A DNA stretch of 64,000 nucleotides from Cupriavidus phytohabitans. GTDB lineage: Bacteria > Pseudomonadota > Gammaproteobacteria > Burkholderiales > Burkholderiaceae. The translations under genes and the position numbers were made by a program. Each line of letters begins with the position of its first letter. The stretch's first letter is position 1. Shown here piece after piece: positions 1 through 64,000 of the stretch. The stretch is from contig NZ_AUFE01000001.1 of NCBI RefSeq assembly GCF_000426345.1, positions 1-64,000 on the forward strand, written 5' to 3'. Below the pieces are notes generated by a model. The model was not told the DNA's origin, ran no database searches, and saw only the letters and a program-made list of their open reading frames with translations.

Positions 1-173
1 CAACACGTGCCCATCGCGTGCGACCGGATCGCAACAAACCTCGTCCGCCTCGCCCAAAGCCTCATCGACATGCCGCTTATAAGGCTTGTTGATGCTTACA
101 GTAACTTGGGTGGATTGCCTGTCGGCCGGGGCTTGCATAGCCCAGGGATGCGAGCGCGAGCGCCGCCCGGCTT

Positions 174-440
174 CTAATATTTAATGTCCCGAGCGGTCTC
201 GCGGCCCTGTTGCTTGGTTTGACGCTTGTCTTGCCGGCAATTGGCATTGCTTTGCTGGTTGGCGGCACGGCAGTCCTGCTTTGTCTGCCTGGAGTCCTGG
301 CGTGTTTCTTGGCGAACGTCACGGCCGGCACGGCGCTGTTGCGCCTGCTCCGTCGCCCATGACACGCTGATAAATGTGGCATTGGCAAGCACCGAAGCTG
401 CCACCAGAGAAATCAGCCGCACAGAATAGTAATGGCGCAT
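174..440 (-). CDS. Small secreted Gln/Arg-rich protein
   Basis: An 88-residue protein of unknown function, probably periplasmic. The first 31 or so residues form a signal peptide ending near SVSWA, with cleavage likely before TEQ. The mature part is very hydrophilic and is built of loosely repeated RQxxRQ/KQ units with two cysteines, so it may be an extended or coiled chain. The start was chosen at the ATG at 440 because GGAGG lies four bases upstream; an ATG seven codons earlier has no such site. It is followed by the enoyl reductase gene on the same strand after a long gap, and nothing links them. No family recognised beyond small secreted proteins. Confidence 0.6.
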   Translation of the reverse strand: MRHYYSVRLISLVAASVLANATFISVSWATEQAQQRRAGRDVRQETRQDSRQTKQDCRAANQQSNANCRQDKRQTKQQGRETARDIKY

Positions 441-535
441 ATCACCTCCCCGATGGATCACCCTTCTTCCGTCAAACTACTTTAGTTTCCGCATGGAAGC
501 CTGGCTAGCTGGTACGGTCGCGCATAGCCCCCGTT

Positions 536-1318
536 TCACGCCATGATATTGACGCCGCCATCCACATACAGCGTTTCGCCCGACAGCCGCCGGGCGTACG
601 GCGTAGCCAGGAAGGCGCAGGTGTACCCGACATCCATGATGTCGACCAGCTCGCCTAGCGGAGCGCGCTCCACGGCGTCGGCAAGCATCAGGTCGAATCC
701 CTTCAGCCCTGACGCTGCGCGGGTCTGCAGCGGCCCGGGCGAGATCGCATGCACGCGGATGCCGCGTGGGCCCAGCTCGTACGCGAGGTAGCGTGACACC
801 GCTTCCAGCGCCGCCTTCACCGGACCCATGACGTTGTAGTTCGGCACAACCTTGTTGGCGCCGTGGTAGCTCATGGTAAGCATGGTGCCGCCATCGGCCA
901 TCAGCGGCGCTGCCAGCCGGGCCATGCGCACGAAGGAGTGGCAGGACACATCCATGGCCCTGGCAAAGCCTTCGGCGGAGCAATCGAGCAGGCCGCCTTG
1001 CAGATCTTCCTTCGGCGCCCAGGCGACCGAATGCACCAGGATGTCGAGCTTTCCCCATTGCTCTGCAATTCGCGCGAACAACGCGTCCATTTCCGCCTGG
1101 CTCGTGACATCCAGCGGGAGAAAGATGGAAGCGTCAAGCTGCTGCGCGAGCGGCTCGACATACTGGCGCGCCTTTTCGCCGGCATAAGTCATCGCGATCT
1201 CCGCGCCCAGCTCGCGGAAGGCCTTGGCGCACCCATAGGCAATGGAATGTTCGTTCGCAATCCCGCAGACCAGTGCGCGGGCGTTGGCGAGGATCGGATG
1301 TTGCTGCACTGCAGTCAT
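536..1318 (-). CDS. fabI: Enoyl-ACP reductase, FabI type (SDR family)
   Basis: NAD(P)H-dependent reductase of the FabI branch of the short-chain dehydrogenase superfamily, which reduces the double bond of enoyl-ACP in fatty acid synthesis. The 260 residues carry the atypical nucleotide-binding stretch GIANEHSIAYG (19-29), a FabI-like SYHGA with Tyr151, and the catalytic Tyr161-x6-Lys168 (YNVMGPVK). The start at 1318 has GGAG seven bases upstream; a longer in-frame ATG pair at 1336-1339 lacks a good site. It lies 71 bp downstream of ackA in the same direction and is probably the last gene of the DUF3141-pta-ackA run, so it is likely a second, specialised FabI rather than the housekeeping copy. 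The substrate in this setting is not known. Confidence 0.88.
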   Translation of the reverse strand: MTAVQQHPILANARALVCGIANEHSIAYGCAKAFRELGAEIAMTYAGEKARQYVEPLAQQLDASIFLPLDVTSQAEMDALFARIAEQWGKLDILVHSVAWAPKEDLQGGLLDCSAEGFARAMDVSCHSFVRMARLAAPLMADGGTMLTMSYHGANKVVPNYNVMGPVKAALEAVSRYLAYELGPRGIRVHAISPGPLQTRAASGLKGFDLMLADAVERAPLGELVDIMDVGYTCAFLATPYARRLSGETLYVDGGVNIMA

Positions 1319-1389
1319 GTCACTCTCCGGATTCATCATTGCCAGTGAGCCGTCGGACCATGCCGGTCCCTGATCGGCAACGGCGGCGA

Positions 1390-2580
1390 TCATTGTGCGG
1401 GCGCTGCGAGGACCTCCCTGGTATGCCGGGCAATCATCAGCTCCTCGTTGGTCGGGATGACCCAGACCGGGACCTTGCCCGAAGCCGGGCTGATGCGCGG
1501 CCCGTCGCTGGCGTTTGCCGCAGAATCGACGCTCACCCCCAGCCATGCCGCCAGCTGGCATACGCGCTCGCGGATCGGCGCGGCATGCTCGCCAATGCCT
1601 GCGGTAAAGACCAGCGCGTCCAGCCCCTGCGCGGCGGCGGCCAGCGAGCCAAGCTCACGGGCGATGCGGTACGTGTACAACTCCACCGCAAAGCGGGCCT
1701 GCGCATCGTCGCTGGCGAGCAGCGCGCGCATGTCGCTCGACAAGCCGGAGACGCCAAGCAGCCCGGATTTTCGGTAAATCATGTCCTCGATGGCGTGGGC
1801 ATCCATGCCCAGCTCGCTGATCAGGTACAGGATCACGCCCGGATCGAGGCTGCCGCATCGGGTCCCCATCGGCAGGCCGTCCACCGCGGTAAAGCCCATG
1901 GTGCTGGCGACGCTGCGCCCTGCCACCAGCGCGCACATGCTGCTGCCGTTGCCGAGGTGCGCCACCACCGTGCGGCCCGCGGCAGCGCCCGCATCGACAC
2001 TTGGGAGGACGCTGGCGATGTACTCGTAGGACAGTCCGTGGAAGCCATAGCGCCTGACGCCGCGCGCGGTGATCTCCGCCGGCAAGGCGAATGCCTGTGC
2101 CACTTCCGGCTGCGCCCGGTGGAAGGCGGTATCGAAACAGGCGACCTGCGGAAGCTCCGGACGCCGCTCGGCGAGGATGCGGATCGGCTTCAGGTTGTGG
2201 GGCTGGTGCAAGGGAGCGAGCGGGCAAAGCGTGTCCAGCTCGGCCAGCAGCGCATCGGTCACCCTTGCCGGCTGGGTGAAGCGTACCCCGCCATGCACCA
2301 CCCGGTGCCCCACCGCGCTCAGCGTATGCCCTTCCCCGTGGCCACGCAGGAAGTCCGCCAGGAAGGCGATGGCCCCTTCGTGTCCGAGCTCGGTGCCGGC
2401 GTCCCACCGCCTGGATTCGATCTCGGCGCCCGCCGCGTCGGTCGCGCGAAAGGCCGGCGCCGTATAGAGACCTTCGAGGCTGCCGCGCAGGACGAGCCTC
2501 AGTGCGTCCTCATGGGTGTCATAGGCGCAATACTTGATGCTCGACGAACCCGCATTCAGGACCAGGATCAGTTCGGCCAT
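1390..2580 (-). CDS. ackA: Acetate/propionate kinase
   Basis: Converts acyl phosphate and ADP to the carboxylate and ATP (reversible), usually acetate or propionate. The 396 residues match the usual length. Visible motifs are the N-terminal phosphate loop NAGSSSIKY (9-17), GHRVVHGG (91-98), CFDTAFH (148-154), the GTRCGSLDPG segment and TAGIGEHA, the counterpart of the family's TGGIGEN. The gene begins four bases after the stop of the phosphate acyltransferase gene, so the two are surely co-transcribed and act in series: acyl-CoA to acyl phosphate to acid plus ATP. The chain-length preference cannot be read from the sequence; the company of a PhaC-like protein leaves acyl chains longer than acetyl possible. 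Confidence 0.95.
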   Translation of the reverse strand: MAELILVLNAGSSSIKYCAYDTHEDALRLVLRGSLEGLYTAPAFRATDAAGAEIESRRWDAGTELGHEGAIAFLADFLRGHGEGHTLSAVGHRVVHGGVRFTQPARVTDALLAELDTLCPLAPLHQPHNLKPIRILAERRPELPQVACFDTAFHRAQPEVAQAFALPAEITARGVRRYGFHGLSYEYIASVLPSVDAGAAAGRTVVAHLGNGSSMCALVAGRSVASTMGFTAVDGLPMGTRCGSLDPGVILYLISELGMDAHAIEDMIYRKSGLLGVSGLSSDMRALLASDDAQARFAVELYTYRIARELGSLAAAAQGLDALVFTAGIGEHAAPIRERVCQLAAWLGVSVDSAANASDGPRISPASGKVPVWVIPTNEELMIARHTREVLAAPAQ

Positions 2581-2584
2581 GGCA

Positions 2585-3523
2585 TCACCCCGAAACCTGG
2601 CCGGAATCCCGGCGTGCCTTGGCCACCAATGCGGCCACCGCGCACGAAGCCAGCCGGGTCGTGACGGAGTCGGCGCGACTGGTCAGGATGATCGGGACCC
2701 GCGCACCGAGCACGATGCCGGCGGCATCGGCGCCGGCCAGGAAGGTCAGGCTCTTGGCCAGCATGTTGCCGGCGTCCAGATCCGGCACCAGCAAGACATT
2801 GGCGCGCCCGGCCACCGGCGAATCGATCTTCTTGATCCGTGCCGCATCCAGGTTGATGGCGTTGTCCAGGGCAAGCGGCCCGTCGACGACGGCACCGGTA
2901 ATCTGGTGGCGATCGACCATCTTGCACAACGCGGCGGCATCGAGCGTGGATGGCACCTTGGGGTTGACCGTCTCCATCGCCGAAAGAATCGCCACGCGCA
3001 CCTCCTTGACCCGCAAGGCATGGGCCAGGTCAATCGCGTTCTGCAGGATGTCGGCCTTTTCGGCCAGCGTCGGGGCTATATTGACGGCGGCGTCTGTGAC
3101 GATCAACGCGTCCTCGTGCCCGGGCACATCCATCACGAAGCAGTGGCTGATGCGCCGGGCGGTGCGCAAGCCGCTGTCGCCCCTGACCACGGCTCCCATG
3201 AGCTCGTCGGTGTGCAGGCTGCCTTTCATCAGCGCCTCAGCCTTGCTTTCGCGCACCAGTTGCACGGCGGCAGTCGCCGCCGCATGGCTATGCTCGGCGT
3301 CGACGATCGGATACTCGCGGATGTCGATGCCGGCGGCCCGCGCGGCGTCCTCGATGCGCGAACGTGGCCCCACCAGGATCGGTGCGATCAGGCCCAGCCG
3401 GGCGGCCTCTACCGCCCCTTCCAGCGAAGCCTGGTCGCACGGGTGCGCCACCGCGGTTGGCGTAGGCGGCATGGTCTTGCAGTAATCAATCAGACGCTGG
3501 TACTTCTCATGCTTGGCATTCAT
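2585..3523 (-). CDS. pta: Phosphate acetyl/butyryltransferase
   Basis: Transfers an acyl group between CoA and orthophosphate, feeding AckA. The 312-residue protein is the single-domain PTA_PTB type without the DRTGG or MaoC domains found in longer relatives. Characteristic segments include MKGSLHTDELMGAVV, the DAAVNIAPTL stretch and the C-terminal NMLAKSLTFLAGADAAGIVLGARVP region cut here to its key part, NMLAKSL then GARVPI. The start at 3523 follows AGGAG at a normal distance. It is followed four bases later by ackA and preceded by the DUF3141 gene after 66 bp. Whether it prefers acetyl-, propionyl- or butyryl-CoA is not visible. Confidence 0.92.
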   Translation of the reverse strand: MNAKHEKYQRLIDYCKTMPPTPTAVAHPCDQASLEGAVEAARLGLIAPILVGPRSRIEDAARAAGIDIREYPIVDAEHSHAAATAAVQLVRESKAEALMKGSLHTDELMGAVVRGDSGLRTARRISHCFVMDVPGHEDALIVTDAAVNIAPTLAEKADILQNAIDLAHALRVKEVRVAILSAMETVNPKVPSTLDAAALCKMVDRHQITGAVVDGPLALDNAINLDAARIKKIDSPVAGRANVLLVPDLDAGNMLAKSLTFLAGADAAGIVLGARVPIILTSRADSVTTRLASCAVAALVAKARRDSGQVSG

Positions 3524-3589
3524 GGGTTACTCCTGCGCCAGGATCGTGGGTTTCGGTAGGCTGCGCGGCATGTGCCCGCTGCCCGCTCG

Positions 3590-5911
3590 CTAGGAGGCGC
3601 GGCTGAGCGGCACGGCCGCACCGCGCGCGCGCTCCGGCCTGGCGCCCAGCACCGTGCGGATCCGCTCCAGCATTGCCGCCTGCTCGGCAGTGGGCGTCGC
3701 GCCAAGCAGGCGCTCATCGGCATGCAGCTTCTCCGCCAGCGCCTGCAGCCGCTGGCGGTCGGCCTGATGCCTGAGCAAGGCCGGCAGCGCCGCGAGCGCC
3801 TGCTCGGGCGCGTACCGCGTGATCAGTTCCTGCTGGCCGCGGATCTTGCGCCAGGCGTGCGGCTCCAGTTCCGGCAGCAGATCCGCATAGTCCGTGACCA
3901 GTTCCTTGCGCAACTCGAGCCGGGACAGCGGCAGGGGCTCACCCTTGCGGCTCAGCAGGCATGCCAGCCGGGCCGTGGCCTCGGCGTATCCGCCCTCTCC
4001 CACGGCGGCCAGCGCCGCCTGGACTTCCGGCAGGTCCTGCGGCGCGGTGGCCGCTGGCGCACCCGTGCGGGCGAGAGTCTCGCTCCTGGGCTTGAACGGG
4101 AACAGGTTGGCGTACACATTGAAGAAGGTGTATTCGGTCATCGCATCGCGCACGGCACGGTATGCGTCCAGTCCGGCGCTGAGCATTTCCGCGCCTGCCT
4201 GCTCCTGCTGCCGCAGCGGATGCTCCGGTTCCAGCGCTTGCCGGTTGGCGCGTACCATGTCGGCGGCTGGCTTAAGCCACGCCATCCACGGATTCAGGTC
4301 CGAGAACAGCCAGTTCTGCACGCGCAACGGATGGAATTCGCGCAGCACGCGCGCTGTCATGTCATTGGAAAGCGCCTGGACGTAAGGCTGCGCGAACAGC
4401 TCGTAGGCGCGCTGCGTGAAGTCCGACAGGTTGGCGACCGTCTCGAACGGCTTCTCGTCGACGCGCTCGAAGCGGTTGAGCCTGCTGGCAATCTCCTCGA
4501 GCGAGTGCTCCTCGAGTTCAACCTCATACTCCACGCCCTCGCTGCCCTTGCGCTCGTGGATAACCATGCCGTAGAGCCCCGGCGGCAGCAGTTCGATGCT
4601 CTTGAGCACCGAGACGATCTGCGCATGCTCCTTCTGCGCGACCTTGCCGGAGACAAAGATGCCGAGATGGCCGACACTCCGGTGCATCATGCCGACAATC
4701 ACCTGGCCGCGAGCCTTGATCTCCTCGGTACTGCCGTAGATGTCAACAACCCAGTTGAAGGCCTGCTGTGGCGGGGTGATGTTGTCGCCCATCGAGGCAA
4801 ACAGGACGATAGGCGCGCGGATCTCGCGCAGATCGAACGCCTTGCCGCTGGCCGCCTTGACGTCTCCGCTCCAAAGCCTGTTGCCGACGAACAGATTGCG
4901 CGTGATCCATTCGATCTCCTCGCGGTTCATCAGGTAGTAGCCGCCCCACCAGCGTTCGAACTCCAGAAAGCGCGGCGGCTCGGTATCGGCCTTTTTGTAC
5001 AGGTTGTAGTACTTGTCCCAGAGACTGTTGGCCGGATTCAGGTTCTCGAAATTCTGGACCAGCCAGGCGCCGTCGAACTTGCCGTTGCCGAGGTCCGCCG
5101 TGTACGAAGCGAGCCATGTTCCACCCAGGAGCCCGCCGGAATAGCGCATCGGGTTGTCGCCCTCGCCCTCGCTCCAGGCACCGCTCCAGTACGACATCGG
5201 CGCGCCGTTGATCACGATCGGCCCGGTGTCATCCGGGTCCGAGGCGCCGAGCATCATCGCAGCCCAGCCGCCCTGGCAATTGCCGATGATGGCCGGCTTG
5301 GCGCTGTGCGGATGCAGCGAACGCACCTTCTTGATGAACTGTTGCTCGGCCTCGCATACGTCCAGCAGGGTCTGTCCCGGCTCGGGATCGCGAAAGAAGA
5401 TGACGAAGTACACCGGATGACCCGCACGCATTGCCACGCCCACCTGCGAGTCGTCCTTGAAACCGCCGATGCCTGGGCCATGGCCCGCGCGCGGATCGAT
5501 GATGACGTAGGGGCGGCGGCTGTCATCGATCTTCACGCCATCGGGCGGCGTGATCTTCAGAAGCGCATAGTTGACGGGCCGTTCGAACTGGCGCCCATCC
5601 AGAACCGTCTCGTAGCCGAAATGCAGGACCGGCTTGAGGCCCTGCATGGTGTTTTCGACAAAGTTGTTGCCCCGTTGCCTGAGCGTGTCCCAGAACAGGA
5701 TGGCCCGCTGCATGCTGTCGATGGCATAGGCATAGCCGCTCATCGGGTCCATGCCGGCCATCGCCCTGGACGGACCGGTGCCCGGATCTCCAACGGCTTG
5801 CTGCATGCGGCCACCATAGGCCTCCTGCGCATGCTTCAGCCGCTTTTGCAGCACCATGCCGGTCTTGAGACCAACTTCACGCGCGTGAACCAGTTGCTTT
5901 GCTGCGTCCAT
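3590..5911 (-). CDS. DUF3141 protein, PhaC-like alpha/beta hydrolase
   Basis: A 773-residue relative of polyhydroxyalkanoate synthases with unproven function. It keeps the synthase-type lipase box with cysteine as nucleophile, GNCQGG (210-215, Cys212), a fitting acid at Asp376 in FASMGDNITPP and a histidine at His415 in SVGHLGIF, so the Cys-Asp-His triad of PHA synthases seems complete. The C-terminal 300 or so residues are helical and unlike classical PhaC. The start at 5911 has GGAG eight bases upstream. It heads a likely operon with pta, ackA and fabI, suggesting a link between acyl-CoA or polymer metabolism and acyl phosphate. I recall a similar gene order in a phosphate-starvation operon of Sinorhizobium, unchecked here. 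It could also be a hydrolase rather than a synthase. Confidence 0.85.
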   Translation of the reverse strand: MDAAKQLVHAREVGLKTGMVLQKRLKHAQEAYGGRMQQAVGDPGTGPSRAMAGMDPMSGYAYAIDSMQRAILFWDTLRQRGNNFVENTMQGLKPVLHFGYETVLDGRQFERPVNYALLKITPPDGVKIDDSRRPYVIIDPRAGHGPGIGGFKDDSQVGVAMRAGHPVYFVIFFRDPEPGQTLLDVCEAEQQFIKKVRSLHPHSAKPAIIGNCQGGWAAMMLGASDPDDTGPIVINGAPMSYWSGAWSEGEGDNPMRYSGGLLGGTWLASYTADLGNGKFDGAWLVQNFENLNPANSLWDKYYNLYKKADTEPPRFLEFERWWGGYYLMNREEIEWITRNLFVGNRLWSGDVKAASGKAFDLREIRAPIVLFASMGDNITPPQQAFNWVVDIYGSTEEIKARGQVIVGMMHRSVGHLGIFVSGKVAQKEHAQIVSVLKSIELLPPGLYGMVIHERKGSEGVEYEVELEEHSLEEIASRLNRFERVDEKPFETVANLSDFTQRAYELFAQPYVQALSNDMTARVLREFHPLRVQNWLFSDLNPWMAWLKPAADMVRANRQALEPEHPLRQQEQAGAEMLSAGLDAYRAVRDAMTEYTFFNVYANLFPFKPRSETLARTGAPAATAPQDLPEVQAALAAVGEGGYAEATARLACLLSRKGEPLPLSRLELRKELVTDYADLLPELEPHAWRKIRGQQELITRYAPEQALAALPALLRHQADRQRLQALAEKLHADERLLGATPTAEQAAMLERIRTVLGARPERARGAAVPLSRAS

Positions 5912-5923
5912 GCCGTTCTCCGC

Positions 5924-5941
5924 TAGACAATTCTGTGACAG
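5924..5941 (-). promoter_or_regulatory. Pho-box-like sequence before the DUF3141 gene
   Basis: On the minus strand this reads CTGTCACAGAATTGTCTA, which agrees with about 13 of 18 positions of the PhoB box consensus (two CTGTCA-type heptamers separated by four bases). It ends only 12 bases before the chosen ATG, which is closer than an activating Pho box should be, so either translation starts further in or the match is chance. Confidence 0.25.
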
Positions 5942-6061
5942 GGGAGCCAAGGAAGCGGGGCGGCCCCGGTTCGACACGATTCCGCGCCCCGACCGCGGCC
6001 ACCAGAAGGGGGCCAGGGGGCCACATGGTTGGCGCGCCTGGCCTGGGATAATCCTGCGCTG

Positions 6062-6649
6062 CTACTTGCCTGCGGCCGGCTGGACGGACACAGCAACGGC
6101 CTCGGTATAGACCGCTTCGACCCGGTCGCCCTTCTTGATTTCCTTGAGACGTTCCGGATCCTCCACCATAAGGTCCACGGTGCGTCCTTTCGGACCTTTC
6201 AGGGTTACGGTCCTGGCGCTGGTGTTGACCGCGACAACGTCCGCTGTGACGGTAACTTCCCGCCCGACCGTGCCGCCTGGCTTGGCTCCCGACGCGGCAC
6301 GGTCCGAGATCTCGCGCTCAGTCATTGCAAGCGGGCCCTTCCCCTTCTTGAGGCTCATGGTCAGCGCTTCCTTGTACTCGATCGTGACGGTATCGCCGAC
6401 CTTGAGTTGCTCGAAGTTCCTCGCCTCCGGTCCCACGACAAGATCCGTGGTCTTGCCATCGGCGGATTTAAGCGAGACCGTTCGCGTCGGCGCATCGATC
6501 TTGACGATCCTGGCGGTGAGCTTCGCCGTGCCGGTCGCTGTCGCCTGTCCGGGTGACTGCGTGACACCCACGCGGGTTTCGGGCTGCGCCCACGCAGAAG
6601 CGGCCGCCGCCACCATCACCGCCGCAGCCAATAGGGTTGTCCGTTTCAT
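6062..6649 (-). CDS. Periplasmic protein with two internal repeats
   Basis: A 195-residue exported protein of unknown function. The first 21 residues are a clear signal peptide ending in ASAWA before QPETR. The mature part contains two related units: about 40-90 (TARIVKIDAPTRTVSL then GDTVTIEYKEALTMSL) and about 130-190 (TADVVAVNTSARTVTL then GDRVEAVYTEAVAVSV). Each unit looks like a small beta-barrel, so the gene arose by internal duplication. The start has AGAGGAAA at a normal distance. It precedes the DUF3141 operon on the same strand with a 150-bp gap and may or may not share its transcript. I do not recognise a named family with confidence. Confidence 0.8.
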   Translation of the reverse strand: MKRTTLLAAAVMVAAAASAWAQPETRVGVTQSPGQATATGTAKLTARIVKIDAPTRTVSLKSADGKTTDLVVGPEARNFEQLKVGDTVTIEYKEALTMSLKKGKGPLAMTEREISDRAASGAKPGGTVGREVTVTADVVAVNTSARTVTLKGPKGRTVDLMVEDPERLKEIKKGDRVEAVYTEAVAVSVQPAAGK

Positions 6650-6970
6650 GCTGATTTCCTCTGATCAGGTTTGCACTACGCTCATCCGGGATTGCCGCCC
6701 CTCGCTTCAGGTGAAGCGCTCTCTCGGCACGAGGGCGGTGATCTTGTGGCTTTTCCGGAACATGTCGGGGATGCGCCCGCGCGGCGTGTCCAGGGTGTCA
6801 GCTCCAAACTCTAGCGTCAGCCGCGATGGCAGCCGTACTGAATCTTTTCGGACGATGAGATAAGAAAAGTTTCCGTCTCGGGAGGCCCAATGAATGAGTG
6901 AGCATCCGATTGGACTCTGCCTGCTCTAAGCTGAACTGGCGCGGAGTCACCAATCGACTGGAGAATGATC
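6650..6970. other. Divergent intergenic region, no gene seen
   Basis: This 321-bp stretch separates the divergent periplasmic-protein and lipoprotein genes and should hold both promoters. I see no convincing sigma70 pair, repeat, RNA gene or coding frame in it. Confidence 0.5.
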
Positions 6971-7492
6971 ATGCGTTATCGCCTGTTCGCCTGCTTGACC
7001 GCTATCTTGGCGACCCTTGTGCTGGGCGCCTGCGCTAGCCTTCGGCCCCTTGAAACGGCACAGGGGATGCTCGGCGGCCCGCAGAGTGCCGTGCGAGATA
7101 CGTTCGGGGCTCCCACGGAAACCTTCCAGCTCGCTGACGGCACTACCCGGTGGATCTATTCGAAGCAGCCGCTCGGCTTTGAAGTCTACGCGGCAGACTT
7201 CGACGCAAACGGCAAGCTGACAAGATTTCGGCAGATGCTGACCGAGAAAGAGATTTACGAGGCGCGCCCCGGGGTGTGGACCAAGCAGGATATTGCCGAG
7301 CGCTTTGGCCATCCGCGCGAGCCCATCGAGTATTACCCGCTGATGAAGCGCGAAGCCTGGTCCTACCGGCTCTATGCGGGTGCTTACATGCCGGCGCATT
7401 TCAGCGCCTACTTTGATGAACGCGGCGTGCTCGACCGGACCATGATCATTGTCGACGCGATCGGAGGCGACGCGCGCGACAGTAGCAAGTAG
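6971..7492 (+). CDS. Outer-membrane lipoprotein, BamE/SmpA-like repeats
   Basis: A 173-residue lipoprotein. The signal peptide ends in a lipobox (LVLGAC, lipidated Cys at about residue 21) followed by Ala-Ser, compatible with sorting to the outer membrane. The mature part shows two similar segments, one around DTFGAPTETFQLADGTTRWIY and one around ERFGHPREPIEYYP, which resemble the small alpha-beta repeat of the SmpA/OmlA (BamE) fold. The ATG at 6971 was preferred to the one at 6965 because GGAG sits seven bases before it, while it touches the earlier ATG. It stands alone. Function is unknown; similarity to BamE is by pattern only and is probably structural. Confidence 0.78.
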   Translation: MRYRLFACLTAILATLVLGACASLRPLETAQGMLGGPQSAVRDTFGAPTETFQLADGTTRWIYSKQPLGFEVYAADFDANGKLTRFRQMLTEKEIYEARPGVWTKQDIAERFGHPREPIEYYPLMKREAWSYRLYAGAYMPAHFSAYFDERGVLDRTMIIVDAIGGDARDSSK

Positions 7493-7562
7493 GTACGGCC
7501 TTGGCATCGCTAACGCGCTTTGCCTGCCGCATCCGATGTTGCCTGCGGCAGCAACTTTAGTG

Positions 7563-7748
7563 TCAGGCTACATGCGGCGAAACGTCGGAGCGGGTTCGTT
7601 TCTTGTCAAAGATGGCCACCAGTATCAGGCCAAGGGACGGGCTGAACAGCATCGAGAATGCCGTCCAGGCGACACCGGAGCGGCCCAGCGCATTGGCAAC
7701 GAACCCGACTGAAATGGAGAAGATCAACCAGCAAGCGATAGCGAACAT
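7563..7748 (-). CDS. Small two-helix membrane protein
   Basis: A 61-residue hypothetical protein with two hydrophobic segments, about 3-20 (IACWLIFSISVGFVA) and about 28-47 (AWTAFSMLFSPSLGLILVAI), followed by a basic tail DKKRTR that should lie in the cytoplasm. Length and composition suit a real inner-membrane microprotein. The ribosome site is weak (GAG a few bases before the ATG). It converges with the lipoprotein gene. No family recognised. Confidence 0.5.
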   Translation of the reverse strand: MFAIACWLIFSISVGFVANALGRSGVAWTAFSMLFSPSLGLILVAIFDKKRTRSDVSPHVA

Positions 7749-8089
7749 GACTCAAGCACGAATGGGATCCGAGGGGCGTCGCCGGAACGGTGGAAGGAGA
7801 GCGACGGCTTCCACCAGTTTCGGAAATCCTGGCCCATGCGTTTGATTTCCCGAGACAAAATCTTTGCAATTCGGGACAGCCGGGAAAGTACTACACCGGC
7901 TTCCCTCGCCACCGGGCGCTCTCGCTATCGCCGCCGCGATCACTCCATGGCGTGTCCTGGCTGCCAGGAGATCACCAGCAACGGCTTCAACCCGCCGGAA
8001 GCCAGCCCGCCCGACATCCCGAGCAGCAAGCCTGCCCCGATATGAGCTCGTAGCCAGAACGCCACAGACTTTTCTTGCATCCACCAGAA

Positions 8090-8109
8090 TACTGTATATA
8101 TTTACAGTA
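8090..8109 (+). promoter_or_regulatory. LexA (SOS) box 1
   Basis: The sequence TACTGTATATATTTACAGTA is a nearly perfect palindrome of the form CTGT-N8-ACAG with an AT-only core, the classical LexA operator used in gamma- and beta-proteobacteria. It lies 31-50 bases before the start codon at 8140, where it would cover a promoter. Confidence 0.88.
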
Positions 8110-8128
8110 CCTGTATGGATGAACAGTA
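8109..8128 (+). promoter_or_regulatory. LexA (SOS) box 2, abutting box 1
   Basis: A second CTGT-N8-ACAG site (CTGT at 8111-8114, ACAG at 8123-8126) is centred 19 bp after the first. Its core is less AT-rich, so it should bind more weakly. Tandem boxes usually mean tight repression and late or strong induction. Confidence 0.7.
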
Positions 8129-8139
8129 GGAGTCTGGCC

Positions 8140-8433
8140 ATGGAACACCTGATCCGCGTGCAAAACGACTACGACCGCCAGGTGCTGGGCTGGCTGCGCG
8201 GGCGCATCGGCGATGCCGCGCTGCAGACCGTGGCCCTGCGCCTGGGCCGCGAGCGCAAGCCTTACCTGTCGACGATCTGCCGCAGCCTCGGCATCCGCCC
8301 GCCTGGCCGGCGCCAGTTCGCCGCAGAGGCAGCGCGCATGCACCGGACCGTGGGCGACCAGTACCTGGCCCGCATCCGCGAGATCCTGGGCCAGCGTCCG
8401 GGCGATCCGGCCAAGGATGCCGCATGCCGCTGA
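8140..8433 (+). CDS. Small basic protein, predicted SOS-regulated
   Basis: A 97-residue protein of unknown function and strongly basic, with many arginines (for example RLGRERKPYL and RPPGRRQF). No signal peptide, membrane segment, zinc cluster or catalytic motif is visible; it looks helical, and the middle could form a small DNA-binding unit, which is only a guess. The start at 8140 follows AGGAG by seven bases. Two tandem LexA boxes sit directly upstream and a strong rho-independent terminator lies 31 bp after the stop, so it forms a single-gene DNA-damage-inducible unit. It is not SulA, RecN, UmuD, DinB, ImuA or another SOS protein I know. Confidence 0.85.
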   Translation: MEHLIRVQNDYDRQVLGWLRGRIGDAALQTVALRLGRERKPYLSTICRSLGIRPPGRRQFAAEAARMHRTVGDQYLARIREILGQRPGDPAKDAACR

Positions 8434-8464
8434 ACCCGCCAGCGCGGCGCACCAACGTGCGATA

Positions 8465-8500
8465 AGCCCCGCTGCCAGCATTGGCTCGGGGCTTTTTCTT
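8465..8500 (+). terminator. Rho-independent terminator of the SOS gene
   Basis: A seven-bp GC-rich stem, AGCCCCG (8465-8471) with CGGGGCT (8487-8493), is followed by TTTTCTT. It ends the transcript of the 8140 gene and separates it from the dehydrogenase gene downstream. Confidence 0.85.
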
Positions 8501-8609
8501 TGGTCCGGCCGGCGCACCTATCCGCAGCCTCGTCGGCGCGCGACTGACTATGATCAGAGTTATGCGCCCGCCCATGCGCGGCGCTCCTACGCAACCACCG
8601 GACACTGTC

Positions 8610-9518
8610 ATGAGCAAGATCGGATTTATCGGGCTTGGCGTGATGGGCAAGCCCATGGCGCAGCACATCGTCGACGGCGGGCATACCGTGTTCGCCCATA
8701 CCCGCAGCGGCGTGCCGCAGGCCCTGCTGGACGCGGGCGTGCAGGCATGCAGCAGCGCCGAGGAATTGGCGCGGCAGTCGGAAACCATCATCCTGATGCT
8801 GCCTGACACGCCCGACGTGGAGCAGGTCCTGTTTGGCAAGGAAGGTGTCGCCGACGGCCTTGCCGAGACGGCGGGCGGCGTCACGGTGATCGACATGAGC
8901 TCGATCTCGCCGATTGCCACGCGCGAGTTCGCGCGCTGCATCGAGGCGCTGGGCGTGGACTATGTCGATGCGCCGGTGTCCGGCGGCGAGGTTGGCGCCA
9001 AGGCCGGCACGCTGTCTATCATGGCTGGCGGCAAGCAGGAAGTGTTCGACCGCGTGCTGCCGCTGCTGCAGCTGATGGGCAAGAACATTGTACGCGTGGG
9101 CGAAGTTGGCGCGGGCCAGGTGGCCAAGGTGGCCAACCAGGTGATCGTGGCGCTGACCATCGAGGCCGTCGCCGAGGCACTGGTGCTGGCCGCGCGCGCC
9201 GGCGCCGATCCCGCGCGCGTGCGCGAGGCGCTGATGGGCGGCTTTGCCAGCTCGCGCATCCTTGAGGTCCATGGCGAACGCATGATCAAGCGGACCTTCG
9301 ATCCGGGCTTCCGCATCGCTTTGCACCAGAAGGACCTGGAACTGGCGCTATCCACCGCGCGCCAGCTGGGCGTGGGCTTGCCCAATACGGCGTCGTGCCA
9401 GCAGCTGTTCAATGTGTGCGACGGCCTGGGCGGCAGCGGCTGGGACCATTCCGCGCTGGTGCGGGCAATCGAGCACCTGTCGTCGTTCGCCATCGGCGAC
9501 ACGCCGCCGGCAGCCTGA
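8610..9518 (+). CDS. 2-hydroxy-3-oxopropionate reductase-like dehydrogenase
   Basis: A member of the beta-hydroxyacid dehydrogenase family (GlxR/GarR, MmsB). It would oxidise or reduce a short hydroxyacid such as tartronate semialdehyde/glycerate with NAD(P). The 302 residues show the Rossmann loop GLGVMG (8-13), the substrate-binding segment DAPVSGG (120-126) and the catalytic lysine at about 173 in GQVAKVANQ. The start at 8610 was taken because the fold begins there (MSKIGFIGLG); the longer frame runs back into the terminator. The ribosome site is poor. It stands next to a DMT-family transporter gene on the same strand. The exact substrate cannot be assigned; 3-hydroxyisobutyrate dehydrogenase is the main alternative. 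Confidence 0.85.
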   Translation: MSKIGFIGLGVMGKPMAQHIVDGGHTVFAHTRSGVPQALLDAGVQACSSAEELARQSETIILMLPDTPDVEQVLFGKEGVADGLAETAGGVTVIDMSSISPIATREFARCIEALGVDYVDAPVSGGEVGAKAGTLSIMAGGKQEVFDRVLPLLQLMGKNIVRVGEVGAGQVAKVANQVIVALTIEAVAEALVLAARAGADPARVREALMGGFASSRILEVHGERMIKRTFDPGFRIALHQKDLELALSTARQLGVGLPNTASCQQLFNVCDGLGGSGWDHSALVRAIEHLSSFAIGDTPPAA

Positions 9519-9562
9519 GCCCGGCCGCCGCTTTGTCTGGCCTGCATAGACCCCTGGCCCGC

Positions 9563-10447
9563 ATGCCGAGTGCGAACACCGTCCTGCAGACCACGCTGGC
9601 CATGCTGGCCTTCGCCGGCAATTCCCTGCTATGCCGGCTGGCTCTGGAAGGCACCACCATCGACGCGGCCAGCTTTACGCTGGCGCGCGTCACCGCGGCG
9701 GCCGCGGTGCTGTGGATCATCGTGGTGGTGCAGCACCGTCTGCTGCGCTCTGACACCATGGCGCGGTTCCCGCCCCTGGCCGGCAACTGGGTCTCCGCGC
9801 TGGCGCTGTTCTGTTATGCCGCGGCGTTTTCGTTCGCCTACCTGCGCCTGGGCGCCGGCACAGGCGCGCTGCTGCTGTTCGCTGCCGTGCAGGCCACCAT
9901 GACGGGCTACGGACTGGCGGCCGGCGAGTCGCTGCGCATGCAGCAATGGATCGGCCTGGCGCTCGCGCTTGCCGGGCTGGTGTGGCTGTTGCTGCCGGGA
10001 CTGGCCACGCCGCCGCTGTTGTCGTCGCTGCTGATGATCCTGGCTGGCGTCGCCTGGGGCATCTATTCGCTGCACGGCCGGCGCAATGCCGATCCGGTAA
10101 CGACCACGGCTGGCAATTTCCTGCGCGCGGTGCCGTTGGCGCTGGCGCTGGCCGCGGTGATGCAGGCGCAGCGTTCGCTGGACCAGGCTGGCCTGGTGTA
10201 CGCGCTGCTGTCCGGCGCGGTGACGTCCGGGCTTGGCTACGTGGTCTGGTATGCGGTGGTGCCGCGCCTGCGCGCGGCCACCGCCGCAACGGTGCAGCTG
10301 AGCGTGCCGATCATCGCCGCGGTGGGCGGCATCGTCCTGCTGGATGAAGCGCTGACGCTACGGCTCGCCGTCAGCGCCGTGGCAGTGCTCGGCGGCATTG
10401 CGCTGGTGATTGCCGGCAAGTCCCGCGGAGCAAGGGTGCTGCGCTAG
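9563..10447 (+). CDS. EamA/DMT-family transporter, C-terminus cut by element
   Basis: A 294-residue inner-membrane protein with about ten hydrophobic segments in two EamA halves, the layout of drug/metabolite exporters. It starts with MPSANTVLQTTLAMLAFAGNSLLCR cut here to its opening MPSANTVLQ, and ends in IALVIAGKSRGARVLR. The start codon at 9563 lacks a clear ribosome site. The stop codon TAG at 10445-10447 is formed by the first base of a MITE-like palindromic element and its TA target; without the element the frame would run on for about 24 codons into the convergent gene. The protein still has a normal family length, so function is likely kept. Substrate unknown. Confidence 0.82.
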   Translation: MPSANTVLQTTLAMLAFAGNSLLCRLALEGTTIDAASFTLARVTAAAAVLWIIVVVQHRLLRSDTMARFPPLAGNWVSALALFCYAAAFSFAYLRLGAGTGALLLFAAVQATMTGYGLAAGESLRMQQWIGLALALAGLVWLLLPGLATPPLLSSLLMILAGVAWGIYSLHGRRNADPVTTTAGNFLRAVPLALALAAVMQAQRSLDQAGLVYALLSGAVTSGLGYVVWYAVVPRLRAATAATVQLSVPIIAAVGGIVLLDEALTLRLAVSAVAVLGGIALVIAGKSRGARVLR

Positions 10448-10606
10448 TGTCCTGTCCCGGAAATAGCTTGCCAAACTGAAATCGTCCAGTTGGCCGTCAG
10501 GCTAGGCGCGAGGAGGCGCCATAGCCGTAGCTATGGCAACGACGAGCAACGACGCATGGCGGACAACTGGGCGATTTCAGGGTGAGCTATTTGCGGGACA
10601 GGACAC
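10447..10606. mobile_element. 160-bp palindromic MITE-like element, TA-flanked
   Basis: The two ends are inverted repeats of about 50 bp: the left begins GTGTCCTGTCCCG and the right end is its complement, with matching AAATAGCT, CTGAAATCG and CCAGTTG blocks further in. The element is flanked by TA on both sides, as for Tc1/IS630-type transposition. A central hairpin (GCCATAGC, loop CGTA, GCTATGGC at 10518-10537) completes a long foldback. There is no gene inside. It lies flush between two convergent genes, and the TAG stop of each includes the flanking TA. It may act as a bidirectional terminator. The family name is unknown to me. Confidence 0.75.
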
Positions 10607-11199
10607 TACGCCGCGCCGGCGTCGATGCTCGCCATCCCTTCGCCAAACCCGCCGCCATGGAACACCAGCGGCGCACCGGGCGACGCGCCGTAGGCCACCA
10701 CCTCGACCACAAACACCACGTGATCGCCGAACCTGCGCAACGCGCGGTGCCGGCAGATAAACGTCGCCAGCGCGCCGGCCAGCAGCACTGTTCCGCACGG
10801 CCCGGGGCGGCAATCAACGCCGGCAAAGCGGTCGATATCACGCCCGGCAAAACGCCGGCACAAGGCCAGTTGTCCGCTGCCCAGCACGTTGATGGCATGG
10901 CAGGGCGCGGCGCGCAGCGCCGGCAGGCTGCCGGATTCGCACGCCAGGCACCAGAGCAGCAGCGGTGGCGCCAGCGATACGGAAGTGAAGGCGTTGATCG
11001 TCACGCCGACCGGCCTGCCTTCCGCATCGGCCGCGGTCACCACCGTCACGCCGGTGGCGAACTGCCCGAGCGCGTCGCGCAACGCGCGCCGTGCCCCGGC
11101 GTCGTGGCCCATGCCGCCGGAGGCCCCGCCCAGGTCATCGCCGCCGCTGTCGTTGCAGGCCTCGGTGGCATACGGCAGCGGGGCAAGTGCGGGCATCAT
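10606..11199 (-). CDS. Flavin reductase-like protein (HpaC type)
   Basis: A 197-residue protein with the flavin reductase domain (about 25-180): the segment GQFATGVTVVTA, the flavin-loop VTINAFTSVSLAPPLLLWCL cut to its key TSVSLAPP, and the later INVLGSGQLALCRRF. It should supply reduced FMN or FAD to a partner oxygenase. Its start ATG at 11199 overlaps the stop of the upstream acyl-CoA dehydrogenase-like gene by four bases (ATGA), so the two are translationally coupled, and that gene is the natural partner. The stop codon sits at the boundary of the MITE-like element; removing the element would still leave a TAG here. An AraC regulator is divergent to the pair. Confidence 0.83.
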   Translation of the reverse strand: MMPALAPLPYATEACNDSGGDDLGGASGGMGHDAGARRALRDALGQFATGVTVVTAADAEGRPVGVTINAFTSVSLAPPLLLWCLACESGSLPALRAAPCHAINVLGSGQLALCRRFAGRDIDRFAGVDCRPGPCGTVLLAGALATFICRHRALRRFGDHVVFVVEVVAYGASPGAPLVFHGGGFGEGMASIDAGAA

Positions 11200-12374
11200 T
11201 GCGCGGCCTGCCGCACCTCGCCGGAAGGCGCATCGATATCCAGGCCCAGCGCCATGCGCCCGGCGTACTCCTGCTGCGCACCGGCCTGCAACGGATGGAA
11301 GCGCGCGCCCTGCGCATCGCGGAAGCGCCGCTCCAGCCCGGCGTCGCGATAGAAGCCCGCGCCGCCGGCCAGGTCCATGGCCACTTCCACTGTCGCCAGC
11401 ACCGCGCGCGCCGCCAGCGTGCGTGCGCACATGATGCGGTTGGTGGTCACCGCACCCGGCGCTTGCCCCGCCGCTGCGTCGAACATCGTATCGAGCGCGA
11501 TGCGCGAGGCTTCCGCTTCGTTGCAAAGGCGGCCGGCCGCCTCCACCGCATGCGCGTTGAGGCGGCGCTGCCGCGCCAGCCGCAGCGCGATGTCGCGCGC
11601 CGCTTCGGCAATGCCGACGTAGACCGCATAGATCAGCGGCAACGCAATCATCGAGACGGTATGCATCATCGGATGCCAGACGCCCTGCGGGCGGCGCGCG
11701 GCGACGGCGGTGTCGGGCACCAGCACGCCTTCGAGCAGCACATCATGCGAGCCCGTGCCGCGCATGCCCAGCGTGTGCCAGTTCGACATCACGCTTACAC
11801 CGGGGCTCTTCATCGGCAGCGCGAAATGCAGCACCGTGGGCCCCGCGTCGGGATCGTCGTACACCGCGCAGGTCATGAACAGGTCCGCCGCCGGCGCGCC
11901 GCTGGCGAAGATCTTGCGCCCGTCCACGCGGAAGCCGCCATCGACACGCGTGGCCTTGCCGCTGCCCTGCAGCCAGTCCGAACCACCGCTGCCCAGCAGC
12001 ACCATCTGCTCGCCCGCCACGCGCTTGAGCAGCCCTTCCACCGGCGCCTTCTGGTTGCGCCAGCGCCATGCCGCGGTGGCCACCGGGTGCGTGTGCATGG
12101 CAAAGGCCAGGGCGGTCGATCCGCAGTACTTGCCCAGCTCGCGCAGCACGGCGCCCAGCTCCTGGTGCGACAGGCCGGCACCGCCCAGCTCCTGCGGCAC
12201 GGCGGCGGCAAAGAATCGGTGCGCACGCAGGTCGTCGTAGTTCGCGCTGACGAACTGCTCGCTCGCGTCGATCTCGGGGGCGCGGGTGTCGAAGGTGCGG
12301 CCCAGCGCCGCGGCAAGTGCGAGCCAGTCGGCCTGCGCACCTGCGCTGGCATCGGGGGCGGTAACTGTTTCCAT
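11196..12374 (-). CDS. Acyl-CoA dehydrogenase-fold flavin monooxygenase (DszC/SfnC-like)
   Basis: A 392-residue protein of acyl-CoA dehydrogenase fold: N-terminal helical domain, the flavin stretch GSGGSD (near 130) with VDGRKIFASGA, and a C-terminal four-helix domain ending in HPLQAGAQQEYAGR. The catalytic YEGT-type glutamate motif of true dehydrogenases is missing, and the gene is coupled to a flavin reductase gene. Both facts favour a two-component FMNH2-dependent monooxygenase such as the desulfurisation enzymes DszC/SfnC. The start at 12374 has GGAG eight bases upstream. The divergent AraC gene 148 bp away is the likely regulator. The substrate is not readable; sulfur compounds are one possibility. 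Confidence 0.78.
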   Translation of the reverse strand: METVTAPDASAGAQADWLALAAALGRTFDTRAPEIDASEQFVSANYDDLRAHRFFAAAVPQELGGAGLSHQELGAVLRELGKYCGSTALAFAMHTHPVATAAWRWRNQKAPVEGLLKRVAGEQMVLLGSGGSDWLQGSGKATRVDGGFRVDGRKIFASGAPAADLFMTCAVYDDPDAGPTVLHFALPMKSPGVSVMSNWHTLGMRGTGSHDVLLEGVLVPDTAVAARRPQGVWHPMMHTVSMIALPLIYAVYVGIAEAARDIALRLARQRRLNAHAVEAAGRLCNEAEASRIALDTMFDAAAGQAPGAVTTNRIMCARTLAARAVLATVEVAMDLAGGAGFYRDAGLERRFRDAQGARFHPLQAGAQQEYAGRMALGLDIDAPSGEVRQAAQ

Positions 12375-12522
12375 GGTGTTGTCTCCGGCTTGTCTGAACC
12401 GTGCCCCGCTGTCGTTGTCCGGCACCGTGGCACGGTGCTAGTATCGGAGCCCGGTCCCCTTGCCCGTATGATCGGGCGTCCGGCTTTCTTGCGCGAAACA
12501 CCGGATCTGGAGGAAAGTGACC

Positions 12523-13527
12523 ATGGATGCCTTGTCCGACCTGCTGCGCGCCGTGCAACTGAGCGGCGCCGTCTTCCTCAACGGCGAATTCAAGTCGCCG
12601 TGGTGCCTGGTGTCTGAAGCGGATGCTGAATTGCGCGCCGCCTTCCTGCCCGGCACCGATCGCGTCGTCTCCTACCACCTGATCACCGAAGGCGTTTGCT
12701 GGGCCCGTCTTCTCGGAAGCACGGGGCCGGGCGTGCGCGTCGAGAGCGGCGAGCTGCTGGTGGTGCCGCAGGGCGAGCCGCACGTGCTGGGCAGCGACCT
12801 GCACCTGCAGCCGGTGCAGTCCGCACCGCTGGTCGCCGACATGCTGCGCAACAGCCCGGGCGAAGTCATGCGCGTGTCATACGGCGGCGGCGGCGAGACC
12901 ACGCGCATGGTGTGCGGCTTTCTCGGGTTCGACGACACCATGGGCAACCCGCTGCTGACCTCGCTGCCGCGCCTGTTCAAGGTGGGACTCGACAACGGCA
13001 TCGAGTCGGCGTGGCTTGCCACCGCGCTGGCCTTCGCCACATCGGAAGCCGCCGAGCCGCGGGCGGGCACCGCCACGGTGCTGGCCAAGCTGTCGGAACT
13101 GCTCTTCGTGCAGGCGGTGCGGCGCTGCATCGACACGCTGCCGGAAAACGAAATCGGCTGGCTCGCCGCGCTGCGCGATCGCTACGTGGGGCGTGCGCTG
13201 TCGCGCATGCACGCGCGCCCGGCCTACCCGTGGACGGTGGACGAGCTGGCCGGCAACGTCGGGCTCTCGCGCTCGGCGCTGGCGCAGCGCTTTACCGACC
13301 TGCTCGGCCAGCCGCCAATGCAGTACCTCGCGCACTGGCGCCTGCGCACCGCGGCGGCGGAACTGCGCAGCGGCAACCGCTCGATCGGCGAAATCGCCGG
13401 GGCGGTCGGGTATGACTCAGAGGCGGCGTTCAGCCGCGCTTTCAAGCGCGAGTTCGGCCTGCCGCCGGCGAGCTGGCGCCGCAGCCGCACCGACGAAGAG
13501 CGCGTGGCCGTGACGGCCGCGCATTAG
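12523..13527 (+). CDS. AraC-family regulator with cupin sensor
   Basis: A 334-residue transcription regulator. Residues about 1-190 form an AraC-type cupin sensor (VVSYHLITEGVCWARLLG then LLVVPQGEPHVLG), and the last 100 residues hold two helix-turn-helix units (VDELAGNVGLSRSALAQRF and RSIGEIAGAVGYDSEAAFSRAF, each given here only in part). The ATG at 12523 was chosen over the GTG at 12517 because the GGAGG site has proper spacing only to the ATG. It is divergent from the monooxygenase/flavin reductase pair and most likely activates it. A terminator hairpin follows its stop codon. Confidence 0.88.
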   Translation: MDALSDLLRAVQLSGAVFLNGEFKSPWCLVSEADAELRAAFLPGTDRVVSYHLITEGVCWARLLGSTGPGVRVESGELLVVPQGEPHVLGSDLHLQPVQSAPLVADMLRNSPGEVMRVSYGGGGETTRMVCGFLGFDDTMGNPLLTSLPRLFKVGLDNGIESAWLATALAFATSEAAEPRAGTATVLAKLSELLFVQAVRRCIDTLPENEIGWLAALRDRYVGRALSRMHARPAYPWTVDELAGNVGLSRSALAQRFTDLLGQPPMQYLAHWRLRTAAAELRSGNRSIGEIAGAVGYDSEAAFSRAFKREFGLPPASWRRSRTDEERVAVTAAH

Positions 13528-13557
13528 ACCCGCTCTCAGAGATTCCCTGCGAACGAA

Positions 13558-13586
13558 AACGGCCCGTGCCTGGGGCACGGGCCGTT
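13558..13586 (-). terminator. Terminator between AraC gene and entericidin gene
   Basis: A 13-bp perfect stem, AACGGCCCGTGCC (13558-13570) with its complement at 13574-13586 and a three-base loop. On the minus strand it is followed by TTCGTTC, so it mainly ends the entericidin transcript, but it could also stop the convergent AraC transcript. Confidence 0.75.
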
Positions 13587-13617
13587 GGCCTCCGTGTCGC
13601 CTGCGATCCGCAGGCGA

Positions 13618-13761
13618 TTACATTTTCTGCTTGGTGTTTTCCGCCGCGCCTTGCACTTTCTCGCCGCCGCGTTCGATATCCTTGCCTGCACCGGCCATGG
13701 TGTTGCAACCCGTGACCAGCATCACGCCAGCGAGGGCAAACAGAGCAAATAGCTTTCTCAT
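13618..13761 (-). CDS. ecnB: Entericidin A/B-family lipoprotein
   Basis: A 47-residue small lipoprotein. The signal peptide ends in the lipobox LVTGC, followed by NTMAGAGKDIERGGEKVQ, the typical entericidin body with its GKDIxxxGExxxxAA pattern. Entericidin B is an antibacterial peptide linked to cell lysis in stationary phase; in beta-proteobacteria single copies without the antidote EcnA are common, and no partner is seen here. The start at 13761 follows AAGGAG at a proper distance. It is a single-gene unit with its own terminator. Confidence 0.9.
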   Translation of the reverse strand: MRKLFALFALAGVMLVTGCNTMAGAGKDIERGGEKVQGAAENTKQKM

Positions 13762-14023
13762 GACGATCTCCTTGCTTCTTGTGGAAGCGGCATGCGCCGC
13801 AGGATGGAATAGCTCGGGATGGCTTGACCGGGCAGCTTCATGCCCAACCGGCAATTGGATCGTAGCAACCGGCAACCGCGCGAAAAGTCGGCTTTCGTCC
13901 TACCCCGATGTCAGCCGACGGCGCGACCTGTCCGCGCGGTGTAGGACAGCGACCGATACCCGCGCGGCGCGGCTTCGCTTAGAAATGTAGGGCCACACTT
14001 GTCCACTTCCCTGGGAGACCACC

Positions 14024-14311
14024 ATGACGTCACGCAGTATCCACGTGCTTCCTGCCGCCACCGAGAACGACAACGACAATGCCGCCCGCGACGGCGAATG
14101 GGCCCTGACCATCGAAGGCATGGACGGCATGGGCGCTGGCGAGGAAGCCACGGCGCTGCACTTTCCCACCCAGGAAGCCGCCATCGCCGCGGGCTGGGTG
14201 CGGGCGCGCCAGGATGGCGTGCCACTGTGCATCCATGGGCGCGATGGCCTCGTGCGCGAGCGCAAGATCTATTGCCGCGACGCCAGCACGATGTCCGGCC
14301 TCAGGCATTGA
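14024..14311 (+). CDS. DUF2188-like small protein
   Basis: A 95-residue cytoplasmic protein. The body WALTIEGMDGMGAGEEATALHF with later AIAAGWVRARQ and LCIHGRDGLVRERKIY follows the pattern of DUF2188 proteins, small stress-associated proteins in which a lysine/arginine-rich strand ends with a HGRDG turn (segments quoted in part). The start has GGGAG eight bases upstream. It stands alone. A second protein of similar style lies at 22025-22237. Function unknown. Confidence 0.7.
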   Translation: MTSRSIHVLPAATENDNDNAARDGEWALTIEGMDGMGAGEEATALHFPTQEAAIAAGWVRARQDGVPLCIHGRDGLVRERKIYCRDASTMSGLRH

Positions 14312-14502
14312 ATACGGTCCAGCGGACTGGAAACGGCGGCCCGCACCCGGCATTCGCACCCGTCTGGCTGTAGCCGGCAATCGTTCACTGGTTCATTGCG
14401 CAGTCAAGATTAAGCCAGATCGATCAACGGCGTGGAAATTGCTGGATGCAATCGACGGGTTCAGTGCCAATACTAAGAACAGGCACTTACAGAGATCCCG
14501 TC

Positions 14503-14700
14503 ATGTCCCGCATCCTCAGGTTCCGTCCGCTCGACATCTATCCCGACCCGCTTGAGGCCAGGATCGCCGAACTGCGCGAAATGGCCACCGACGTGCACGA
14601 CAGGCAGGTCCGCCGATGGCGCCGCCAGAACGACGCCGCCGGGTCGGCCGGCGGCCCGGACCACCGGTTTCCGTGTGGCGATCCGCAAACCCGGCACTGA
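14503..14700 (+). CDS. Short hypothetical protein
   Basis: A 65-residue hydrophilic protein opening MSRILRFRPLDIYPDPLEAR, with a helical middle (AELREMATDVHDRQVRRW) and a disordered tail. The ribosome site is weak, so it may not be real. Codon use fits the surrounding genes. No family recognised. Confidence 0.4.
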   Translation: MSRILRFRPLDIYPDPLEARIAELREMATDVHDRQVRRWRRQNDAAGSAGGPDHRFPCGDPQTRH

Positions 14701-14844
14701 AGGCGTTCCCGACGACGCGCCGCAAATGTGAACAAGTGTCATATCCGGTTGGCAAAGATATGACCCCTGCGAAAGAATGGATTCCCGCATCCGGCATGGC
14801 CCGAAAAGGGTCAGGCGGATGCACCAATCCTCTGACGCAGCGAC

Positions 14845-15174
14845 ATGGATCGAACCACCCGGGAATGCGTGCTGGCTCTGATGAACTGCCTGCGTGCCAA
14901 GGGGCCCATGCCCCGGCACCGGCTTGCCGCCGCCAGCCGCCTGAGTGCCGCGGAACTGACCCGCGCCCTGAAATCGGCCCGCCAGATGGGCGTGGTCGCC
15001 TATGCCGGCGAACCAGATGTGGCCGCGCAGGCCGATACCTTGCTGGTACTGACCGGCAGGCCGCTGCCGCCGCCGCGCAAGGTCACTCCGGCCGTACGCG
15101 AGAACACGCCGCACTTCCAGCCGTTGCTAGACGCCTGGGGCATCGCACGCCCGGCGCGCCGCCCGGCATCGTAA
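14845..15174 (+). CDS. Hypothetical protein, possible winged helix
   Basis: A 109-residue protein. Residues 1-60 look like a winged helix (ECVLALMNCLRAKGPMPRHR then LSAAELTRALKSARQMGVVA), the pattern of a small DNA-binding protein, while the tail is basic and proline-rich. The ribosome site is weak. Its stop codon lies inside the stem of a hairpin that should end the transcript. Family not recognised. Confidence 0.58.
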   Translation: MDRTTRECVLALMNCLRAKGPMPRHRLAAASRLSAAELTRALKSARQMGVVAYAGEPDVAAQADTLLVLTGRPLPPPRKVTPAVRENTPHFQPLLDAWGIARPARRPAS

Positions 15175-15213
15175 GAACTGCCGGCGCCGCTTCGCCGGCA
15201 GTGCGGTTCTTAC
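15171..15213 (+). terminator. Stem-loop overlapping the stop codon of the 14845 gene
   Basis: ACTGCCGGCG (15177-15186) pairs with CGCCGGCAGT (15193-15202), and GTAAGAA (15171-15177) pairs further out with TTCTTAC (15207-15213) across a four-base bulge. There is no T-run after it, so it is a stabilising or rho-assisted structure rather than a classical terminator. Confidence 0.5.
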
Positions 15214-15397
15214 AAAGGCGGCTACGGCGAACAAAACAAGCGACGCACACGCGCCGCACATCCAGCGCCCCACCGCACCGTCAATCCCGTAGCGGCGTGC
15301 GCCGCTTCCATTGCGCCAACGCTCGCCGGCCTCCCGGCACGCCCCTCCGGTATGGAATTTGCGTGACGCTTAAGGCTTATCCCCGTGAGCGCGCGAC

Positions 15398-17728
15398 ATG
15401 AGGCCAACGAATCCGCCCGGCACCCCGGCGCAGCCAACGCCGGACACTCCGCATCCATTGCATGAACCGCCTCCCTTTACGCTGGAACCGGGGCGCAACT
15501 GCTGGCGTGTCGAACCTTGCCGCCGCTTTGCCATGCTCGTCGACGGCGACGCCTATTTCCGCGCGCTGCGCGAAGCATTGCCGCGCGCCGAGCACACCAT
15601 CTTTATCCTCGGCTGGGACATCGACAGCCGCATGGAACTGGTGCCTGAAGGCGCGCAGGACGGCCTGCCCGACGGGCTGCGCGACTTCCTCTGCGCACTG
15701 GCCGACCGCCGTCCCAATTTGCGCATCTACATCCTGAGCTGGGACTACGCCATGGTGATGGCGATGGAGCGCGAATGGCTGCCTTCGGCCAGCGCGCACT
15801 GGCAGGCGCACCGGCACCTGTCGTTCCGCCTGGACGGCAACCATCCCCCAGGCGCCTCGCACCACCAGAAGGTGGTGGTGATCGACAGCAAGGTCGCTTT
15901 CGTGGGCGGGCTGGACCTGACGCTGCGCCGCTGGGACGACAACAGCCACGCGCCATGCGCGCCGCTGCGCGTTGCCGAAGGCAAGTCCTATCCGCCTTTC
16001 CATGACGTCCAGTGCGCCCTCGATGGCGAGGCCGCCACCGCGCTCGCCATCCTGTGCGCGGCGCGCTGGCTGCGCGCGACCGGGCGCAAGCCGCGTCCGC
16101 CAGCGGCAACATCCTCGGATCCCTGGCCGCCCAGCCTGGCGCCGGAACTGACCGACGTGCGCGTCGGCATTGCCCGCACCATGCCGGTGTGCGAGGACGA
16201 GCCAGGCGTGAGCGAGATCCGCAGGCTGATGCGCGACGCCATTGCGTCAGCCCGGCACAGCATCTACATGGAAAACCAGTACTTCAGCTCGGGCGAGATC
16301 GCCAAGGCGCTGGCCGCGCGGCTGGGGCGAGAAGACGGGCCGGACATCGTGCTGGTGTCGCGGCGCAACGAAAGCGGCTGGCTGGAGGCGCACAGCATGG
16401 GGGTGCTGCGCGCGCGCCTGTACCGGCGCCTGCGCGCGGCGGACAGCGGCGACCGTTTCCACCTGTACTGCCCCGAGATCCCTGGCCTGCTGCCGGAATG
16501 CGTCAACATCCACAGCAAGGTCACGGTGATCGACGACGATATCCTGACCATCGGCTCATCCAACCTCAGCAACCGTTCGTTGGGCCTGGATACCGAATGC
16601 AACGTGGTCGTGACCTCGGGCGGCGACCCGCGCGTGCGTGAAGCCATCGCGGCGATGCGGGCCCGGCTGCTGGGCGAGCACCTGGACGTCGCGCCCGAGG
16701 CATTCCAGGCCAAGGTGGCCGAAACGCGCAGCCTGCTGGCGGCCATCCGCGCACTGCAGCGAACCGATGGCCGCACGCTGCAAGACTACGCGCCGCCGCT
16801 CCCGGACGACCTTGATGCCGCCTCGCCGGCCGACCACCTGCTGGACCCCATCGAGCCCATCGATACCGACCAGGTGCTGGCCGAGTTCGTCAGCCACGAA
16901 GCGCGCCCGCGCGTGATGGGCCGTGTCGGCGTGATGGTGGCGCTGGCGCTGGGGCTGGCGGGGCTGGCTTTCGCCTGGCGCTACACGCCGCTGCGTGAAT
17001 GGGCGGATTTCCGCGCGCTGCTGGCCGTCGTCGAGCGCCTGGACGACATGCCCATGGCGCCGCTGGCGATGATGGGCATGTACCTGGCCGGAGCCGTGAC
17101 CATGCTGCCGGTGACGCTGCTGATCCTCGTGACCGTCGTGGTGTTCGGGCCGCTCTACGGCGCCGCGCTGGCGCTGGGCGGCACCATGCTGAGCACCGGC
17201 GCGGGCTACCTGGCGGGCCGCCTGCTCGGCCGCAATACCGTGCGGCGCTTCGGCGGCCGCCGGCTGAACCGGGTCAGCCACCAGCTGAGCAGGCATGGCG
17301 TGCTGGCGATGGTGGTGTTGCGGCTGGTGCCGATCGCACCGTTCTCGCTGGTCAACCTGGTGGTCGGCGCCTCTCGCATCAGCCTGCGCGACTGCCTGGC
17401 AGGCACGGCGCTGGGGATGCTGCCGGGCATCGCGATCTCGGCCTTCCTGGTCGACCGCGTTGCCGCCGCGGCGCGCGACCCGGGGCTGGCGACTTTTGCC
17501 CTGCTGGCGCTGGTGCTGTTGCTGCCCGCATCGCTGCTGCTGTTGCTGCGGCGCCGGCGGCGGCGCAATGCCGAACGCCGCAAGGCGGAACGGCGCCGGC
17601 CAGTGAATCGACAGGATGGCCAGCCCGATAGCCCGCCGGACAACCAGCAGGACGACCAGCATCACGGGCCAGGCGGTCCCGGGCGCCGGATGGCGCGCGT
17701 CGCCCATGCCGCGGGCGAGCGCACCTGA
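15398..17728 (+). CDS. Phospholipase D/cardiolipin synthase fused to VTT (DedA-like) domain
   Basis: A 776-residue membrane protein with two parts. Residues about 40-470 hold the two HKD motifs of the phospholipase D superfamily: HHQKVVVID (His156, Lys158, Asp163) and IHSKVTVIDDD near residue 372. After a linker, residues about 500-720 form a membrane VTT/SNARE-associated domain with GPLYGAALALGG and RLVPIAPFSLVN, as in DedA/TVP38 proteins. The C-terminal tail is rich in Arg, Gln and Asp. Such fusions occur in proteobacteria and likely combine phosphatidyl transfer with lipid scrambling or transport. The start has no strong ribosome site. Confidence 0.88.
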   Translation: MRPTNPPGTPAQPTPDTPHPLHEPPPFTLEPGRNCWRVEPCRRFAMLVDGDAYFRALREALPRAEHTIFILGWDIDSRMELVPEGAQDGLPDGLRDFLCALADRRPNLRIYILSWDYAMVMAMEREWLPSASAHWQAHRHLSFRLDGNHPPGASHHQKVVVIDSKVAFVGGLDLTLRRWDDNSHAPCAPLRVAEGKSYPPFHDVQCALDGEAATALAILCAARWLRATGRKPRPPAATSSDPWPPSLAPELTDVRVGIARTMPVCEDEPGVSEIRRLMRDAIASARHSIYMENQYFSSGEIAKALAARLGREDGPDIVLVSRRNESGWLEAHSMGVLRARLYRRLRAADSGDRFHLYCPEIPGLLPECVNIHSKVTVIDDDILTIGSSNLSNRSLGLDTECNVVVTSGGDPRVREAIAAMRARLLGEHLDVAPEAFQAKVAETRSLLAAIRALQRTDGRTLQDYAPPLPDDLDAASPADHLLDPIEPIDTDQVLAEFVSHEARPRVMGRVGVMVALALGLAGLAFAWRYTPLREWADFRALLAVVERLDDMPMAPLAMMGMYLAGAVTMLPVTLLILVTVVVFGPLYGAALALGGTMLSTGAGYLAGRLLGRNTVRRFGGRRLNRVSHQLSRHGVLAMVVLRLVPIAPFSLVNLVVGASRISLRDCLAGTALGMLPGIAISAFLVDRVAAAARDPGLATFALLALVLLLPASLLLLLRRRRRRNAERRKAERRRPVNRQDGQPDSPPDNQQDDQHHGPGGPGRRMARVAHAAGERT

Positions 17729-17755
17729 ACCTGAGCCTCAGGAACGGTCGCCGCG

Positions 17756-18238
17756 CTAGCGCTTGCGGCGGTAGGTGGCCTTCATGATCTCGGTCCACTC
17801 GCCGTTCTCGCCTTGCATGAACGACGTCAGCGTCCGTTCGTTGTCATCCTTGAAGGCGATCACATCGCGGTACTGGACCGTGCGGCCATTGCCCGAACAG
17901 TCCGGTCCCTCGGCGCGCAGCGTCAGCTGCTGGCCGCCGGCATCGAGGTCACCCTCGTAGACCCACAGGTAGGTCATCATCGAGCCGATGAAGGTACCGA
18001 CGAAATGCTTGCGGGCCGGGTCGTAGCCCAGCGTCATCAAAGTGGTGGCGGGGCCGCACCCCGGCATGTCGCCCTGCGCCGTGCCCTGTACCCAGAGCTC
18101 GCCAATAGCGGTCACGCGCTCGGGGATGTGCCACTTCTGCGCAGGCAGGTCCGGTCCCATCACGGCCTCGCCTTCGGCCATCCATTCGCCTACCAGCCGT
18201 TGCAGCCAGCGGTGTTCCTTCTGTGCTTCGGTCTTCAT
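17756..18238 (-). CDS. DUF1579 family protein
   Basis: A 160-residue cytoplasmic protein beginning MKTEAQKEHRWLQRLVGEW, the usual opening of DUF1579 proteins, which have a lipocalin-like beta fold. The middle TLMTLGYDPARKHFVGTFIG and the later LTLRAEGPDCSG fit (given in part). The start at 18238 follows GAGGAG at proper spacing; upstream extension has no support. It converges with the phospholipase D gene. Function unknown. Confidence 0.85.
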   Translation of the reverse strand: MKTEAQKEHRWLQRLVGEWMAEGEAVMGPDLPAQKWHIPERVTAIGELWVQGTAQGDMPGCGPATTLMTLGYDPARKHFVGTFIGSMMTYLWVYEGDLDAGGQQLTLRAEGPDCSGNGRTVQYRDVIAFKDDNERTLTSFMQGENGEWTEIMKATYRRKR

Positions 18239-18395
18239 GCAGGGTCTCCTCGCGTTTGCGGCCACTGCGCCCGGCACGGGCGTTTGTGGATGCCGTACAC
18301 ATAGACTAGCAAACGAAATGGACAGCATCCACATTTCTTTGCCAGATGCCGCGTATGCTGCGCAGGGAGCGCACTGCCTGACTGTCCGGCTGGAT

Positions 18396-18761
18396 TTACT
18401 GCGGCAGACGCACCTTGGGCACCACGAACTGGTTGCCGGGCGCACGCATGACGTCGCACTGGACCTTGGCCTTGCGCACCGCGCCGTCCTGCGCGAGGTA
18501 CTCGACATCGCCCACCACGCTGTAGGCGTCTTCCGCGACCTTGCGGGTCTTGCCACTGACCCACTTGAAGCTGCCGGGGTTGGGCAGCGCGGCCTTGACC
18601 GCCTTCATGCACGCGATCGGGGCTTCGGGTGCCTCGTCGCGCCCGCGCGGCTTTGGCGCGTCTTCCGCAGCCTGCACAGCCGCTGCGCAGCCAAGCGACA
18701 ACGCCAGCACCAGCGTGGCGGACAGGGAACGCGGAGACAGCGGCGGGCACGGCGAAAGCAT
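18396..18761 (-). CDS. Periplasmic hypothetical protein
   Basis: A 121-residue exported protein. A signal peptide of about 31 residues ends in AVQAA before EDAPKPRGRDE. The mature part has two cysteines (ACMKAVKAA and VQCDVMRAP) that could form a disulfide, and a beta-rich body with PGSFKWVSGKTRKV. The start at 18761 has AGGAG nine bases upstream. It is divergent from the flavodoxin gene. Pattern resembles small periplasmic proteins of unknown role common in Burkholderiales. Confidence 0.72.
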   Translation of the reverse strand: MLSPCPPLSPRSLSATLVLALSLGCAAAVQAAEDAPKPRGRDEAPEAPIACMKAVKAALPNPGSFKWVSGKTRKVAEDAYSVVGDVEYLAQDGAVRKAKVQCDVMRAPGNQFVVPKVRLPQ

Positions 18762-18917
18762 CTTGGAAACTCCTGGGAGCGGGGGCGTAAACTTGCACAG
18801 GCGCCACATTCTAACGCCGGCGCCCATGCCGGTCAGTCCGCCGGCGCGTTGTAAAAGTTCCCAGGTCGCCACTGGCTCCCGGCGTGCTACAGTGACCCGG
18901 CGCATCCCATTCGCACC

Positions 18918-19409
18918 ATGAAAACGCTGTTGATCGTCTACCACACCATGACCGGCGGCACCCGCCAGATGGCCGAGGCCGCCGCGGCGGCGGCGCGCAC
19001 ACAGGAAGGCGTGGTCGTCGTGCTCAAGCGTGCGGCCGAGGCCGGCCCGGACGATGTGCTGGCTGCCGACGGTTACCTGTTCGCCACGCCGGAAAACCTC
19101 GCCGCCATCGCGGGGATGATGAAGGACTTCTTCGACCGCTGTTATTACCCCGCGCTGGACCGGATCAACGGCCGCCCCTACGCCACCATGATCTGCGCCG
19201 GCAGTGATGGCCAGAACGCACTGCGCCAGGTCGAGCGCATCGCCACGGGCTGGCGCCTCAACCCCGTTGCGCCCGGGCTGATTGTCTGCACGCACGCGCA
19301 GACGCCGGAGCGCATCCTCGCCCCCAAGCAGGTCGAAGCGGACGACCTGGCACGTTGCGCGGCGCTGGGCGAAGGCCTGGCGGCGGGCCTGGCGCTGGGA
19401 GTCTTCTGA
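18918..19409 (+). CDS. Flavodoxin-family protein
   Basis: A 163-residue flavodoxin-like protein. The phosphate loop of FMN is visible at the N-terminus (YHTMTGGTRQMAEA, 9-22), followed by the DGYLFATPENLAAIAG segment typical of the NADPH-dependent FMN reductase/flavodoxin group (GY.FATP). It should bind FMN and act as an electron carrier or small quinone reductase. The ribosome site is weak. It sits alone; a promoter-like TGCTACAGT lies about 25 bp upstream. Confidence 0.82.
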   Translation: MKTLLIVYHTMTGGTRQMAEAAAAAARTQEGVVVVLKRAAEAGPDDVLAADGYLFATPENLAAIAGMMKDFFDRCYYPALDRINGRPYATMICAGSDGQNALRQVERIATGWRLNPVAPGLIVCTHAQTPERILAPKQVEADDLARCAALGEGLAAGLALGVF

Positions 19410-19492
19410 GCGGCCTGAGGCCCATGCCTGCGTGATTCCGCCCGGGAACGGGACTTGCACGGCAATAGCATCCGCCCCTTGAGCGCAGCGCC

Positions 19493-19765
19493 ATGGAAGA
19501 TCCCGAAGTCACTGCCGCGGAAGCCCGCCGCGATCCGCTGGACAGCACCGCCCGCGGCTCCATGCGCGTGGTCGAGGCGCTCACGCAGACCGCGCTGGTA
19601 CTGATGGCGGCCACGCTCGCCTGGGTACTGTGGCGGCGCACCGACGCCTTTGCGTGGTTCGGCTCGCTCGCGCCCGCGGCATGCGCGGCGCTGGCCCTGC
19701 TGGCGACGATCGTGGCACTGCTGGGCGTCTGGTTCGGCATACATGCCTGGCGGCGAGTGGGCTGA
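19493..19765 (+). CDS. Small two-helix membrane protein
   Basis: A 90-residue hypothetical inner-membrane protein: a charged N-terminal 25 residues, then two hydrophobic segments, about 30-48 (TALVLMAATLAWVLW) and about 60-84 (ACAALALLATIVALLGVWFG), ending in HAWRRVG. It lies 83 bp after the flavodoxin gene on the same strand. No ribosome site of note. Function unknown. Confidence 0.6.
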   Translation: MEDPEVTAAEARRDPLDSTARGSMRVVEALTQTALVLMAATLAWVLWRRTDAFAWFGSLAPAACAALALLATIVALLGVWFGIHAWRRVG

Positions 19766-19849
19766 GGCAGTCCCGGCTGGCGGCATGTGTCGCTAAACCT
19801 TACAACGCGGCGGTAAGAATGCCCTCCGCTGCCCGTCCCGGAGGCCATC

Positions 19850-20728
19850 GTGGCTGATATTTCGTCTCCTTCTCCTTCCCCGGTCCGCACCGGCCTGCTT
19901 GCCGTAGTCACCGGTGCCTCGTCAGGCATCGGCTATGAATTGGCGCGCTGCTGCGTGCAGCGCGGCTATGACCTCGTCATTGCCGCCGATGAGCCGCAGA
20001 TCGAAATTGCCGCCGTGCAACTGCGCGACGAGGGTGCCCAGGTGGAGGCGCTGGTGGCGGACCTCTCCACGCCGGCCGGCGTGGAGCAGTTGTGCGCGGC
20101 CTTCGACAACCGCCGCGTCGACGTGCTCTGCGCCAATGCCGGCCGCGGCCTCGGCCACGCGTTCCTTGACCAGGACTTTGCCGACATCCAGCGGGTGCTG
20201 GAGACCAACGTGACGGGCACCGTCCACCTGTTGCACCGGGTGGGCCAGCGCATGCGCGAGCAGCGCAGCGGACGCATCCTGATCACGGGTTCGATCGCCG
20301 GCTTCATGCCCGGCACCTACCAGGCGGTTTACAACGCCACCAAGGCGTTCCTGGATTCGTTTTCATACGCGCTGCGGCACGAATTGCTGGGCAGCGGCGT
20401 CACCGTGACCTGCCTGATGCCCGGCGCAACCGAGACGGAGTTCTTCGAGCGGGCCGACCTGCTTGACACCAGGATCGGCCAGCAGAAGAAGGCCGACCCC
20501 AGCGAGGTCGTGCGGATGGGCTTCGATACGATGATGCGCGGCGAAGGCGAAGTCATCACCGGGTGGCAGAACAAGCTGCGCGCGGCGATTGCCATGGTCA
20601 CGCCAGCCGACGTGCTGGCCGAGCAGCATCGGCGCATGGCGCAGCCGCGCAGCGAGGCCGACGACCGGCTGCCGCCGGAGGAACCGCCTGACACCCCATC
20701 ACCTGGCCAGCCGCGCCGCGACGCTTGA
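19850..20728 (+). CDS. Short-chain dehydrogenase/reductase
   Basis: A 292-residue classical SDR. It has VTGASSGIGYELA (nucleotide loop, about 18-30), the NAG motif (ANAGRG) and the catalytic YNATK (Tyr about 162, Lys about 166). The C-terminal 30 residues are acidic and proline-rich and probably disordered. A GTG start at 19850 is favoured because GGAGG lies five bases before it. The enzyme resembles general ketone or aldehyde reductases (DltE-like); the substrate cannot be named. Confidence 0.87.
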   Translation: MADISSPSPSPVRTGLLAVVTGASSGIGYELARCCVQRGYDLVIAADEPQIEIAAVQLRDEGAQVEALVADLSTPAGVEQLCAAFDNRRVDVLCANAGRGLGHAFLDQDFADIQRVLETNVTGTVHLLHRVGQRMREQRSGRILITGSIAGFMPGTYQAVYNATKAFLDSFSYALRHELLGSGVTVTCLMPGATETEFFERADLLDTRIGQQKKADPSEVVRMGFDTMMRGEGEVITGWQNKLRAAIAMVTPADVLAEQHRRMAQPRSEADDRLPPEEPPDTPSPGQPRRDA

Positions 20729-20800
20729 ACGCAACGGCGAGCGGGCCGCGCCAGCGGCGCAGCCCTGTGCCATCGCGCGGGAAGCGCAGAAGCGCGGGAA

Positions 20801-21751
20801 TCAGATGCGCGTGGTGCCCCCGGTGCTGTCCCGGCCGGCACCCGGGCCGCCGCTGCCCGCTTCCATGCCGCCACCATAGCTGCTGGCGGTCGACCCGGTC
20901 GCGCTGCCGGCACTGCTGACGCCGCTGACATGGCCTTGCCCGCCCCCGGCGGAACCGGTGCGGCGTGTATCCCCGGCACCCTCGGAAATTCCCGAGACGC
21001 CAAACGGTCCCGCAGCGCCGAGCCGGATCCCGTTATGGACCTCGCGCACGCCGAACACGTCGTCGGCGATGTCTTCGATGCAGTACTTCTGGCGGCGATC
21101 ACACACGTTGCCGCTCAGCCGCACCACCCCGCCCTCCACGTCGACCTCGACGTCCTGCACATCGACATGGGGCGCATGGGCCAGGCGCTCGCAGATTTCT
21201 TCACGGATACGCTCGTCGCTGCGCTGGTAGCCCCTCGGGCCGACGCGATCGCGCCCGCGCAACTGCTGGCCAATCCTCCCTTCGCCCGGACCCTGCCTGC
21301 CGAAATCGGCGGCGCTGCGCCCGGGCGAAGCGTAATCGGAAATGCCGTAACCCTGGCCATGCTCGCTTCGGCGCGAGCCCGTGCCGCCCTGGCGGCCGGT
21401 CATAGCCTGGCCGCCGTGACGGCTTTCCCCCCACTCGTCGCGCACGTTGCCGCCCTGGTCCGAGCCGCTGCCGCGCCACGCTTCCTCGTCGTCCCACGGT
21501 GCCCGCTGGCCGGACCTCTGCCAGTCTTCGCCGCCGCCCTGACGGCTGCCGTAATAGCCTTGCCCCTGGATATCGCCGCCGTGGCGCTGGCGGCCTTCGT
21601 ATCGCCCTTCGCCATAGTCGCGGGCCGGCCCGCCCGACTGCCCGTAGCGTCCTTCGCCATAGCCGCGCGGGTCGTCCGCGCGGTCGCGGCGCGGCGCCTC
21701 TTCGTCGCGCCACCACGAGCTGCTGCTGCCTTGATTGCGGAATGGATGCAT
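20801..21751 (-). CDS. BON-domain protein with Gly/Arg-rich N-terminus
   Basis: A 316-residue protein. Residues 1-170 are low-complexity, rich in Gly, Arg, Tyr and Gln, with repeated units such as RGYGEGRYGQ and RDYGEGRYEGRQ. A BON domain follows (about 185-250): DERIREEICERLAHAP then VVRLSGNVCDRRQKY, a fold that binds phospholipid or other surfaces. The tail is Gly/Ser-rich. No signal peptide is visible at the chosen start (ATG at 21751, preceded by AGGAG eight bases away), so it is probably cytoplasmic, like related stress-associated proteins. It is a single gene. Confidence 0.82.
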   Translation of the reverse strand: MHPFRNQGSSSSWWRDEEAPRRDRADDPRGYGEGRYGQSGGPARDYGEGRYEGRQRHGGDIQGQGYYGSRQGGGEDWQRSGQRAPWDDEEAWRGSGSDQGGNVRDEWGESRHGGQAMTGRQGGTGSRRSEHGQGYGISDYASPGRSAADFGRQGPGEGRIGQQLRGRDRVGPRGYQRSDERIREEICERLAHAPHVDVQDVEVDVEGGVVRLSGNVCDRRQKYCIEDIADDVFGVREVHNGIRLGAAGPFGVSGISEGAGDTRRTGSAGGGQGHVSGVSSAGSATGSTASSYGGGMEAGSGGPGAGRDSTGGTTRI

Positions 21752-21909
21752 GGTTGGTCTCCTGCCGATCGGAACTGCGGGATGGGAACTGCGGCGCCGG
21801 CATGCAGCCGCGCCGCACCGGTTGCCAGAGGGCGCAAGTTCCGTACCACTGAGGCAGACATCCCGGCGCCGCTTGCTGTGATGCAACGCAAGCCAACGCA
21901 CGCCAACGC

Positions 21910-21943
21910 AACGGCGGGCGCCCTGTAAAAAGCGCCCGCCGTT
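21910..21943 (-). terminator. GC-rich stem-loop downstream of 22025 gene
   Basis: A 12-bp perfect stem, AACGGCGGGCGC with its complement, around a ten-base loop. No T-run follows in either direction. It lies 80 bp after the stop of the minus-strand gene at 22025 and before the BON gene's start, so it likely ends that transcript. Confidence 0.5.
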
Positions 21944-22024
21944 GTAAGGCATCCTTGCGATGCCTGGGAGACCCCGGATGTTCGTCAAGAGGATCCTGGC
22001 GTGGATCCCCGATGATGCATCGCC

Positions 22025-22237
22025 TCAGGCTGCCAGTGACTCCGCAAAGCCCAGCGCGGATTCGCTGCCGTCCTGGTCTTCCTGCATGAGCAGCTCGACG
22101 CCACGCCGCTTTGCCGCGGCTTTGCCGATATTGACGGCGACGTCCCGGTCCTCGCAATGAACCAGGCCCTTGCGTGCACTTTCGACCGTCAGTTCCCAGC
22201 CCTGGGGCGTCTGCCTGATGAGGAAGTTCGCAGCCAT
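22025..22237 (-). CDS. Small hypothetical protein, DUF2188-like
   Basis: A 70-residue cytoplasmic protein opening MAANFLIRQTPQGWELTVES, with AVNIGKAAAKRRGVELLMQ in the middle. The order of a GWEL strand, an AxxxGKAxA helix and a final hydrophobic strand recalls DUF2188 proteins. GGGAG precedes the start at good spacing. It is divergent from flhC. Function unknown. Confidence 0.65.
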   Translation of the reverse strand: MAANFLIRQTPQGWELTVESARKGLVHCEDRDVAVNIGKAAAKRRGVELLMQEDQDGSESALGFAESLAA

Positions 22238-22432
22238 GGGTAGCTCCCGAGTCGTTTACGTGTTCCTGAAGCGTAGCGCATGGGTGCCAGGGAAAAATCG
22301 GCGTCCGTCCTAAACCGTGTGGGCACTTCTCCTACACATCCGGCCGAAAAGCGACGTTTGATGCATATCAGAGTTATAACAACACCCCGATTCATAAAAT
22401 CCATCGCAATTTAGCGAAAACAACCTGAAACG

Positions 22433-23017
22433 ATGGATCTGCGCACCGCCACGGCCCCGCCAAACCCGACCCCACTGTCCCCCGGCAAGAGCGTGCTGCA
22501 TGACGTCGAGCAGACCCAGCTGGCGATCGAACTGATCGGGGTGGGTGCACGCCTGCAGGTGCTGGAATCGGCGCTGTCGTTGCCGCGCGTGCGGCTGGTC
22601 CGGCTGTACAAGGAATTGCGCGGGGCATCGCCGCCAAGGGGCATGCTGCCCTTTTCGACCGACTGGTTCGTGACTTGGCGGCCCAATGCGCATGCGTCGA
22701 TGCTGCTCAATGCCTATCGCTTCATGCGCGACGCCGGCGGGCTGGCGGGTATCCGCGCGGTGCTGTCGGGCTACCGCGTCTACCGGGAGCAGCTGTCCGT
22801 AACCGGGGAAACCGCGGAACTCAGCTTCACGCGCGCCTGGACGCTGGTGCGCTTCCACGAGAACGGCATGCTGCAGCTGGAGCGCTGCCGGCGCTGCGCA
22901 GGCGACTACGTGGTCCACGCCCATGGCCCGCGCCGGCACTATGTTTGCGGCCTGTGCATGCCGCCCGCGCGTGCCGGCAAGGGCCGCAAGGCGGCCGCGC
23001 GCAGGACGGTGGCCTGA
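22433..23017 (+). CDS. flhC: FlhC-family flagellar master regulator, without adjacent FlhD
   Basis: A 194-residue FlhC-type activator. FlhC forms a hetero-hexamer with FlhD and switches on class II flagellar genes. The zinc-binding cysteines are all present: CRRC (Cys152, Cys155) and CGLC (Cys172, Cys175). The helical DNA-binding part (30-130) contains SLPRVRLVRLYKEL and FSTDWFVTW. There is no flhD beside it: the upstream gene is divergent and small, the downstream gene is unrelated. The upstream 90 bases are strikingly AT-rich for this region. It may be an extra FlhC paralogue that uses FlhD from elsewhere. Confidence 0.9.
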   Translation: MDLRTATAPPNPTPLSPGKSVLHDVEQTQLAIELIGVGARLQVLESALSLPRVRLVRLYKELRGASPPRGMLPFSTDWFVTWRPNAHASMLLNAYRFMRDAGGLAGIRAVLSGYRVYREQLSVTGETAELSFTRAWTLVRFHENGMLQLERCRRCAGDYVVHAHGPRRHYVCGLCMPPARAGKGRKAAARRTVA

Positions 23018-23150
23018 GCGCGCCGTGGCGGGCATTGTTTCCTGCCGCACTGTCAGCGCCGCCTCGGCCTTCCAAGATAGGCAAGTCAGCCAGACCGGCC
23101 AGCCGCGCGCATGCACGCGGTCTTCACGATTGTCCTCGGGGAGCCTGCCG

Positions 23151-23531
23151 ATGTTCAGGATCAACCTGCTGTCCCGCATACTCGGCGCCGCGGCGCCACC
23201 CCAGGCCGCCAACGATGCAGGCAACCTGGCGCCCGCGCACGCCGTGCCCACTGCGCCCGCGGCGCCAGCCAGCCCGGACCCGCTGGCCACCAACCTGAAG
23301 ACCCAGGGTGATGCCATGGTCCAGTACGGCGCGCGCCTGCTGGTGATACGGGAACTGCTCGGCGCCCTGGCCGCCGGGCTGCCGCCGGCGGCCCAGGCCG
23401 GGGTGGAGCGGCGCTTCCGCGTGCGCGTCGACCAGTTGCTGACGCTGACCGACGACCGGGGCCTGCCGGCGGAATTCCACGACACGCTGCTGGCGGAAAT
23501 CAACTACTACCTCGGCGAACTGAAACACTGA
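23151..23531 (+). CDS. Hypothetical protein
   Basis: A 126-residue protein. The first 45 residues are a hydrophobic start (MFRINLLSRILGAAAPP) and an Ala/Pro linker, the rest a helical domain (GDAMVQYGARLLVIRELLGA then RVRVDQLLTLTDDRGLP, each quoted in part). GGGAG precedes the start at proper distance. It follows flhC by 134 bp and may be co-transcribed. No family recognised. Confidence 0.68.
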   Translation: MFRINLLSRILGAAAPPQAANDAGNLAPAHAVPTAPAAPASPDPLATNLKTQGDAMVQYGARLLVIRELLGALAAGLPPAAQAGVERRFRVRVDQLLTLTDDRGLPAEFHDTLLAEINYYLGELKH

Positions 23532-23926
23532 GGGCGAAGCGCTTCCGCGGGGCGCCAGCGCAGCCGTAAGCCTGTGCGTGTGCGCCTGTGCCCCGCCCGT
23601 TCGCGCGGTGCGTGACGGGCACTTGTCGTCGTTGTAACACCTCGCTACAAGCCACCCTGCCGCAACGTGCTACAGTGCGCGTTTAGCATCAGGGCAGCGC
23701 AAATGCGCGCCATGGTCCGCTTTCCGGCATCTTTCTTGCCATTTCCGACGCGCACACAGTGCGCACCAGGCGGCGCCCATTGACGTGCCGGGGCCGCCGG
23801 CCATCGTTCTTGCCGACCGCGCGCGCCCCGCCCGCCCTCGCCCGCCACCTGCCGTGGCGCCGAATCATCGCTGTGCAGCCGCGCGCCTGGACGCCGCGCT
23901 GCCGCCATCGCCCCCACAGGATCCAC
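23532..23926. other. Intergenic region before the lipid A acyltransferase gene
   Basis: No gene seen in these 395 bp. It holds a promoter-like extended -10 (TGC then TACAGT at 23671-23676) and a TTGTAA at 23632-23637, too far away to be its -35. The leader to the gene would be about 245 bases long. Confidence 0.4.
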
Positions 23927-24805
23927 ATGACCCATCGGCTCCGGGCCGCGCTCACCGTCGCTGTCTTCAAGCTGTTTGCCGCACTGCCTTATGGCGTGAC
24001 GGCGCGCCTGGGAGAGGCGATCGGCAAGCTGCTGTACCAGATCCCCAGCCGCCGGCGCCGCATTGTGCTGACCAACCTGGCGCTGTGCTTCCCCGACATG
24101 GATGAAGCCAGCCGCCAGCAGCTGGCACGGCGGCATTTCGGCCACGTCTTGCGCAGCTACCTCGAGCGCGGCGTGCAATGGTTCGGCGATGCCGGGCGGC
24201 TGGACCAACTGATCGAGCTGGACAGCCGCATCGACCTGTCCACCTGCGCCGAGCAGCCCACCATCTTCCTGGGTTTTCACTTCGTCGGAATTGAAGCCGG
24301 GTGCATGTTCTATTCGATCCGCCACCCGGTCGCATCGCTGTACACCAAGATGTCGAGCCCGCTGCTGGAAGAGATCGCGCGGACGCAGCGCGGACGCTTT
24401 GGCGCCGAGATGATTCCGCGCAGCGGCAGCGGCAAGCAGGTGGTGCGCACGCTGCGTGCCGGCTGCCCGGTCATGCTGGCGACGGACATGGACTTCGGCC
24501 TGCCCGATTCGGTGTTCGTGCCGTTCTTCGGCGTGCCGGCGTGCACGCTGACGTCGGCCTCGCGGCTGGCCAGCATGACGGGCGCGCGCGTGGTGCCGTT
24601 CACCACCGAAGTGCTGCCCGACTACCGGGGCTATCGCCTGCGTATTTTCGACCCGCTGGAAGGCTTTCCGTCCGGCTCCGTGGAGGAGGATTCGCGCCGC
24701 ATGAATGCCTTCCTGGAAACGCAGATCGCGACCATGCCGGAGCAGTATTACTGGGTCCACCGCCGCTTCAAGAACCGCCCCGCCGGCATGGCACCGGTGT
24801 ACTGA
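23927..24805 (+). CDS. Lipid A biosynthesis acyltransferase (LpxL/HtrB family)
   Basis: Late acyltransferase that adds a secondary fatty acyl chain to lipid A at the inner membrane. The 292 residues have an N-terminal membrane anchor (10-25), NLALCFP (50-56) and the catalytic HX4E motif at His118-Glu123 (HFVGIE), the beta-proteobacterial version of HX4D. The later MLATDMDFG and PFFGVPA segments are also typical. The ATG at 23927 is where family similarity begins. The next gene converges. Whether it is LpxL- or LpxM-like cannot be told. Confidence 0.9.
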   Translation: MTHRLRAALTVAVFKLFAALPYGVTARLGEAIGKLLYQIPSRRRRIVLTNLALCFPDMDEASRQQLARRHFGHVLRSYLERGVQWFGDAGRLDQLIELDSRIDLSTCAEQPTIFLGFHFVGIEAGCMFYSIRHPVASLYTKMSSPLLEEIARTQRGRFGAEMIPRSGSGKQVVRTLRAGCPVMLATDMDFGLPDSVFVPFFGVPACTLTSASRLASMTGARVVPFTTEVLPDYRGYRLRIFDPLEGFPSGSVEEDSRRMNAFLETQIATMPEQYYWVHRRFKNRPAGMAPVY

Positions 24806-24812
24806 ACGGGCG

Positions 24813-25670
24813 CTAGCCGCCCCCGGCGCGCTGCCACGCCGACTGGATATCGTCCATCAGCCGCACCAGCTTCGCTGCATAGCGGGCGTTGTCGCGCCTT
24901 CGCTCGCAGGCTGAATACGGAAAGCTGATGTTCAGGCCATAGAGCTGCTGGTCGGGGCCACGGAATGCCGCGCCCACCGCCAGCAAATGCCCGAGCTGAT
25001 AAGCGGCGGTGCAGAAGCCGCGCTGTTGCGACTGCTCGATCGCCCGCAGCACGCGTGCGCGCATCTCCGGCCAGGCCTCTGCCTGCCGCGCCGCAATGCC
25101 TTCCAGCAGGTCCTCCCGCACGCCGTCCGGCTGTGCTCCCAGCCATGCCAGCCCGATCGATGTCAGTTCCATCGGCACGCGCGTGCCCGGCACCACGCGC
25201 CGCGTGCGCGAAACGCTGTCGCGGCTGTGCCGGATCGAGGCCAGGTACACCATGTCGAGCTTGTCGCCCACCGCCAATCCCACGTTGACCTTGCCGGCCT
25301 CGGCCACCCTGCGCATCAGCGGCAGCGCAATATCCGCGGCGCGGTTGGCGTGGCGGAAGGCATCGGCCAGGCTCAGCACCACCGGTGCAAGCCGGTAAGC
25401 GCGTTCGTTGACGTCGTAGCGCAGGAAGCTGGCGTCCACCAGCGAGCGCGTCAGCCGGCTGACGGTCGGCCGTGGCAGGCCGGTGCGCGCGGCCAGTTCG
25501 GCATTGGTCAGGCTGGTGGTGCCCACGCGGAAAGCGCGCAGCAGCACCAGCCCCCGTTCCAGCGACTGGCTGCCGGCGGTGTCGCGGGTAAAGCGGCCGG
25601 TCTGGTGGGTCGCGCGGCGCGTCGACACCGCTATGGGTGCTTCGGGTGCTTCGGGTGCTGTTTCGGCCAT
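24813..25670 (-). CDS. IclR-family regulator
   Basis: A 285-residue regulator: after a disordered start with an APEAPEAP repeat, a winged helix at about 32-90 (SLERGLVLLRAF, LTNAELAARTGLPRPTVSRL) and an IclR effector domain (about 105-275). It is divergent to the enoyl-CoA hydratase gene and very likely controls it. A 17-bp palindrome of IclR type lies ten bases before its start codon. The ATG is poorly placed relative to any ribosome site, so translation may be leaderless. The ligand is probably an aromatic or aliphatic acid handled by the neighbouring genes. Confidence 0.9.
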   Translation of the reverse strand: MAETAPEAPEAPIAVSTRRATHQTGRFTRDTAGSQSLERGLVLLRAFRVGTTSLTNAELAARTGLPRPTVSRLTRSLVDASFLRYDVNERAYRLAPVVLSLADAFRHANRAADIALPLMRRVAEAGKVNVGLAVGDKLDMVYLASIRHSRDSVSRTRRVVPGTRVPMELTSIGLAWLGAQPDGVREDLLEGIAARQAEAWPEMRARVLRAIEQSQQRGFCTAAYQLGHLLAVGAAFRGPDQQLYGLNISFPYSACERRRDNARYAAKLVRLMDDIQSAWQRAGGG

Positions 25671-25679
25671 CTCCGCATA

Positions 25680-25696
25680 ATTTCAGTAAGTGAAAT
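25680..25696. promoter_or_regulatory. IclR-type palindromic operator
   Basis: ATTTCAGTAAGTGAAAT is a perfect inverted repeat (ATTTCA, five-base spacer, TGAAAT) and has the form of many IclR operators. It lies in the 113-bp gap between the divergent IclR gene and the enoyl-CoA hydratase gene. Confidence 0.65.
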
Positions 25697-25783
25697 CCGA
25701 GTATAGCGGCGAGGCCCGGCAGGGCGAATACTGTGGTCTCTGCCGGCCTTTGCCCCGGCCCACACCACAGAGGAGCGCCCCGC

Positions 25784-26554
25784 ATGTCATCCGACGCCGA
25801 TATCCAGCTCAGCCGCGACGGCCACGTCGCCCGCATCGTGCTGTCCCGTCCGCCGCACAACTTTGTCGATGCCGACGTGATGCGCCGGCTCGCGGACACC
25901 CTGCTGGCGCTGGATGACGACCCGGGCTGCCGCGCCGTCGTGCTGGCCTCCGGAGTCAACGCCTTCTGCGCGGGCGCCGACTTCAGCGGCGCCGGCCAGG
26001 GCGAGGTCGCCAACGACCCGGCCAGCTTCTATGTGCATGCAATGAAGCTATACCGCAACCGCAAGCCCATCGTCGCCGCGGTGGAAGGCGCCGCCGTCGG
26101 CGCGGGACTCGGCCTGGCATTGGTGGCGGACTTCCGCGTGACCTGCGCCGAGGCGCGCTTCAGCGCCAACTTCAACCGGCTCGGCTTCCACCCCGGCTTC
26201 GGCCTCAGCGTGACGCTGCCGCGGCTGGTCGGCGAACAGCAGGCCGCGCTGCTCTTCTACACCGGCCGCCGCATTTCCGGCACCGACGCCGTCGCCATCG
26301 GCCTGGCCGATGAACTGGTGGCCAAGGCTGAAGTCAACGGCCGCGCCATGGCGCTGGCGCAGGAGATCGCCAGCTCCGCGCCGCTGGCGGTGGAGACCAC
26401 GCGCGCCACGCTGCGCGAAGGACTGGCGGACCGGATCGCCGAGGTTAACCAGCGCGAGCTGGCCATCCAGCGCGGGCAGTTCCGCAGCGAAGACTTCCGC
26501 GAAGGCGTGGCCGCGATGGCCGAGCGCCGCACTCCGGTGTTCCACCGCCGCTAA
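25784..26554 (+). CDS. Enoyl-CoA hydratase/isomerase family protein
   Basis: A 256-residue crotonase. It has the CoA-binding ASGVNAFCAGADFSG segment (about 50-65) and the oxyanion hole GAAVGAGLGLALVADFRV cut to GAAVGAGLGLAL (about 105). The usual Glu of the hydratase pair seems absent at the expected position after GF.PGFG (HPGFGLSVTLPRLVG), so it may be an isomerase or a ligase-type crotonase. It starts a three-gene run with a CoA transferase and an acyl-CoA dehydrogenase, ten and 13 bases apart. GGAG lies eight bases before the ATG. Confidence 0.88.
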   Translation: MSSDADIQLSRDGHVARIVLSRPPHNFVDADVMRRLADTLLALDDDPGCRAVVLASGVNAFCAGADFSGAGQGEVANDPASFYVHAMKLYRNRKPIVAAVEGAAVGAGLGLALVADFRVTCAEARFSANFNRLGFHPGFGLSVTLPRLVGEQQAALLFYTGRRISGTDAVAIGLADELVAKAEVNGRAMALAQEIASSAPLAVETTRATLREGLADRIAEVNQRELAIQRGQFRSEDFREGVAAMAERRTPVFHRR

Positions 26555-26564
26555 GGAGCAACCC

Positions 26565-27779
26565 GTGCCTGGACAACACACCCGTGCCACGCCCGCAGGC
26601 CCGCTCGACGGCATCCGCGTGCTGGACCTCACCGCGGTCGTGCTCGGCCCGCTGGCCACGCAGGTGCTGGCCGACTTTGGCGCCGACGTGATCAAGATCG
26701 AAGGCCCGGAAGGCGATCTGATGCGCGCCAATGGCGTCTCGCAGCATGCCGGCATGAGCTCGATCTACCTGGCGCTGAACCGCAACAAGCGCTCGGTCGT
26801 GCTCGACCTGAAGACTCCCGAGGGCGCCGAAGCGCTGCGCGCGCTGATCGCCGGCGCCGACGTGCTGGTGCACAACATGCGCGTGGCGGCGATCGAGCGG
26901 CTGGGCTTTGGCTACGAGGCGGTCGCCCGCATCAATCCGCGCATCGTCTACTGCGTCGCCACCGGCTTCGGCCAGGACGGCCCGCACCGCGACAAGCCCG
27001 CCTTCGACGACATCATCCAGGCCGGCTGCGGACTGGTGGCACTGGGTGCCGGCAACGGCGAGCGGCCGGAATACGTGCCCAGCCTGATCGCCGACAAGAC
27101 CACCGGGCTGGCGCTGGCCAACGCAGTGCTCGCCGCGCTGCTGCATCGCGAACGACATGGCGTGGGCCAGTCGGTCGAAGTGCCGATGCTGGAGACCATG
27201 GCCGCCTTCGTGATGACCGAGCACCTGGGCGGCCTGACCTTCGAACCCGCTCCCGCCGGCGCGGGCTATGCGCGGCTGCTGCAGGGCGGCCGCCGCCCCG
27301 CGCCGACGCGCGACGGCTGGATCTGCGCGCTGCCCTATACCGAGCGCCACTGGCATGCCTTCTTCCGCGCGGTCGGCCGCGACGACCTTGCCGACCGCTA
27401 CGAAGTCAGCGACCGCGCGCAGCGCAATGCCAATATCCGCGCGCTGTACGGCCATCTTGCCGAGCTGACCCCGGAGCGCAACACCGAAGAATGGATGGCG
27501 CTGTTCGAATCGCTCGACATCCCCGCCACGCCGATCTACGGGCTCGATGCGCTGGTCGATCACCCACACCTGCAAGCCGTGGGCCTGTTCCAGGCCACGC
27601 AGCACCCCACCGAGGGCCCGTTGCGCGAAGTACGCCCCGCCGCGCGCTTCTCGGCCACGCCGCTGTCGTTGCGCCGCCATGCGCCAGCACTGGGCGAACA
27701 CACCGCCGAAGTCTTGCAGGAAGCCGGCATCACCCTGCCCGCCGTGCATGCTGGCACACCCGCCGGCGCCCAGGACTAA
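26565..27779 (+). CDS. CaiB/BaiF-type CoA transferase
   Basis: A class III CoA transferase that moves CoA between acids. The 404 residues open with the typical GIRVLDLTAVVLGPLATQVL (quoted in part) and FGADVIKIEGPEGD, and carry the probable catalytic Asp in PAFDDIIQAGCG. The start is a GTG at 26565, in frame and six bases after AAGGAG. It lies between an enoyl-CoA hydratase and an acyl-CoA dehydrogenase gene in one operon, which suggests activation of a carboxylic acid for beta-oxidation. Substrate unknown. Confidence 0.9.
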   Translation: MPGQHTRATPAGPLDGIRVLDLTAVVLGPLATQVLADFGADVIKIEGPEGDLMRANGVSQHAGMSSIYLALNRNKRSVVLDLKTPEGAEALRALIAGADVLVHNMRVAAIERLGFGYEAVARINPRIVYCVATGFGQDGPHRDKPAFDDIIQAGCGLVALGAGNGERPEYVPSLIADKTTGLALANAVLAALLHRERHGVGQSVEVPMLETMAAFVMTEHLGGLTFEPAPAGAGYARLLQGGRRPAPTRDGWICALPYTERHWHAFFRAVGRDDLADRYEVSDRAQRNANIRALYGHLAELTPERNTEEWMALFESLDIPATPIYGLDALVDHPHLQAVGLFQATQHPTEGPLREVRPAARFSATPLSLRRHAPALGEHTAEVLQEAGITLPAVHAGTPAGAQD

Positions 27780-27792
27780 CAAGGAGACACGC

Positions 27793-28959
27793 ATGAATTT
27801 CCAGCTCGATGAAGAACACCGCATGCTCAAGGACCTGGTCGCGCGCTTCGTGCGCGAGCAGCTGATCCCGCTGGAGCCGGCGGTGCTGGCCCGCGAGGCC
27901 GGGGGCGGGCAGCACATGCTGCTGCCTGAAGAACACGCGCGACTCGATGGCCTGTCGCGCGAGCTTGGCCTGTGGGGACTGGACGCGCCCACCGAAATGG
28001 GCGGCGCCGACCTGCCCGTGGTGGCGATGGTCGGCGTCAACGAGGAACTCGGCAAGACCATCACACCCTACGACCTGCCGCCGGATTCGCCCAACCTGCG
28101 CATGCTGATGCTGACCGCGAACGACGCCCAGCGCGAGCGCTACCTGGATCCGTATGCGCGCGGCGAAACGGTATCGGCCATCGCCATTTCCGAGCCCGGC
28201 GCCGGCGGCGACCCCGCCATGATGACCACGCGCGCCGAACGCGACGGCGACCACTGGGTGCTCAATGGCCGCAAGATCTGGATCAGCCGCGCGGCGCGCG
28301 CCGACTGGACCATCGTGATGGCAGTGTCCGACAAGGCGAAGGGGGCGCGCGGCGGCATCTCGGCCTTTATCGTCGAGCGCGGCACGCCCGGCCTGCGCGT
28401 TGAGCGCCGCATCCCGATGATCGGCGGCCATTCCACCTATGAAGTCGTGCTGGAAGACTGCCGCGTTCCCGCCACGCAGTTGCTTGGCACCGAAGGCCAG
28501 GGCTTCGCGCCGATGCAGGCGCGCCTGTCCACGCGCCGCGTGCAGATGGCCGCGTGGTGCATCGGCCGGGCGCAGCGCGCGCTCGACATGATCTGCGAAT
28601 ACGCGCCGCAACGGCAGACCTTCGGCGCCCCGCTGGCACAGCGCCAGGCGATCCAGTGGTGGGTGGCGGACGCCGCCACCCGCATCCACGCCTGCCGCCT
28701 GATGACGTACGAAGCCGCCAGCCGCATCGATGCCGGCGAGGAGGCGCGCACACAGGTCTCGATGATCAAGGTCTTCGCCACCGAAATGGCGTGGGAAGTG
28801 ATTGACCAGGCGATGCAGACCTTTGGCGCGATGGGCATGACCAAGGAACTGCCGCTGCAGCAGATGGCCAACGAGACCCGGCTGATGCGCATCTACGAAG
28901 GGCCCAGCGAAGTGCACCGCTGGGTGATCGCGCGCGACCTGCTCGGCCTGCGCCGCTGA
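27793..28959 (+). CDS. Acyl-CoA dehydrogenase
   Basis: A 388-residue FAD-dependent dehydrogenase. It shows ISEPGAGGDPAMM (flavin-binding SEPGxGSD-like), the substrate-binding VLNGRKIWISRA and a C-terminal RIYEGPSEVHR with the catalytic Glu at residue 369. It is the third gene of the operon, with AAGGAGAC before the ATG. Length suits a short- or medium-chain enzyme. The Bug-type receptor gene follows 63 bp later with its own ribosome site, probably on the same transcript. Confidence 0.92.
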   Translation: MNFQLDEEHRMLKDLVARFVREQLIPLEPAVLAREAGGGQHMLLPEEHARLDGLSRELGLWGLDAPTEMGGADLPVVAMVGVNEELGKTITPYDLPPDSPNLRMLMLTANDAQRERYLDPYARGETVSAIAISEPGAGGDPAMMTTRAERDGDHWVLNGRKIWISRAARADWTIVMAVSDKAKGARGGISAFIVERGTPGLRVERRIPMIGGHSTYEVVLEDCRVPATQLLGTEGQGFAPMQARLSTRRVQMAAWCIGRAQRALDMICEYAPQRQTFGAPLAQRQAIQWWVADAATRIHACRLMTYEAASRIDAGEEARTQVSMIKVFATEMAWEVIDQAMQTFGAMGMTKELPLQQMANETRLMRIYEGPSEVHRWVIARDLLGLRR

Positions 28960-29022
28960 GTCTGACCGACCTCTTGCACCGGCGGAGAACACGCCGGGCT
29001 TTTCCGACCGAAAGGAGACACC

Positions 29023-30015
29023 ATGCAACAGCCTTACAGTTCGCGCCGCCGCTTCCTCGGGCTCGCCGCCGCGGCACTGGCAGCCGGCATCGCACCGCTG
29101 CCGGCGCTTGCCGCCGAGGACGCCTTCCCCTCGCGCCCCATGCGCTTCATCGTGCCGTTCCCGGCCGGCAGCGGCACCGACACCACCGCGCGCATGTTCG
29201 CCAAGAAGATCGGCGAGCTGACCGGCCAGGGCGTGGTGGTCGAGAACAAGCCCGGCGGCAACGGCTTTATCGGCGTGCAGACCGCGCTGAACGCGCCGGC
29301 GGACGGCTACACGGTGTTCATCGGCAGCAACTCCACGCTGTCGACCAACGCCGCCACCTTCCGCAAGCTGCCGTATGACCCGCTGACGGATTTCGCGCCG
29401 ATCACGCTGCTGTCGCGCGGGCCGTGCGTGGTCATCGTGCCGGCCGGCTCGCCCTACCGGACGCTGGCGGAATTGCTGGACGACGCCCGCAAGCGGCCCG
29501 GCGCGCTCAACTACGGCACGGGTTCGATCTCGTACACGCTGTACAGCGAATGGCTCAACGAGCTGGCGAAGATCAAGACCACGCCGGTGCCGTACAAGGG
29601 CGCGGGCGATGCCATCAACGGCGTGATGGCGGCCAACGTGGACTTTGCCGTGGTCGATGCCACCGGCGCGATCGAACTGGTGCGCGGCGGCAGGATCCGC
29701 GCGCTGGCCTATACCGCGCCGCAGCGCTCGCCGCTGTTGCCTGACGTGCCGTCGATCGTCGAGGCGGGCCTGCCCGACTTCCTGGCCTACAACTGGGTGG
29801 CCGCGGCGATTTCCGCCAGGACGCCGCCGGCGGTTGTGAAGCGCCTGCAGGACCTGTTCACGCAGGCCGGCAACGCGCCCGACGTGCGCGACTACTACAC
29901 GCGCCAGTCGACCAAGCTGATCCTGTCTTCGCCGGCGGAAATGCTGCAGTACCAGAAAGACGAGATCGTGCGCTGGAAGCGGCTGGCGGCGGTAGCCAAG
30001 ATCCCGCTGCAGTAA
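29023..30015 (+). CDS. Bug/TctC-family periplasmic receptor (Tat signal)
   Basis: A 330-residue solute receptor of the Bug family, which binds carboxylates in the periplasm. The signal peptide has a twin-arginine motif (SRRRFLG, residues 8-14) and ends at ALAAED. The mature body shows PSRPMRFIVPFPAGSGTDTT (quoted to show the family's FPAGSGTD loop) and VVENKPGGNGFIG. No TctA/TctB membrane genes are nearby, as is normal for this expanded family. Its place at the end of the operon suggests it captures the acid degraded here. Confidence 0.92.
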   Translation: MQQPYSSRRRFLGLAAAALAAGIAPLPALAAEDAFPSRPMRFIVPFPAGSGTDTTARMFAKKIGELTGQGVVVENKPGGNGFIGVQTALNAPADGYTVFIGSNSTLSTNAATFRKLPYDPLTDFAPITLLSRGPCVVIVPAGSPYRTLAELLDDARKRPGALNYGTGSISYTLYSEWLNELAKIKTTPVPYKGAGDAINGVMAANVDFAVVDATGAIELVRGGRIRALAYTAPQRSPLLPDVPSIVEAGLPDFLAYNWVAAAISARTPPAVVKRLQDLFTQAGNAPDVRDYYTRQSTKLILSSPAEMLQYQKDEIVRWKRLAAVAKIPLQ

Positions 30016-30030
30016 TCCGCCGAAGCCCGC

Positions 30031-30915
30031 TCAGCGGCTGTGCTCCCGCAGCAGCGCCGTCAGGCGCTGCGCCAGCGGCGACAGATATGCGCCGGCGCGG
30101 CTCAGCACGCCGATCCGCCGGCGCAGGTCCAGCTCTTCCACTTCCAGCGGCAACGCGCGCAGGCCGCGCTGCATGGCGTCGCCGCCGGCATTGGCGATGC
30201 TCAGCATCTGCGTGCCCTGCATCAGCGCGAACAGCGAGGTGCTGCCGAAATCGATCTCGACGCGCGGCTGCGGCGCCGGCAGGCCGCGCTGGCGGAAGGC
30301 GGCATCGACCTGCTGCCGCAGCGTGATGTGCGCTTCCGGCAGCAGCCATTCCTGGTCGGCGAGGTCCGCAAGGCGCAGCCTGCGCCGGCGCAATAGCGCA
30401 TGGCCCTCGTCGGCGACCACCACCAGCCGGTCGTCAAACAGCGGCTCCACCGCAAAATCCGTCGAAGCCTGCACCGGGGCCACCGCGAGATCGAGTTCGC
30501 CCGCGGCGAGCAGGTCCAGCAGGTCACGCGCCAGCCGGCGCCGCAAGCGCAGCCGCGCCACCGGGCGCTCGCGCATCAGCTGCTGGCACGCTCCCAGGAT
30601 CACGCCTCCCGGAATCGACGGCGAATAGCCCACGCGCAGCACGCCCTGCTCGCCGGTGCGGATGCCGAGCATTTCCTTGATGCCGTCCTCGTATTCCAGC
30701 CGGATACGCCGCGCCCGCTCCAGGAAGCGCGCGCCGGCGTAAGTGGCGGTCATGCCGTTGGCAGTACGTTCGAACAGCGGCAGCCCGGCCTGCGCCTCCA
30801 CCCGCTGCACCGCCTTGGTCAGGGCCGGCTGGCTGATCCCCAGGGCCTCCGCCGCCCTGCCGATACCGCCGTGCGCCGCCACGGCGAGGATGTATTCCAG
30901 GTCCCGCGTCTCCAT
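30031..30915 (-). CDS. LysR-family regulator
   Basis: A 294-residue LysR regulator: helix-turn-helix at about 3-62 (LEYILAVAAHGGIGRAAEALG then SQPALTKAVQRVEAQ, each in part) and a substrate-binding effector domain. It is divergent to the acyl-CoA ligase gene, with a 119-bp gap that contains an ATGGCT-TTAT-AGCCAT palindrome. It probably regulates the ligase module. GAGG lies two bases before the start. Confidence 0.9.
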   Translation of the reverse strand: METRDLEYILAVAAHGGIGRAAEALGISQPALTKAVQRVEAQAGLPLFERTANGMTATYAGARFLERARRIRLEYEDGIKEMLGIRTGEQGVLRVGYSPSIPGGVILGACQQLMRERPVARLRLRRRLARDLLDLLAAGELDLAVAPVQASTDFAVEPLFDDRLVVVADEGHALLRRRRLRLADLADQEWLLPEAHITLRQQVDAAFRQRGLPAPQPRVEIDFGSTSLFALMQGTQMLSIANAGGDAMQRGLRALPLEVEELDLRRRIGVLSRAGAYLSPLAQRLTALLREHSR

Positions 30916-30936
30916 TGCCTCACATTCCTGATAGTT

Positions 30937-30952
30937 ATGGCTTTATAGCCAT
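30937..30952. promoter_or_regulatory. Palindromic operator between LysR and ligase genes
   Basis: ATGGCTTTATAGCCAT, six-base arms around TTAT. A further half site, GAGCCAT, lies near 31000. The placement 22 bp before the LysR start is typical of a LysR autoregulatory site. Confidence 0.5.
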
Positions 30953-31034
30953 TGCCGCATTGTGGTGATGGACGCCATCTTACAGACTTAGGCGCAGAGC
31001 CATAGCACAACATCATTCGCATCACGGAGACAGC

Positions 31035-32588
31035 ATGAGTTTCGCGTATTTCCTGCGCCGCGCCGCGCGCTACTGGGGCGACCAGCCCGCCATCCTCTAC
31101 CAGGACCAGGTGGTGACCTACCGCCAGCTGGACGAGCGCTCCACCCGCCTGGCCAATGCGCTGCTGGCGCTGGGGCTGCAGCGCGGCGACCGCGTGGCGG
31201 TGCAGGCGCGCAACCGGCCCGAACTGGTCGAACTGGAATGCGCGCTGTACAAGGCAGGCCTGGTCAAGGCAGCACTGAATCCGCGCTTCACCGCGGCGGA
31301 AGCCAGCGACGTGGTCGAGAACTGCACGCCGCGCGTGCTGATCGCCGGCCCCGGCTACACCGGCTACTCACGCTCCACGCCGGGCTTCGGCAGCGTCGAG
31401 ACGTTTATCGCCATTGGCGAGGCGCCCGCCGGCTATGTCGGCTACGAATCGCTGCTGGCCAACGCCGGCACCGCCGCGCCCGATATCGTCCCCGCCGCCA
31501 GCGACCTGGCCGTGCTGCACTTCTCGTCCGGCTCCACCGGCAAGATCAAGGCGGCCATGCAGACCTACGGCAACCGCATGGCGGCGCTGCGCAAGATGGT
31601 GGCCGGCATGGACCGCCCGGCTCGCCCCGGCGACCGGCTGGCGCTGATCGGCCCGGTCACGCACGCCTCCGGCATGCTGATGCAGCCCTACCTGTACCTG
31701 GGCGCGACGCTGGTGCTGTTCGACAAGTTCGAGCCCGCGCACTTCCTCGCCGAGGTGGCGCGGCTGCGCATCACGCACGTGTTCATGGTGCCGGCGATGA
31801 TCAACATGCTGATGGCGGAGCCCTCGCTGGCGCAGGCCGACCTGTCCAGCCTGAAGACGCTGGCCTACGGCGCCGCACCGATGGCGCCGGCGCGCATCCG
31901 CGAAGCCTGGGAGCGCATTGGCCCGATCCTGTCGCAGGGCTATGGCGCCAGCGAATCCACCTCAGGCGTCACGCGCCTGTCGACCGCTGACCACGCCGAC
32001 GCGATCGCCAATCATCCCGAGCGCCTGGCCTCATGCGGCCGCGCGCTGGGCGAGACCGAAGTGCGCGTGGTCGACGAGCAAGGCCGCGAGGTGGCAGTGG
32101 GCGAGATCGGCGAACTGGTGATCCGCGGCGAAGACGTGTTCCAGGGCTACTGGGGCGAGCCCGCGCTCACCGCCGAGACCATCGTCGACGGCTGGCTGCA
32201 TACGGGCGACATGGCACGCGTGGACGACGCCGGCTACCTGTACCTGGTCGACCGCAAGAAGGACATGATCATCTCCGGCGGCTTCAACGTGTACCCGACC
32301 GAGGTCGAAGCCACGCTGTACCAGCACCCCGACGTGCTCGAAGCCTGCGTCATCAGCGTGCCCGACGACACCTGGGGCGAGAGCGTCAAGGCCGTGGTCA
32401 CGCTGCGCCCGGGCCGCGAAGCCAGCGCGCAGCAGCTGATCGCGCACTGCCGCGAGCGCATCGCCGACTACAAGTCGCCGCGTTCGGTCGACTTTGTCGC
32501 CGAGCTGCCCAAGAACGCCAGCGGCAAGCTGGCCCGCAAGATCGTGCGCGAACGCTACTGGCAAGGCGTGGCGCGCCGCGTCAACTGA
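31035..32588 (+). CDS. Acyl-CoA ligase (AMP-forming)
   Basis: A 517-residue ANL-superfamily ligase that activates a carboxylic acid with ATP and CoA. The P-loop is FSSGSTGKIKAA (near residue 157), variant of the family SSGTTGxPKG. Later come YGASESTSGVTRL (near 300), GWLHTGDMARVDDAGYLY and the C-terminal NASGKLARK with the acyl-adenylating lysine. ACGGAG precedes the ATG. It begins a run with an acyl-CoA dehydrogenase, a Bug receptor and a CoA transferase gene. Substrate not readable; medium-chain or aromatic acids are usual for this group. Confidence 0.9.
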   Translation: MSFAYFLRRAARYWGDQPAILYQDQVVTYRQLDERSTRLANALLALGLQRGDRVAVQARNRPELVELECALYKAGLVKAALNPRFTAAEASDVVENCTPRVLIAGPGYTGYSRSTPGFGSVETFIAIGEAPAGYVGYESLLANAGTAAPDIVPAASDLAVLHFSSGSTGKIKAAMQTYGNRMAALRKMVAGMDRPARPGDRLALIGPVTHASGMLMQPYLYLGATLVLFDKFEPAHFLAEVARLRITHVFMVPAMINMLMAEPSLAQADLSSLKTLAYGAAPMAPARIREAWERIGPILSQGYGASESTSGVTRLSTADHADAIANHPERLASCGRALGETEVRVVDEQGREVAVGEIGELVIRGEDVFQGYWGEPALTAETIVDGWLHTGDMARVDDAGYLYLVDRKKDMIISGGFNVYPTEVEATLYQHPDVLEACVISVPDDTWGESVKAVVTLRPGREASAQQLIAHCRERIADYKSPRSVDFVAELPKNASGKLARKIVRERYWQGVARRVN

Positions 32589-32606
32589 CTAGCCGAGGAT
32601 CCCGCC

Positions 32607-33812
32607 ATGTTCGATCACCTGACCAACCCCGTGCTGGTGGAAACCCGCGCCGGCATCCGCCGCTTTATCGACGAAGAACTGCGCCCGCTGGAGCAGGAAC
32701 TGGGCCTCGGTTCCGAAGACCCGTGGCCGCGCGAGGTGCTGCGCAAGGTCTGGCGCCGCTCTTACGAACTGGGGTTCTATGCCGCCTGCCTGCCGGAATC
32801 GCTCGGCGGCAAGGGGCTGAACATCCAGGAGCAATGCGCGCTCAAGGCCGACCTGGCCGCCAGCGGCTCGACGCTGGCCGCGCACGTGCTGGGCGACCTG
32901 GGCGGCCCGCCGCGCGTGGGCAACATGCTCAAGTACGCCACGCCGGCGCAACTGAAGCAGTACTTCGAGCCCGTCATCCGCGGCGAGAAGTCGACCTGCT
33001 TCGCGCTGACCGAAACGCATTCCGGCTCGGACGCGCAGAGCATCAGGACCACCGCAATCGCCGACGGCGACGAGCTGGTGATCAACGGCGGCAAGCACTA
33101 CATCAGCGGCGCGCCGTTCGCGGACTTCGCCATCGTCATGTGCGTGACGGATGCCACCACTACGCCGCCGGCGATCAGCGCGGTGCTGGTCGACCTGAAC
33201 CTGCCGGGCGTGACCGTGACCAATGAATACGTGCCGATGTCGGGACAGCATATCGACGGCGATATCCGCTTCGACAACGTGCGCGTGCCGCGCGCCAACA
33301 TCTTCGGCGGCGAGGGCAACGGCTTCAGGCTGGGCATGTCGCGCATCAACGTGAACCGCTTGCTGCACTGCCCGTCGATGCTGGGGCTGGCCATGCGCGC
33401 CTACGAGTCGTCGGTGGAATACGCCGGCAAGCGCCGCCAGTTCGGCGGCCCGATCGCGCGCTTCCAGGCGATCCAGCACATGCTCGCCGACATGGCCGCG
33501 GCGCTGTGGGCCTGCGAAAGCATGATCGCGCACACCGCGGCGCTGGCCGATGCCGGCGCGGACCTGCGCATGAAAGCCGCGGCATGCAAGCTCTTTGTCT
33601 CGGAACGCTGCTTCGAAGTGGCCGACAAGGCGGTACAGATCCACGGCAACGTGGGCGTCACGCGCGGGCATCCGGTCGAGCAGACCTTCCGCAAGTTGCG
33701 CATGTTCCGCATCTTCACCGGCACCAGCGAGATCCAGCGCAACACCATCGCGCGCGCGATACTGGAGCCGCTGCAGCAGCAAGCGCAGCCGCCGAAGCAG
33801 CAACAGGCTTGA
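32607..33812 (+). CDS. Acyl-CoA dehydrogenase, catalytic-Glu motif altered
   Basis: A 401-residue flavin dehydrogenase with the flavin stretch FALTETHSGSDAQSIRT (near 135) and a C-terminal RIFTGTSEIQR. In the usual medium-chain motif YEGTSEIQR the Glu is the catalytic base; here Thr371 takes its place, so the base must lie elsewhere (as in long-chain or isovaleryl enzymes) or the activity differs. It follows the ligase gene by 18 bp. The C-terminal tail is Gln-rich. It is in the module with the receptor and CoA transferase. Confidence 0.88.
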   Translation: MFDHLTNPVLVETRAGIRRFIDEELRPLEQELGLGSEDPWPREVLRKVWRRSYELGFYAACLPESLGGKGLNIQEQCALKADLAASGSTLAAHVLGDLGGPPRVGNMLKYATPAQLKQYFEPVIRGEKSTCFALTETHSGSDAQSIRTTAIADGDELVINGGKHYISGAPFADFAIVMCVTDATTTPPAISAVLVDLNLPGVTVTNEYVPMSGQHIDGDIRFDNVRVPRANIFGGEGNGFRLGMSRINVNRLLHCPSMLGLAMRAYESSVEYAGKRRQFGGPIARFQAIQHMLADMAAALWACESMIAHTAALADAGADLRMKAAACKLFVSERCFEVADKAVQIHGNVGVTRGHPVEQTFRKLRMFRIFTGTSEIQRNTIARAILEPLQQQAQPPKQQQA

Positions 33813-33840
33813 CCGTGCCGGCGGCACGGTCGCCGCCGGC
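33812..33840 (+). other. Two mutually exclusive stem-loops
   Basis: ACCGTGCC (33812-33819) can pair with GGCACGGT (33823-33830), or GCCGGCGGC (33817-33825) with GCCGCCGGC (33832-33840). The two stems overlap, so only one can form. They lie in the 63-bp gap between the dehydrogenase and receptor genes. There is no T-run, so the effect is unclear. Confidence 0.35.
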
Positions 33841-33875
33841 ATCAGGACAATACAACAAGACCACGGAGACCTAGC

Positions 33876-34865
33876 ATGAACCGCCGAGAATGGCTCGCCA
33901 CCGCTGGCGCCGCCGCGCTGGGAAGCGCCCTGCTGCCCGCCCGCGCCGCCGCGCCCGCCAATTACCCCAGCCGTCCGATCCGGCTGATCGTCCCGTTCAT
34001 CGCCGGCAGCACGCCGGACAGTACCGCCCGCACGCTGTCTGCGGAGCTGGGCCAGAAGCTCGGCCAGCCGCTGGTGGTCGAGAACATGCCTGGCGCCGGG
34101 GGCATCATCGGCGCCACCGCGCTGCGGCGTGCGGCGCCCGACGGCTACACGCTGGGCATCCTCGCCAATACGCATGTGATCAACGTGCACATGTACCGCA
34201 AGATGCCGTACGACCCGGCGCGCGATTTCACGCCGATCACGGCGCTGTCCGGCGGTCCGACCGCGCTGGTCGTGCCCGCATCGTCGCCGTACAAGACCGC
34301 GGCCGAGCTGGTCGCCGCGATGAAGAAGGCGCCGGGCAAGTTCAACTATGGCTCCGGCGGCAAGGGCAGCATCGCGCATCTGGCGGTGGAAGCCATGCTG
34401 CACCAGACCGGCTGCGACGCGGTCCATATCCCTTACAAGGGTGCGCCGGAAATCATTACCGCCATGCTGACGGGGCAAACCCAGTTCGGCATGCCGGTGC
34501 TTGGCACGGCCACCCAGTACGTGCGCAACCAGCAGGTGCGCGTGCTGGCCGTCACCGCCGCGGCGCGCTCGCCGTTCTTCCCGGACGTGCCAACAATGGC
34601 CGAAGCACTGCCGCCCGGCTTTGTCATCGACAACTGGAGCGGGCTGTTTGCGCCGGCCAATTTCCCGGCCGAACTGGCGCAGAAGCTGCATGCCGCGGTC
34701 GCCGCGCTGCAGAATGCAGGCGTTTTCGACGCTCAGCTCAAGGCCAGCGCGGGCGAACTGCGCCGCAGCGCCACCCCGGCCCAGTTTGGCACCGTCGTGG
34801 CCGCGGACAACTCCCGCTACGGCGAGTTGATGAAGTCGATTGGCATGGTCGGCGATTTGGGCTGA
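33876..34865 (+). CDS. Bug/TctC-family periplasmic receptor
   Basis: A 329-residue solute receptor of the Bug family. The N-terminus NRREWLATAG carries an arginine pair of Tat type and the signal ends near ARAAA. The mature part begins PANYPSRPIRLIVPF and has VVENMPGAGG and DGYTLGILAN. It is related to the protein at 29023 but clearly different. It sits between an acyl-CoA dehydrogenase and a CoA transferase gene. CACGGAGA precedes the ATG. Confidence 0.92.
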   Translation: MNRREWLATAGAAALGSALLPARAAAPANYPSRPIRLIVPFIAGSTPDSTARTLSAELGQKLGQPLVVENMPGAGGIIGATALRRAAPDGYTLGILANTHVINVHMYRKMPYDPARDFTPITALSGGPTALVVPASSPYKTAAELVAAMKKAPGKFNYGSGGKGSIAHLAVEAMLHQTGCDAVHIPYKGAPEIITAMLTGQTQFGMPVLGTATQYVRNQQVRVLAVTAAARSPFFPDVPTMAEALPPGFVIDNWSGLFAPANFPAELAQKLHAAVAALQNAGVFDAQLKASAGELRRSATPAQFGTVVAADNSRYGELMKSIGMVGDLG

Positions 34866-34893
34866 GCGCACTGCTTTTGAACCGGGATGACAC

Positions 34894-35994
34894 ATGAAGC
34901 CAGAATGGTCCTGCCTGAAGGACGTCACCATCATCGACGCCAGCCAGCTGCTGCCCGGCCCGCATGCCTGCAGCCTGCTGCGCCAGTTGGGGGCCGATGT
35001 GATCAAGGTGGAGCAGCCCGGCAGCGGGGACTCCATCCGCCAGCTCGGTCCGGCGGCCTATGCGCAGTTCAACCGCGGCAAACGCTCCGTAGCGCTCGAT
35101 CTCAAGAGCGAGGCTGGCCGCGAAGCCTTCCTTGAACTGGCCCGGAATGCCGACGCCGTGGTGGAAGGCTTCCGCCCGGGGGTCATGAAACGGCTGGGAC
35201 TCGACTATGCGGCATTGGCCGCCGTCAATCCGGCGATCGTGCTGTGCTCGGTCTCGGGCTTTGGCCAGACCGGACCTTATGCCGGCCATGCGGGACATGA
35301 CCTCAACTACCTTGCACTGGCCGGCTACTGGGCAACACCGGTGCAGGTGCACGACAAGGTCTCGCGCCCGCGCGTGCGGGTGTCTGACTACGCGGCCTCT
35401 GGCTATGCCGCGCTGTCGCTGGCCGTAGCCATCATGAGCGCGCGGCAGCACGGTCGCGGGCAGCATCTGGACGTATCGATCCACGACGCCATCCTGTCGT
35501 TGACCGCCCACGGCGCCTGGGCCGCGCGCGGACACGAGGCCGCGCCGCAGGAATCGCCGACGGTGATGCCGGAAAACGACCTGTTCGAGACGCGCGACGG
35601 GCGGCATCTGGCGATGGGGATTCTGGAGAACAAGTTCTGGGTCAATCTGGGCGAGGCGCTGGGGGAGGAATTTCCCGCGCTGCGCGATCCGCGATATGCC
35701 ACGCGGGCCGGGCGCTATGGGCATAAGCTGGCGGTCAATGACCTGCTTGCGGCGGTCTTTCTTACCCGTGATCTGGCAGAGTGGGAGGCATTCTTCGGAC
35801 CGCTGGATATACCGTTTTCGCCTGTGCTTGCGGCAGGGGAATTGTTTGAGGATGCGCACGTGCAGGCGCGCGGGGTGGTGCGGCGCCCGGCAGGAGAAGA
35901 TGGGATTGCGGTGAACTTCCCGGTCAGGTTCTCTTTAGGATTGCCAGCGGGGGAGGACTTTGTGGCCGCTGTTGGAAAGGGGGCTGCGGGCTAA
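34894..35994 (+). CDS. CaiB/BaiF-type CoA transferase
   Basis: A 366-residue class III CoA transferase. It shows IIDASQLLPGPHACSLLRQLG cut to LLPGPHACSLLR, GADVIKVEQPGSGD and the catalytic Asp in AGHAGHDLNYLALAGY. It closes the second acyl-CoA module (ligase, dehydrogenase, receptor, CoA transferase), starting 28 bp after the receptor gene. From about 35690 onwards the codon choice becomes a little less GC-rich, which may mark the border of the next, accessory-looking patch. Confidence 0.9.
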   Translation: MKPEWSCLKDVTIIDASQLLPGPHACSLLRQLGADVIKVEQPGSGDSIRQLGPAAYAQFNRGKRSVALDLKSEAGREAFLELARNADAVVEGFRPGVMKRLGLDYAALAAVNPAIVLCSVSGFGQTGPYAGHAGHDLNYLALAGYWATPVQVHDKVSRPRVRVSDYAASGYAALSLAVAIMSARQHGRGQHLDVSIHDAILSLTAHGAWAARGHEAAPQESPTVMPENDLFETRDGRHLAMGILENKFWVNLGEALGEEFPALRDPRYATRAGRYGHKLAVNDLLAAVFLTRDLAEWEAFFGPLDIPFSPVLAAGELFEDAHVQARGVVRRPAGEDGIAVNFPVRFSLGLPAGEDFVAAVGKGAAG

Positions 35995-36090
35995 GGAGTT
36001 CTCGAGGCCGGCAAAAAGCATCTTTTTCATCACTTCTATCCCCGCACAGGGCCGGTCAACCCCATCAATTAGCAAGAATTATTTTCTGGC

Positions 36091-36122
36091 TATAATTATT
36101 GGGATTTCATAATTTCCAATAA
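36091..36122 (+). promoter_or_regulatory. AT-rich promoter with palindrome before ATPase gene
   Basis: A perfect -10, TATAAT, lies at 36091-36096, followed by an inverted repeat TTATTGG (36096-36102) and CCAATAA (36116-36122) that ends eight bases before the start codon. No good -35 is seen. The palindrome would be well placed for a repressor. The stretch 36060-36125 is far more AT-rich than its surroundings. Confidence 0.55.
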
Positions 36123-36129
36123 GTGCGCC

Positions 36130-37293
36130 ATGACACACATCTATCGTCGCCCGGCCCTTGCAGGCCAGATGGCGCAGCAGTTGCTCCACCCCAGCGTACT
36201 GGACGAAGGGCTACGGTCGGGCTTGTTCCTGTCCGGTTTACGGCGCACGGGGAAAACGACGTTTCTTATCAACGACCTCGTCCCTGCTCTGGAGGCCGAG
36301 GGTGCGATCGTCATCTACGTCGATCTCTGGAGCGACACGCAACGCAGTCCAGCGTCCCTCATCCTTGCCGCGGTAAAGAAGACGCTTGCCGAGCTGGAGC
36401 AGCCGGGCTCAGCGGCCCTCAGGCAGCTCAAGCGGGTGTCGGGTGCCGACTTTGGCGCCTTTGGCCTCAAGTTCGGGTTCAAGCTGGAGAGCGTTGGCGA
36501 GCCCGGCGGCGCTACGCTGGCCCAGGCCCTTGCCGAAGTCATCGACAAAGCCAGCACCAACGTGGTCCTGATCGTGGACGAGGTCCAGCATGCCATTACC
36601 TCCGAGGAGGGCAATCGCATGCTCCTGGCCCTCAAGGCCGCCCGCGATGCCGTCAATCCGCGCCCCAATACGCCTGGCTACTTCATTTTTGTTGGCACCG
36701 GCTCGCACCGTGCGCTGGTTGCCGACTTGACTGCGCGCCGCAACCAGGCCTTCGCAGGCGCTACCTCGGTCTCTTACCCCGTGCTCGGGGAAGACTACGT
36801 CGCTCATCTGCTGGAACGCTTGTCGGCAGAAGAGTTCAGCGCCCGCCCATCGCTGGACGTTGCCGTGCAGGCGTTCCGGGCACTGGGCAACCGGCCGGAA
36901 GAGATGATCAAAGCCTTGCGGCAACTGCATTTCCATTTGCCTTCCGGAAGCAATCCGGACGAGCACTTGCCGGTCATCGCCAACACGCTCCGCTCGACTG
37001 CCGCCGATCTTGAACTGATGAAGCTTGAACAGCTGGGCGGACTGGCTACCGCAATTTTCGATCGCATTGCATGCGCTGAAGGCGACGCCCGCGGCCTGTT
37101 TTCAGGCGAGTCCGCCGCTGCCTACTCGGCTGCTCTGGGACGTGAAGTCCGTATCGAGGAAGCGCAGCCTGTGGTCAATGAGATGATGGCGACCAATCTG
37201 ATCATGCGCAAAGGGCATGGAGTGTATGGCGTGACGGACCCGTTCGTGCAGGAGATCTGGCTGGAGCGCAAGTCGCTTGAAGGCAAGTTGTAG
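36130..37293 (+). CDS. Stand-alone P-loop ATPase (AAA/STAND-like)
   Basis: A 387-residue ATP-binding protein. Walker A is GLRRTGKT (36-43), Walker B is VVLIVDE (Asp150, Glu151), and a sensor-like GTGSHR follows near 195. The C-terminal part (250-387) is helical with a possible winged helix near the end (MATNLIMRKGHGVYGVTD). It belongs to the group of single-gene ATPases close to archaeal-type AAA proteins with ill-defined roles, sometimes met in defence or mobile regions. AT-rich promoter upstream and a decayed DUF1016 gene nearby suggest accessory DNA. No nuclease or other effector gene is adjacent. Function unknown. Confidence 0.82.
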   Translation: MTHIYRRPALAGQMAQQLLHPSVLDEGLRSGLFLSGLRRTGKTTFLINDLVPALEAEGAIVIYVDLWSDTQRSPASLILAAVKKTLAELEQPGSAALRQLKRVSGADFGAFGLKFGFKLESVGEPGGATLAQALAEVIDKASTNVVLIVDEVQHAITSEEGNRMLLALKAARDAVNPRPNTPGYFIFVGTGSHRALVADLTARRNQAFAGATSVSYPVLGEDYVAHLLERLSAEEFSARPSLDVAVQAFRALGNRPEEMIKALRQLHFHLPSGSNPDEHLPVIANTLRSTAADLELMKLEQLGGLATAIFDRIACAEGDARGLFSGESAAAYSAALGREVRIEEAQPVVNEMMATNLIMRKGHGVYGVTDPFVQEIWLERKSLEGKL

Positions 37294-37455
37294 CGGGCGG
37301 CAAGGCCGCCGCCGCCTTTCACATCTCGCCTTCATCGCATTTCGTGCCGGCACTGGCCGGGTGGAAATCAGCAGAACTGTCCCTGTCCGCTACCGCCCTT
37401 TCCTTGCTAATTTTCTCGACGTCAAAGCGGCCAGCTGCGCAAGGGGAATGAGAGC

Positions 37456-38148
37456 ATGAAGACCATCGGCCTGATCGGCGGCATGAGCTGGGAGTCCTCC
37501 GCCGAGTACTACCGGTTGATCAACCAGGAAATGAAAGCCCGGCTGGGCGGGCATAACAACGCCCGCAGCCTTATGGCCACCGTCTGCTTCGAAGAGATCA
37601 AGGCACTGCAGCACGCCGAGCAATGGGATCAACTTGGCCAGCTCATGCAGCAGGCCGCACGGCAGGTCGAGGCTGGTGGTGCGGATTTCGTGCTGCTCTG
37701 TACCAACACCATGCATCGCGTGGCGCCGGCGATCGAATCTGTGCTCAACGTGCCTTTCATCCATATCGTCGACCCGACGGCGCAAGCGTTGCGGCAGGCC
37801 GGCATCAGGCGCGTCGGCTTGCTCGGCACGCGCTTCACGATGGAACAGCATTTCTACCGCGGGCGGATGCGCGAACTGCATGGCATCGACGTGGTGGTGC
37901 CCGAGCAGGCGGACCGCGACCGAGTGCACGATGTCATTTACGAAGAGTTATGCCACGGCATCGTGCGCGATGAGGCAAGGGCCGAATACCAGCGCATCGT
38001 CGCCGCGCTCGCGGCGGGTGGCGCCGAAGGCGTGATCCTCGGCTGCACGGAAATCACGCTGCTGCTCGGGCAGGGTGACGTGGCGCTGCCGGTGTTCGAT
38101 ACCACGGCGCTGCATGCGCAGGCGGCGGTAACGCTGGCGCTCAGCTGA
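37456..38148 (+). CDS. Aspartate/glutamate racemase family protein (YgeA-like)
   Basis: A 230-residue amino-acid racemase of the Asp/Glu family. Two catalytic cysteines are visible: LCTNTMH (near 82) and LGCTEI (near 194). The N-terminal GLIGGMSWESSAEYYRLIN (quoted to show the typical GGMSWEST-like box) is highly characteristic. It would interconvert D- and L-forms, probably of aspartate or a related amino acid. A good AAGGGGAAT ribosome site is present. It stands alone after the ATPase gene. Confidence 0.92.
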   Translation: MKTIGLIGGMSWESSAEYYRLINQEMKARLGGHNNARSLMATVCFEEIKALQHAEQWDQLGQLMQQAARQVEAGGADFVLLCTNTMHRVAPAIESVLNVPFIHIVDPTAQALRQAGIRRVGLLGTRFTMEQHFYRGRMRELHGIDVVVPEQADRDRVHDVIYEELCHGIVRDEARAEYQRIVAALAAGGAEGVILGCTEITLLLGQGDVALPVFDTTALHAQAAVTLALS

Positions 38149-38530
38149 GCGGCTAAGTCCTTCCTTGGGGAATCTCTGAGGCGCTGGCCTGCGTGATTCC
38201 TGCACGCTTGCCGCGCCAAACCTCTGACCGGCGTTTCCAACCTCGCTGTCTGACCCGCCGCCCTCACCTTGCGGATGAGTGGCGAGCATTCACTTAGTGA
38301 GGAGTGATTCATGTCGATCGAACCTATCCAAACCAATGTCTGCCTGCATCAAATCCGCGCCGGTATCGAAGGGTGCTCGCGCTATTGAAGCAGCTGAGCG
38401 TACGTTCCGAAGAATGCTTCAGTGCGCTGTGCCTGCTGGGCATGGTGCAGGCGAAGCTGGCCGTATTGATGGACGCGGGTCCGCTTTCAGCGTAGCAGCG
38501 CATGCGTTGGCGGCGCTTCGGCATCCGCCA
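38149..38530. other. Decayed region with a 25-codon reading frame
   Basis: No intact gene is seen here. A frame at 38311-38388 (25 codons, beginning MSIEPIQTNVCL) has a strong AGGAG site, and the following stretch to 38495 encodes a plausible-looking segment (LLKQLSVRSEECFSALCLLG) in another frame. This may be one small gene broken by a frameshift, next to the DUF1016 remnant. Confidence 0.35.
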
Positions 38531-38827
38531 ATGCGCAACCTCGAGCTTGTAGACAACAACATGACCCACGCGTTGTACCAACATTGGCCAGCAGAGAAGA
38601 TTTGCCAGACACTGCCTGGCAAATGTGTGCCAAACGAGTCACTCGACCTTTCCATCCTTGCGCAAGCTTTTCGCCTGCCGTGGTCCGCCTATGTGCGCCT
38701 GATCTCAGTCAAGAACTCTTACGCGCGGGACTTCTACGAAGCCGAGGCATTGCGCTGTGGCTGGAGCGTGCGCCAGCTTGACCGTCAGATCGGCAGCCAG
38801 TTCCATGAGCGCACGGCACTCTCCTGA
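38531..38827 (+). pseudogene. Fragment of a DUF1016 (YhcG-type, PDDEXK-like) gene
   Basis: The frame ends in PWSAYVRLISVKNSYARDF, then ALRCGWSVRQLDRQI and HERTALS, which match the end of the N-terminal helical domain of DUF1016 proteins (SWSHYVRLL.V.N..AR.FYE.EA...GWSVRQLDRQI...YERTALS). In an intact gene a PDDEXK nuclease domain would follow; here a stop comes directly after TALS. The upstream part is only partly recognisable. It is a remnant of about 100 codons, near the ATPase gene. Confidence 0.7.
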
Positions 38828-38850
38828 CCATGGGGCCCCTCCGTCCATGG

Positions 38851-40350
38851 TTACCCCAGGCTTATCCACGTAGTCTTCAAATCGGTGTACTTGTCCAACG
38901 CATGCAGCGACTTGTCCCGTCCCGATCCCGACTGCTTGACCCCGCCGAATGGCACCGTGATATCGCCATCCATATAGCAGTTGACCCACACCAGCCCCGC
39001 CCGCAGCCGCCGCGAAACCCGGTGCGCGCGCGACAGGTTGGCGGTCCACAACCCTGAGCCCAGCCCATACGGCGAATCGTTGGCCATGCGCACGACTTCG
39101 TCCTCGGTGTCGAACACGGTCACAGCCAGCACCGGGCCGAAGATTTCCTCGCGCACGATGCTGAGCGACTGGGTCGGACATTCAAAGATGGTGGGCTGCA
39201 GGAAGTAACCGCCGGTATCGGTACGGACGCGCTCGCCGCCCAGGCGCAGCCGCGCGCCTTCGCGCTGCCCGCCTTCCACGTAAGACATCACGCGATCGAG
39301 CTGGCGCGCGTCGACGATGGCGCCCATGGCGGAGGCGGGGTCGAGCGGATCGCCGGGCTGCATCGATCGGGCATGGGCCTCCAGCTTCTCCATGAAGGCG
39401 TCATAGATGTTGCGCTGGACATAGAGGCGCGAGCCGGCGATGCAGATCTCGCCCTGGTTGTTGAAGATGCCGATGGCGGCCGCTTGCGCGGCGCGGTCGA
39501 GGTCGGGGCAGTCGTCGAACACAATGTGCGGCGACTTGCCACCGCATTCGAGCCAGACACGCTTCAGGTTGGACTGGCCGGAATATTCCATAAAGCGCTT
39601 GCCGGTGGCCGTGGAGCCGGTGAAGGCGATGCAATCCACATCCGGATGCAGGCCGAGCGCCTGTCCGGCCTGCGCGCCCAGTCCCGGCACCACGTTGAAG
39701 ACCCCGGGCGGAATGCCGGCTTCAGCGGCCAACTCGGCGAGCCGCAGCGCGGTCAGCGGCGACTGCTCGGCCGGCTTGAGGATGACGCTGTTGCCCGCGG
39801 CCAGCGCCGGCGCCACCTTCCAGCTGCCCATCAGCAGCGGATAGTTCCACGGCACCACGGCCGCTACCACGCCGAGCGGCTCGCGCGTGATGGTGGCGAG
39901 CACGTTGCCGCCGGTGGGCGCGATTTCGTCGTAGCGCTTGTCGATGGCCTCGGCGTACCACGCGAAGGTGCGCGCCGCTTCCGGAATATCGTAGGCCAGC
40001 GTGTCGCCGATGGCCTTGCCCATGTCCATCGTTTCCAGCAGGGCCAGTTCTTCGCGGTGGGATTCGATGAGCGCGGCGAGGCGCAGCAGCACGGCCTTGC
40101 GCTCGCGCGGCGCCAGTCCGCACCAGATGCCTTGCTCGAAAGCCTGGCGCGCCGCTGCGACGGCACGGTCGACGTCCGCCGCGCCGCATGCCGCTACTTT
40201 GGCCAGTACGGTGCCGGTGGCGGGGTTGATGGTGTCGAAGGTGGCGCCGTCGGCGGCATCGGTCCATTCGCCGCCGATGTAGGCGCGGCTTTGCGGGTGC
40301 AGTGCGGCCGCCCGGGCCTGCCAGTAAGGCAGATCGCGTGTTTCGCTCAT
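38851..40350 (-). CDS. Aldehyde dehydrogenase (PuuC-like)
   Basis: A 499-residue NAD(P)-dependent aldehyde dehydrogenase. The glutamate LECGGKSPH lies near residue 268 and the catalytic cysteine in GEICIAGS near 302. The sequence resembles gamma-glutamyl-gamma-aminobutyraldehyde or betaine-aldehyde dehydrogenases. It is the last gene of a 13-gene minus-strand run; its start at 40350 overlaps the stop of the transporter gene by four bases (ATGA). GAGGAA precedes the ATG. It likely oxidises an amino aldehyde made from the imported compound. Confidence 0.9.
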   Translation of the reverse strand: MSETRDLPYWQARAAALHPQSRAYIGGEWTDAADGATFDTINPATGTVLAKVAACGAADVDRAVAAARQAFEQGIWCGLAPRERKAVLLRLAALIESHREELALLETMDMGKAIGDTLAYDIPEAARTFAWYAEAIDKRYDEIAPTGGNVLATITREPLGVVAAVVPWNYPLLMGSWKVAPALAAGNSVILKPAEQSPLTALRLAELAAEAGIPPGVFNVVPGLGAQAGQALGLHPDVDCIAFTGSTATGKRFMEYSGQSNLKRVWLECGGKSPHIVFDDCPDLDRAAQAAAIGIFNNQGEICIAGSRLYVQRNIYDAFMEKLEAHARSMQPGDPLDPASAMGAIVDARQLDRVMSYVEGGQREGARLRLGGERVRTDTGGYFLQPTIFECPTQSLSIVREEIFGPVLAVTVFDTEDEVVRMANDSPYGLGSGLWTANLSRAHRVSRRLRAGLVWVNCYMDGDITVPFGGVKQSGSGRDKSLHALDKYTDLKTTWISLG

Positions 40351-41249
40351 GGGGTTCCTCGATTGGTTGACAGGGCCGCGGGCGACGGCAGCGTCTGCGT
40401 CAGCCCGGCCAGCACGATCAGGGCGATGCCGGCCAGCGCCAGCGCGTCGGGCCAGCGGCCGAACCACAGCGCGCTGTAGACCAGCGCCAGCAACAAGTGG
40501 AAATAGTTCAGCGGGGCCAGGCGCGATGCCGGGGCGCGCTGAAGGGCCAGGATCAGCAGGACTTGCGCCGCCGCGCTCATCAGGCCCATGGAAAGGATCG
40601 CCAGCCAGTCGGCCAGATCCGGCCACACCGGCGGCGGGAAGAACGGCGCCGGCACGCCGGTGGCGACCATGCAGATCAGCGCGGCAAAGCCGTACTGCAC
40701 GCGCGCATCGACCTGCCCCGCCATGCGCCGCGTCAGCAGCTGCAGCATGGCATAGGCCAGCGTGGCGGCCAGCATCAGCACCGTGCCAAGCCACGACACG
40801 GCGCCGCCGGGGCGTACGATCAGCAGCATGCCGCAGAAGCCCGCGCCTACCGCCAGCCATTGGCGCAGGCCGACCTTCTCGCCGAGCATCCACGGAGACA
40901 GGCCCACCACCATCAGCGGCGCCATGAAATAGATGGCGGTGGCTTCGGCCAGCGGCATCCACAGCAGCGCGGTCATGAAGCAGGTGCCGACCACCGCCAG
41001 CATCAGGCCGCGCAGCACCAGCAGGCCGCGGTGCGGCGTGCGCCAGAAGTGCAGTTGGCCGGATCCGGCGAGCATAGCCACGGCTACCGCCAGCGTGGCG
41101 CCGTAGCGCACCGCGTTGAGAAACGGCGCGGGATAGCGGCCGACAAGGTGCTTGGCGGTGGCGTCCACGGTAGCGAACAGCGTCACCACGCACAGGAACA
41201 GCAGCCCGCCACGCCACCAGTCGGGCATACCCCGCGCCGCGGCGGTCAT
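40347..41249 (-). CDS. EamA/DMT-family transporter
   Basis: A 300-residue inner-membrane transporter with about ten hydrophobic segments in two EamA halves; GLMLAVVGTCFMTALLWMPLAEATA is in part the typical DMT loop (MPLAEATAI). Both ends overlap neighbours by ATGA, so it is translated in series with the hydrolase gene before and the dehydrogenase gene after. It may export or take up an intermediate of the pathway. Confidence 0.88.
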   Translation of the reverse strand: MTAAARGMPDWWRGGLLFLCVVTLFATVDATAKHLVGRYPAPFLNAVRYGATLAVAVAMLAGSGQLHFWRTPHRGLLVLRGLMLAVVGTCFMTALLWMPLAEATAIYFMAPLMVVGLSPWMLGEKVGLRQWLAVGAGFCGMLLIVRPGGAVSWLGTVLMLAATLAYAMLQLLTRRMAGQVDARVQYGFAALICMVATGVPAPFFPPPVWPDLADWLAILSMGLMSAAAQVLLILALQRAPASRLAPLNYFHLLLALVYSALWFGRWPDALALAGIALIVLAGLTQTLPSPAALSTNRGTP

Positions 41250-42493
41250 GCGCCCGCCTGCGCGACCATCGCACCGAGCAGCACGTTGGCGCCGGCTTCG
41301 AGGTGCTCGGGCCGGGCATCTTCCACTTCGTTGTGGCTGATGCCGTCCTTGCAGGGCACGAAGATCATTGCGGTCGGCGTCACGCTGGCCATGTAGACGG
41401 CATCGTGTCCGGCGCCGGTGACGATGCTCTGCTGGCTGTACCCGCGCGCCACGGCCTCGCGGCGCACGTGGTCGACCAGTTCCGGCGCGAACGGGGTCGG
41501 CGGGAAGTACTGCACGTCGTCGATCTTCACGTCGAACGTTGCGCCTGTGGTACTGCCCTGCGCCAGCGCCTCGCACGCGGCGCGGAAGCGGGCATCCATC
41601 TCGGCCAGCTTGCCGGCATCTTCGTGGCGCAGGTCGACCGTGAATTTCACCGCGCCGGGAATCACGTTGCGCGACCCGGGGTGGAGATTGACCACGCCGA
41701 CGGTGCCGCGGCCGTGCGGCGCGAAGTCATGGGCGATGCGCACCACTTCCTGCATCACGTGGGTCGCGCCATAGAGCGCATCGCGGCGCAGCGGCATCGG
41801 CGTGGGGCCGGCGTGGGCCTCCATGCCGGTCACGGTCACGTCGTACCAGCGCAGGCCCAGCGAGCCGGTGACCACGCCGATCACGTTGTCCGCCGCTTCC
41901 AGCACCGGGCCCTGCTCGATATGGGCCTCGAAATATGCGCCCACCGGCCGCCCCCCTACTTCGCCGGTGCCGGCATAGCCGATGGCCTGCAACTCATCCG
42001 CCACGCGCTTGCCGTCGGTATCGGTGGCGTCCAGCGCGGTCTGCAGCGGGAAGATGCCGGCGAACACGCCCGAGCCCATCATCACCGGCACGAAGCGCGT
42101 GCCTTCCTCGTTGGTCCAGATGGCCAGTTCGAGCGGCGCTTCGGTGGTCACGCCATGGTCATTGAGCGTGCGCATGACTTCCAGCCCCGCCAGCACGCCG
42201 AAGCAGCCGTCGAACTTGCCCCCGGTCGGCTGCGTATCGATATGGCTGCCGGTCATCACCGGCGGCAGTGCGTCGTCGCGCCCCGCGCGGCGTCCGAAGA
42301 TATTGCCGACGCGGTCCACCGTCACGGTCAGACCGGCGTCGCGCATCCAGCCGCAGACCAGGTCGCGGCCCTGCCCGTCGAGCGCGGTCAGCGCCAGCCG
42401 TGCATTGCCGCCCTTGGGCGTGGCGCCGATTTGCGCCAGGTCCATCAGCGCTTGCCACAGGCGCTGGCGGTTGATGGCGATCTTGCTAGTCAT
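41246..42493 (-). CDS. Zn-dependent amidohydrolase, HyuC/AllC type (M20)
   Basis: A 415-residue metallopeptidase-like hydrolase of the M20 family that splits N-carbamoyl amino acids, ureidopropionate or allantoate. It has GSHIDTQPTGGKFDGCFGVLAGLE cut to GSHIDTQPTGGKFDG (metal-binding His and Asp, near 84), then TNEEGTRFVP (near 127). The start at 42493 has GGGAG at good spacing; an earlier in-frame ATG at 42529 lacks one. Within the amine operon it could release beta-alanine or GABA from an N-carbamoyl derivative. Confidence 0.88.
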   Translation of the reverse strand: MTSKIAINRQRLWQALMDLAQIGATPKGGNARLALTALDGQGRDLVCGWMRDAGLTVTVDRVGNIFGRRAGRDDALPPVMTGSHIDTQPTGGKFDGCFGVLAGLEVMRTLNDHGVTTEAPLELAIWTNEEGTRFVPVMMGSGVFAGIFPLQTALDATDTDGKRVADELQAIGYAGTGEVGGRPVGAYFEAHIEQGPVLEAADNVIGVVTGSLGLRWYDVTVTGMEAHAGPTPMPLRRDALYGATHVMQEVVRIAHDFAPHGRGTVGVVNLHPGSRNVIPGAVKFTVDLRHEDAGKLAEMDARFRAACEALAQGSTTGATFDVKIDDVQYFPPTPFAPELVDHVRREAVARGYSQQSIVTGAGHDAVYMASVTPTAMIFVPCKDGISHNEVEDARPEHLEAGANVLLGAMVAQAGA

Positions 42494-42525
42494 TGCAGTT
42501 CTCCCAGTATTGGTGATTGCGCCAT

Positions 42526-43605
42526 TCATGCTGATGCGGTCGCAGGCGCGAAACCCGCCAGAAATGCATCCAGCCCGCGACCGATGGCCTCGACCTCATA
42601 GCCGCCCTCCTGCACCACCACCGTCGGCAGGCCCAGCGCATGGATGCGCTCGCCGATGCCGCGGTAGCCATCCATGCTGACCTTCAGGACGCTGATGGGA
42701 TCGTTCTCGTAGGTATCGAAGCCCAGCGCCAGCACCACCGCTTGCGGCCGATAGTCGCGCAGCGCGTCCAGCGCGCCGTCCAGCGCCGACAGGAACTGTG
42801 CGTCGCCACTGCCGTGCGGCAGCGGGAAGTTGAGGTTGTAGCCGTAGCCCGCGCCATAGCCGCGCTCGTTCGCATAGCCGGTGTAAAACGGGTAGTAGTC
42901 GGCCGGATCGGCATGCAGCGAAATCGTCATCACATCGGAGCGGTGATAGAAGATCTGCTGCGTGCCGTCGCCGTGGTGCGCGTCGACGTCAAGCACCGCC
43001 ACCTTGCCGAAGCGCGCCAGCAGCGCCTGCGCGGCGATGGCGGAGTTGTTGACGTAGCAGAAGCCGGCCGCGCGGTCGCTGTGGGCGTGGTGGCCGGAGG
43101 GACGGCACAGTGCGTACGCCATGCCGGCGCCGTCCTGCCGCTCGCAGACATGGCGTGCCGCCGCGACTGCGCTGTGCGCGCCGCGCAGGATCGCGCGCCA
43201 GCTGTCCGGCCCGAGCGGGCAGCTGAGGTCGCCCAGGTAGTAGCCGGCCTGGGCGATCACCGAATCGGTGGGACACACCGGACGGCGCGGCTCGCCGACC
43301 TTGCCGTTGTGATACGGCGAGAGATTGGGCAGGACCTCGATGCCGGGCTCGAAGCCGGGGCGCGCCAGTTCCTGCCAGCGCGCGTAGGCGCTGGCGAGGA
43401 AGTCGAGATAGTCCGGACTGTGCACCGCCTCCAGCGGCGCGCGCCCGCAATCGGGCGGCGCCGCCAGTTCGATGCCGCGCGCGGCCAGCGCGCGCTGCAG
43501 TGCCGCTGCGCGGGCCGGCACGTCGGTCGGCTTGCACAACCGGCCCGCGCGCATGAACTGGCGGGGCTCGTGCAGCAACTGATCATCCGAGAAGAAGGCA
43601 CGCAT
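42526..43605 (-). CDS. aphA: Histone deacetylase-fold acetylpolyamine amidohydrolase
   Basis: A 359-residue zinc hydrolase of the arginase/HDAC fold. RPSGHHA (His172, His173), GFCYVNN and VLDVDAHHGDGT (zinc ligands Asp208 and His210) are intact, as is the later ALGFDTYENDP with the third ligand. Bacterial members remove acetyl groups from acetylputrescine, acetylcadaverine or other polyamines. Its place in a putative GABA/polyamine operon supports this. The ribosome site is weak. Confidence 0.85.
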   Translation of the reverse strand: MRAFFSDDQLLHEPRQFMRAGRLCKPTDVPARAAALQRALAARGIELAAPPDCGRAPLEAVHSPDYLDFLASAYARWQELARPGFEPGIEVLPNLSPYHNGKVGEPRRPVCPTDSVIAQAGYYLGDLSCPLGPDSWRAILRGAHSAVAAARHVCERQDGAGMAYALCRPSGHHAHSDRAAGFCYVNNSAIAAQALLARFGKVAVLDVDAHHGDGTQQIFYHRSDVMTISLHADPADYYPFYTGYANERGYGAGYGYNLNFPLPHGSGDAQFLSALDGALDALRDYRPQAVVLALGFDTYENDPISVLKVSMDGYRGIGERIHALGLPTVVVQEGGYEVEAIGRGLDAFLAGFAPATASA

Positions 43606-43637
43606 GGTGTAGATGGGTTGTGATAGGAAGCGCCGGC

Positions 43638-45350
43638 TCAGCCTGCCGCCTGGCGCGCCAGCGCCGCCGCGCGGATGCCGGACAGGGTCATGCCGGGCGC
43701 GATGCCGTCGGGGTCGTAGCGCAGCTCCAGCAGCGCGGGCATACTGTGCGTGCCGGCAAAGTCGAGCGCGCGGTCCAGTGCGGGGCCGAATTCGGCGTCG
43801 CTGGCCACCACTTCGCCGTAGCCACGGTAGGCGCGCGCCAGCTCGGCGAATTCCGGATTCTCGAAGCCCAGCGCAATGGTTCGCCCGGGAAACTCGCGTT
43901 CCTGGTGGGCGCGGATCGTGCCCCAGATGCCGTTGTTGAACACCAGCACCACGATGCCGAGGCGGTACTGCATGGCCACGCCCAGCTCCTGCAGGTTCAT
44001 CTGGAAGCAGCCGTCGCCGGCATAGCAGACCACGGTGCGGTCCGGGTGCTCCAGCTTGGCCGAGATCGCCGCCGGCAGGCCGTAGCCCATCGAGCCCACG
44101 GTGGGCGCCAGGCTGGTGCCGACGCCCTTGTAGCGGTAATAGGTATGCGGGAAGACCGCGTAATTGCCGGCGCCGACAGTGATGCACGCATCCTCCGGCA
44201 AGCGTTCGCGCACGAGGCAGGCGGCCTGGTTCAGGTTCAGCGGACCCGGAGCAGGCAGCGCCTTCTGGCTGTCGAGGTAATCGTGCCGCGCGCGCTCGAC
44301 CAGGGCCGCGCGGTTGTGTTCGCGCGCCGGGCGCAGGCCGTCCACCGCGGCCGCGAACGAGACGACGTCAGCAACGACAGGCACCTCCGCGCGGAACACG
44401 CGGCCCAGCTCCTCCGGATCGGGATACACATGCACCAGCCGCTGGCGTGGCAGCGGACTTTCCACCACGGTATAGCCCTCGGTGGTGGCTTCACCCATGC
44501 GGGTGCCGACGGCGATCAGCAGGTCCGACTCACGGATGCGCGCGCGCAATGCCTCGCCCATGCCCCAGCCGACATGGCCGGCGTAGTTCGGGTGGTGGTT
44601 GTCGAAGCACTCCAGCCGGCGCCACGCCAGCCCCACCGGCAGGCCGAAGCGTTCGGCGAAGCCCTCCATCTGCCGCATCGCCTCCGGGGTCCAGCCGGAG
44701 CCGCCGATCATCAGGAACGGGCGCTCGGCCTGCTCCAGCATCGCGGCCAGCGACGCCAGCGCGTGCGGCGCCGGGGCGGCGTGGCTGCGCACGTAACGCG
44801 GCATGTCGGCCACGGTGGCCTTGCCCCACAGCGTGTCCTCGGGCAACGCCAGCACCACCGGACCGGGCCGGCCGCTGGTGGCCACCGCGAAGGCGCGCGC
44901 GATGAACTCGGGGATACGATCGGTGCGGTCGATCTGCGCGACCCACTTGGCCATCTGGCCGAACATGCGGCGATAGTCGATTTCCTGGAAGGCTTCGCGC
45001 TCGTAGAAGTCGTTGCCGACCTGCCCCACGAACAGGATCATCGGCGTGGAGTCCTGGAACGCGGTATGTACGGCGATGCTGGCATTGGTGGCGCCGGGGC
45101 CGCGCGTGACGAAGCAAACGCCGGGCTCGCCGGTCAGCTTGCCGTGGGCTTCGGCCATGTAGCCGGCGCCGCTTTCCTGACGGCAGACGATCGGCGTGAT
45201 CGCGTCCTGGTGGTCGTACAGCGCATCGATGCAGGGCAGGTAGCTTTCGCCCGGCACCAGGAACACGCGCCGCACGCCCTGGATGCGCAGCTGCTCGACA
45301 AGGATCTGCCCGCCATTGCGCTCGTGCAGGTTGTGATGGGCTTGGCTCAT
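43638..45350 (-). CDS. ThDP-dependent enzyme, acetolactate synthase-like
   Basis: A 570-residue thiamine diphosphate enzyme with all three domains: the glutamate that activates ThDP (Glu59 in RQESGAGYMAEA), a central FAD-like or regulatory domain, and the GDGCFQMNLQELGVA to NN segment for Mg-ThDP binding (from about 443). The family covers acetolactate synthases, decarboxylases and lyases; this one is not a clear housekeeping synthase. Its start overlaps the stop of the cupin gene by four bases (ATGA), so it is tied to the operon. Its substrate in amine breakdown is unknown. Confidence 0.87.
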   Translation of the reverse strand: MSQAHHNLHERNGGQILVEQLRIQGVRRVFLVPGESYLPCIDALYDHQDAITPIVCRQESGAGYMAEAHGKLTGEPGVCFVTRGPGATNASIAVHTAFQDSTPMILFVGQVGNDFYEREAFQEIDYRRMFGQMAKWVAQIDRTDRIPEFIARAFAVATSGRPGPVVLALPEDTLWGKATVADMPRYVRSHAAPAPHALASLAAMLEQAERPFLMIGGSGWTPEAMRQMEGFAERFGLPVGLAWRRLECFDNHHPNYAGHVGWGMGEALRARIRESDLLIAVGTRMGEATTEGYTVVESPLPRQRLVHVYPDPEELGRVFRAEVPVVADVVSFAAAVDGLRPAREHNRAALVERARHDYLDSQKALPAPGPLNLNQAACLVRERLPEDACITVGAGNYAVFPHTYYRYKGVGTSLAPTVGSMGYGLPAAISAKLEHPDRTVVCYAGDGCFQMNLQELGVAMQYRLGIVVLVFNNGIWGTIRAHQEREFPGRTIALGFENPEFAELARAYRGYGEVVASDAEFGPALDRALDFAGTHSMPALLELRYDPDGIAPGMTLSGIRAAALARQAAG

Positions 45351-45679
45351 TGGCAACTTCCTCCGCCCGCGGCGCCGGCCGCCGGCTTGATCTCGATCTC
45401 CACGAACACGCATTCGCCTTCGTGGGCATTGATGACGTTGTGCTCCACGCCGGCCGGGCGGTAATAGGCCTGGCCGGCGACCAGCTGGCTGGTGACCTCG
45501 CCGGCTGGCGTCTGCAGGCGCAGCGCGCCGGTGGTCATCGGCACCACCACGTAGTCGTAGCCATGGCGATGCTGGCCGGTCTCGGCGCCGGGCGCGAAGC
45601 GCCACTCGGTCACGACCACGCGCTCGTTGTCGACCTGCACGGTGCCGACGGCCCTGGGCCGGTCTTGCGGCGCGCTCAT
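45347..45679 (-). CDS. Small cupin-domain protein
   Basis: A 110-residue single cupin. The metal-binding pattern is visible: ETGQHRHGYDYVVVPMTTG (two His and a Glu-like position, quoted in part) and VEHNVINAHEG. It overlaps both neighbours by ATGA, which fixes the start at 45679. It may be an auxiliary enzyme (isomerase or dioxygenase) or a stabiliser for the ThDP enzyme gene next to it. Confidence 0.8.
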   Translation of the reverse strand: MSAPQDRPRAVGTVQVDNERVVVTEWRFAPGAETGQHRHGYDYVVVPMTTGALRLQTPAGEVTSQLVAGQAYYRPAGVEHNVINAHEGECVFVEIEIKPAAGAAGGGSCQ

Positions 45680-47145
45680 CGGCCCACCCCGCGGTCCAAC
45701 CCGCCCATGCACAGGTATTTGATCTCCAGGTATTCGTCGAGGCCGTACTTCGAGCCCTCGCGCCCCAGGCCCGACTGCTTGACGCCACCGAACGGCGCCA
45801 CCTCGTTGGAGATCAGGCCGGTGTTGATGCCGACCATGCCGTATTCCAGCGCCTCGGCCACGCGCCAGACCCGGCCGATATCGCGGCTGAAGAAGTAGGA
45901 GGCCAGTCCGAATTCGGTATCGTTGGCCATCTCGATCGCTTCCTCGTCGGTGGAGAAGCGGAACAGCGGCGCCAGCGGGCCGAAGGTTTCCTCCCTGGCC
46001 ACGCGCATCGCGGGCGTCACGTCAGCCAGCACGGTCGGCTCGAAGAAGGTGCCGCCCAGCGCATGGCGCTTGCCGCCGGTGAGCAGGCGCGCGCCCTTGC
46101 CGAGCGCGTCGGCGATATGCGATTCCACCTTGGCCACTGCGTCCTCGTTGATGAGCGGGCCCTGCAACACGCCCGGCTCGACGCCATGGCCGACCTTCAG
46201 CTTCGCCACTGCCGCGACCAGCTTTTCGGCGAACGCGTCGTAGACCTTGTCGTGGACATAGAGCCGGTTGGCGCAAACGCAGGTTTGCCCTGCATTGCGG
46301 TACTTGGAGGCGATGGCGCCCTCCACCGCCGCATCGAGATCGGCGTCGTCGAAGACGATAAAGGGCGCGTTGCCGCCGAGTTCCAGCGACAGCTTCTTGA
46401 TGGTGTCGGCGGATTGCCGCATCAGGATGCGGCCCACCTCGGTCGAGCCGGTAAAGCTCAGCTTGCGTACCACCGGGTTGGCGGTAAGCTCGCCACCGAT
46501 GGCAATGGCGTCGCCGGTGATTACGCTGAACAGGCCCGCCGGCAGCCCTGCACGCTCGGCCAGCACGGCCAGCGCCAGCGCCGACAGCGGCGTGTCCTCG
46601 GCCGGCTTGAGCACCATGGCGCAGCCCGCGGCCAGCGCCGGGCCCGCCTTGCGGGTAATCATGGCGAGCGGGAAGTTCCACGGCGTGATCGCCGCGCACA
46701 CGCCCACCGGCTCCTTGACCACCAACAGGCGCTTGTCGTTGGCGGGCGTGGCCAGCACGTCGCCGCTGACGCGCTTGGCTTCCTCGGCGAACCATTCGAG
46801 GAAGGAGGCGGCATAGACGACTTCGCCCTTCGCCTCCGCCAGCGGCTTGCCTTGCTCGGTGGTCATCAGCAGCGCGAGGTCGTCGGCATGCGCCAGCATC
46901 AGCTCGTACCAGGCGCGCAGCACCGTGGCGCGCTCGCGCGCGGTCTTGCGGCGCCAGCCAGCCTGTGCTGCCTGCGCGGCGTTGATAGCGCGGCGAGCTT
47001 CGGCCGCGCCCATGCTGGGCACGGTGCAGATCAGGGCGCCGCTGGCGGGGTCGGTAACAGCGAAGGTGGCGCCGCTGTCCGCATCTTGCCAGCTGCCGGC
47101 GATATAGGCCTGCGCGCGCAGCAGGCCGGTGTCCTTGAGTTGCAT
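45676..47145 (-). CDS. gabD: Succinate-semialdehyde dehydrogenase
   Basis: A 489-residue NADP-type aldehyde dehydrogenase that oxidises succinate semialdehyde to succinate in GABA breakdown. The glutamate is in LELGGNAPF near 255 and the catalytic cysteine in AGQTCVCANR near 289. The start at 47145 is where family similarity begins (MQLKDTGLLR); the ribosome site is weak. It follows gabT by 35 bp. Confidence 0.93.
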   Translation of the reverse strand: MQLKDTGLLRAQAYIAGSWQDADSGATFAVTDPASGALICTVPSMGAAEARRAINAAQAAQAGWRRKTARERATVLRAWYELMLAHADDLALLMTTEQGKPLAEAKGEVVYAASFLEWFAEEAKRVSGDVLATPANDKRLLVVKEPVGVCAAITPWNFPLAMITRKAGPALAAGCAMVLKPAEDTPLSALALAVLAERAGLPAGLFSVITGDAIAIGGELTANPVVRKLSFTGSTEVGRILMRQSADTIKKLSLELGGNAPFIVFDDADLDAAVEGAIASKYRNAGQTCVCANRLYVHDKVYDAFAEKLVAAVAKLKVGHGVEPGVLQGPLINEDAVAKVESHIADALGKGARLLTGGKRHALGGTFFEPTVLADVTPAMRVAREETFGPLAPLFRFSTDEEAIEMANDTEFGLASYFFSRDIGRVWRVAEALEYGMVGINTGLISNEVAPFGGVKQSGLGREGSKYGLDEYLEIKYLCMGGLDRGVGR

Positions 47146-47180
47146 GGGTAGTCTCGTTGGTATTGGTGGAAATGGACAGG

Positions 47181-48443
47181 TCAGCGCGTCAGTGCCTCGG
47201 CCAGGATGTCCAGGCCTTCGTTCATCACCGCGTCCTGGATCGTCAGCGGGAACAGGAAGCGGATGACGTTGCCGTACACGCCGCACGACAGCAGCAGCAG
47301 GCCCTTTTCCAGCGCGCGGTTCTGCACCGTGCGCGTAAAGTCGGGATCGGGGCTGCCGTCGGCCTGGCGGAATTCCACCGCCACCATCGCGCCGACGCCG
47401 CGCACTTCGGCGATCTGCGGCACACGCGGGCGCAGGCTTTCCAGGCGCGTCATCAGGCGCTGGCCCAACTCGGCGCCGCGTTCGATCAGCTTTTCGCTTT
47501 CGAGCACGTCCAGCACTGCCAGCGCCGACGCCACCGCCAGCGGATTGCCGGCATATGTGCCGCCCAGTCCGCCGGGCGCGGGCGCGTCCATCACTTCGGC
47601 GCGGCCGCACACTGCCGACAGCGGCATGCCGCCGGCCAGGCTCTTGGCCATGGTGGTCAGGTCAGGCGCCACGTCGTAGTGCTCCATCGCAAACAGCTTG
47701 CCGGTGCGGCCGAAGCCGGTCTGCACTTCATCGGCGATCAGCAGGATGCCGTGCTCGTCGCAGGCGGCGCGCAGCGCGCGCACGAACTCTGCCGGCGCCA
47801 CGTTGAAGCCGCCCTCGCCCTGCACGGGCTCGAAGATGATGGCAGCCACGCGCTTGGGATCGATGTCCGCCTTGAACAGGTGCTGCAGCGCCTTGAGCGA
47901 GTCTTCTGTGCTGACGCCGTGCAGCGCGCACGGATACGGCGCGTGGTAGACCTCGCCCGGGAACGGCCCGAAGCCGATCTTGTACGGCGCGACCTTGCCG
48001 GTCAGCGCCATGCCCATCATGGTGCGGCCGTGGAAGCCACCGGAGAAGGCGATCACGCCGGGCCGGCCAGTGGCGGCGCGGGCGATCTTGATGGCGTTTT
48101 CCACCGCCTCGGCGCCGGTGGTGAAGAATGCGGTCTTCTTGGCGCAGCGGCCCGGCGCACGACGGTTGATCTTCTCCGCCAGCTCGATATAGCTGGCGTA
48201 GGGCACGATCTGGTAGGCGGTATGGGTGAAGCGCCCCAGCTGCTTCTCGACGGCCTCGACCAGGCGCGGATGGCGGTGGCCCGTATTAAGCACGGCGATG
48301 CCCGCGGCGAAGTCGATATAGCGCTTGCCCTCGACATCCCAGATCTCCGAATTCAGCGCGCGCTCGGCGTAGAAATTGCACATCACGCCCACGCCGCGCG
48401 GGGTGGCGGCGTCCTTGCGGCGAACCAGTTCGGCGTTCTTCAT
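47181..48443 (-). CDS. gabT: 4-aminobutyrate aminotransferase
   Basis: A 420-residue class III aminotransferase that converts GABA and 2-oxoglutarate to succinate semialdehyde and glutamate. Motifs: EPVQGEGG, ADEVQTGFGRTG and the PLP lysine in TTMAKSLAGG near residue 267. The ATG at 48443 was preferred to the GTG at 48446 for spacing to GGAG. The order gabT-gabD is classic, and the MocR regulator at the operon's other end fits. Confidence 0.95.
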   Translation of the reverse strand: MKNAELVRRKDAATPRGVGVMCNFYAERALNSEIWDVEGKRYIDFAAGIAVLNTGHRHPRLVEAVEKQLGRFTHTAYQIVPYASYIELAEKINRRAPGRCAKKTAFFTTGAEAVENAIKIARAATGRPGVIAFSGGFHGRTMMGMALTGKVAPYKIGFGPFPGEVYHAPYPCALHGVSTEDSLKALQHLFKADIDPKRVAAIIFEPVQGEGGFNVAPAEFVRALRAACDEHGILLIADEVQTGFGRTGKLFAMEHYDVAPDLTTMAKSLAGGMPLSAVCGRAEVMDAPAPGGLGGTYAGNPLAVASALAVLDVLESEKLIERGAELGQRLMTRLESLRPRVPQIAEVRGVGAMVAVEFRQADGSPDPDFTRTVQNRALEKGLLLLSCGVYGNVIRFLFPLTIQDAVMNEGLDILAEALTR

Positions 48444-48495
48444 CACTTCTCTCCAGTTGTCTTTGCGGTTGCGACGTGGTTGGTGCCCGCGCCGC

Positions 48496-50133
48496 TCAGG
48501 CGGCGGCGCGGATCAGTGTGGGATCCCACTCCTTGCCGGGGATCGCGCCGATCAGGCGCTGGGTATAGGCATGCTGCGGCGTGTCGAAGATCTGCCCCGG
48601 CGGGCCGGACTCGACCACGCGGCCCTTGTGCATCACGATCACGTGGTGGCAGATCTGCGCGGCGACGCGCAGGTCATGGGTAATGAAGATCAGGCCGATG
48701 TTCAGGCGCTTCTGCAGGTCGGCCAGCAGTTCCAGCACCTGCGCCTGCACCGAGACGTCGAGCGCCGAGACCGACTCGTCGGCCACCAGCAGCTTCGGTT
48801 CGAGCGCCAGTGCCCGCGCGATGCCGATGCGCTGGCGCTGGCCGCCGGAGAACTGGTTGGGATAGCGGTCGAACGCGGACGCCTCCAGCCCCACCAGTTG
48901 CAGCAGCTCACGCGCGCGCGCCTGCGCGGCCGCCAGCGGCACGCCGTTGGCGACCGGGCCATCGGTGATGATGCGTCCGACGGTATGGCGCGGATTGAGC
49001 GATGCAAACGGGTCCTGGAAGATCATCTGCACGTCGCGGCGCAGCGGGCGGAACTGGCGCTCGGACAGCCGCGCGATGTCCTGGCCATCGAACATCAGCG
49101 CGCCGCCGTCGATATCCGTCAGGCGCAGCAGGCATTTGCCGATGGTCGACTTGCCCGAGCCGGATTCGCCGACGATGCCCAGCGTTTCGCCCCGGCGCAC
49201 CGTGAAGCTGACGCCATCCACCGCATGCACCACGCGCTTCCTGGTGAAGAGGCCGCCGCCGGTGACATAGGTCTTGCGCAGGTCGCGCACTTCCAGCACG
49301 GTCTCGCTCCCGCTGCGCCCGCGCTCGCCGGCACGGCCATGCGGCACCGCGCCGATCAGGCGCCTGGTGTAGGGATGCTGCGGACGGTTGAGCACCTGGT
49401 CGGCACTGCCCATCTCGACCAGCACGCCCTTCTCCATCACCGCCACGCGATCCGCGATCTCGGCGACCACGCCGAAGTCATGGGTGACGAACATCACGCC
49501 CATGCCCTTCTCCGCCTGGATACGGCGGATCAGGTCGAGGATCTGCGCCTGCGTGGTGACATCGAGCGCGGTGGTCGGCTCATCGGCGATCAGCAGTGCC
49601 GGCTCGAGGGCCAGCGCCATGGCGATCACCACGCGCTGGCGCTGGCCGCCCGACAGGCGGAACGGAAAGGCATGCATCAGCGTGGCCGGATCGGGCAGTC
49701 CGACGAACTCCAGCAGTTCCAGCACGCGGCGCGCGCGCGCCTCGCCCGGATAGGCGTTGTGCACGCGCATGACCTCGGCGATCTGGTCGCCCACGGTCAT
49801 CACCGGATTCAGCGCGGACAGCGGCTCCTGGAACACCATGGCCATGTCCTTGCCGCGCATGCCGAGCAGCGTGGCTTCGTCCTGCGCCAGCAGGTCGCGA
49901 CCCTTGAACAGGATCTGGCCCTCCTCCGGCTTCAGGTAGGCCGGCAGCAGGCCCATGATGGCGTTGGCGCTCATCGACTTGCCGGAGCCCGATTCGCCGA
50001 CGATGCAGAGGATCTCGCCGGCATGCAGGTCATAGGAGATATCGCGCACCGCATAGGGCCGGTCGCCGCCCGCGGGCAGCGCGATCGAAAGATCGCGGAT
50101 CGACAGCAGGGGCGCTTGGTCGCTGGTCTTCAT
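48496..50133 (-). CDS. ABC transporter ATPase, two fused domains (DppD-DppF type)
   Basis: A 545-residue protein with two complete nucleotide-binding domains, equal to DppD and DppF in one chain. Walker A is GESGSGKS at 46-53 and again near 322; signatures are LSGGQRQR near 155 and FSGGQRQR near 428. It powers the peptide-type transporter encoded by the next three genes. The start at 50133 was chosen over the GTG just before. The fusion, common in beta-proteobacteria, avoids the need for two genes. Confidence 0.93.
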   Translation of the reverse strand: MKTSDQAPLLSIRDLSIALPAGGDRPYAVRDISYDLHAGEILCIVGESGSGKSMSANAIMGLLPAYLKPEEGQILFKGRDLLAQDEATLLGMRGKDMAMVFQEPLSALNPVMTVGDQIAEVMRVHNAYPGEARARRVLELLEFVGLPDPATLMHAFPFRLSGGQRQRVVIAMALALEPALLIADEPTTALDVTTQAQILDLIRRIQAEKGMGVMFVTHDFGVVAEIADRVAVMEKGVLVEMGSADQVLNRPQHPYTRRLIGAVPHGRAGERGRSGSETVLEVRDLRKTYVTGGGLFTRKRVVHAVDGVSFTVRRGETLGIVGESGSGKSTIGKCLLRLTDIDGGALMFDGQDIARLSERQFRPLRRDVQMIFQDPFASLNPRHTVGRIITDGPVANGVPLAAAQARARELLQLVGLEASAFDRYPNQFSGGQRQRIGIARALALEPKLLVADESVSALDVSVQAQVLELLADLQKRLNIGLIFITHDLRVAAQICHHVIVMHKGRVVESGPPGQIFDTPQHAYTQRLIGAIPGKEWDPTLIRAAA

Positions 50134-50164
50134 CACTTTGTCCTTTGCATTTCCAGACGGGCGC

Positions 50165-51004
50165 TCACTCGCCGCGGCGGCGCAGTTGCGGGTTCATGGC
50201 GTCGTTCAGGCCCTCGCCGATCAGGTTGATCGACAGCACCGTCAGCAGGATCGCCACGCCGGGCCACACGCTCATCCACCACGCTTCGCGGATCATGGTG
50301 CGCGCCGCGCCGATCATGAAGCCCCAGCTCATCATGTTGCGGTCGCCCAGGCCCAGGAAGGCCAGCGCCGATTCGGTCAGGATCGCGGTGGCAACCATGA
50401 ACGACGCGGACACGATGATCGGCGACATGGCATTGGGCAGGATCTGCGTGGCGATGATGCGCACCGGCTTCTGCCCGATTACCACCGCGGCCTGCACGAA
50501 CTCGCGCTGCTTGAGCGACAGGAATTCGCCGCGCACCAGGCGCGCCACAGGCGGCCAGGACACCACCGAGATGGCGGCGACGATGGAATAGATCGAGGGA
50601 TTGAAGATCGCCACGATCACCACGGCCATCGCCAGTTGCGGAATGGTCTGGAAGAACTCGGTGATACGCATCAACGCATCGTCGACGCGGCCGCCGCAAT
50701 AGCCGGCCACCGCGCCCACGGCGATGCCGACGGCAAGCGCCACCGCGGTGGAGATCACGCCCACCAGCAGCGAGACCCGCGCGCCATACAGCATGCCGGC
50801 GGTGATGTCGCGGCCAAGCATGTCGGTGCCGAAGGGAAGCGCCGGGTCGGTGAACGGCTGCACCAGCGGCTCGGCCACCATCAGCCAGGGCGACTCTTCG
50901 TAGAAGATCGGCGCAAGCACGGCAAGTGCCAGCACTCCCAACAGCACCAGCAGGCCGATCACCGCGCCATAGTTGCGGCAGTAACGTTGCAGGAAGGCTT
51001 TCAT
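50165..51004 (-). CDS. ABC transporter permease (DppC type)
   Basis: A 279-residue inner-membrane permease of the peptide/nickel family. After an N-terminal helix, six or so hydrophobic segments and the cytoplasmic EAA loop (VRGEFLSLKQREFVQAAVVIG in part) are seen. Its ATG overlaps the stop of the DppB-type gene by four bases. It forms the channel with that protein. Confidence 0.92.
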   Translation of the reverse strand: MKAFLQRYCRNYGAVIGLLVLLGVLALAVLAPIFYEESPWLMVAEPLVQPFTDPALPFGTDMLGRDITAGMLYGARVSLLVGVISTAVALAVGIAVGAVAGYCGGRVDDALMRITEFFQTIPQLAMAVVIVAIFNPSIYSIVAAISVVSWPPVARLVRGEFLSLKQREFVQAAVVIGQKPVRIIATQILPNAMSPIIVSASFMVATAILTESALAFLGLGDRNMMSWGFMIGAARTMIREAWWMSVWPGVAILLTVLSINLIGEGLNDAMNPQLRRRGE

Positions 51005-52005
51005 GCGTTGGCTCCCTTGCCGCCCGCGGCGATGCGCGGGTCGATAAAGCGATAGATCACATCGGTCACCAGGTTGAAGAACACCACCAGCGCCGAGGTC
51101 ACGAAGAAGATGCCGAGCAGCAGCTGGTAGTCGCGTTGCAGCAGTGCATCAAACATCAGCCGGCCGATACCCGGCCACGAGAACACGGTCTCGGTCAGCA
51201 CCGCGCCGCCGGCCATCTGGCCCAGCTGGATGCCGGCGAAGGTAATCACCGGCAGCAGCGCGTTGCGCAGCACATGCACGCGGATCACACGGCCGGCGGG
51301 AACGCCCTTGGCGCGCGCGGTCTTGACATAGTCCATGCCCATCACCTCCAGCATGGAAGCGCGCGTCAGGCGCACGTACACGGCCATGAAGAAGCAACCC
51401 AGCGATACCGTCGGCAGGATCATGTGCAGCGCCACGTCCTTGACGCGGGCCAGGCCGGTGTAGCCGGCGCCGATGGTCTCCATGCCGAAGGCAGGCAGCC
51501 AGCCGAGCACCACCGAGAACAGGATGATGGCCATCAGCGACAGCCAGAACAGCGGCGTCGCATACAGCAGCAGCGCGCCCGACATCACCGCGCTGTCGAT
51601 CCAGCGGCGACGGTTTTCGTAGCGGGTGCGGGCCGCGATCACGCCTAGCAGCACGCCCAGCACGATGGAAAAGAGGAAGGCCCCGCTCATCAGCAGGAAG
51701 GTCGCGGGCAGCCGGTCGAGGATCAGGTCCAGCACCGGCAGGTGGTTGCGATAGGAGTAGCCCAGGTCAAGCTGCGCCACGCCCTTGAGATAGATGCCGA
51801 GCTGGGTCATCACGGGCTTGTCGAGCCCGAACTGCTCGCGCAGCTGGCTGACAAAGGCGGCATCGCCGGCACCGGCTTCGCCCGCCATCACGGTGGCCGG
51901 GTCGCCCGGCGCCATCCGGATCAGGAAGAAGTTGATGACGACCACGCCAAGGACGACCACGACGGCCTTCCCGAGACGCGCGCCAAGAAAGGATAGAAAG
52001 TTCAC
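51001..52005 (-). CDS. ABC transporter permease (DppB type)
   Basis: A 334-residue permease with the typical N-terminal helix and long periplasmic loop (APGDPATVMAGE) before five more membrane segments, and an EAA loop (DYVKTARAKGVPAGRVI). The GTG at 52005 is favoured as start because GGAG lies six bases before it and the fold begins there (NFLSFLGARLG). It precedes the DppC-type gene with a four-base overlap. Confidence 0.92.
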   Translation of the reverse strand: MNFLSFLGARLGKAVVVVLGVVVINFFLIRMAPGDPATVMAGEAGAGDAAFVSQLREQFGLDKPVMTQLGIYLKGVAQLDLGYSYRNHLPVLDLILDRLPATFLLMSGAFLFSIVLGVLLGVIAARTRYENRRRWIDSAVMSGALLLYATPLFWLSLMAIILFSVVLGWLPAFGMETIGAGYTGLARVKDVALHMILPTVSLGCFFMAVYVRLTRASMLEVMGMDYVKTARAKGVPAGRVIRVHVLRNALLPVITFAGIQLGQMAGGAVLTETVFSWPGIGRLMFDALLQRDYQLLLGIFFVTSALVVFFNLVTDVIYRFIDPRIAAGGKGANA

Positions 52006-52164
52006 GGCTTGCTCCACGCTGGCGGCCGGGTCTGGCCACCACGGCACTGGGATGCAGCTGGCCCTCGCCATTCCCCATGCGGGGCGCGGCGATGGCAGCG
52101 GATTTCAGGCTTCGGGATTACCTGCCCGCGCCGGCTCAGGCGCGGACAGTGGCTCCGGTCTCGC

Positions 52165-53769
52165 TCAGTTCTTCTCGATCGAGACGTTGTCGAAGGACTC
52201 GTTCAGGCCGATGGCGGTAGTCACGAGGTTCTTGACATGCTTGCGGTACAGCGTGGGGAACTCCACCTCGAACAGGTTGGCGTTGGCCACGTCGGTCACC
52301 AGGATCTTCTGCAGCTCGCTGTACAGCTTCTGGCGCTCCGCGGTATCCATGGTCGATCCGGCCTTGGCCCACAGCTCGTCGGCCTTCGGGTTGCTGTAGC
52401 CCTGCACGTTGGCGAACGGCGTGCCCTTGACGATATTGCGCGTCACGTAGAGCCGCTCGACGCCCAGCGCGGGATCGCCGTACTGGTACGTGTAAGTGGT
52501 GGTCAGGTCGAATTCCCAGTTGCTGACGCGCGCCGACCAGGTGCCGGCATCGGCCGACTCGATGCTGACCTTGAAGCCGAGCTGCTCGAGCATCTGCTTG
52601 ACGTATTCGTCCAGGCGGTCCCAGTTGGCGCCGTACGAGGTCGACAGGATCTTGACCGGGTACTTGCCCACGTCGACGCCCGACGCCTTGACCAGCTCGC
52701 GCGCCTTCTTCAGGTTGAAGTCGTACTCGGGCATGTTCTTGTCGAAGAACAGCGTGGTCGACGAGAACGGGCTGACCGCCGGCTTGCCCATGCCGAAGAA
52801 GATGTTGTTGACGATCATCTTGCGGTTGAGCACGTGCATCACCGCCTGGCGCACCTTGACGTTGTCGAACGGCGGCTTGCGCTCATTGAGCAGCATGCTG
52901 GCCATCGGCGAGAACATTTCCCAGCCCTTGGTGGTGTATTCCACGTTGGGCAGCGCGCGCAGGCGCTTGACGTCGACGTTGTCGACATCGCCGCCGCGCA
53001 GCACCTGCACATCGCCCCTCTCGAAGGCGACCGCACGCGAGGCGGAATCCGGGATCACGTAGAACACCAGCTCATCCAGGTAAGGCTTGCCCGCTTTCCA
53101 GTAGTTGGGATTCTTCGCCAGCTTGATATAGGCGCCCTTCTTCCACTCCTTGAACATGAAGGGGCCGGTGCCGACCGGCTTCTGGTTGGCCGGGTTGTTG
53201 CGGTAGTCGGTGCCGTCGTAGATGTGCTTGGGCATCATCGGCATGGTGCCGGTCTCGAACATCGAGATGAACGGCGGGAACGGTTCCTTGAGCTTGATCT
53301 CGACGGTGCTGTCGTTGACCGCGCGGATCGACGCCATGTACTTGTTGATGACCGCGCGCGTGCGCACGTGCACGTCGCGCAGCATCTTGTCGATCGAGAA
53401 CACCACGTCGGCCGAGGTGAAGGGCTTGCCGTCGTGCCATTTCACGCCCTTCTGCAGCTCGAAGGTATAGGTCAGGCCATCCGGCGAAATGGTCCACGAC
53501 TTGGCCAGTTCCGGCTGCGGCTTCAGGTCGGGGCTGTAGGTCAGCAGGCCCTGGTAGATCTTGCCGGCGACGTACTGGGTCGGCGCCTGCGAGTTCATCG
53601 CGCTCACCAGGATCGGCGGCTCGGGCTGGACGATACCGGACAGCGTGCCGCCCTTGGTCTGGGCCATGGCATTGCCTGCCGGCAATGCCAGCGGCAGCAG
53701 CGAGAGGCCGGTGGCGGCGAGCGCCATCGACAGCACACGCTTGGTCAGTCGCATCGTGAATCGGTTCAT
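52165..53769 (-). CDS. ABC transporter periplasmic binding protein (DppA type)
   Basis: A 534-residue family 5 solute-binding protein. The signal peptide (1-36) ends in AMAQ. The mature part shows LTYTFELQKGVKWHDGKPF and later SADVVFS, the family hallmark. Such proteins bind di- and oligopeptides, but members in catabolic operons also bind other amines or acylated compounds. GAGGAAC precedes the start. A 159-bp gap to dppB could hold an internal mRNA structure, common behind abundant binding proteins. Confidence 0.93.
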   Translation of the reverse strand: MNRFTMRLTKRVLSMALAATGLSLLPLALPAGNAMAQTKGGTLSGIVQPEPPILVSAMNSQAPTQYVAGKIYQGLLTYSPDLKPQPELAKSWTISPDGLTYTFELQKGVKWHDGKPFTSADVVFSIDKMLRDVHVRTRAVINKYMASIRAVNDSTVEIKLKEPFPPFISMFETGTMPMMPKHIYDGTDYRNNPANQKPVGTGPFMFKEWKKGAYIKLAKNPNYWKAGKPYLDELVFYVIPDSASRAVAFERGDVQVLRGGDVDNVDVKRLRALPNVEYTTKGWEMFSPMASMLLNERKPPFDNVKVRQAVMHVLNRKMIVNNIFFGMGKPAVSPFSSTTLFFDKNMPEYDFNLKKARELVKASGVDVGKYPVKILSTSYGANWDRLDEYVKQMLEQLGFKVSIESADAGTWSARVSNWEFDLTTTYTYQYGDPALGVERLYVTRNIVKGTPFANVQGYSNPKADELWAKAGSTMDTAERQKLYSELQKILVTDVANANLFEVEFPTLYRKHVKNLVTTAIGLNESFDNVSIEKN

Positions 53770-53846
53770 CGGGCAGTTCCTCAGTTTGGCTCGTTTTGTT
53801 GATGGCTTCGGGATGGCAGCGCCGGTTGTGCTTGCGCGCGGCTTCT

Positions 53847-55202
53847 TCAGGCCGCGTCGCCGGCCGGTTCCACGCCGCACCAGTCCACCAGGAACTGGGC
53901 CAGCGTCGTGGTCACTCGCACCATGCTTTCCAGCGACACCGACTCGTCGATGCCGTGGATATTGCGGGCCTCGGGCCCGTAGCAGGTCACCGGCGTTTCC
54001 AGTCCGATGCGGAAATGCCTGGCATCGGTGGTTGCCGTGGTCGCCTCGCGGCGGATCGGCGTGCCATTGACCTTGCGGTGCGCTTCGCCCAGCGCCTGCA
54101 TGCTGGGCACGTCGAGGTCGAATTCGCAGCCGGGGGCGTGGAAGCCTTCATAGCGGATGCGCAGTTCAAGATTGCTGGCCAGGCGCTCGACGGTCGCGCG
54201 GATGCGCGCTTCGACCGTGGCTTTGGCCTCGTCGATATCCAAGTTGGGGAAGAAGCCGATGCGCACGCCCAGCGTGCAGGTGCACGGCACCGACGAGTTC
54301 CACTCGCCGCCCTGGATCTGGCCGAGATTGAAGTTGATCGGGTGGGCGTGGTCCCGGTACGCCGCCGGCCGGTGTTCCGGGCGGTTCCATTCGGCTTCGA
54401 GCTGGCGCAGGTCTTCCATCACCGCGATGCCGGCCTCGACCGGATTGACGCCGCTGGTCATGTAGGCCGCGTGCGCCGGCTTGCCGGTCAGGTCGATGAA
54501 CATCCAGAACACGCCGACCTGCGCGCTCATCAGGCTCTCGCCCAGCGGCTCGGGAATGATCACGGTGTCGAAGGACGCCAGCTTGCCGGCACCGACCGCG
54601 CTGCGCAGCGCGGCCACGGTGGCCAGCGCGCCGTTGCCGGTGTTCTCTTCCTCCAGCACGGCATTGAAGCCGACCGCCCCGGCCGGCTGCAGGCCCAGGC
54701 TGGCAAGCGCCTTGAACGCGGCCAGCGCGCACACGATGCCACCCTTCATATCGCCCGCGCCGCGGCCGTAGAGCCAGCCGTCCTTCACCACCGGCGCGAA
54801 CGGCGACTGGCTCCACATCGATTCCGGACCGGTCGGCACCACGTCGAGATGGCCGTTGAACAGCACCGAGCGGCCGCCCTTGCGGCCGGGCCGGTGCGTC
54901 GCCAGCAGGTTGTAGCGGCCGCCATCCGGGCAGCACGCCGGCGAATACATCGGCAGGTGGCGGATGTCCTCGGTGCGCAGCGCGATGCGCTCGGAGGGCA
55001 GGCCCAGCCCGGCCAGCGCGCCTTCGATGAAGTCCGCCGCGGGCTGCTCTTCGCCCGACGGGCTCTTGGCCGCCACGAAGCCGGACAGCGTCTCGACCAT
55101 ATAGGGCAGGAGTTCGCGCACGGCTTGCGAGAGCTCGGCGGTGGTGGGTACCGCCACCGGGTCGGAGGACGGGCTGGCCGTGAGGGAATCGGGACCTGAC
55201 AT
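53847..55202 (-). CDS. M20-family amidohydrolase (ArgE/DapE-like)
   Basis: A 451-residue metallohydrolase of the ArgE/DapE/CPG2 group. GHLDVVP with metal-binding His and Asp (near 126), GRGAGDMKGG (near 158) and EEENTGNGA (near 193) form the di-zinc site. It cleaves an N-acyl amino bond. As the first gene of the operon, next to the receptor gene and divergent to the MocR regulator, it may remove the acyl group of the imported compound. GGAG is six bases before the ATG. Confidence 0.9.
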   Translation of the reverse strand: MSGPDSLTASPSSDPVAVPTTAELSQAVRELLPYMVETLSGFVAAKSPSGEEQPAADFIEGALAGLGLPSERIALRTEDIRHLPMYSPACCPDGGRYNLLATHRPGRKGGRSVLFNGHLDVVPTGPESMWSQSPFAPVVKDGWLYGRGAGDMKGGIVCALAAFKALASLGLQPAGAVGFNAVLEEENTGNGALATVAALRSAVGAGKLASFDTVIIPEPLGESLMSAQVGVFWMFIDLTGKPAHAAYMTSGVNPVEAGIAVMEDLRQLEAEWNRPEHRPAAYRDHAHPINFNLGQIQGGEWNSSVPCTCTLGVRIGFFPNLDIDEAKATVEARIRATVERLASNLELRIRYEGFHAPGCEFDLDVPSMQALGEAHRKVNGTPIRREATTATTDARHFRIGLETPVTCYGPEARNIHGIDESVSLESMVRVTTTLAQFLVDWCGVEPAGDAA

Positions 55203-55319
55203 GAAAGCTCCTGGCAAACGTGGGCGCATGAAGGGGACGCATGAAGGGGGCGCAATGCCAACGCAGCGGGCGCCACTGACAAAAACTTCGCGATGACGCC
55301 GACCACGGATGGAAAACTA

Positions 55320-55350
55320 AACGATCGTTGGTACCATAGGTAGGTCCATA
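55320..55350. promoter_or_regulatory. Operator-like repeats upstream of the MocR gene
   Basis: A palindrome AACGATCGTT (55320-55329) is followed by two direct repeats, GGTACCATA (55330-55338) and GGTCCATA (55343-55350), starting 13 bp apart. Direct repeats of this type near the start are how MocR/GabR regulators bind. The site serves the divergent operon and the regulator. Confidence 0.5.
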
Positions 55351-55374
55351 TTCACGATATTTGCTGGAGCCACT

Positions 55375-56970
55375 TTGAAGGAAACGATTCTGTCCGAGTT
55401 GTTGCTGCAGCGGCTGGAGCGTCCGGCGGGGACGCAGGCGGAGCGCAACGGGACGCATATGAACCGCCAGCTGTATGAGCTGATTCGGCAGGAAATCCTT
55501 GCTGGCTCTATCTCCGCGGGCAGCAAGCTGCCCGCATCGCGGCTGCTGGCGACGGAGATAGCGGTTTCCCGCAATACCGTTTTGTACGCGTATGAGCAGT
55601 TGCTGGCGGAAGGCTATGTCACGGCATCGACCGGACGTGGCACCTTTGTCTCGCAGACTTTTCCCGACCATAGTGCATTGCACAAGCCCGGTGCCCGGAT
55701 TGGCACCACGCCTGTGCCCGCAGTGCAGCAAAACTCCAACCGTTTCGATCTGTCGCGACGCGGGATGCATCTCGTGTCCAATGCCGGTGCATCGGACCGG
55801 CAATGGGGCGCCTTCATGGCGGGCGTGCCCGATGTCTCGCTGTTCCCGCACGCGACCTGGGCGCGGCTGCTGAACAAGCACTGGCGCAATCCGCGCCCGG
55901 AGTTGCTGACCTACGCCCACCACGGCGGCTATATGCCGCTGCGGCGCGTGCTGGCCGAGCACCTGCGGCTGGCGCGCGCGGTACGCTGCGAGCCCGAGCA
56001 GATCATCCTGACCACCGGCATCCACCAGGCCATCGACCTGATCGCGCGCCTGCTGGCCGATCCGGGCGACAAGGCCTGGATGGAAGATCCCGGCTACTGG
56101 GGCACGCGCAGCCTGCTGACCAATGCGGGCGTCGATGTGATTCCCGTGCCGGTGGATGACGAAGGCATCGCGCCCGACGCCGCCACGCTGCAGGATCCGC
56201 CCCGCTTTATCTTTGCGACGCCCTCGCATCAGTACCCGCTTGGCACCGTGATGAGCCTGACGCGCCGGCGCATGCTGCTGGAATACGCGCGGCAGCGCGG
56301 CGCGTGGATCGTCGAGGACGACTACGACAGCGAGTTCCGCTTCGAGGGGCGGCCGCTGGCATCGCTGCAGGGCCTGGATGAGCACGACCGGGTGATCTAC
56401 ATGGGCACCTTCTCCAAGACGCTCTTTCCCGGGCTGCGCATGGGCTTCATGGTGCTGCCCAAGCCGCTGGCTCCGCATTTCGCCACCGGCCTGTCGGAAC
56501 TGTTCCGCGAGGGACAGCTGATGCAGCAGGCGGTGCTGGCGGACTTTATCGAGGAAGGCCACTACGCCACGCACCTGCGCCGCATGCGCCAGCGCTATGC
56601 GCAGCGCCAGGGCCTGCTGCGCGAGGCCATCGCCAAGCGCTTCGGCCAGGACTGGCCCACCTCCACGCATGAGGCCGGGCTGCACCTGGTGATGCATCTG
56701 CCGCCGGGCGCCGACGATCTCGGCATCAGCATGGCGGCGCGAACGCAGGGCCTGTCGGCACGTCCGCTGTCGCGTTACTACAGCAACGAGCAGCGGGCGC
56801 GGCAGGGGCTGCTGCTGGGCTACGCCTGCGTGCCGGAGGACGACATCGGCCCCGCCTTCAACAAGCTGGCCGAAGTCATCGAGCCGGCCATGGAGCACCT
56901 GGCCCGCACGCGCCAGCCGCCACGCGAATTCAGCGCGCGCATCAACCACGAAGCATGGAGCGGTGCGTGA
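55375..56970 (+). CDS. gabR: MocR/GabR-type regulator (GntR helix-turn-helix plus PLP domain)
   Basis: A 531-residue regulator: an N-terminal GntR winged helix (about 32-95: MNRQLYELIRQEILAG then SRNTVLYAYEQLLAEGYV, quoted in part) and an aminotransferase-like domain that binds PLP, with the lysine at 348 in GTFSKTLFPG. In Bacillus the GabR protein activates gabTD in response to GABA and PLP. The TTG at 55375 is the likely start: GGAG lies five bases before it, and the first 28 residues are typical of the family. It is divergent to the amine operon that contains gabT and gabD, so it most likely controls it. Confidence 0.9.
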   Translation: MKETILSELLLQRLERPAGTQAERNGTHMNRQLYELIRQEILAGSISAGSKLPASRLLATEIAVSRNTVLYAYEQLLAEGYVTASTGRGTFVSQTFPDHSALHKPGARIGTTPVPAVQQNSNRFDLSRRGMHLVSNAGASDRQWGAFMAGVPDVSLFPHATWARLLNKHWRNPRPELLTYAHHGGYMPLRRVLAEHLRLARAVRCEPEQIILTTGIHQAIDLIARLLADPGDKAWMEDPGYWGTRSLLTNAGVDVIPVPVDDEGIAPDAATLQDPPRFIFATPSHQYPLGTVMSLTRRRMLLEYARQRGAWIVEDDYDSEFRFEGRPLASLQGLDEHDRVIYMGTFSKTLFPGLRMGFMVLPKPLAPHFATGLSELFREGQLMQQAVLADFIEEGHYATHLRRMRQRYAQRQGLLREAIAKRFGQDWPTSTHEAGLHLVMHLPPGADDLGISMAARTQGLSARPLSRYYSNEQRARQGLLLGYACVPEDDIGPAFNKLAEVIEPAMEHLARTRQPPREFSARINHEAWSGA

Positions 56971-57122
56971 CGAGGCAGGATGGCGCGCGGCGTGGTGCCA
57001 CCGCGCCGGCGCCGATTGGCTCTTATCATCGTGCGCGGCCTTGCCCTAGCATTCGTGGCTGCGCATAAGCGCGCTGCCCGCTCTCTTTCGCTCCACCGAC
57101 TCCCTTAACCGGAAAGACCCCG

Positions 57123-58541
57123 ATGGCACCCGTGCAAGACCCCTCAGCCCTGCTGGCCGAACTGGCCGGCGTCCTCGATCCCGCCGGCCTGCAGGCTGGC
57201 GATGCCATCGAAACCCGCTTCCGCAAGGACTGGTATGCACCGCTGGATCCGCAGCCGCCAGTTGCGGTGGCACGGCCGCGCAGCACGGCCGAGGTGTCTG
57301 CGGTGCTGGCCATCTGCAATCGCCACCGGCAGCCGGTGGTACCGCAGGGTGGGCTGACCGGCCTGGCGGGCGCCGCCACGCCCGGCGGCGGTGAACTGGT
57401 GCTGTCGCTCGAGCGCATGCGCGGCGTGGAAGAGATCGACGCGCAGGCCGGCACCATGACCGTGCTGGCCGGCACCACGCTGCAGGCCGCGCAGGACGCC
57501 GCGCGCGCGGCGGACTGGCTCTTTCCGGTGGACCTGGGCGCGCGCGGCAGCTGCCAGATCGGCGGCAATATCGCCACCAACGCGGGCGGCAACCGTGTGA
57601 TCCGCTACGGCATGATGCGCGAGCAGGTGCTTGGTCTGGAGGCGGTGCTGGCCGACGGCACCGTGGTCAGCTCGCTCAACAAGATGCAGAAGAACAACGC
57701 TGGCTACGATCTGCGCCAGCTCTTCATCGGCAGCGAAGGCACGCTCGGCGTGATTACGCGCGCGGTGCTGCGCCTGGCGCCGCTGCCGAGCTGCACGCAA
57801 ACCGCGCTGTGCGCGCTGCGCAGCTACGAAGACGTGGTGGCGCTGCTGCGCCATGCGCAGCGCCGGCTGTCCGGCCGGGTCTCGGCGTTCGAGGCGATGT
57901 GGGCCGATTTCTATGAACTGGTCACGACGCGCGTGCCCGGCGTGCGTGCCCCGCTGCCGGCCGGCTCGCCGTTCTACGTGCTGGTCGACCTGCAGGGCAA
58001 CGACGCCGAACAGGACGGCGCGGCCTTCGAGGCCATGCTGGAAACGGCCATGGAAGCCGGCCTGATCACCGACGCCGCGGTGGCATCCAGCGAGAAGGAA
58101 GCGGAAAGCTTCTGGAAGCTGCGCGATGCGGTCGCGGAGTTCCCGGTGATGTGGGCGCCCAATGCCGCCTACGACGTGAGCCTGCCGATCGGCCAGATCG
58201 GCCGCTTCGCCGAGAGCCTGCGCGCGGCGGTGCTGGCGCGCTGGCCGCACGCCGAGCTGGTCAACTTCGGGCATGTGGGCGACAGCAACCTGCATGTCAG
58301 TGTCTATCTCCCCGGCGCGACGGCCGAGGACTTTCCCGAGCATGAGATCAGCGAGGTGCTCTACCCCAAGGTGCGCGAGTTCGACGGCAGCATTTCCGCC
58401 GAGCATGGCATCGGCACGCACAAGAAGCCCTTCCTCGGGCATTCGCGCACGCCGGAGGCGCTGGGGCTGATGCGGCTGCTCAAGCGGTCGCTGGACCCGA
58501 ACGGGATTCTTTGTCCGGGGCGGGTGATTGATGTGGAGTGA
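57123..58541 (+). CDS. FAD-linked 2-hydroxyacid dehydrogenase (GlcD/D-lactate type)
   Basis: A 472-residue flavoenzyme with an N-terminal FAD-binding domain and the FAD-oxidase C-terminal domain. Signs are VPQGGLTGLAGA (near 78), GSCQIGGNIATNAGGNRVIR cut to GGNIATNAGG (near 148) and the C-terminal SAEHGIGTHKK with its histidine cluster and NFGHVGDSNLH. It oxidises a D-2-hydroxyacid such as D-lactate or 2-hydroxyglutarate and passes electrons to an acceptor. It converges with the gentisate operon and may be unrelated to it. Confidence 0.9.
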   Translation: MAPVQDPSALLAELAGVLDPAGLQAGDAIETRFRKDWYAPLDPQPPVAVARPRSTAEVSAVLAICNRHRQPVVPQGGLTGLAGAATPGGGELVLSLERMRGVEEIDAQAGTMTVLAGTTLQAAQDAARAADWLFPVDLGARGSCQIGGNIATNAGGNRVIRYGMMREQVLGLEAVLADGTVVSSLNKMQKNNAGYDLRQLFIGSEGTLGVITRAVLRLAPLPSCTQTALCALRSYEDVVALLRHAQRRLSGRVSAFEAMWADFYELVTTRVPGVRAPLPAGSPFYVLVDLQGNDAEQDGAAFEAMLETAMEAGLITDAAVASSEKEAESFWKLRDAVAEFPVMWAPNAAYDVSLPIGQIGRFAESLRAAVLARWPHAELVNFGHVGDSNLHVSVYLPGATAEDFPEHEISEVLYPKVREFDGSISAEHGIGTHKKPFLGHSRTPEALGLMRLLKRSLDPNGILCPGRVIDVE

Positions 58542-58587
58542 CAAGCTTCATGTCACGCCTCAAGCCCTAAAATTTCCCGTTTGGGTG

Positions 58588-58615
58588 CTCCCTCTCCCGC
58601 TTGCGGGAGAGGGAG
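58588..58615. terminator. Strong stem-loop between convergent genes
   Basis: CTCCCTCTCCCGC (58588-58600) pairs perfectly with GCGGGAGAGGGAG (58603-58615) around a two-base loop. It stands between the converging dehydrogenase and transporter genes. There is no T-run, but this GC-rich hairpin type is widespread between convergent genes in Burkholderiales and Xanthomonadales, where it may act as a two-way stop. Confidence 0.65.
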
Positions 58616-58637
58616 AAAACCAAGCGGATTGGCGTAG

Positions 58638-59978
58638 TCAAACCGCCAGCCGCCCCGCCACCCGCTCCCGCCTGACCACCCCCAGCGAGAACATCGACAC
58701 CCCCGCGATCAGCGCCGGGACGCCGACCAGCACGAACAGCGCCGGCATCCCCAGCCCCATCGACAGCATGGTGGCGCCGCCCACAGAGCCCAGCACCGAG
58801 CCGATGCGCCCCACCCCGTTTGCCCAGCTCACGCCAGTGGCACGGCAATCAGTCGGATAGAAGCTGGCCGACAACGCATTGGCCCCCACCTGCGACCCGG
58901 AGATGCAGAACCCCGCGAGGAACACCGCAAGCCCCGCGGCAACCGGCTCGGACGCAAAACTGCCCACCGCCGCGATGCACACCGCTGCCAGCGAATAGCT
59001 GGAAGCCAGCACGTAGTGCGGATTGATCCGGTCCATCAGCCAGCCCAGCGCGATGGCGCCCACGGTGCCGCCGACCTGGAACATGGTGGTCACCAGTGCT
59101 GCCGTGCGCAGCGAATGCCCGGTGCCGCGCAGCAGCGTCGGCAGCCAGCTCGACAGCAGGTAGATCACCAGCAGGCTCATGAAGAACGTCAGCCAGAACA
59201 GCAGCGTGCCGCGCAGCAGCTCGGGGCGGAACAGGTGCCGCACGGGCGAGGTGGTGGCGCGCTGCTCGCTTACGGCGAAGGTGGCGCTGCTCAGGTCTTC
59301 ATGCGGGGCGATCTTCTGCAGCGTGGCGACAATGCGCTCGCGCGACTTGCCAGTCATCACCAGGTAGCGCACCGATTCCGGCAGCATCCAGACCAATGCC
59401 ACCGCCAGCAGCAGCGGCAGCACGCCGCCCGCCACCAGCACCGAGCGCCAGCCGAAGGCATCGATCAGACCGGCCGAGGCCAGGCCGCCGAAGGCGGAGC
59501 CCAGCGTGAAGCCGCAGAACATGGTGGTGACGAGGAAGGAGCGCCGCTTGTCGGGGCAGAATTCGGAGGTCAGCGTGATCGCGTTGGGCATGGCGCCGCC
59601 CAGGCCCAGGCCGGTCAGGAAGCGCAGCAGCACCAGCGTCCACAGATCTTGCGACCACGCCGAAGCCAGGCTGGCCGCGCCGAAGAACAGCACCGACAGC
59701 ACCAGCACGCCCTTGCGGCCGAAGCGGTCGGCGAGCGGGCCGAACAGGAAGGCGCCGGCCATCAGGCCGCCCAGCCCGGCGCCGAACAGCGGCGCGAGCT
59801 GTGCCGGCGTCAGCTGCCATTCCGCGCGGATGGCGGGCGCGATAAAGCCGATCGCGGCGGTATCGAAGCCGTCGACCGCGACGATCAGGAAGCACAGTAC
59901 GACGATGGTCACCTGGAACGCCGACAGCGGCTGGCGGTCGATGAACGCGGTGACGTTGAGCGGTTGGCTGGCAGGCAT
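58638..59978 (-). CDS. MFS transporter, aromatic acid:H+ symporter family
   Basis: A 446-residue major facilitator with 12 hydrophobic segments. The AAHS-family signs are visible: DGFDTAAIGFIAP in helix 1 and GPLADRFGRKGVL in the loop between helices 2 and 3. It is in the gentisate operon and should import 3-hydroxybenzoate or gentisate. The ribosome site AGGAGGAGACACC is very strong. It lies downstream of the hydroxylase gene by 111 bp. Confidence 0.9.
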   Translation of the reverse strand: MPASQPLNVTAFIDRQPLSAFQVTIVVLCFLIVAVDGFDTAAIGFIAPAIRAEWQLTPAQLAPLFGAGLGGLMAGAFLFGPLADRFGRKGVLVLSVLFFGAASLASAWSQDLWTLVLLRFLTGLGLGGAMPNAITLTSEFCPDKRRSFLVTTMFCGFTLGSAFGGLASAGLIDAFGWRSVLVAGGVLPLLLAVALVWMLPESVRYLVMTGKSRERIVATLQKIAPHEDLSSATFAVSEQRATTSPVRHLFRPELLRGTLLFWLTFFMSLLVIYLLSSWLPTLLRGTGHSLRTAALVTTMFQVGGTVGAIALGWLMDRINPHYVLASSYSLAAVCIAAVGSFASEPVAAGLAVFLAGFCISGSQVGANALSASFYPTDCRATGVSWANGVGRIGSVLGSVGGATMLSMGLGMPALFVLVGVPALIAGVSMFSLGVVRRERVAGRLAV

Positions 59979-60089
59979 GGTGTCTCCTCCTTGTTGCCAG
60001 GATCAGGGGCGAGAGAGGGCCGGCGGCTTCGTCGGCCGCCAGCTCGCTATCAGGGTTTTCAGCGCGGAGAGAACGCCGCGCTCAGCGGC

Positions 60090-61340
60090 TTACAGCCACG
60101 GCGTGGGACTCAGGCAGTTCTGCGCGCGCCAGCCGTGCAGCCACTGCAGCGCGTCGTAGAACTGGGACTGGCTGCGGCCGGTCCACAGGCTGTTGCGCAC
60201 CAGCCGGTCGACGCCCCTGGCGTGGTAGACGCGGCCCATGTCGCGCGCGGCGTAGAGCACGCGCGCGGTGCGCGGGATGCGGGCCTGCTCGTACAGCTTG
60301 AAGGCGGCGGCGTAGTCGCCATCCGCGGCTTTCACCGCCGCGCCCAGCGTCACCGCATCTTCCAGCGCCTGGCAGGCACCTTGTGCCACGTACTGGGTCA
60401 TCGGGTGCGCGGCATCGCCGAGGATGGTGGCGCGGCCGAAGCTCCAGCGCTCGACCGGGTCGCGGTCGGCGGTGGCCCAGCGCTTCCATGAGGTCGGCCG
60501 GTCCAGCATCTGGTGCGGCAGCGGGTGAATGCCCTGGAAATACGACAGCACTTCTTCCTTGCTGCCGTCGCGCACGCCCCAAGTCTCCTGTTCGCGGCTG
60601 TGGAAGGTCACCACCAGGTTGTACTGCTGGCCGCCACGCAGCGGGTAATGCACCAGGTGGCAGTTCGGGCCGGCCCACACCACCGGGGCGTTGACCTGCA
60701 GGTCCTGCGGCATGTTGGCCACGTCGACCACCGCGCGGTAGACCACGTGCCCGGTCACGCGCACTTCATCGCCGATCAGCGCCTGGCGGATCGCGGACTT
60801 GACGCCGTCGCAGCCGATCACCGCATCGCCGCGGTGGTGCTCGCCATGCTGGTCGATCACGGTCACGCCGTTGTCGTCCTGCAGCAGTTGCTCCACGCGC
60901 GTGCTGGTGCGGAAGGTGATCAGCGGATGGTCCTGCACGGCTTCCAGAATCGACAGGTGGATGTCGGCGCGGTGGATCACCGCATACGGGTTGCCGAAGC
61001 GCTCGCGGTACGGCTGCCCGACATCCACTTGCGCGATGACGCTGGTGTCGATGGCGTCGCGCAGGCTGAGGTAGTCGGTAAAGACCGCGCGGCCGCGCGC
61101 GGCCTCGCCCACTCCCAGCGCATCGAGCGCGGCGAAGGCGTTGGCGGCCAGCTGGATGCCGGCGCCGATCTCGCCGATCTGCTCGGCCTGCTCCAGCAGT
61201 TCGATGCGGATGCCCTGGCGTGCCAGCGCCAGCGCCGCGGCCAGGCCGCCGATGCCGCCGCCGATGATGAGGACCTTGCCGGTCGCGTTGTTGGTCGCGT
61301 TGTTGGTCGCGTTGTTGGTCGCGTTGTTGGTGCTGCTCAT
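60090..61340 (-). CDS. 3-hydroxybenzoate 6-hydroxylase (FAD monooxygenase)
   Basis: A 416-residue class A flavin monooxygenase. The N-terminus has an unusual NNAT tandem repeat (residues 5-20) before the FAD loop GGGIGG (27-32). The DG motif (GCDGVKSAIR) and GDAAHPMTQYVAQGA with the second FAD contact are intact. In the company of gentisate ring-cleavage genes it is most likely 3-hydroxybenzoate 6-monooxygenase, giving gentisate; salicylate 5-hydroxylase would be a different enzyme type. GGAG precedes the ATG. Confidence 0.87.
   Translation of the reverse strand: MSSTNNATNNATNNATNNATGKVLIIGGGIGGLAAALALARQGIRIELLEQAEQIGEIGAGIQLAANAFAALDALGVGEAARGRAVFTDYLSLRDAIDTSVIAQVDVGQPYRERFGNPYAVIHRADIHLSILEAVQDHPLITFRTSTRVEQLLQDDNGVTVIDQHGEHHRGDAVIGCDGVKSAIRQALIGDEVRVTGHVVYRAVVDVANMPQDLQVNAPVVWAGPNCHLVHYPLRGGQQYNLVVTFHSREQETWGVRDGSKEEVLSYFQGIHPLPHQMLDRPTSWKRWATADRDPVERWSFGRATILGDAAHPMTQYVAQGACQALEDAVTLGAAVKAADGDYAAAFKLYEQARIPRTARVLYAARDMGRVYHARGVDRLVRNSLWTGRSQSQFYDALQWLHGWRAQNCLSPTPWL
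61281..61331 (-). repeat. Four-copy 12-bp tandem repeat in the hydroxylase 5' end
   Basis: The unit GGTCGCGTTGTT (plus strand) occurs four times without change, plus three more bases. On the coding strand each unit encodes Asn-Asn-Ala-Thr. Because 12 is a multiple of three, copy-number changes keep the frame. Confidence 0.9.
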
Positions 61341-61368
61341 GTCTGTCTCCTGGCCTGCGCCGCTGGCG

Positions 61369-62010
61369 TCAGGCGGTGTAGTCTGGCTGGCGCGCGGGCG
61401 CGGCCTGGGCGAAGGCGGGATGGGTGCTGGCGTGGGCGTAGACCGCCAGCGCGCGCTCGTAGCGGCCCAGGTCGCAGCCCATGCGCAGGGCATTGGCCAC
61501 CTGCGGCACCAGCGCGACATCGGCCAGCGTGGGCGCATTGCCGAAGCACCAGTTGCCGTGGCCGTGACGTGCCAGCAGCCGTTCCACGCCGGCCATGCCT
61601 TCGTCGATCCAGTGGCGGTACCAGGCGTCCTTCTGCTCTGGCGTGGCCTTCAGCGTGTCCTGCAGGTAGCGCAGCACGCGCAGGTTGTTGACCGGGTGGA
61701 TATCGCATCCGACCAGCATTGACAGCTCCAGCACGCGTGCGCGCTGCACAGGATCCTGAGGCAGCAGGCGCGGCTCGGGATGGCGCGCGTCCAGGTAGTC
61801 GATGATCGCGAACGACTGGCCCAGCGTGAAGTCGCCGTCGACCAGCGCGGGCACGGAAGCGGACGGGTTGATGCCATCGACATACTCCGCCTCGCGGTGC
61901 TGGCCGGTGCGGATATTGACGCCGAGGTAGTCGTACGGCAGGCCCTTGAGGGCCAGCGCGATGCGCACCCGGTAGGAAGTCGAGCTGTTGAAGAAACTGT
62001 AGAGCTGCAT
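61369..62010 (-). CDS. nagL: Maleylpyruvate isomerase (zeta-class GST-like)
   Basis: A 213-residue glutathione transferase-fold protein. NSSTSYRVRIALALKG (N-terminal, near 9-24) is the zeta-class signature. In gentisate breakdown it converts maleylpyruvate to fumarylpyruvate with glutathione. Its place between fumarylpyruvate hydrolase and the hydroxylase genes makes this much more likely than maleylacetoacetate isomerase. It follows the hydrolase gene by 36 bp. Confidence 0.88.
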   Translation of the reverse strand: MQLYSFFNSSTSYRVRIALALKGLPYDYLGVNIRTGQHREAEYVDGINPSASVPALVDGDFTLGQSFAIIDYLDARHPEPRLLPQDPVQRARVLELSMLVGCDIHPVNNLRVLRYLQDTLKATPEQKDAWYRHWIDEGMAGVERLLARHGHGNWCFGNAPTLADVALVPQVANALRMGCDLGRYERALAVYAHASTHPAFAQAAPARQPDYTA

Positions 62011-62046
62011 GGTTCGGAGTGCCTGTGTGCTGTGCGTGGCGCGGGA

Positions 62047-62745
62047 TCAGACCACGCGCACGGTCAGTTCGCCCAGGCCGTCGACGCCGGTGACCATGGT
62101 GTCGCCGGCTTTGACCGCGCCCACGCCTTCAGGGGTGCCGGTGAAGATGACGTCGCCCGGCTCCAGGCGGAAGAACTGCGACAGGTAGGCCACGGTCTCG
62201 GCGACCGACCAGATCAGGTGCGCCACGGTACTGCGCTGCCTGGTCTCGCCGTTGACGGTCAGCCAGAGCCCGGCCTGCTGCGGATGACCGATGTCGCTGG
62301 CGCGGTGGATCGGGCCGACCGGCGCCGACGCATCGAAGGCCTTGCCGATTTCCCAGGGGCGGCCCATCTCGCGCATCTTCATCTGCAGGTCGCGGCGGGT
62401 CATGTCGAGGCCGACAGCGTAGCCCCACACGTGCTCGAGCGCCTGCTCGACGGGGATATCCGAGCCGCCCTTGCCGATCACGGCCACCAGCTCTGCCTCG
62501 TAGTGGTAGTTCTGCGTCTGCGCCGGATACGGCAGGTCGAGCGTGGTGCCGGCCTGCACCGGGACGATGGCGTCGGCCGGCTTGCAGAAGAAGAACGGCG
62601 GCTCGCGGTCGGGATCGAAGCCCATTTCGCGGGCGTGGGCGGCGTAGTTGCGGCCGACGCAGTAGACGCGGCGCACGGCGAACTGGTCATCGCTGCCGGC
62701 AACGGGGATGGCAACGGTGGCGGGGGGCGTGAAGACGTAGGACAT
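62047..62745 (-). CDS. nagK: Fumarylpyruvate hydrolase (FAH family)
   Basis: A 232-residue hydrolase of the fumarylacetoacetase family. NYHYEAELVAVIG (metal-binding Glu pair) and FTGTPEGVGAVKAGD are typical. It splits fumarylpyruvate into fumarate and pyruvate, the last step of the gentisate route. The start is the ATG at 62745, eight bases after GGAAG; a TTG two codons earlier is unlikely. Confidence 0.9.
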   Translation of the reverse strand: MSYVFTPPATVAIPVAGSDDQFAVRRVYCVGRNYAAHAREMGFDPDREPPFFFCKPADAIVPVQAGTTLDLPYPAQTQNYHYEAELVAVIGKGGSDIPVEQALEHVWGYAVGLDMTRRDLQMKMREMGRPWEIGKAFDASAPVGPIHRASDIGHPQQAGLWLTVNGETRQRSTVAHLIWSVAETVAYLSQFFRLEPGDVIFTGTPEGVGAVKAGDTMVTGVDGLGELTVRVV

Positions 62746-62836
62746 GGTCAAGGCTTCCAGGGATTTGTCAGGTGAGCGGCGGCCCGGCGGTGCCGGCTGG
62801 CACCGCGCGCGGCGGCTGTTGTCAGGGGTTGGCGGG

Positions 62837-62875
62837 CTCAGGTGCGCGACTCAGGTGCGCGACTCAGGTGCGAGA
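62837..62875. repeat. Three-copy 13-bp repeat at the gentisate dioxygenase stop
   Basis: The unit CTCAGGTGCGCGA occurs twice exactly and a third time with one change. On the minus strand each copy carries the same TGA that ends the gentisate dioxygenase gene, so the stop codon is repeated. Confidence 0.85.
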
Positions 62876-63910
62876 CTCGCGCAGCAGGTTCAGCGCGGAC
62901 AGCACCGGCCGGTCGGAATAGCTGAACAGCACGGCGTCTTCCAGCGCGCCGAGCTGCACCGGCGCCCACGACGGCGCCACGAACACGTCGCGCGGCTCGA
63001 ACTGGAACTGCGCATCGCCGATGCGCACGGTGCCGCGCCCTTCCACCACGCTGTACACGGTGGCATCGGTGCTGCGGTAGGTCTTGCCCTGGAAGCCCGC
63101 CGGCAGGTACTGCATGAAGGTAGCGATGGTCGGCATCGGCCAGCCGCCGGTGGCAGGGTTGACATAGCGCAGCTTGACGCCGTCCCAGGGATCGAGTTCG
63201 CCGTTGCGGTAAAGCTGGTCCAGCGCCTCGCGCGACCGGGCGTACGGGTAGCTGAAGATCGGCGAGGTGGGATCGGTCACGCGGTGCCGCACCGGCACCA
63301 TGTTGTGCCCGAAGCGGGCAAAGCTGTCGCCTTCGGCGCGGGTCACGGGCTGCTGCGACTCGGGGTAGTTCTCGGCAAAGCCGGCGTCGAACTGCTGCAC
63401 CAGCGGGATATCCAGGCCGTCGAGCCATACCACCGGCTCGCCGCCGTCCTCTGCGCTCGGATTGCCATGGTCATGCCAGGTCCACGACGGCGTGATGATG
63501 AAATCGCCGGGATGCATGGTGGTGCGTTCGCCGTTGACGGCGGTCCAGGCGCCCTTGCCTTCGACGATGAAGCGCAGTGCCGACTGCGTATGGCGGTGGC
63601 TGGGGGCGATCTCGCCCGGCAGGATCAGCTGCAGGCCGGCGTACAGCGTCGAAGTGATGCTGGACTTGCCGGGGATGCCCGGGTTCTCCAGCACCAGCAC
63701 GCGGCGCACCGCTTCCTCGGCGCTGATGACACCGCCAGCCTGCATCACCAGCGGGCGGATCTGCGCGTACTTCCAGATGGCGGGAACGATCTGCGGCCGC
63801 GGCTGCGACGGGACCAGGGCGTGCAGCGACTCCCACAGCGGGGTCATGTGGCTGCGGCCGATTTCTTCGTAGTAGGCCACGCGGGCCGGGTCTGGGGTGT
63901 GCTCGGACAT
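62864..63910 (-). CDS. nagI: Gentisate 1,2-dioxygenase
   Basis: A 348-residue double-cupin ring-cleavage enzyme that opens gentisate to maleylpyruvate with iron. The first cupin has [16 protein letters not shown] (iron-binding His pair and Glu region, near 102) and later WTWHDHG; the second cupin lies near residue 290. The ATG at 63910 was chosen as GGAG is six bases before it and family similarity begins there. It is the first of the gentisate genes in this window; a regulator may lie further upstream. Confidence 0.92.
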
Positions 63911-64000
63911 GCTGTCTCCGTAACTTCGTACAGGGCTTTCGAGAGCGCTTTGGGTGGGTGCCTGGATCACTGCGCACCGTCTGTGTTGTCGTTATACGCG

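Follow-up and report, generated by a model that had tools for sequence, protein, structure and literature searches.

A single-gene unit under predicted LexA control in Burkholderiaceae encodes a relative of the cryptic plasmid protein CppA

The palindrome CTGT-N8-ACAG is the operator of the repressor LexA, and tandem boxes of this kind mark tightly repressed SOS genes. SulA is a small product of such a LexA-controlled unit, and TisB-like SOS toxins are characterized by a single hydrophobic transmembrane segment. Other products are less well described. A comparative study of 2012 predicted two LexA-regulated hypothetical genes in β-Proteobacteria with multiple chromosomes, and its abstract reports specialised additions to the regulon on smaller chromosomes and plasmids (PMC3323433). 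The passages of that study on hypA describe this gene as having no homologues outside the multi-chromosome β-Proteobacteria. A second line of work concerns CppA of the gonococcal cryptic plasmid, which is listed in a plasmid transcript induced anaerobically (PMC3032703). An ORF of Burkholderia terrae with 39% 'homology' to gonococcal CppA at 77% coverage was located downstream of ccd genes, within a plasticity region, in a passage that does not mention LexA (PMC4122924). Here, we describe a locus of Cupriavidus phytohabitans that connects these two lines.

The locus lies in a stretch of 64,000 nucleotides (64 kb, hereafter the window) from a draft assembly of 7,579,563 bases in 260 contigs. 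A reading made from the sequence only (the sequence-only reading) had described two CTGT-N8-ACAG palindromes 19 bp apart before an ATG preceded by AGGAG, and both were present. LexA box 1, CTGTATATATTTACAG, occupies 8092–8107 and LexA box 2, CTGTATGGATGAACAG, occupies 8111–8126, their starts being 19 bp apart; both were identified by pattern match and by conservation. The first base of box 1 lies 48 nt ahead of the ATG at 8140, and a gap of 13 nt, in which the ribosome-binding site AGGAG can be read directly (8128–8132, forward strand), separates the end of box 2 from it. The coding sequence at 8140–8433 (forward strand) encodes a CppA-family protein of 97 residues with the conserved core KPYLSTICRSLGIRPP. 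Behind the 97-codon gene, the terminator that had been reported from the sequence was recovered as an intrinsic terminator stem-loop at about 8464–8494 (forward strand), followed by the T run TTTTTCTTT: the 51-nt fragment folded at −21.7 kcal/mol with a z of −2.81, and 2 of 200 shuffles were equally good. A strict terminator scan and a sigma-70 consensus scan over 7950–8600 reported nothing. By eye, we read a probable −35 element, TTGCAT (8075–8080, forward strand), whose CTTG core keeps a constant spacing to box 1; the CTTG/cTTG columns were kept in both upstream alignment groups (34 Cupriavidus-type and 46 other regions). A possible −10 element, TATATT (8097–8102, forward strand), likewise read by eye, lies within box 1 at a spacer of 16 nt from TTGCAT. 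This pair would place box 1 on the −10 region.

The two sites were the only exact matches to CTGT-N8-ACAG in the window. The bare pattern occurred 0.49 times per shuffle on average in the shuffled window and at least twice in 10 of 100 shuffles, so that spacing and extension outweigh the count. The extended pattern TACTGTATAT-N4-ACAGTA, with up to 3 mismatches, had a single matching place in the window, which is this locus, and was found in 0/100 shuffles. Throughout the 7.58 Mb draft, exact tandem pairs with a gap of at most 12 nt occurred at two places, before this gene and before lexA; the latter pair is on another contig (C39), and the ORF downstream of it contains the LexA DNA-binding domain according to Pfam. 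Since the tandem pair is common only to this gene and lexA, the boxes appear to be of the same type as those of the organism's own lexA. Another LexA-like site of the genome precedes an ORF that we take, by eye, to be RecA, and a further one precedes an ORF that we took for ImuA, also by eye; the first 150 residues of this putative ImuA gave no Pfam match.

We next examined the upstream regions of orthologues. A protein-motif search of named genomes yielded 168 relatives, the best 80 of which were used (three genomes occur twice), the closest named ones coming from Cupriavidus. A LexA-like site was defined as 7 or more matches to the 8 half-site letters with at least 5 of 8 A/T between them, within 150 bp of the start. 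The homologue search with inspection of upstream boxes that had been put forward with the sequence-only reading found the boxes conserved: among the best 80 of the 168 relatives, 77 loci carried two LexA-like sites and 3 carried one, with starts 14–20 bp apart. At the stricter level of 8/8 half-site letters, the same best 80 of 168 gave two sites in 50 loci, one in 25 and none in 5. Control windows of 150 bp from these loci, taken on both strands, contained two sites in 0/5642 and one in 22. In a second locus set (n = 88) that overlaps the 80, two sites were seen in 71 loci, one in 14 and none in 3; removal of identical upstream regions left 56 loci, with two sites in 40, one in 13 and none in 3. 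Two of the three site-less loci of the second set are CppA-type (L077 and L078), and the third (L080) is the second copy in one genome (G234) and has a degraded site. Burkholderiaceae loci opened from plasmid records had at least one LexA-like site in 15/15 cases and two in 10.

Conservation was concentrated on the boxes. In the 34 Cupriavidus-type upstream regions, the mean information content (bits per column, maximum 2) was 1.96 for box 1, 1.19 for the spacer with box 2 and 0.13 for the DNA 25–60 bp upstream; the corresponding values for the 46 other regions were 1.67, 0.94 and 0.21. Box 1 was thus almost invariant and box 2 less conserved, while the DNA farther upstream had diverged. We consider it well supported by these comparisons that the locus is a single-gene unit under predicted LexA control. 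The earlier claim of a dedicated LexA-controlled unit held as regards the single gene and the operators kept before its orthologues, and the control itself stays a prediction from sequence.

The gene was found in 58 of 60 same-genus genomes, that of the window included; the misses were one genome (G024) and an incomplete one (G048). Within the family, 84/200 genomes and 9/25 genera carried it. Paraburkholderia-type genomes had it in 52/77 cases, patchily, sometimes in multiple copies and with stops in some copies; given this patchiness, it is not essential there. An order-wide profile search, in which up to 15 candidates were scored per genome so that misses are possible, matched 11/349 genomes: five of this family (our own included), one with a CppA-type gene (G410), four apparent false positives, and G377. 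The four apparent false positives are weak matches from a single family (f20) and were rejected, as the one locus opened (L124) seems to encode a response regulator that carries a LuxR-type helix-turn-helix; a weak match in G074 (L075, E 5e-4) was dropped because the profile did not recover it. The class-level search added two weak matches, G874 and G902, with E near 0.001.

The predicted product is small (11.05 kDa) and strongly basic, with a pI of 11.0 and a charge of about +8.7. In 33 sequences, the median dN/dS was 0.27 and the maximum 0.52 (481 of 528 pairs with 0.1 < dS < 1.5); one locus whose open frame continues beyond the conserved part (L157) was excluded from the alignment (A3) and the dN/dS set. 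Judged by this median, the ORF has the character of a genuine gene under constraint, and the codon comparison indicates that the protein is under purifying selection. Searches of Pfam and NCBIfam gave no match above cut-off for the protein or its family. Several lower-scoring matches were taken as chance: Pfam HTH_30 (E 0.019, below its cut-off), NCBIfam MntR (E 0.019, far below its cut-off), the sole PHROG match, PHROG 31335 of unknown function (E 0.083), Pfam and NCBIfam matches of single family members (best E 0.005), and PDB sequence-profile matches (E 1.1 and 1.4). A search of phage records found nothing, and one of viral contigs yielded no confirmed relative. AlphaFold proposed four helices, at residues 10–23, 25–35, 43–50 and 57–84, in a model of moderate quality (mean pLDDT 75, pTM 0.54), and of the 6 PDB and 23 BFVD matches that Foldseek listed for it, none reached E 0.001. 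The model thus describes a mostly helical product, which is probably soluble. The core motif KPY-L-S-x-[IV]-C-R-x-L-G bears, by eye, some likeness to a helix-turn-helix.

The sequence-only reading had called this a basic protein that matches no known SOS protein. The basic character was borne out and no SulA match was found, but the protein does have relatives, namely the plasmid CppA family. With the window protein as tblastn query (E < 0.01), three plasmid records outside Burkholderiaceae were matched, from Deefgea, Hydrogenophilus and Chromobacterium. When a distant Burkholderiaceae relative was used as the query, the matches were 'cryptic plasmid protein A' genes on plasmids of Deefgea, Hydrogenophilus, Chromobacterium and Neisseria. 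Alignment of the SOS family (74 sequences) with the CppA set (7 sequences) by hhalign gave a probability of 99.4%, with a pairwise E of 2.3e-21 over 77 columns. Like the SOS protein, CppA of the gonococcal cryptic plasmid and of the Deefgea, Chromobacterium, Hydrogenophilus and Neisseria lactamica plasmids is small and has an N-x-x-DR...WL...KPY-S core and a C-terminal LAxIRxxL. On these comparisons, the predicted gene product is homologous to CppA over most of its length. The two sets differ in invariant core residues: N45 and K48 are fixed among the CppA sequences, C47 and R48 among those of the SOS family. In a FastTree phylogeny of 146 sequences, unrooted and unevenly sampled, 8 CppA-type sequences were split from the other 138 with a support of 0.994.

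The branches also differ in their upstream regions. Whereas nearly all loci of the SOS branch have one or two LexA-like sites, the CppA-type loci checked had none in the 150 bp before the gene (0/8), and over 400–500 bp the sole match was a 7-of-8 site 353 bp upstream in one locus (L095). The CppA relation of the LexA-controlled gene is new here; neither this relation nor the differing LexA-site content of the two branches was found in the literature searched, in a search that was not exhaustive. A rep gene lay within the fetched stretch in 3/5 CppA plasmids (L095, L097 and L229). In Hydrogenophilus thermoluteolus pTH1 (L096:4010-8210), the neighbourhood of cppA includes toxin-antitoxin pairs of the Xre/RES and PIN types as well as a gene for a Piwi-domain protein. 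Two CppA-type genes of Burkholderiales from different families (L122 and L077) have a common neighbouring ORF of 184–186 residues beginning MQFK, which suggests a shared mobile element.

The replicon that carries the gene was compared with that of recA in 35 hand-picked gene-carrying genomes of up to 10 contigs. The gene and recA were on different contigs in 31/35 of these picked genomes, and in 26/30 of those with up to 5 contigs; the 4/35 that speak against a replicon bias (G027, G030, G053 and G057), with the gene on the recA contig, all belong to the genus of the window. Some copies are on plasmids; the window's own contig comes from a draft assembly. Twenty-five Burkholderiaceae plasmid records had a match, and 15 were opened. 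Two records of 2.4 and 3.5 Mb with no useful annotation (L222 and L223) and one that repeats another (L225, repeating L219) were left out of the count of replication and partition genes. Among the remaining records, par, rep or stb genes were annotated within the fetched flanks of 3–5 kb in 5/12, a proportion that has no background rate for comparison: ParA in L214, ParB in L215 and L219, StbB and a RepB-type protein in L224, and in L218 a replication initiation protein whose gene ends 474 bp before ours. Two pairs among these five share a strain each, L214 with L218 and L215 with L219. For L216, L217, L220 and L221, the incomplete PLSDB gene tables list no such gene in the flanks, and inspection of the largest ORFs in the unannotated L226, L227 and L228 by eye showed none either.

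An operon-partner search over the 80 loci, based on crude ORF calls in GC-rich DNA, listed the 22 largest neighbour clusters, and none of these exceeded 15/80 loci. The largest listed cluster, with 12 members from Paraburkholderia and 3 from Caballeronia, is a gene that follows ours. The one member tested reached Pfam DUF2471, and the possible start of the following gene overlapped the stop of the CppA-type gene in 3/5 loci inspected; the two may share a transcript under the LexA boxes. In these 15 loci (e.g. L180, L174, L185 and L198) it is up to 134–147 residues long. One other listed cluster spans genera (2 Paraburkholderia and 3 Cupriavidus loci); it is porin-like by eye and varies in position.

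We propose that the locus is an SOS single-gene unit of Burkholderiaceae whose CppA-family product may act after damage on nucleic acid or on the replication or partition of secondary replicons, and we regard this reading as a whole as fairly probable. In the undamaged cell, LexA dimers on the two adjacent operators would keep the gene shut, the first operator probably covering the −10 region and the second following right behind the promoter, an arrangement like that of lexA. Upon DNA damage, RecA would trigger LexA cleavage and the gene would be released, as lexA itself is. A LexA-controlled branch of the plasmid CppA family, whose other members were encountered on plasmids of Neisseriales and further bacteria with no LexA sites, is the best description of the gene, and the SOS branch is best read as a line of CppA that derives from plasmids and came under LexA. 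A common origin on plasmids is plausible, and the most economical history from the sequences is that one CppA branch gained LexA control once and then spread on the chromids and plasmids of Burkholderiaceae.

What the protein does is a more tentative matter. Its small, basic and helical nature, the plasmid relatives that partly lie beside rep or par genes, and the position of the SOS branch mostly off the recA contig led us to suggest, with some hesitation, that it acts on nucleic acid or on secondary-replicon replication or partition after DNA damage. A DNA-binding role stays hypothetical, given the moderate quality of the model and the lack of a significant fold match in the Foldseek search. 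A link to replication and partition is weakened by the 7/12 plasmid records in which such genes were not seen, three of them judged from large ORFs only. The incomplete presence in Paraburkholderia-type genomes and in the family also counts against the proposal. A narrower version, in which an SOS-induced plasmid-maintenance factor of the CppA type tunes chromid or plasmid replication or partition during repair, is speculative and in our view unlikely. If it were true, Burkholderiaceae would have placed a plasmid-maintenance protein under the DNA-damage alarm, forming a replicon-level checkpoint; we know of no such checkpoint in other SOS systems.

The sequence-only reading had offered a division inhibitor, a nucleoid or repair factor, or a toxin-like protein as candidate roles. 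The main rival is a SulA-like division inhibitor that would be induced in the SOS response and would block septation until repair. It owes this place to the genome itself, in which no SulA (PF03846) match was found by a search that was positive in the E. coli control, so that the post of division inhibitor may be vacant. The size of the protein, the tight tandem operators and the single-gene layout also fit an SOS checkpoint protein. However, the protein has no PF03846 similarity, Pfam and NCBIfam gave no division protein above cut-off, and homologues occur on small plasmids, some of them beside rep or par genes and without LexA control; we therefore judge a SulA-like role quite improbable. 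An SOS-induced toxin, a peptide that arrests growth, or a single component of a toxin-antitoxin pair would likewise be small and tightly repressed, and several plasmid copies are near toxin-antitoxin genes. Yet the protein differs from TisB in that its GRAVY is −0.59 and its largest 19-residue Kyte-Doolittle mean is 0.77, with no hydrophobic or transmembrane segment, which makes a TisB-like membrane toxin unlikely. A constant partner gene was also lacking among the listed neighbour clusters, and PADLOC gave no match for the protein. Taken over all its forms, we hold the toxin reading to be very unlikely.

It is about equally unlikely that the operators are real and the protein is a leftover plasmid gene without a role in the damage response. 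The patchy, multi-copy occurrence in Paraburkholderia-type genomes, with stops in some copies, and the plausible plasmid origin would agree with such a relic, but its near-constant presence in the genus, the low dN/dS and a box 1 that stayed almost invariant while the DNA farther upstream diverged speak against it. The preferred reading, a LexA-controlled CppA branch, joins two orphan lines, one starting from the Burkholderiaceae and their strongly LexA-marked SOS gene, the other from the gonococcal cryptic plasmid and its CppA. The function of the CppA family becomes testable, since the SOS branch resides in tractable soil bacteria in which its expression should respond to DNA damage, and the coordination of several replicons during the SOS response becomes a testable question.

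The gene has probably been predicted before. It shares with hypA a predicted LexA regulation, an unknown product and an occurrence in β-Proteobacteria with several chromosomes, and differs in that hypA was described without homologues outside that group while our gene has CppA relatives; the passages on hypA do not mention a CppA link (PMC3323433). The match to hypA was made by distribution, the text consulted giving no locus tag. It draws on this fit and on the rarity of the other LexA-preceded small ORF, which was present in 7/100 family genomes only and in 2/25 genera. This ORF of 84 residues (G000:C39:11494-11745, L210) gave no Pfam match; it lies about 3.4 kb from lexA, with its start 23 nt downstream of CTGTATATTTATACAG. 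In the same genome, a related ORF (G000:C23:74403-74636) begins about 85 bp behind another CTGTATATTTATACAG. At a further place (G000:C3:185718-185735, L101), an ORF of 127 residues, whose 125-residue form gave no Pfam match, begins with GTG 18 nt behind a CTGTATATTCGTACAG site.
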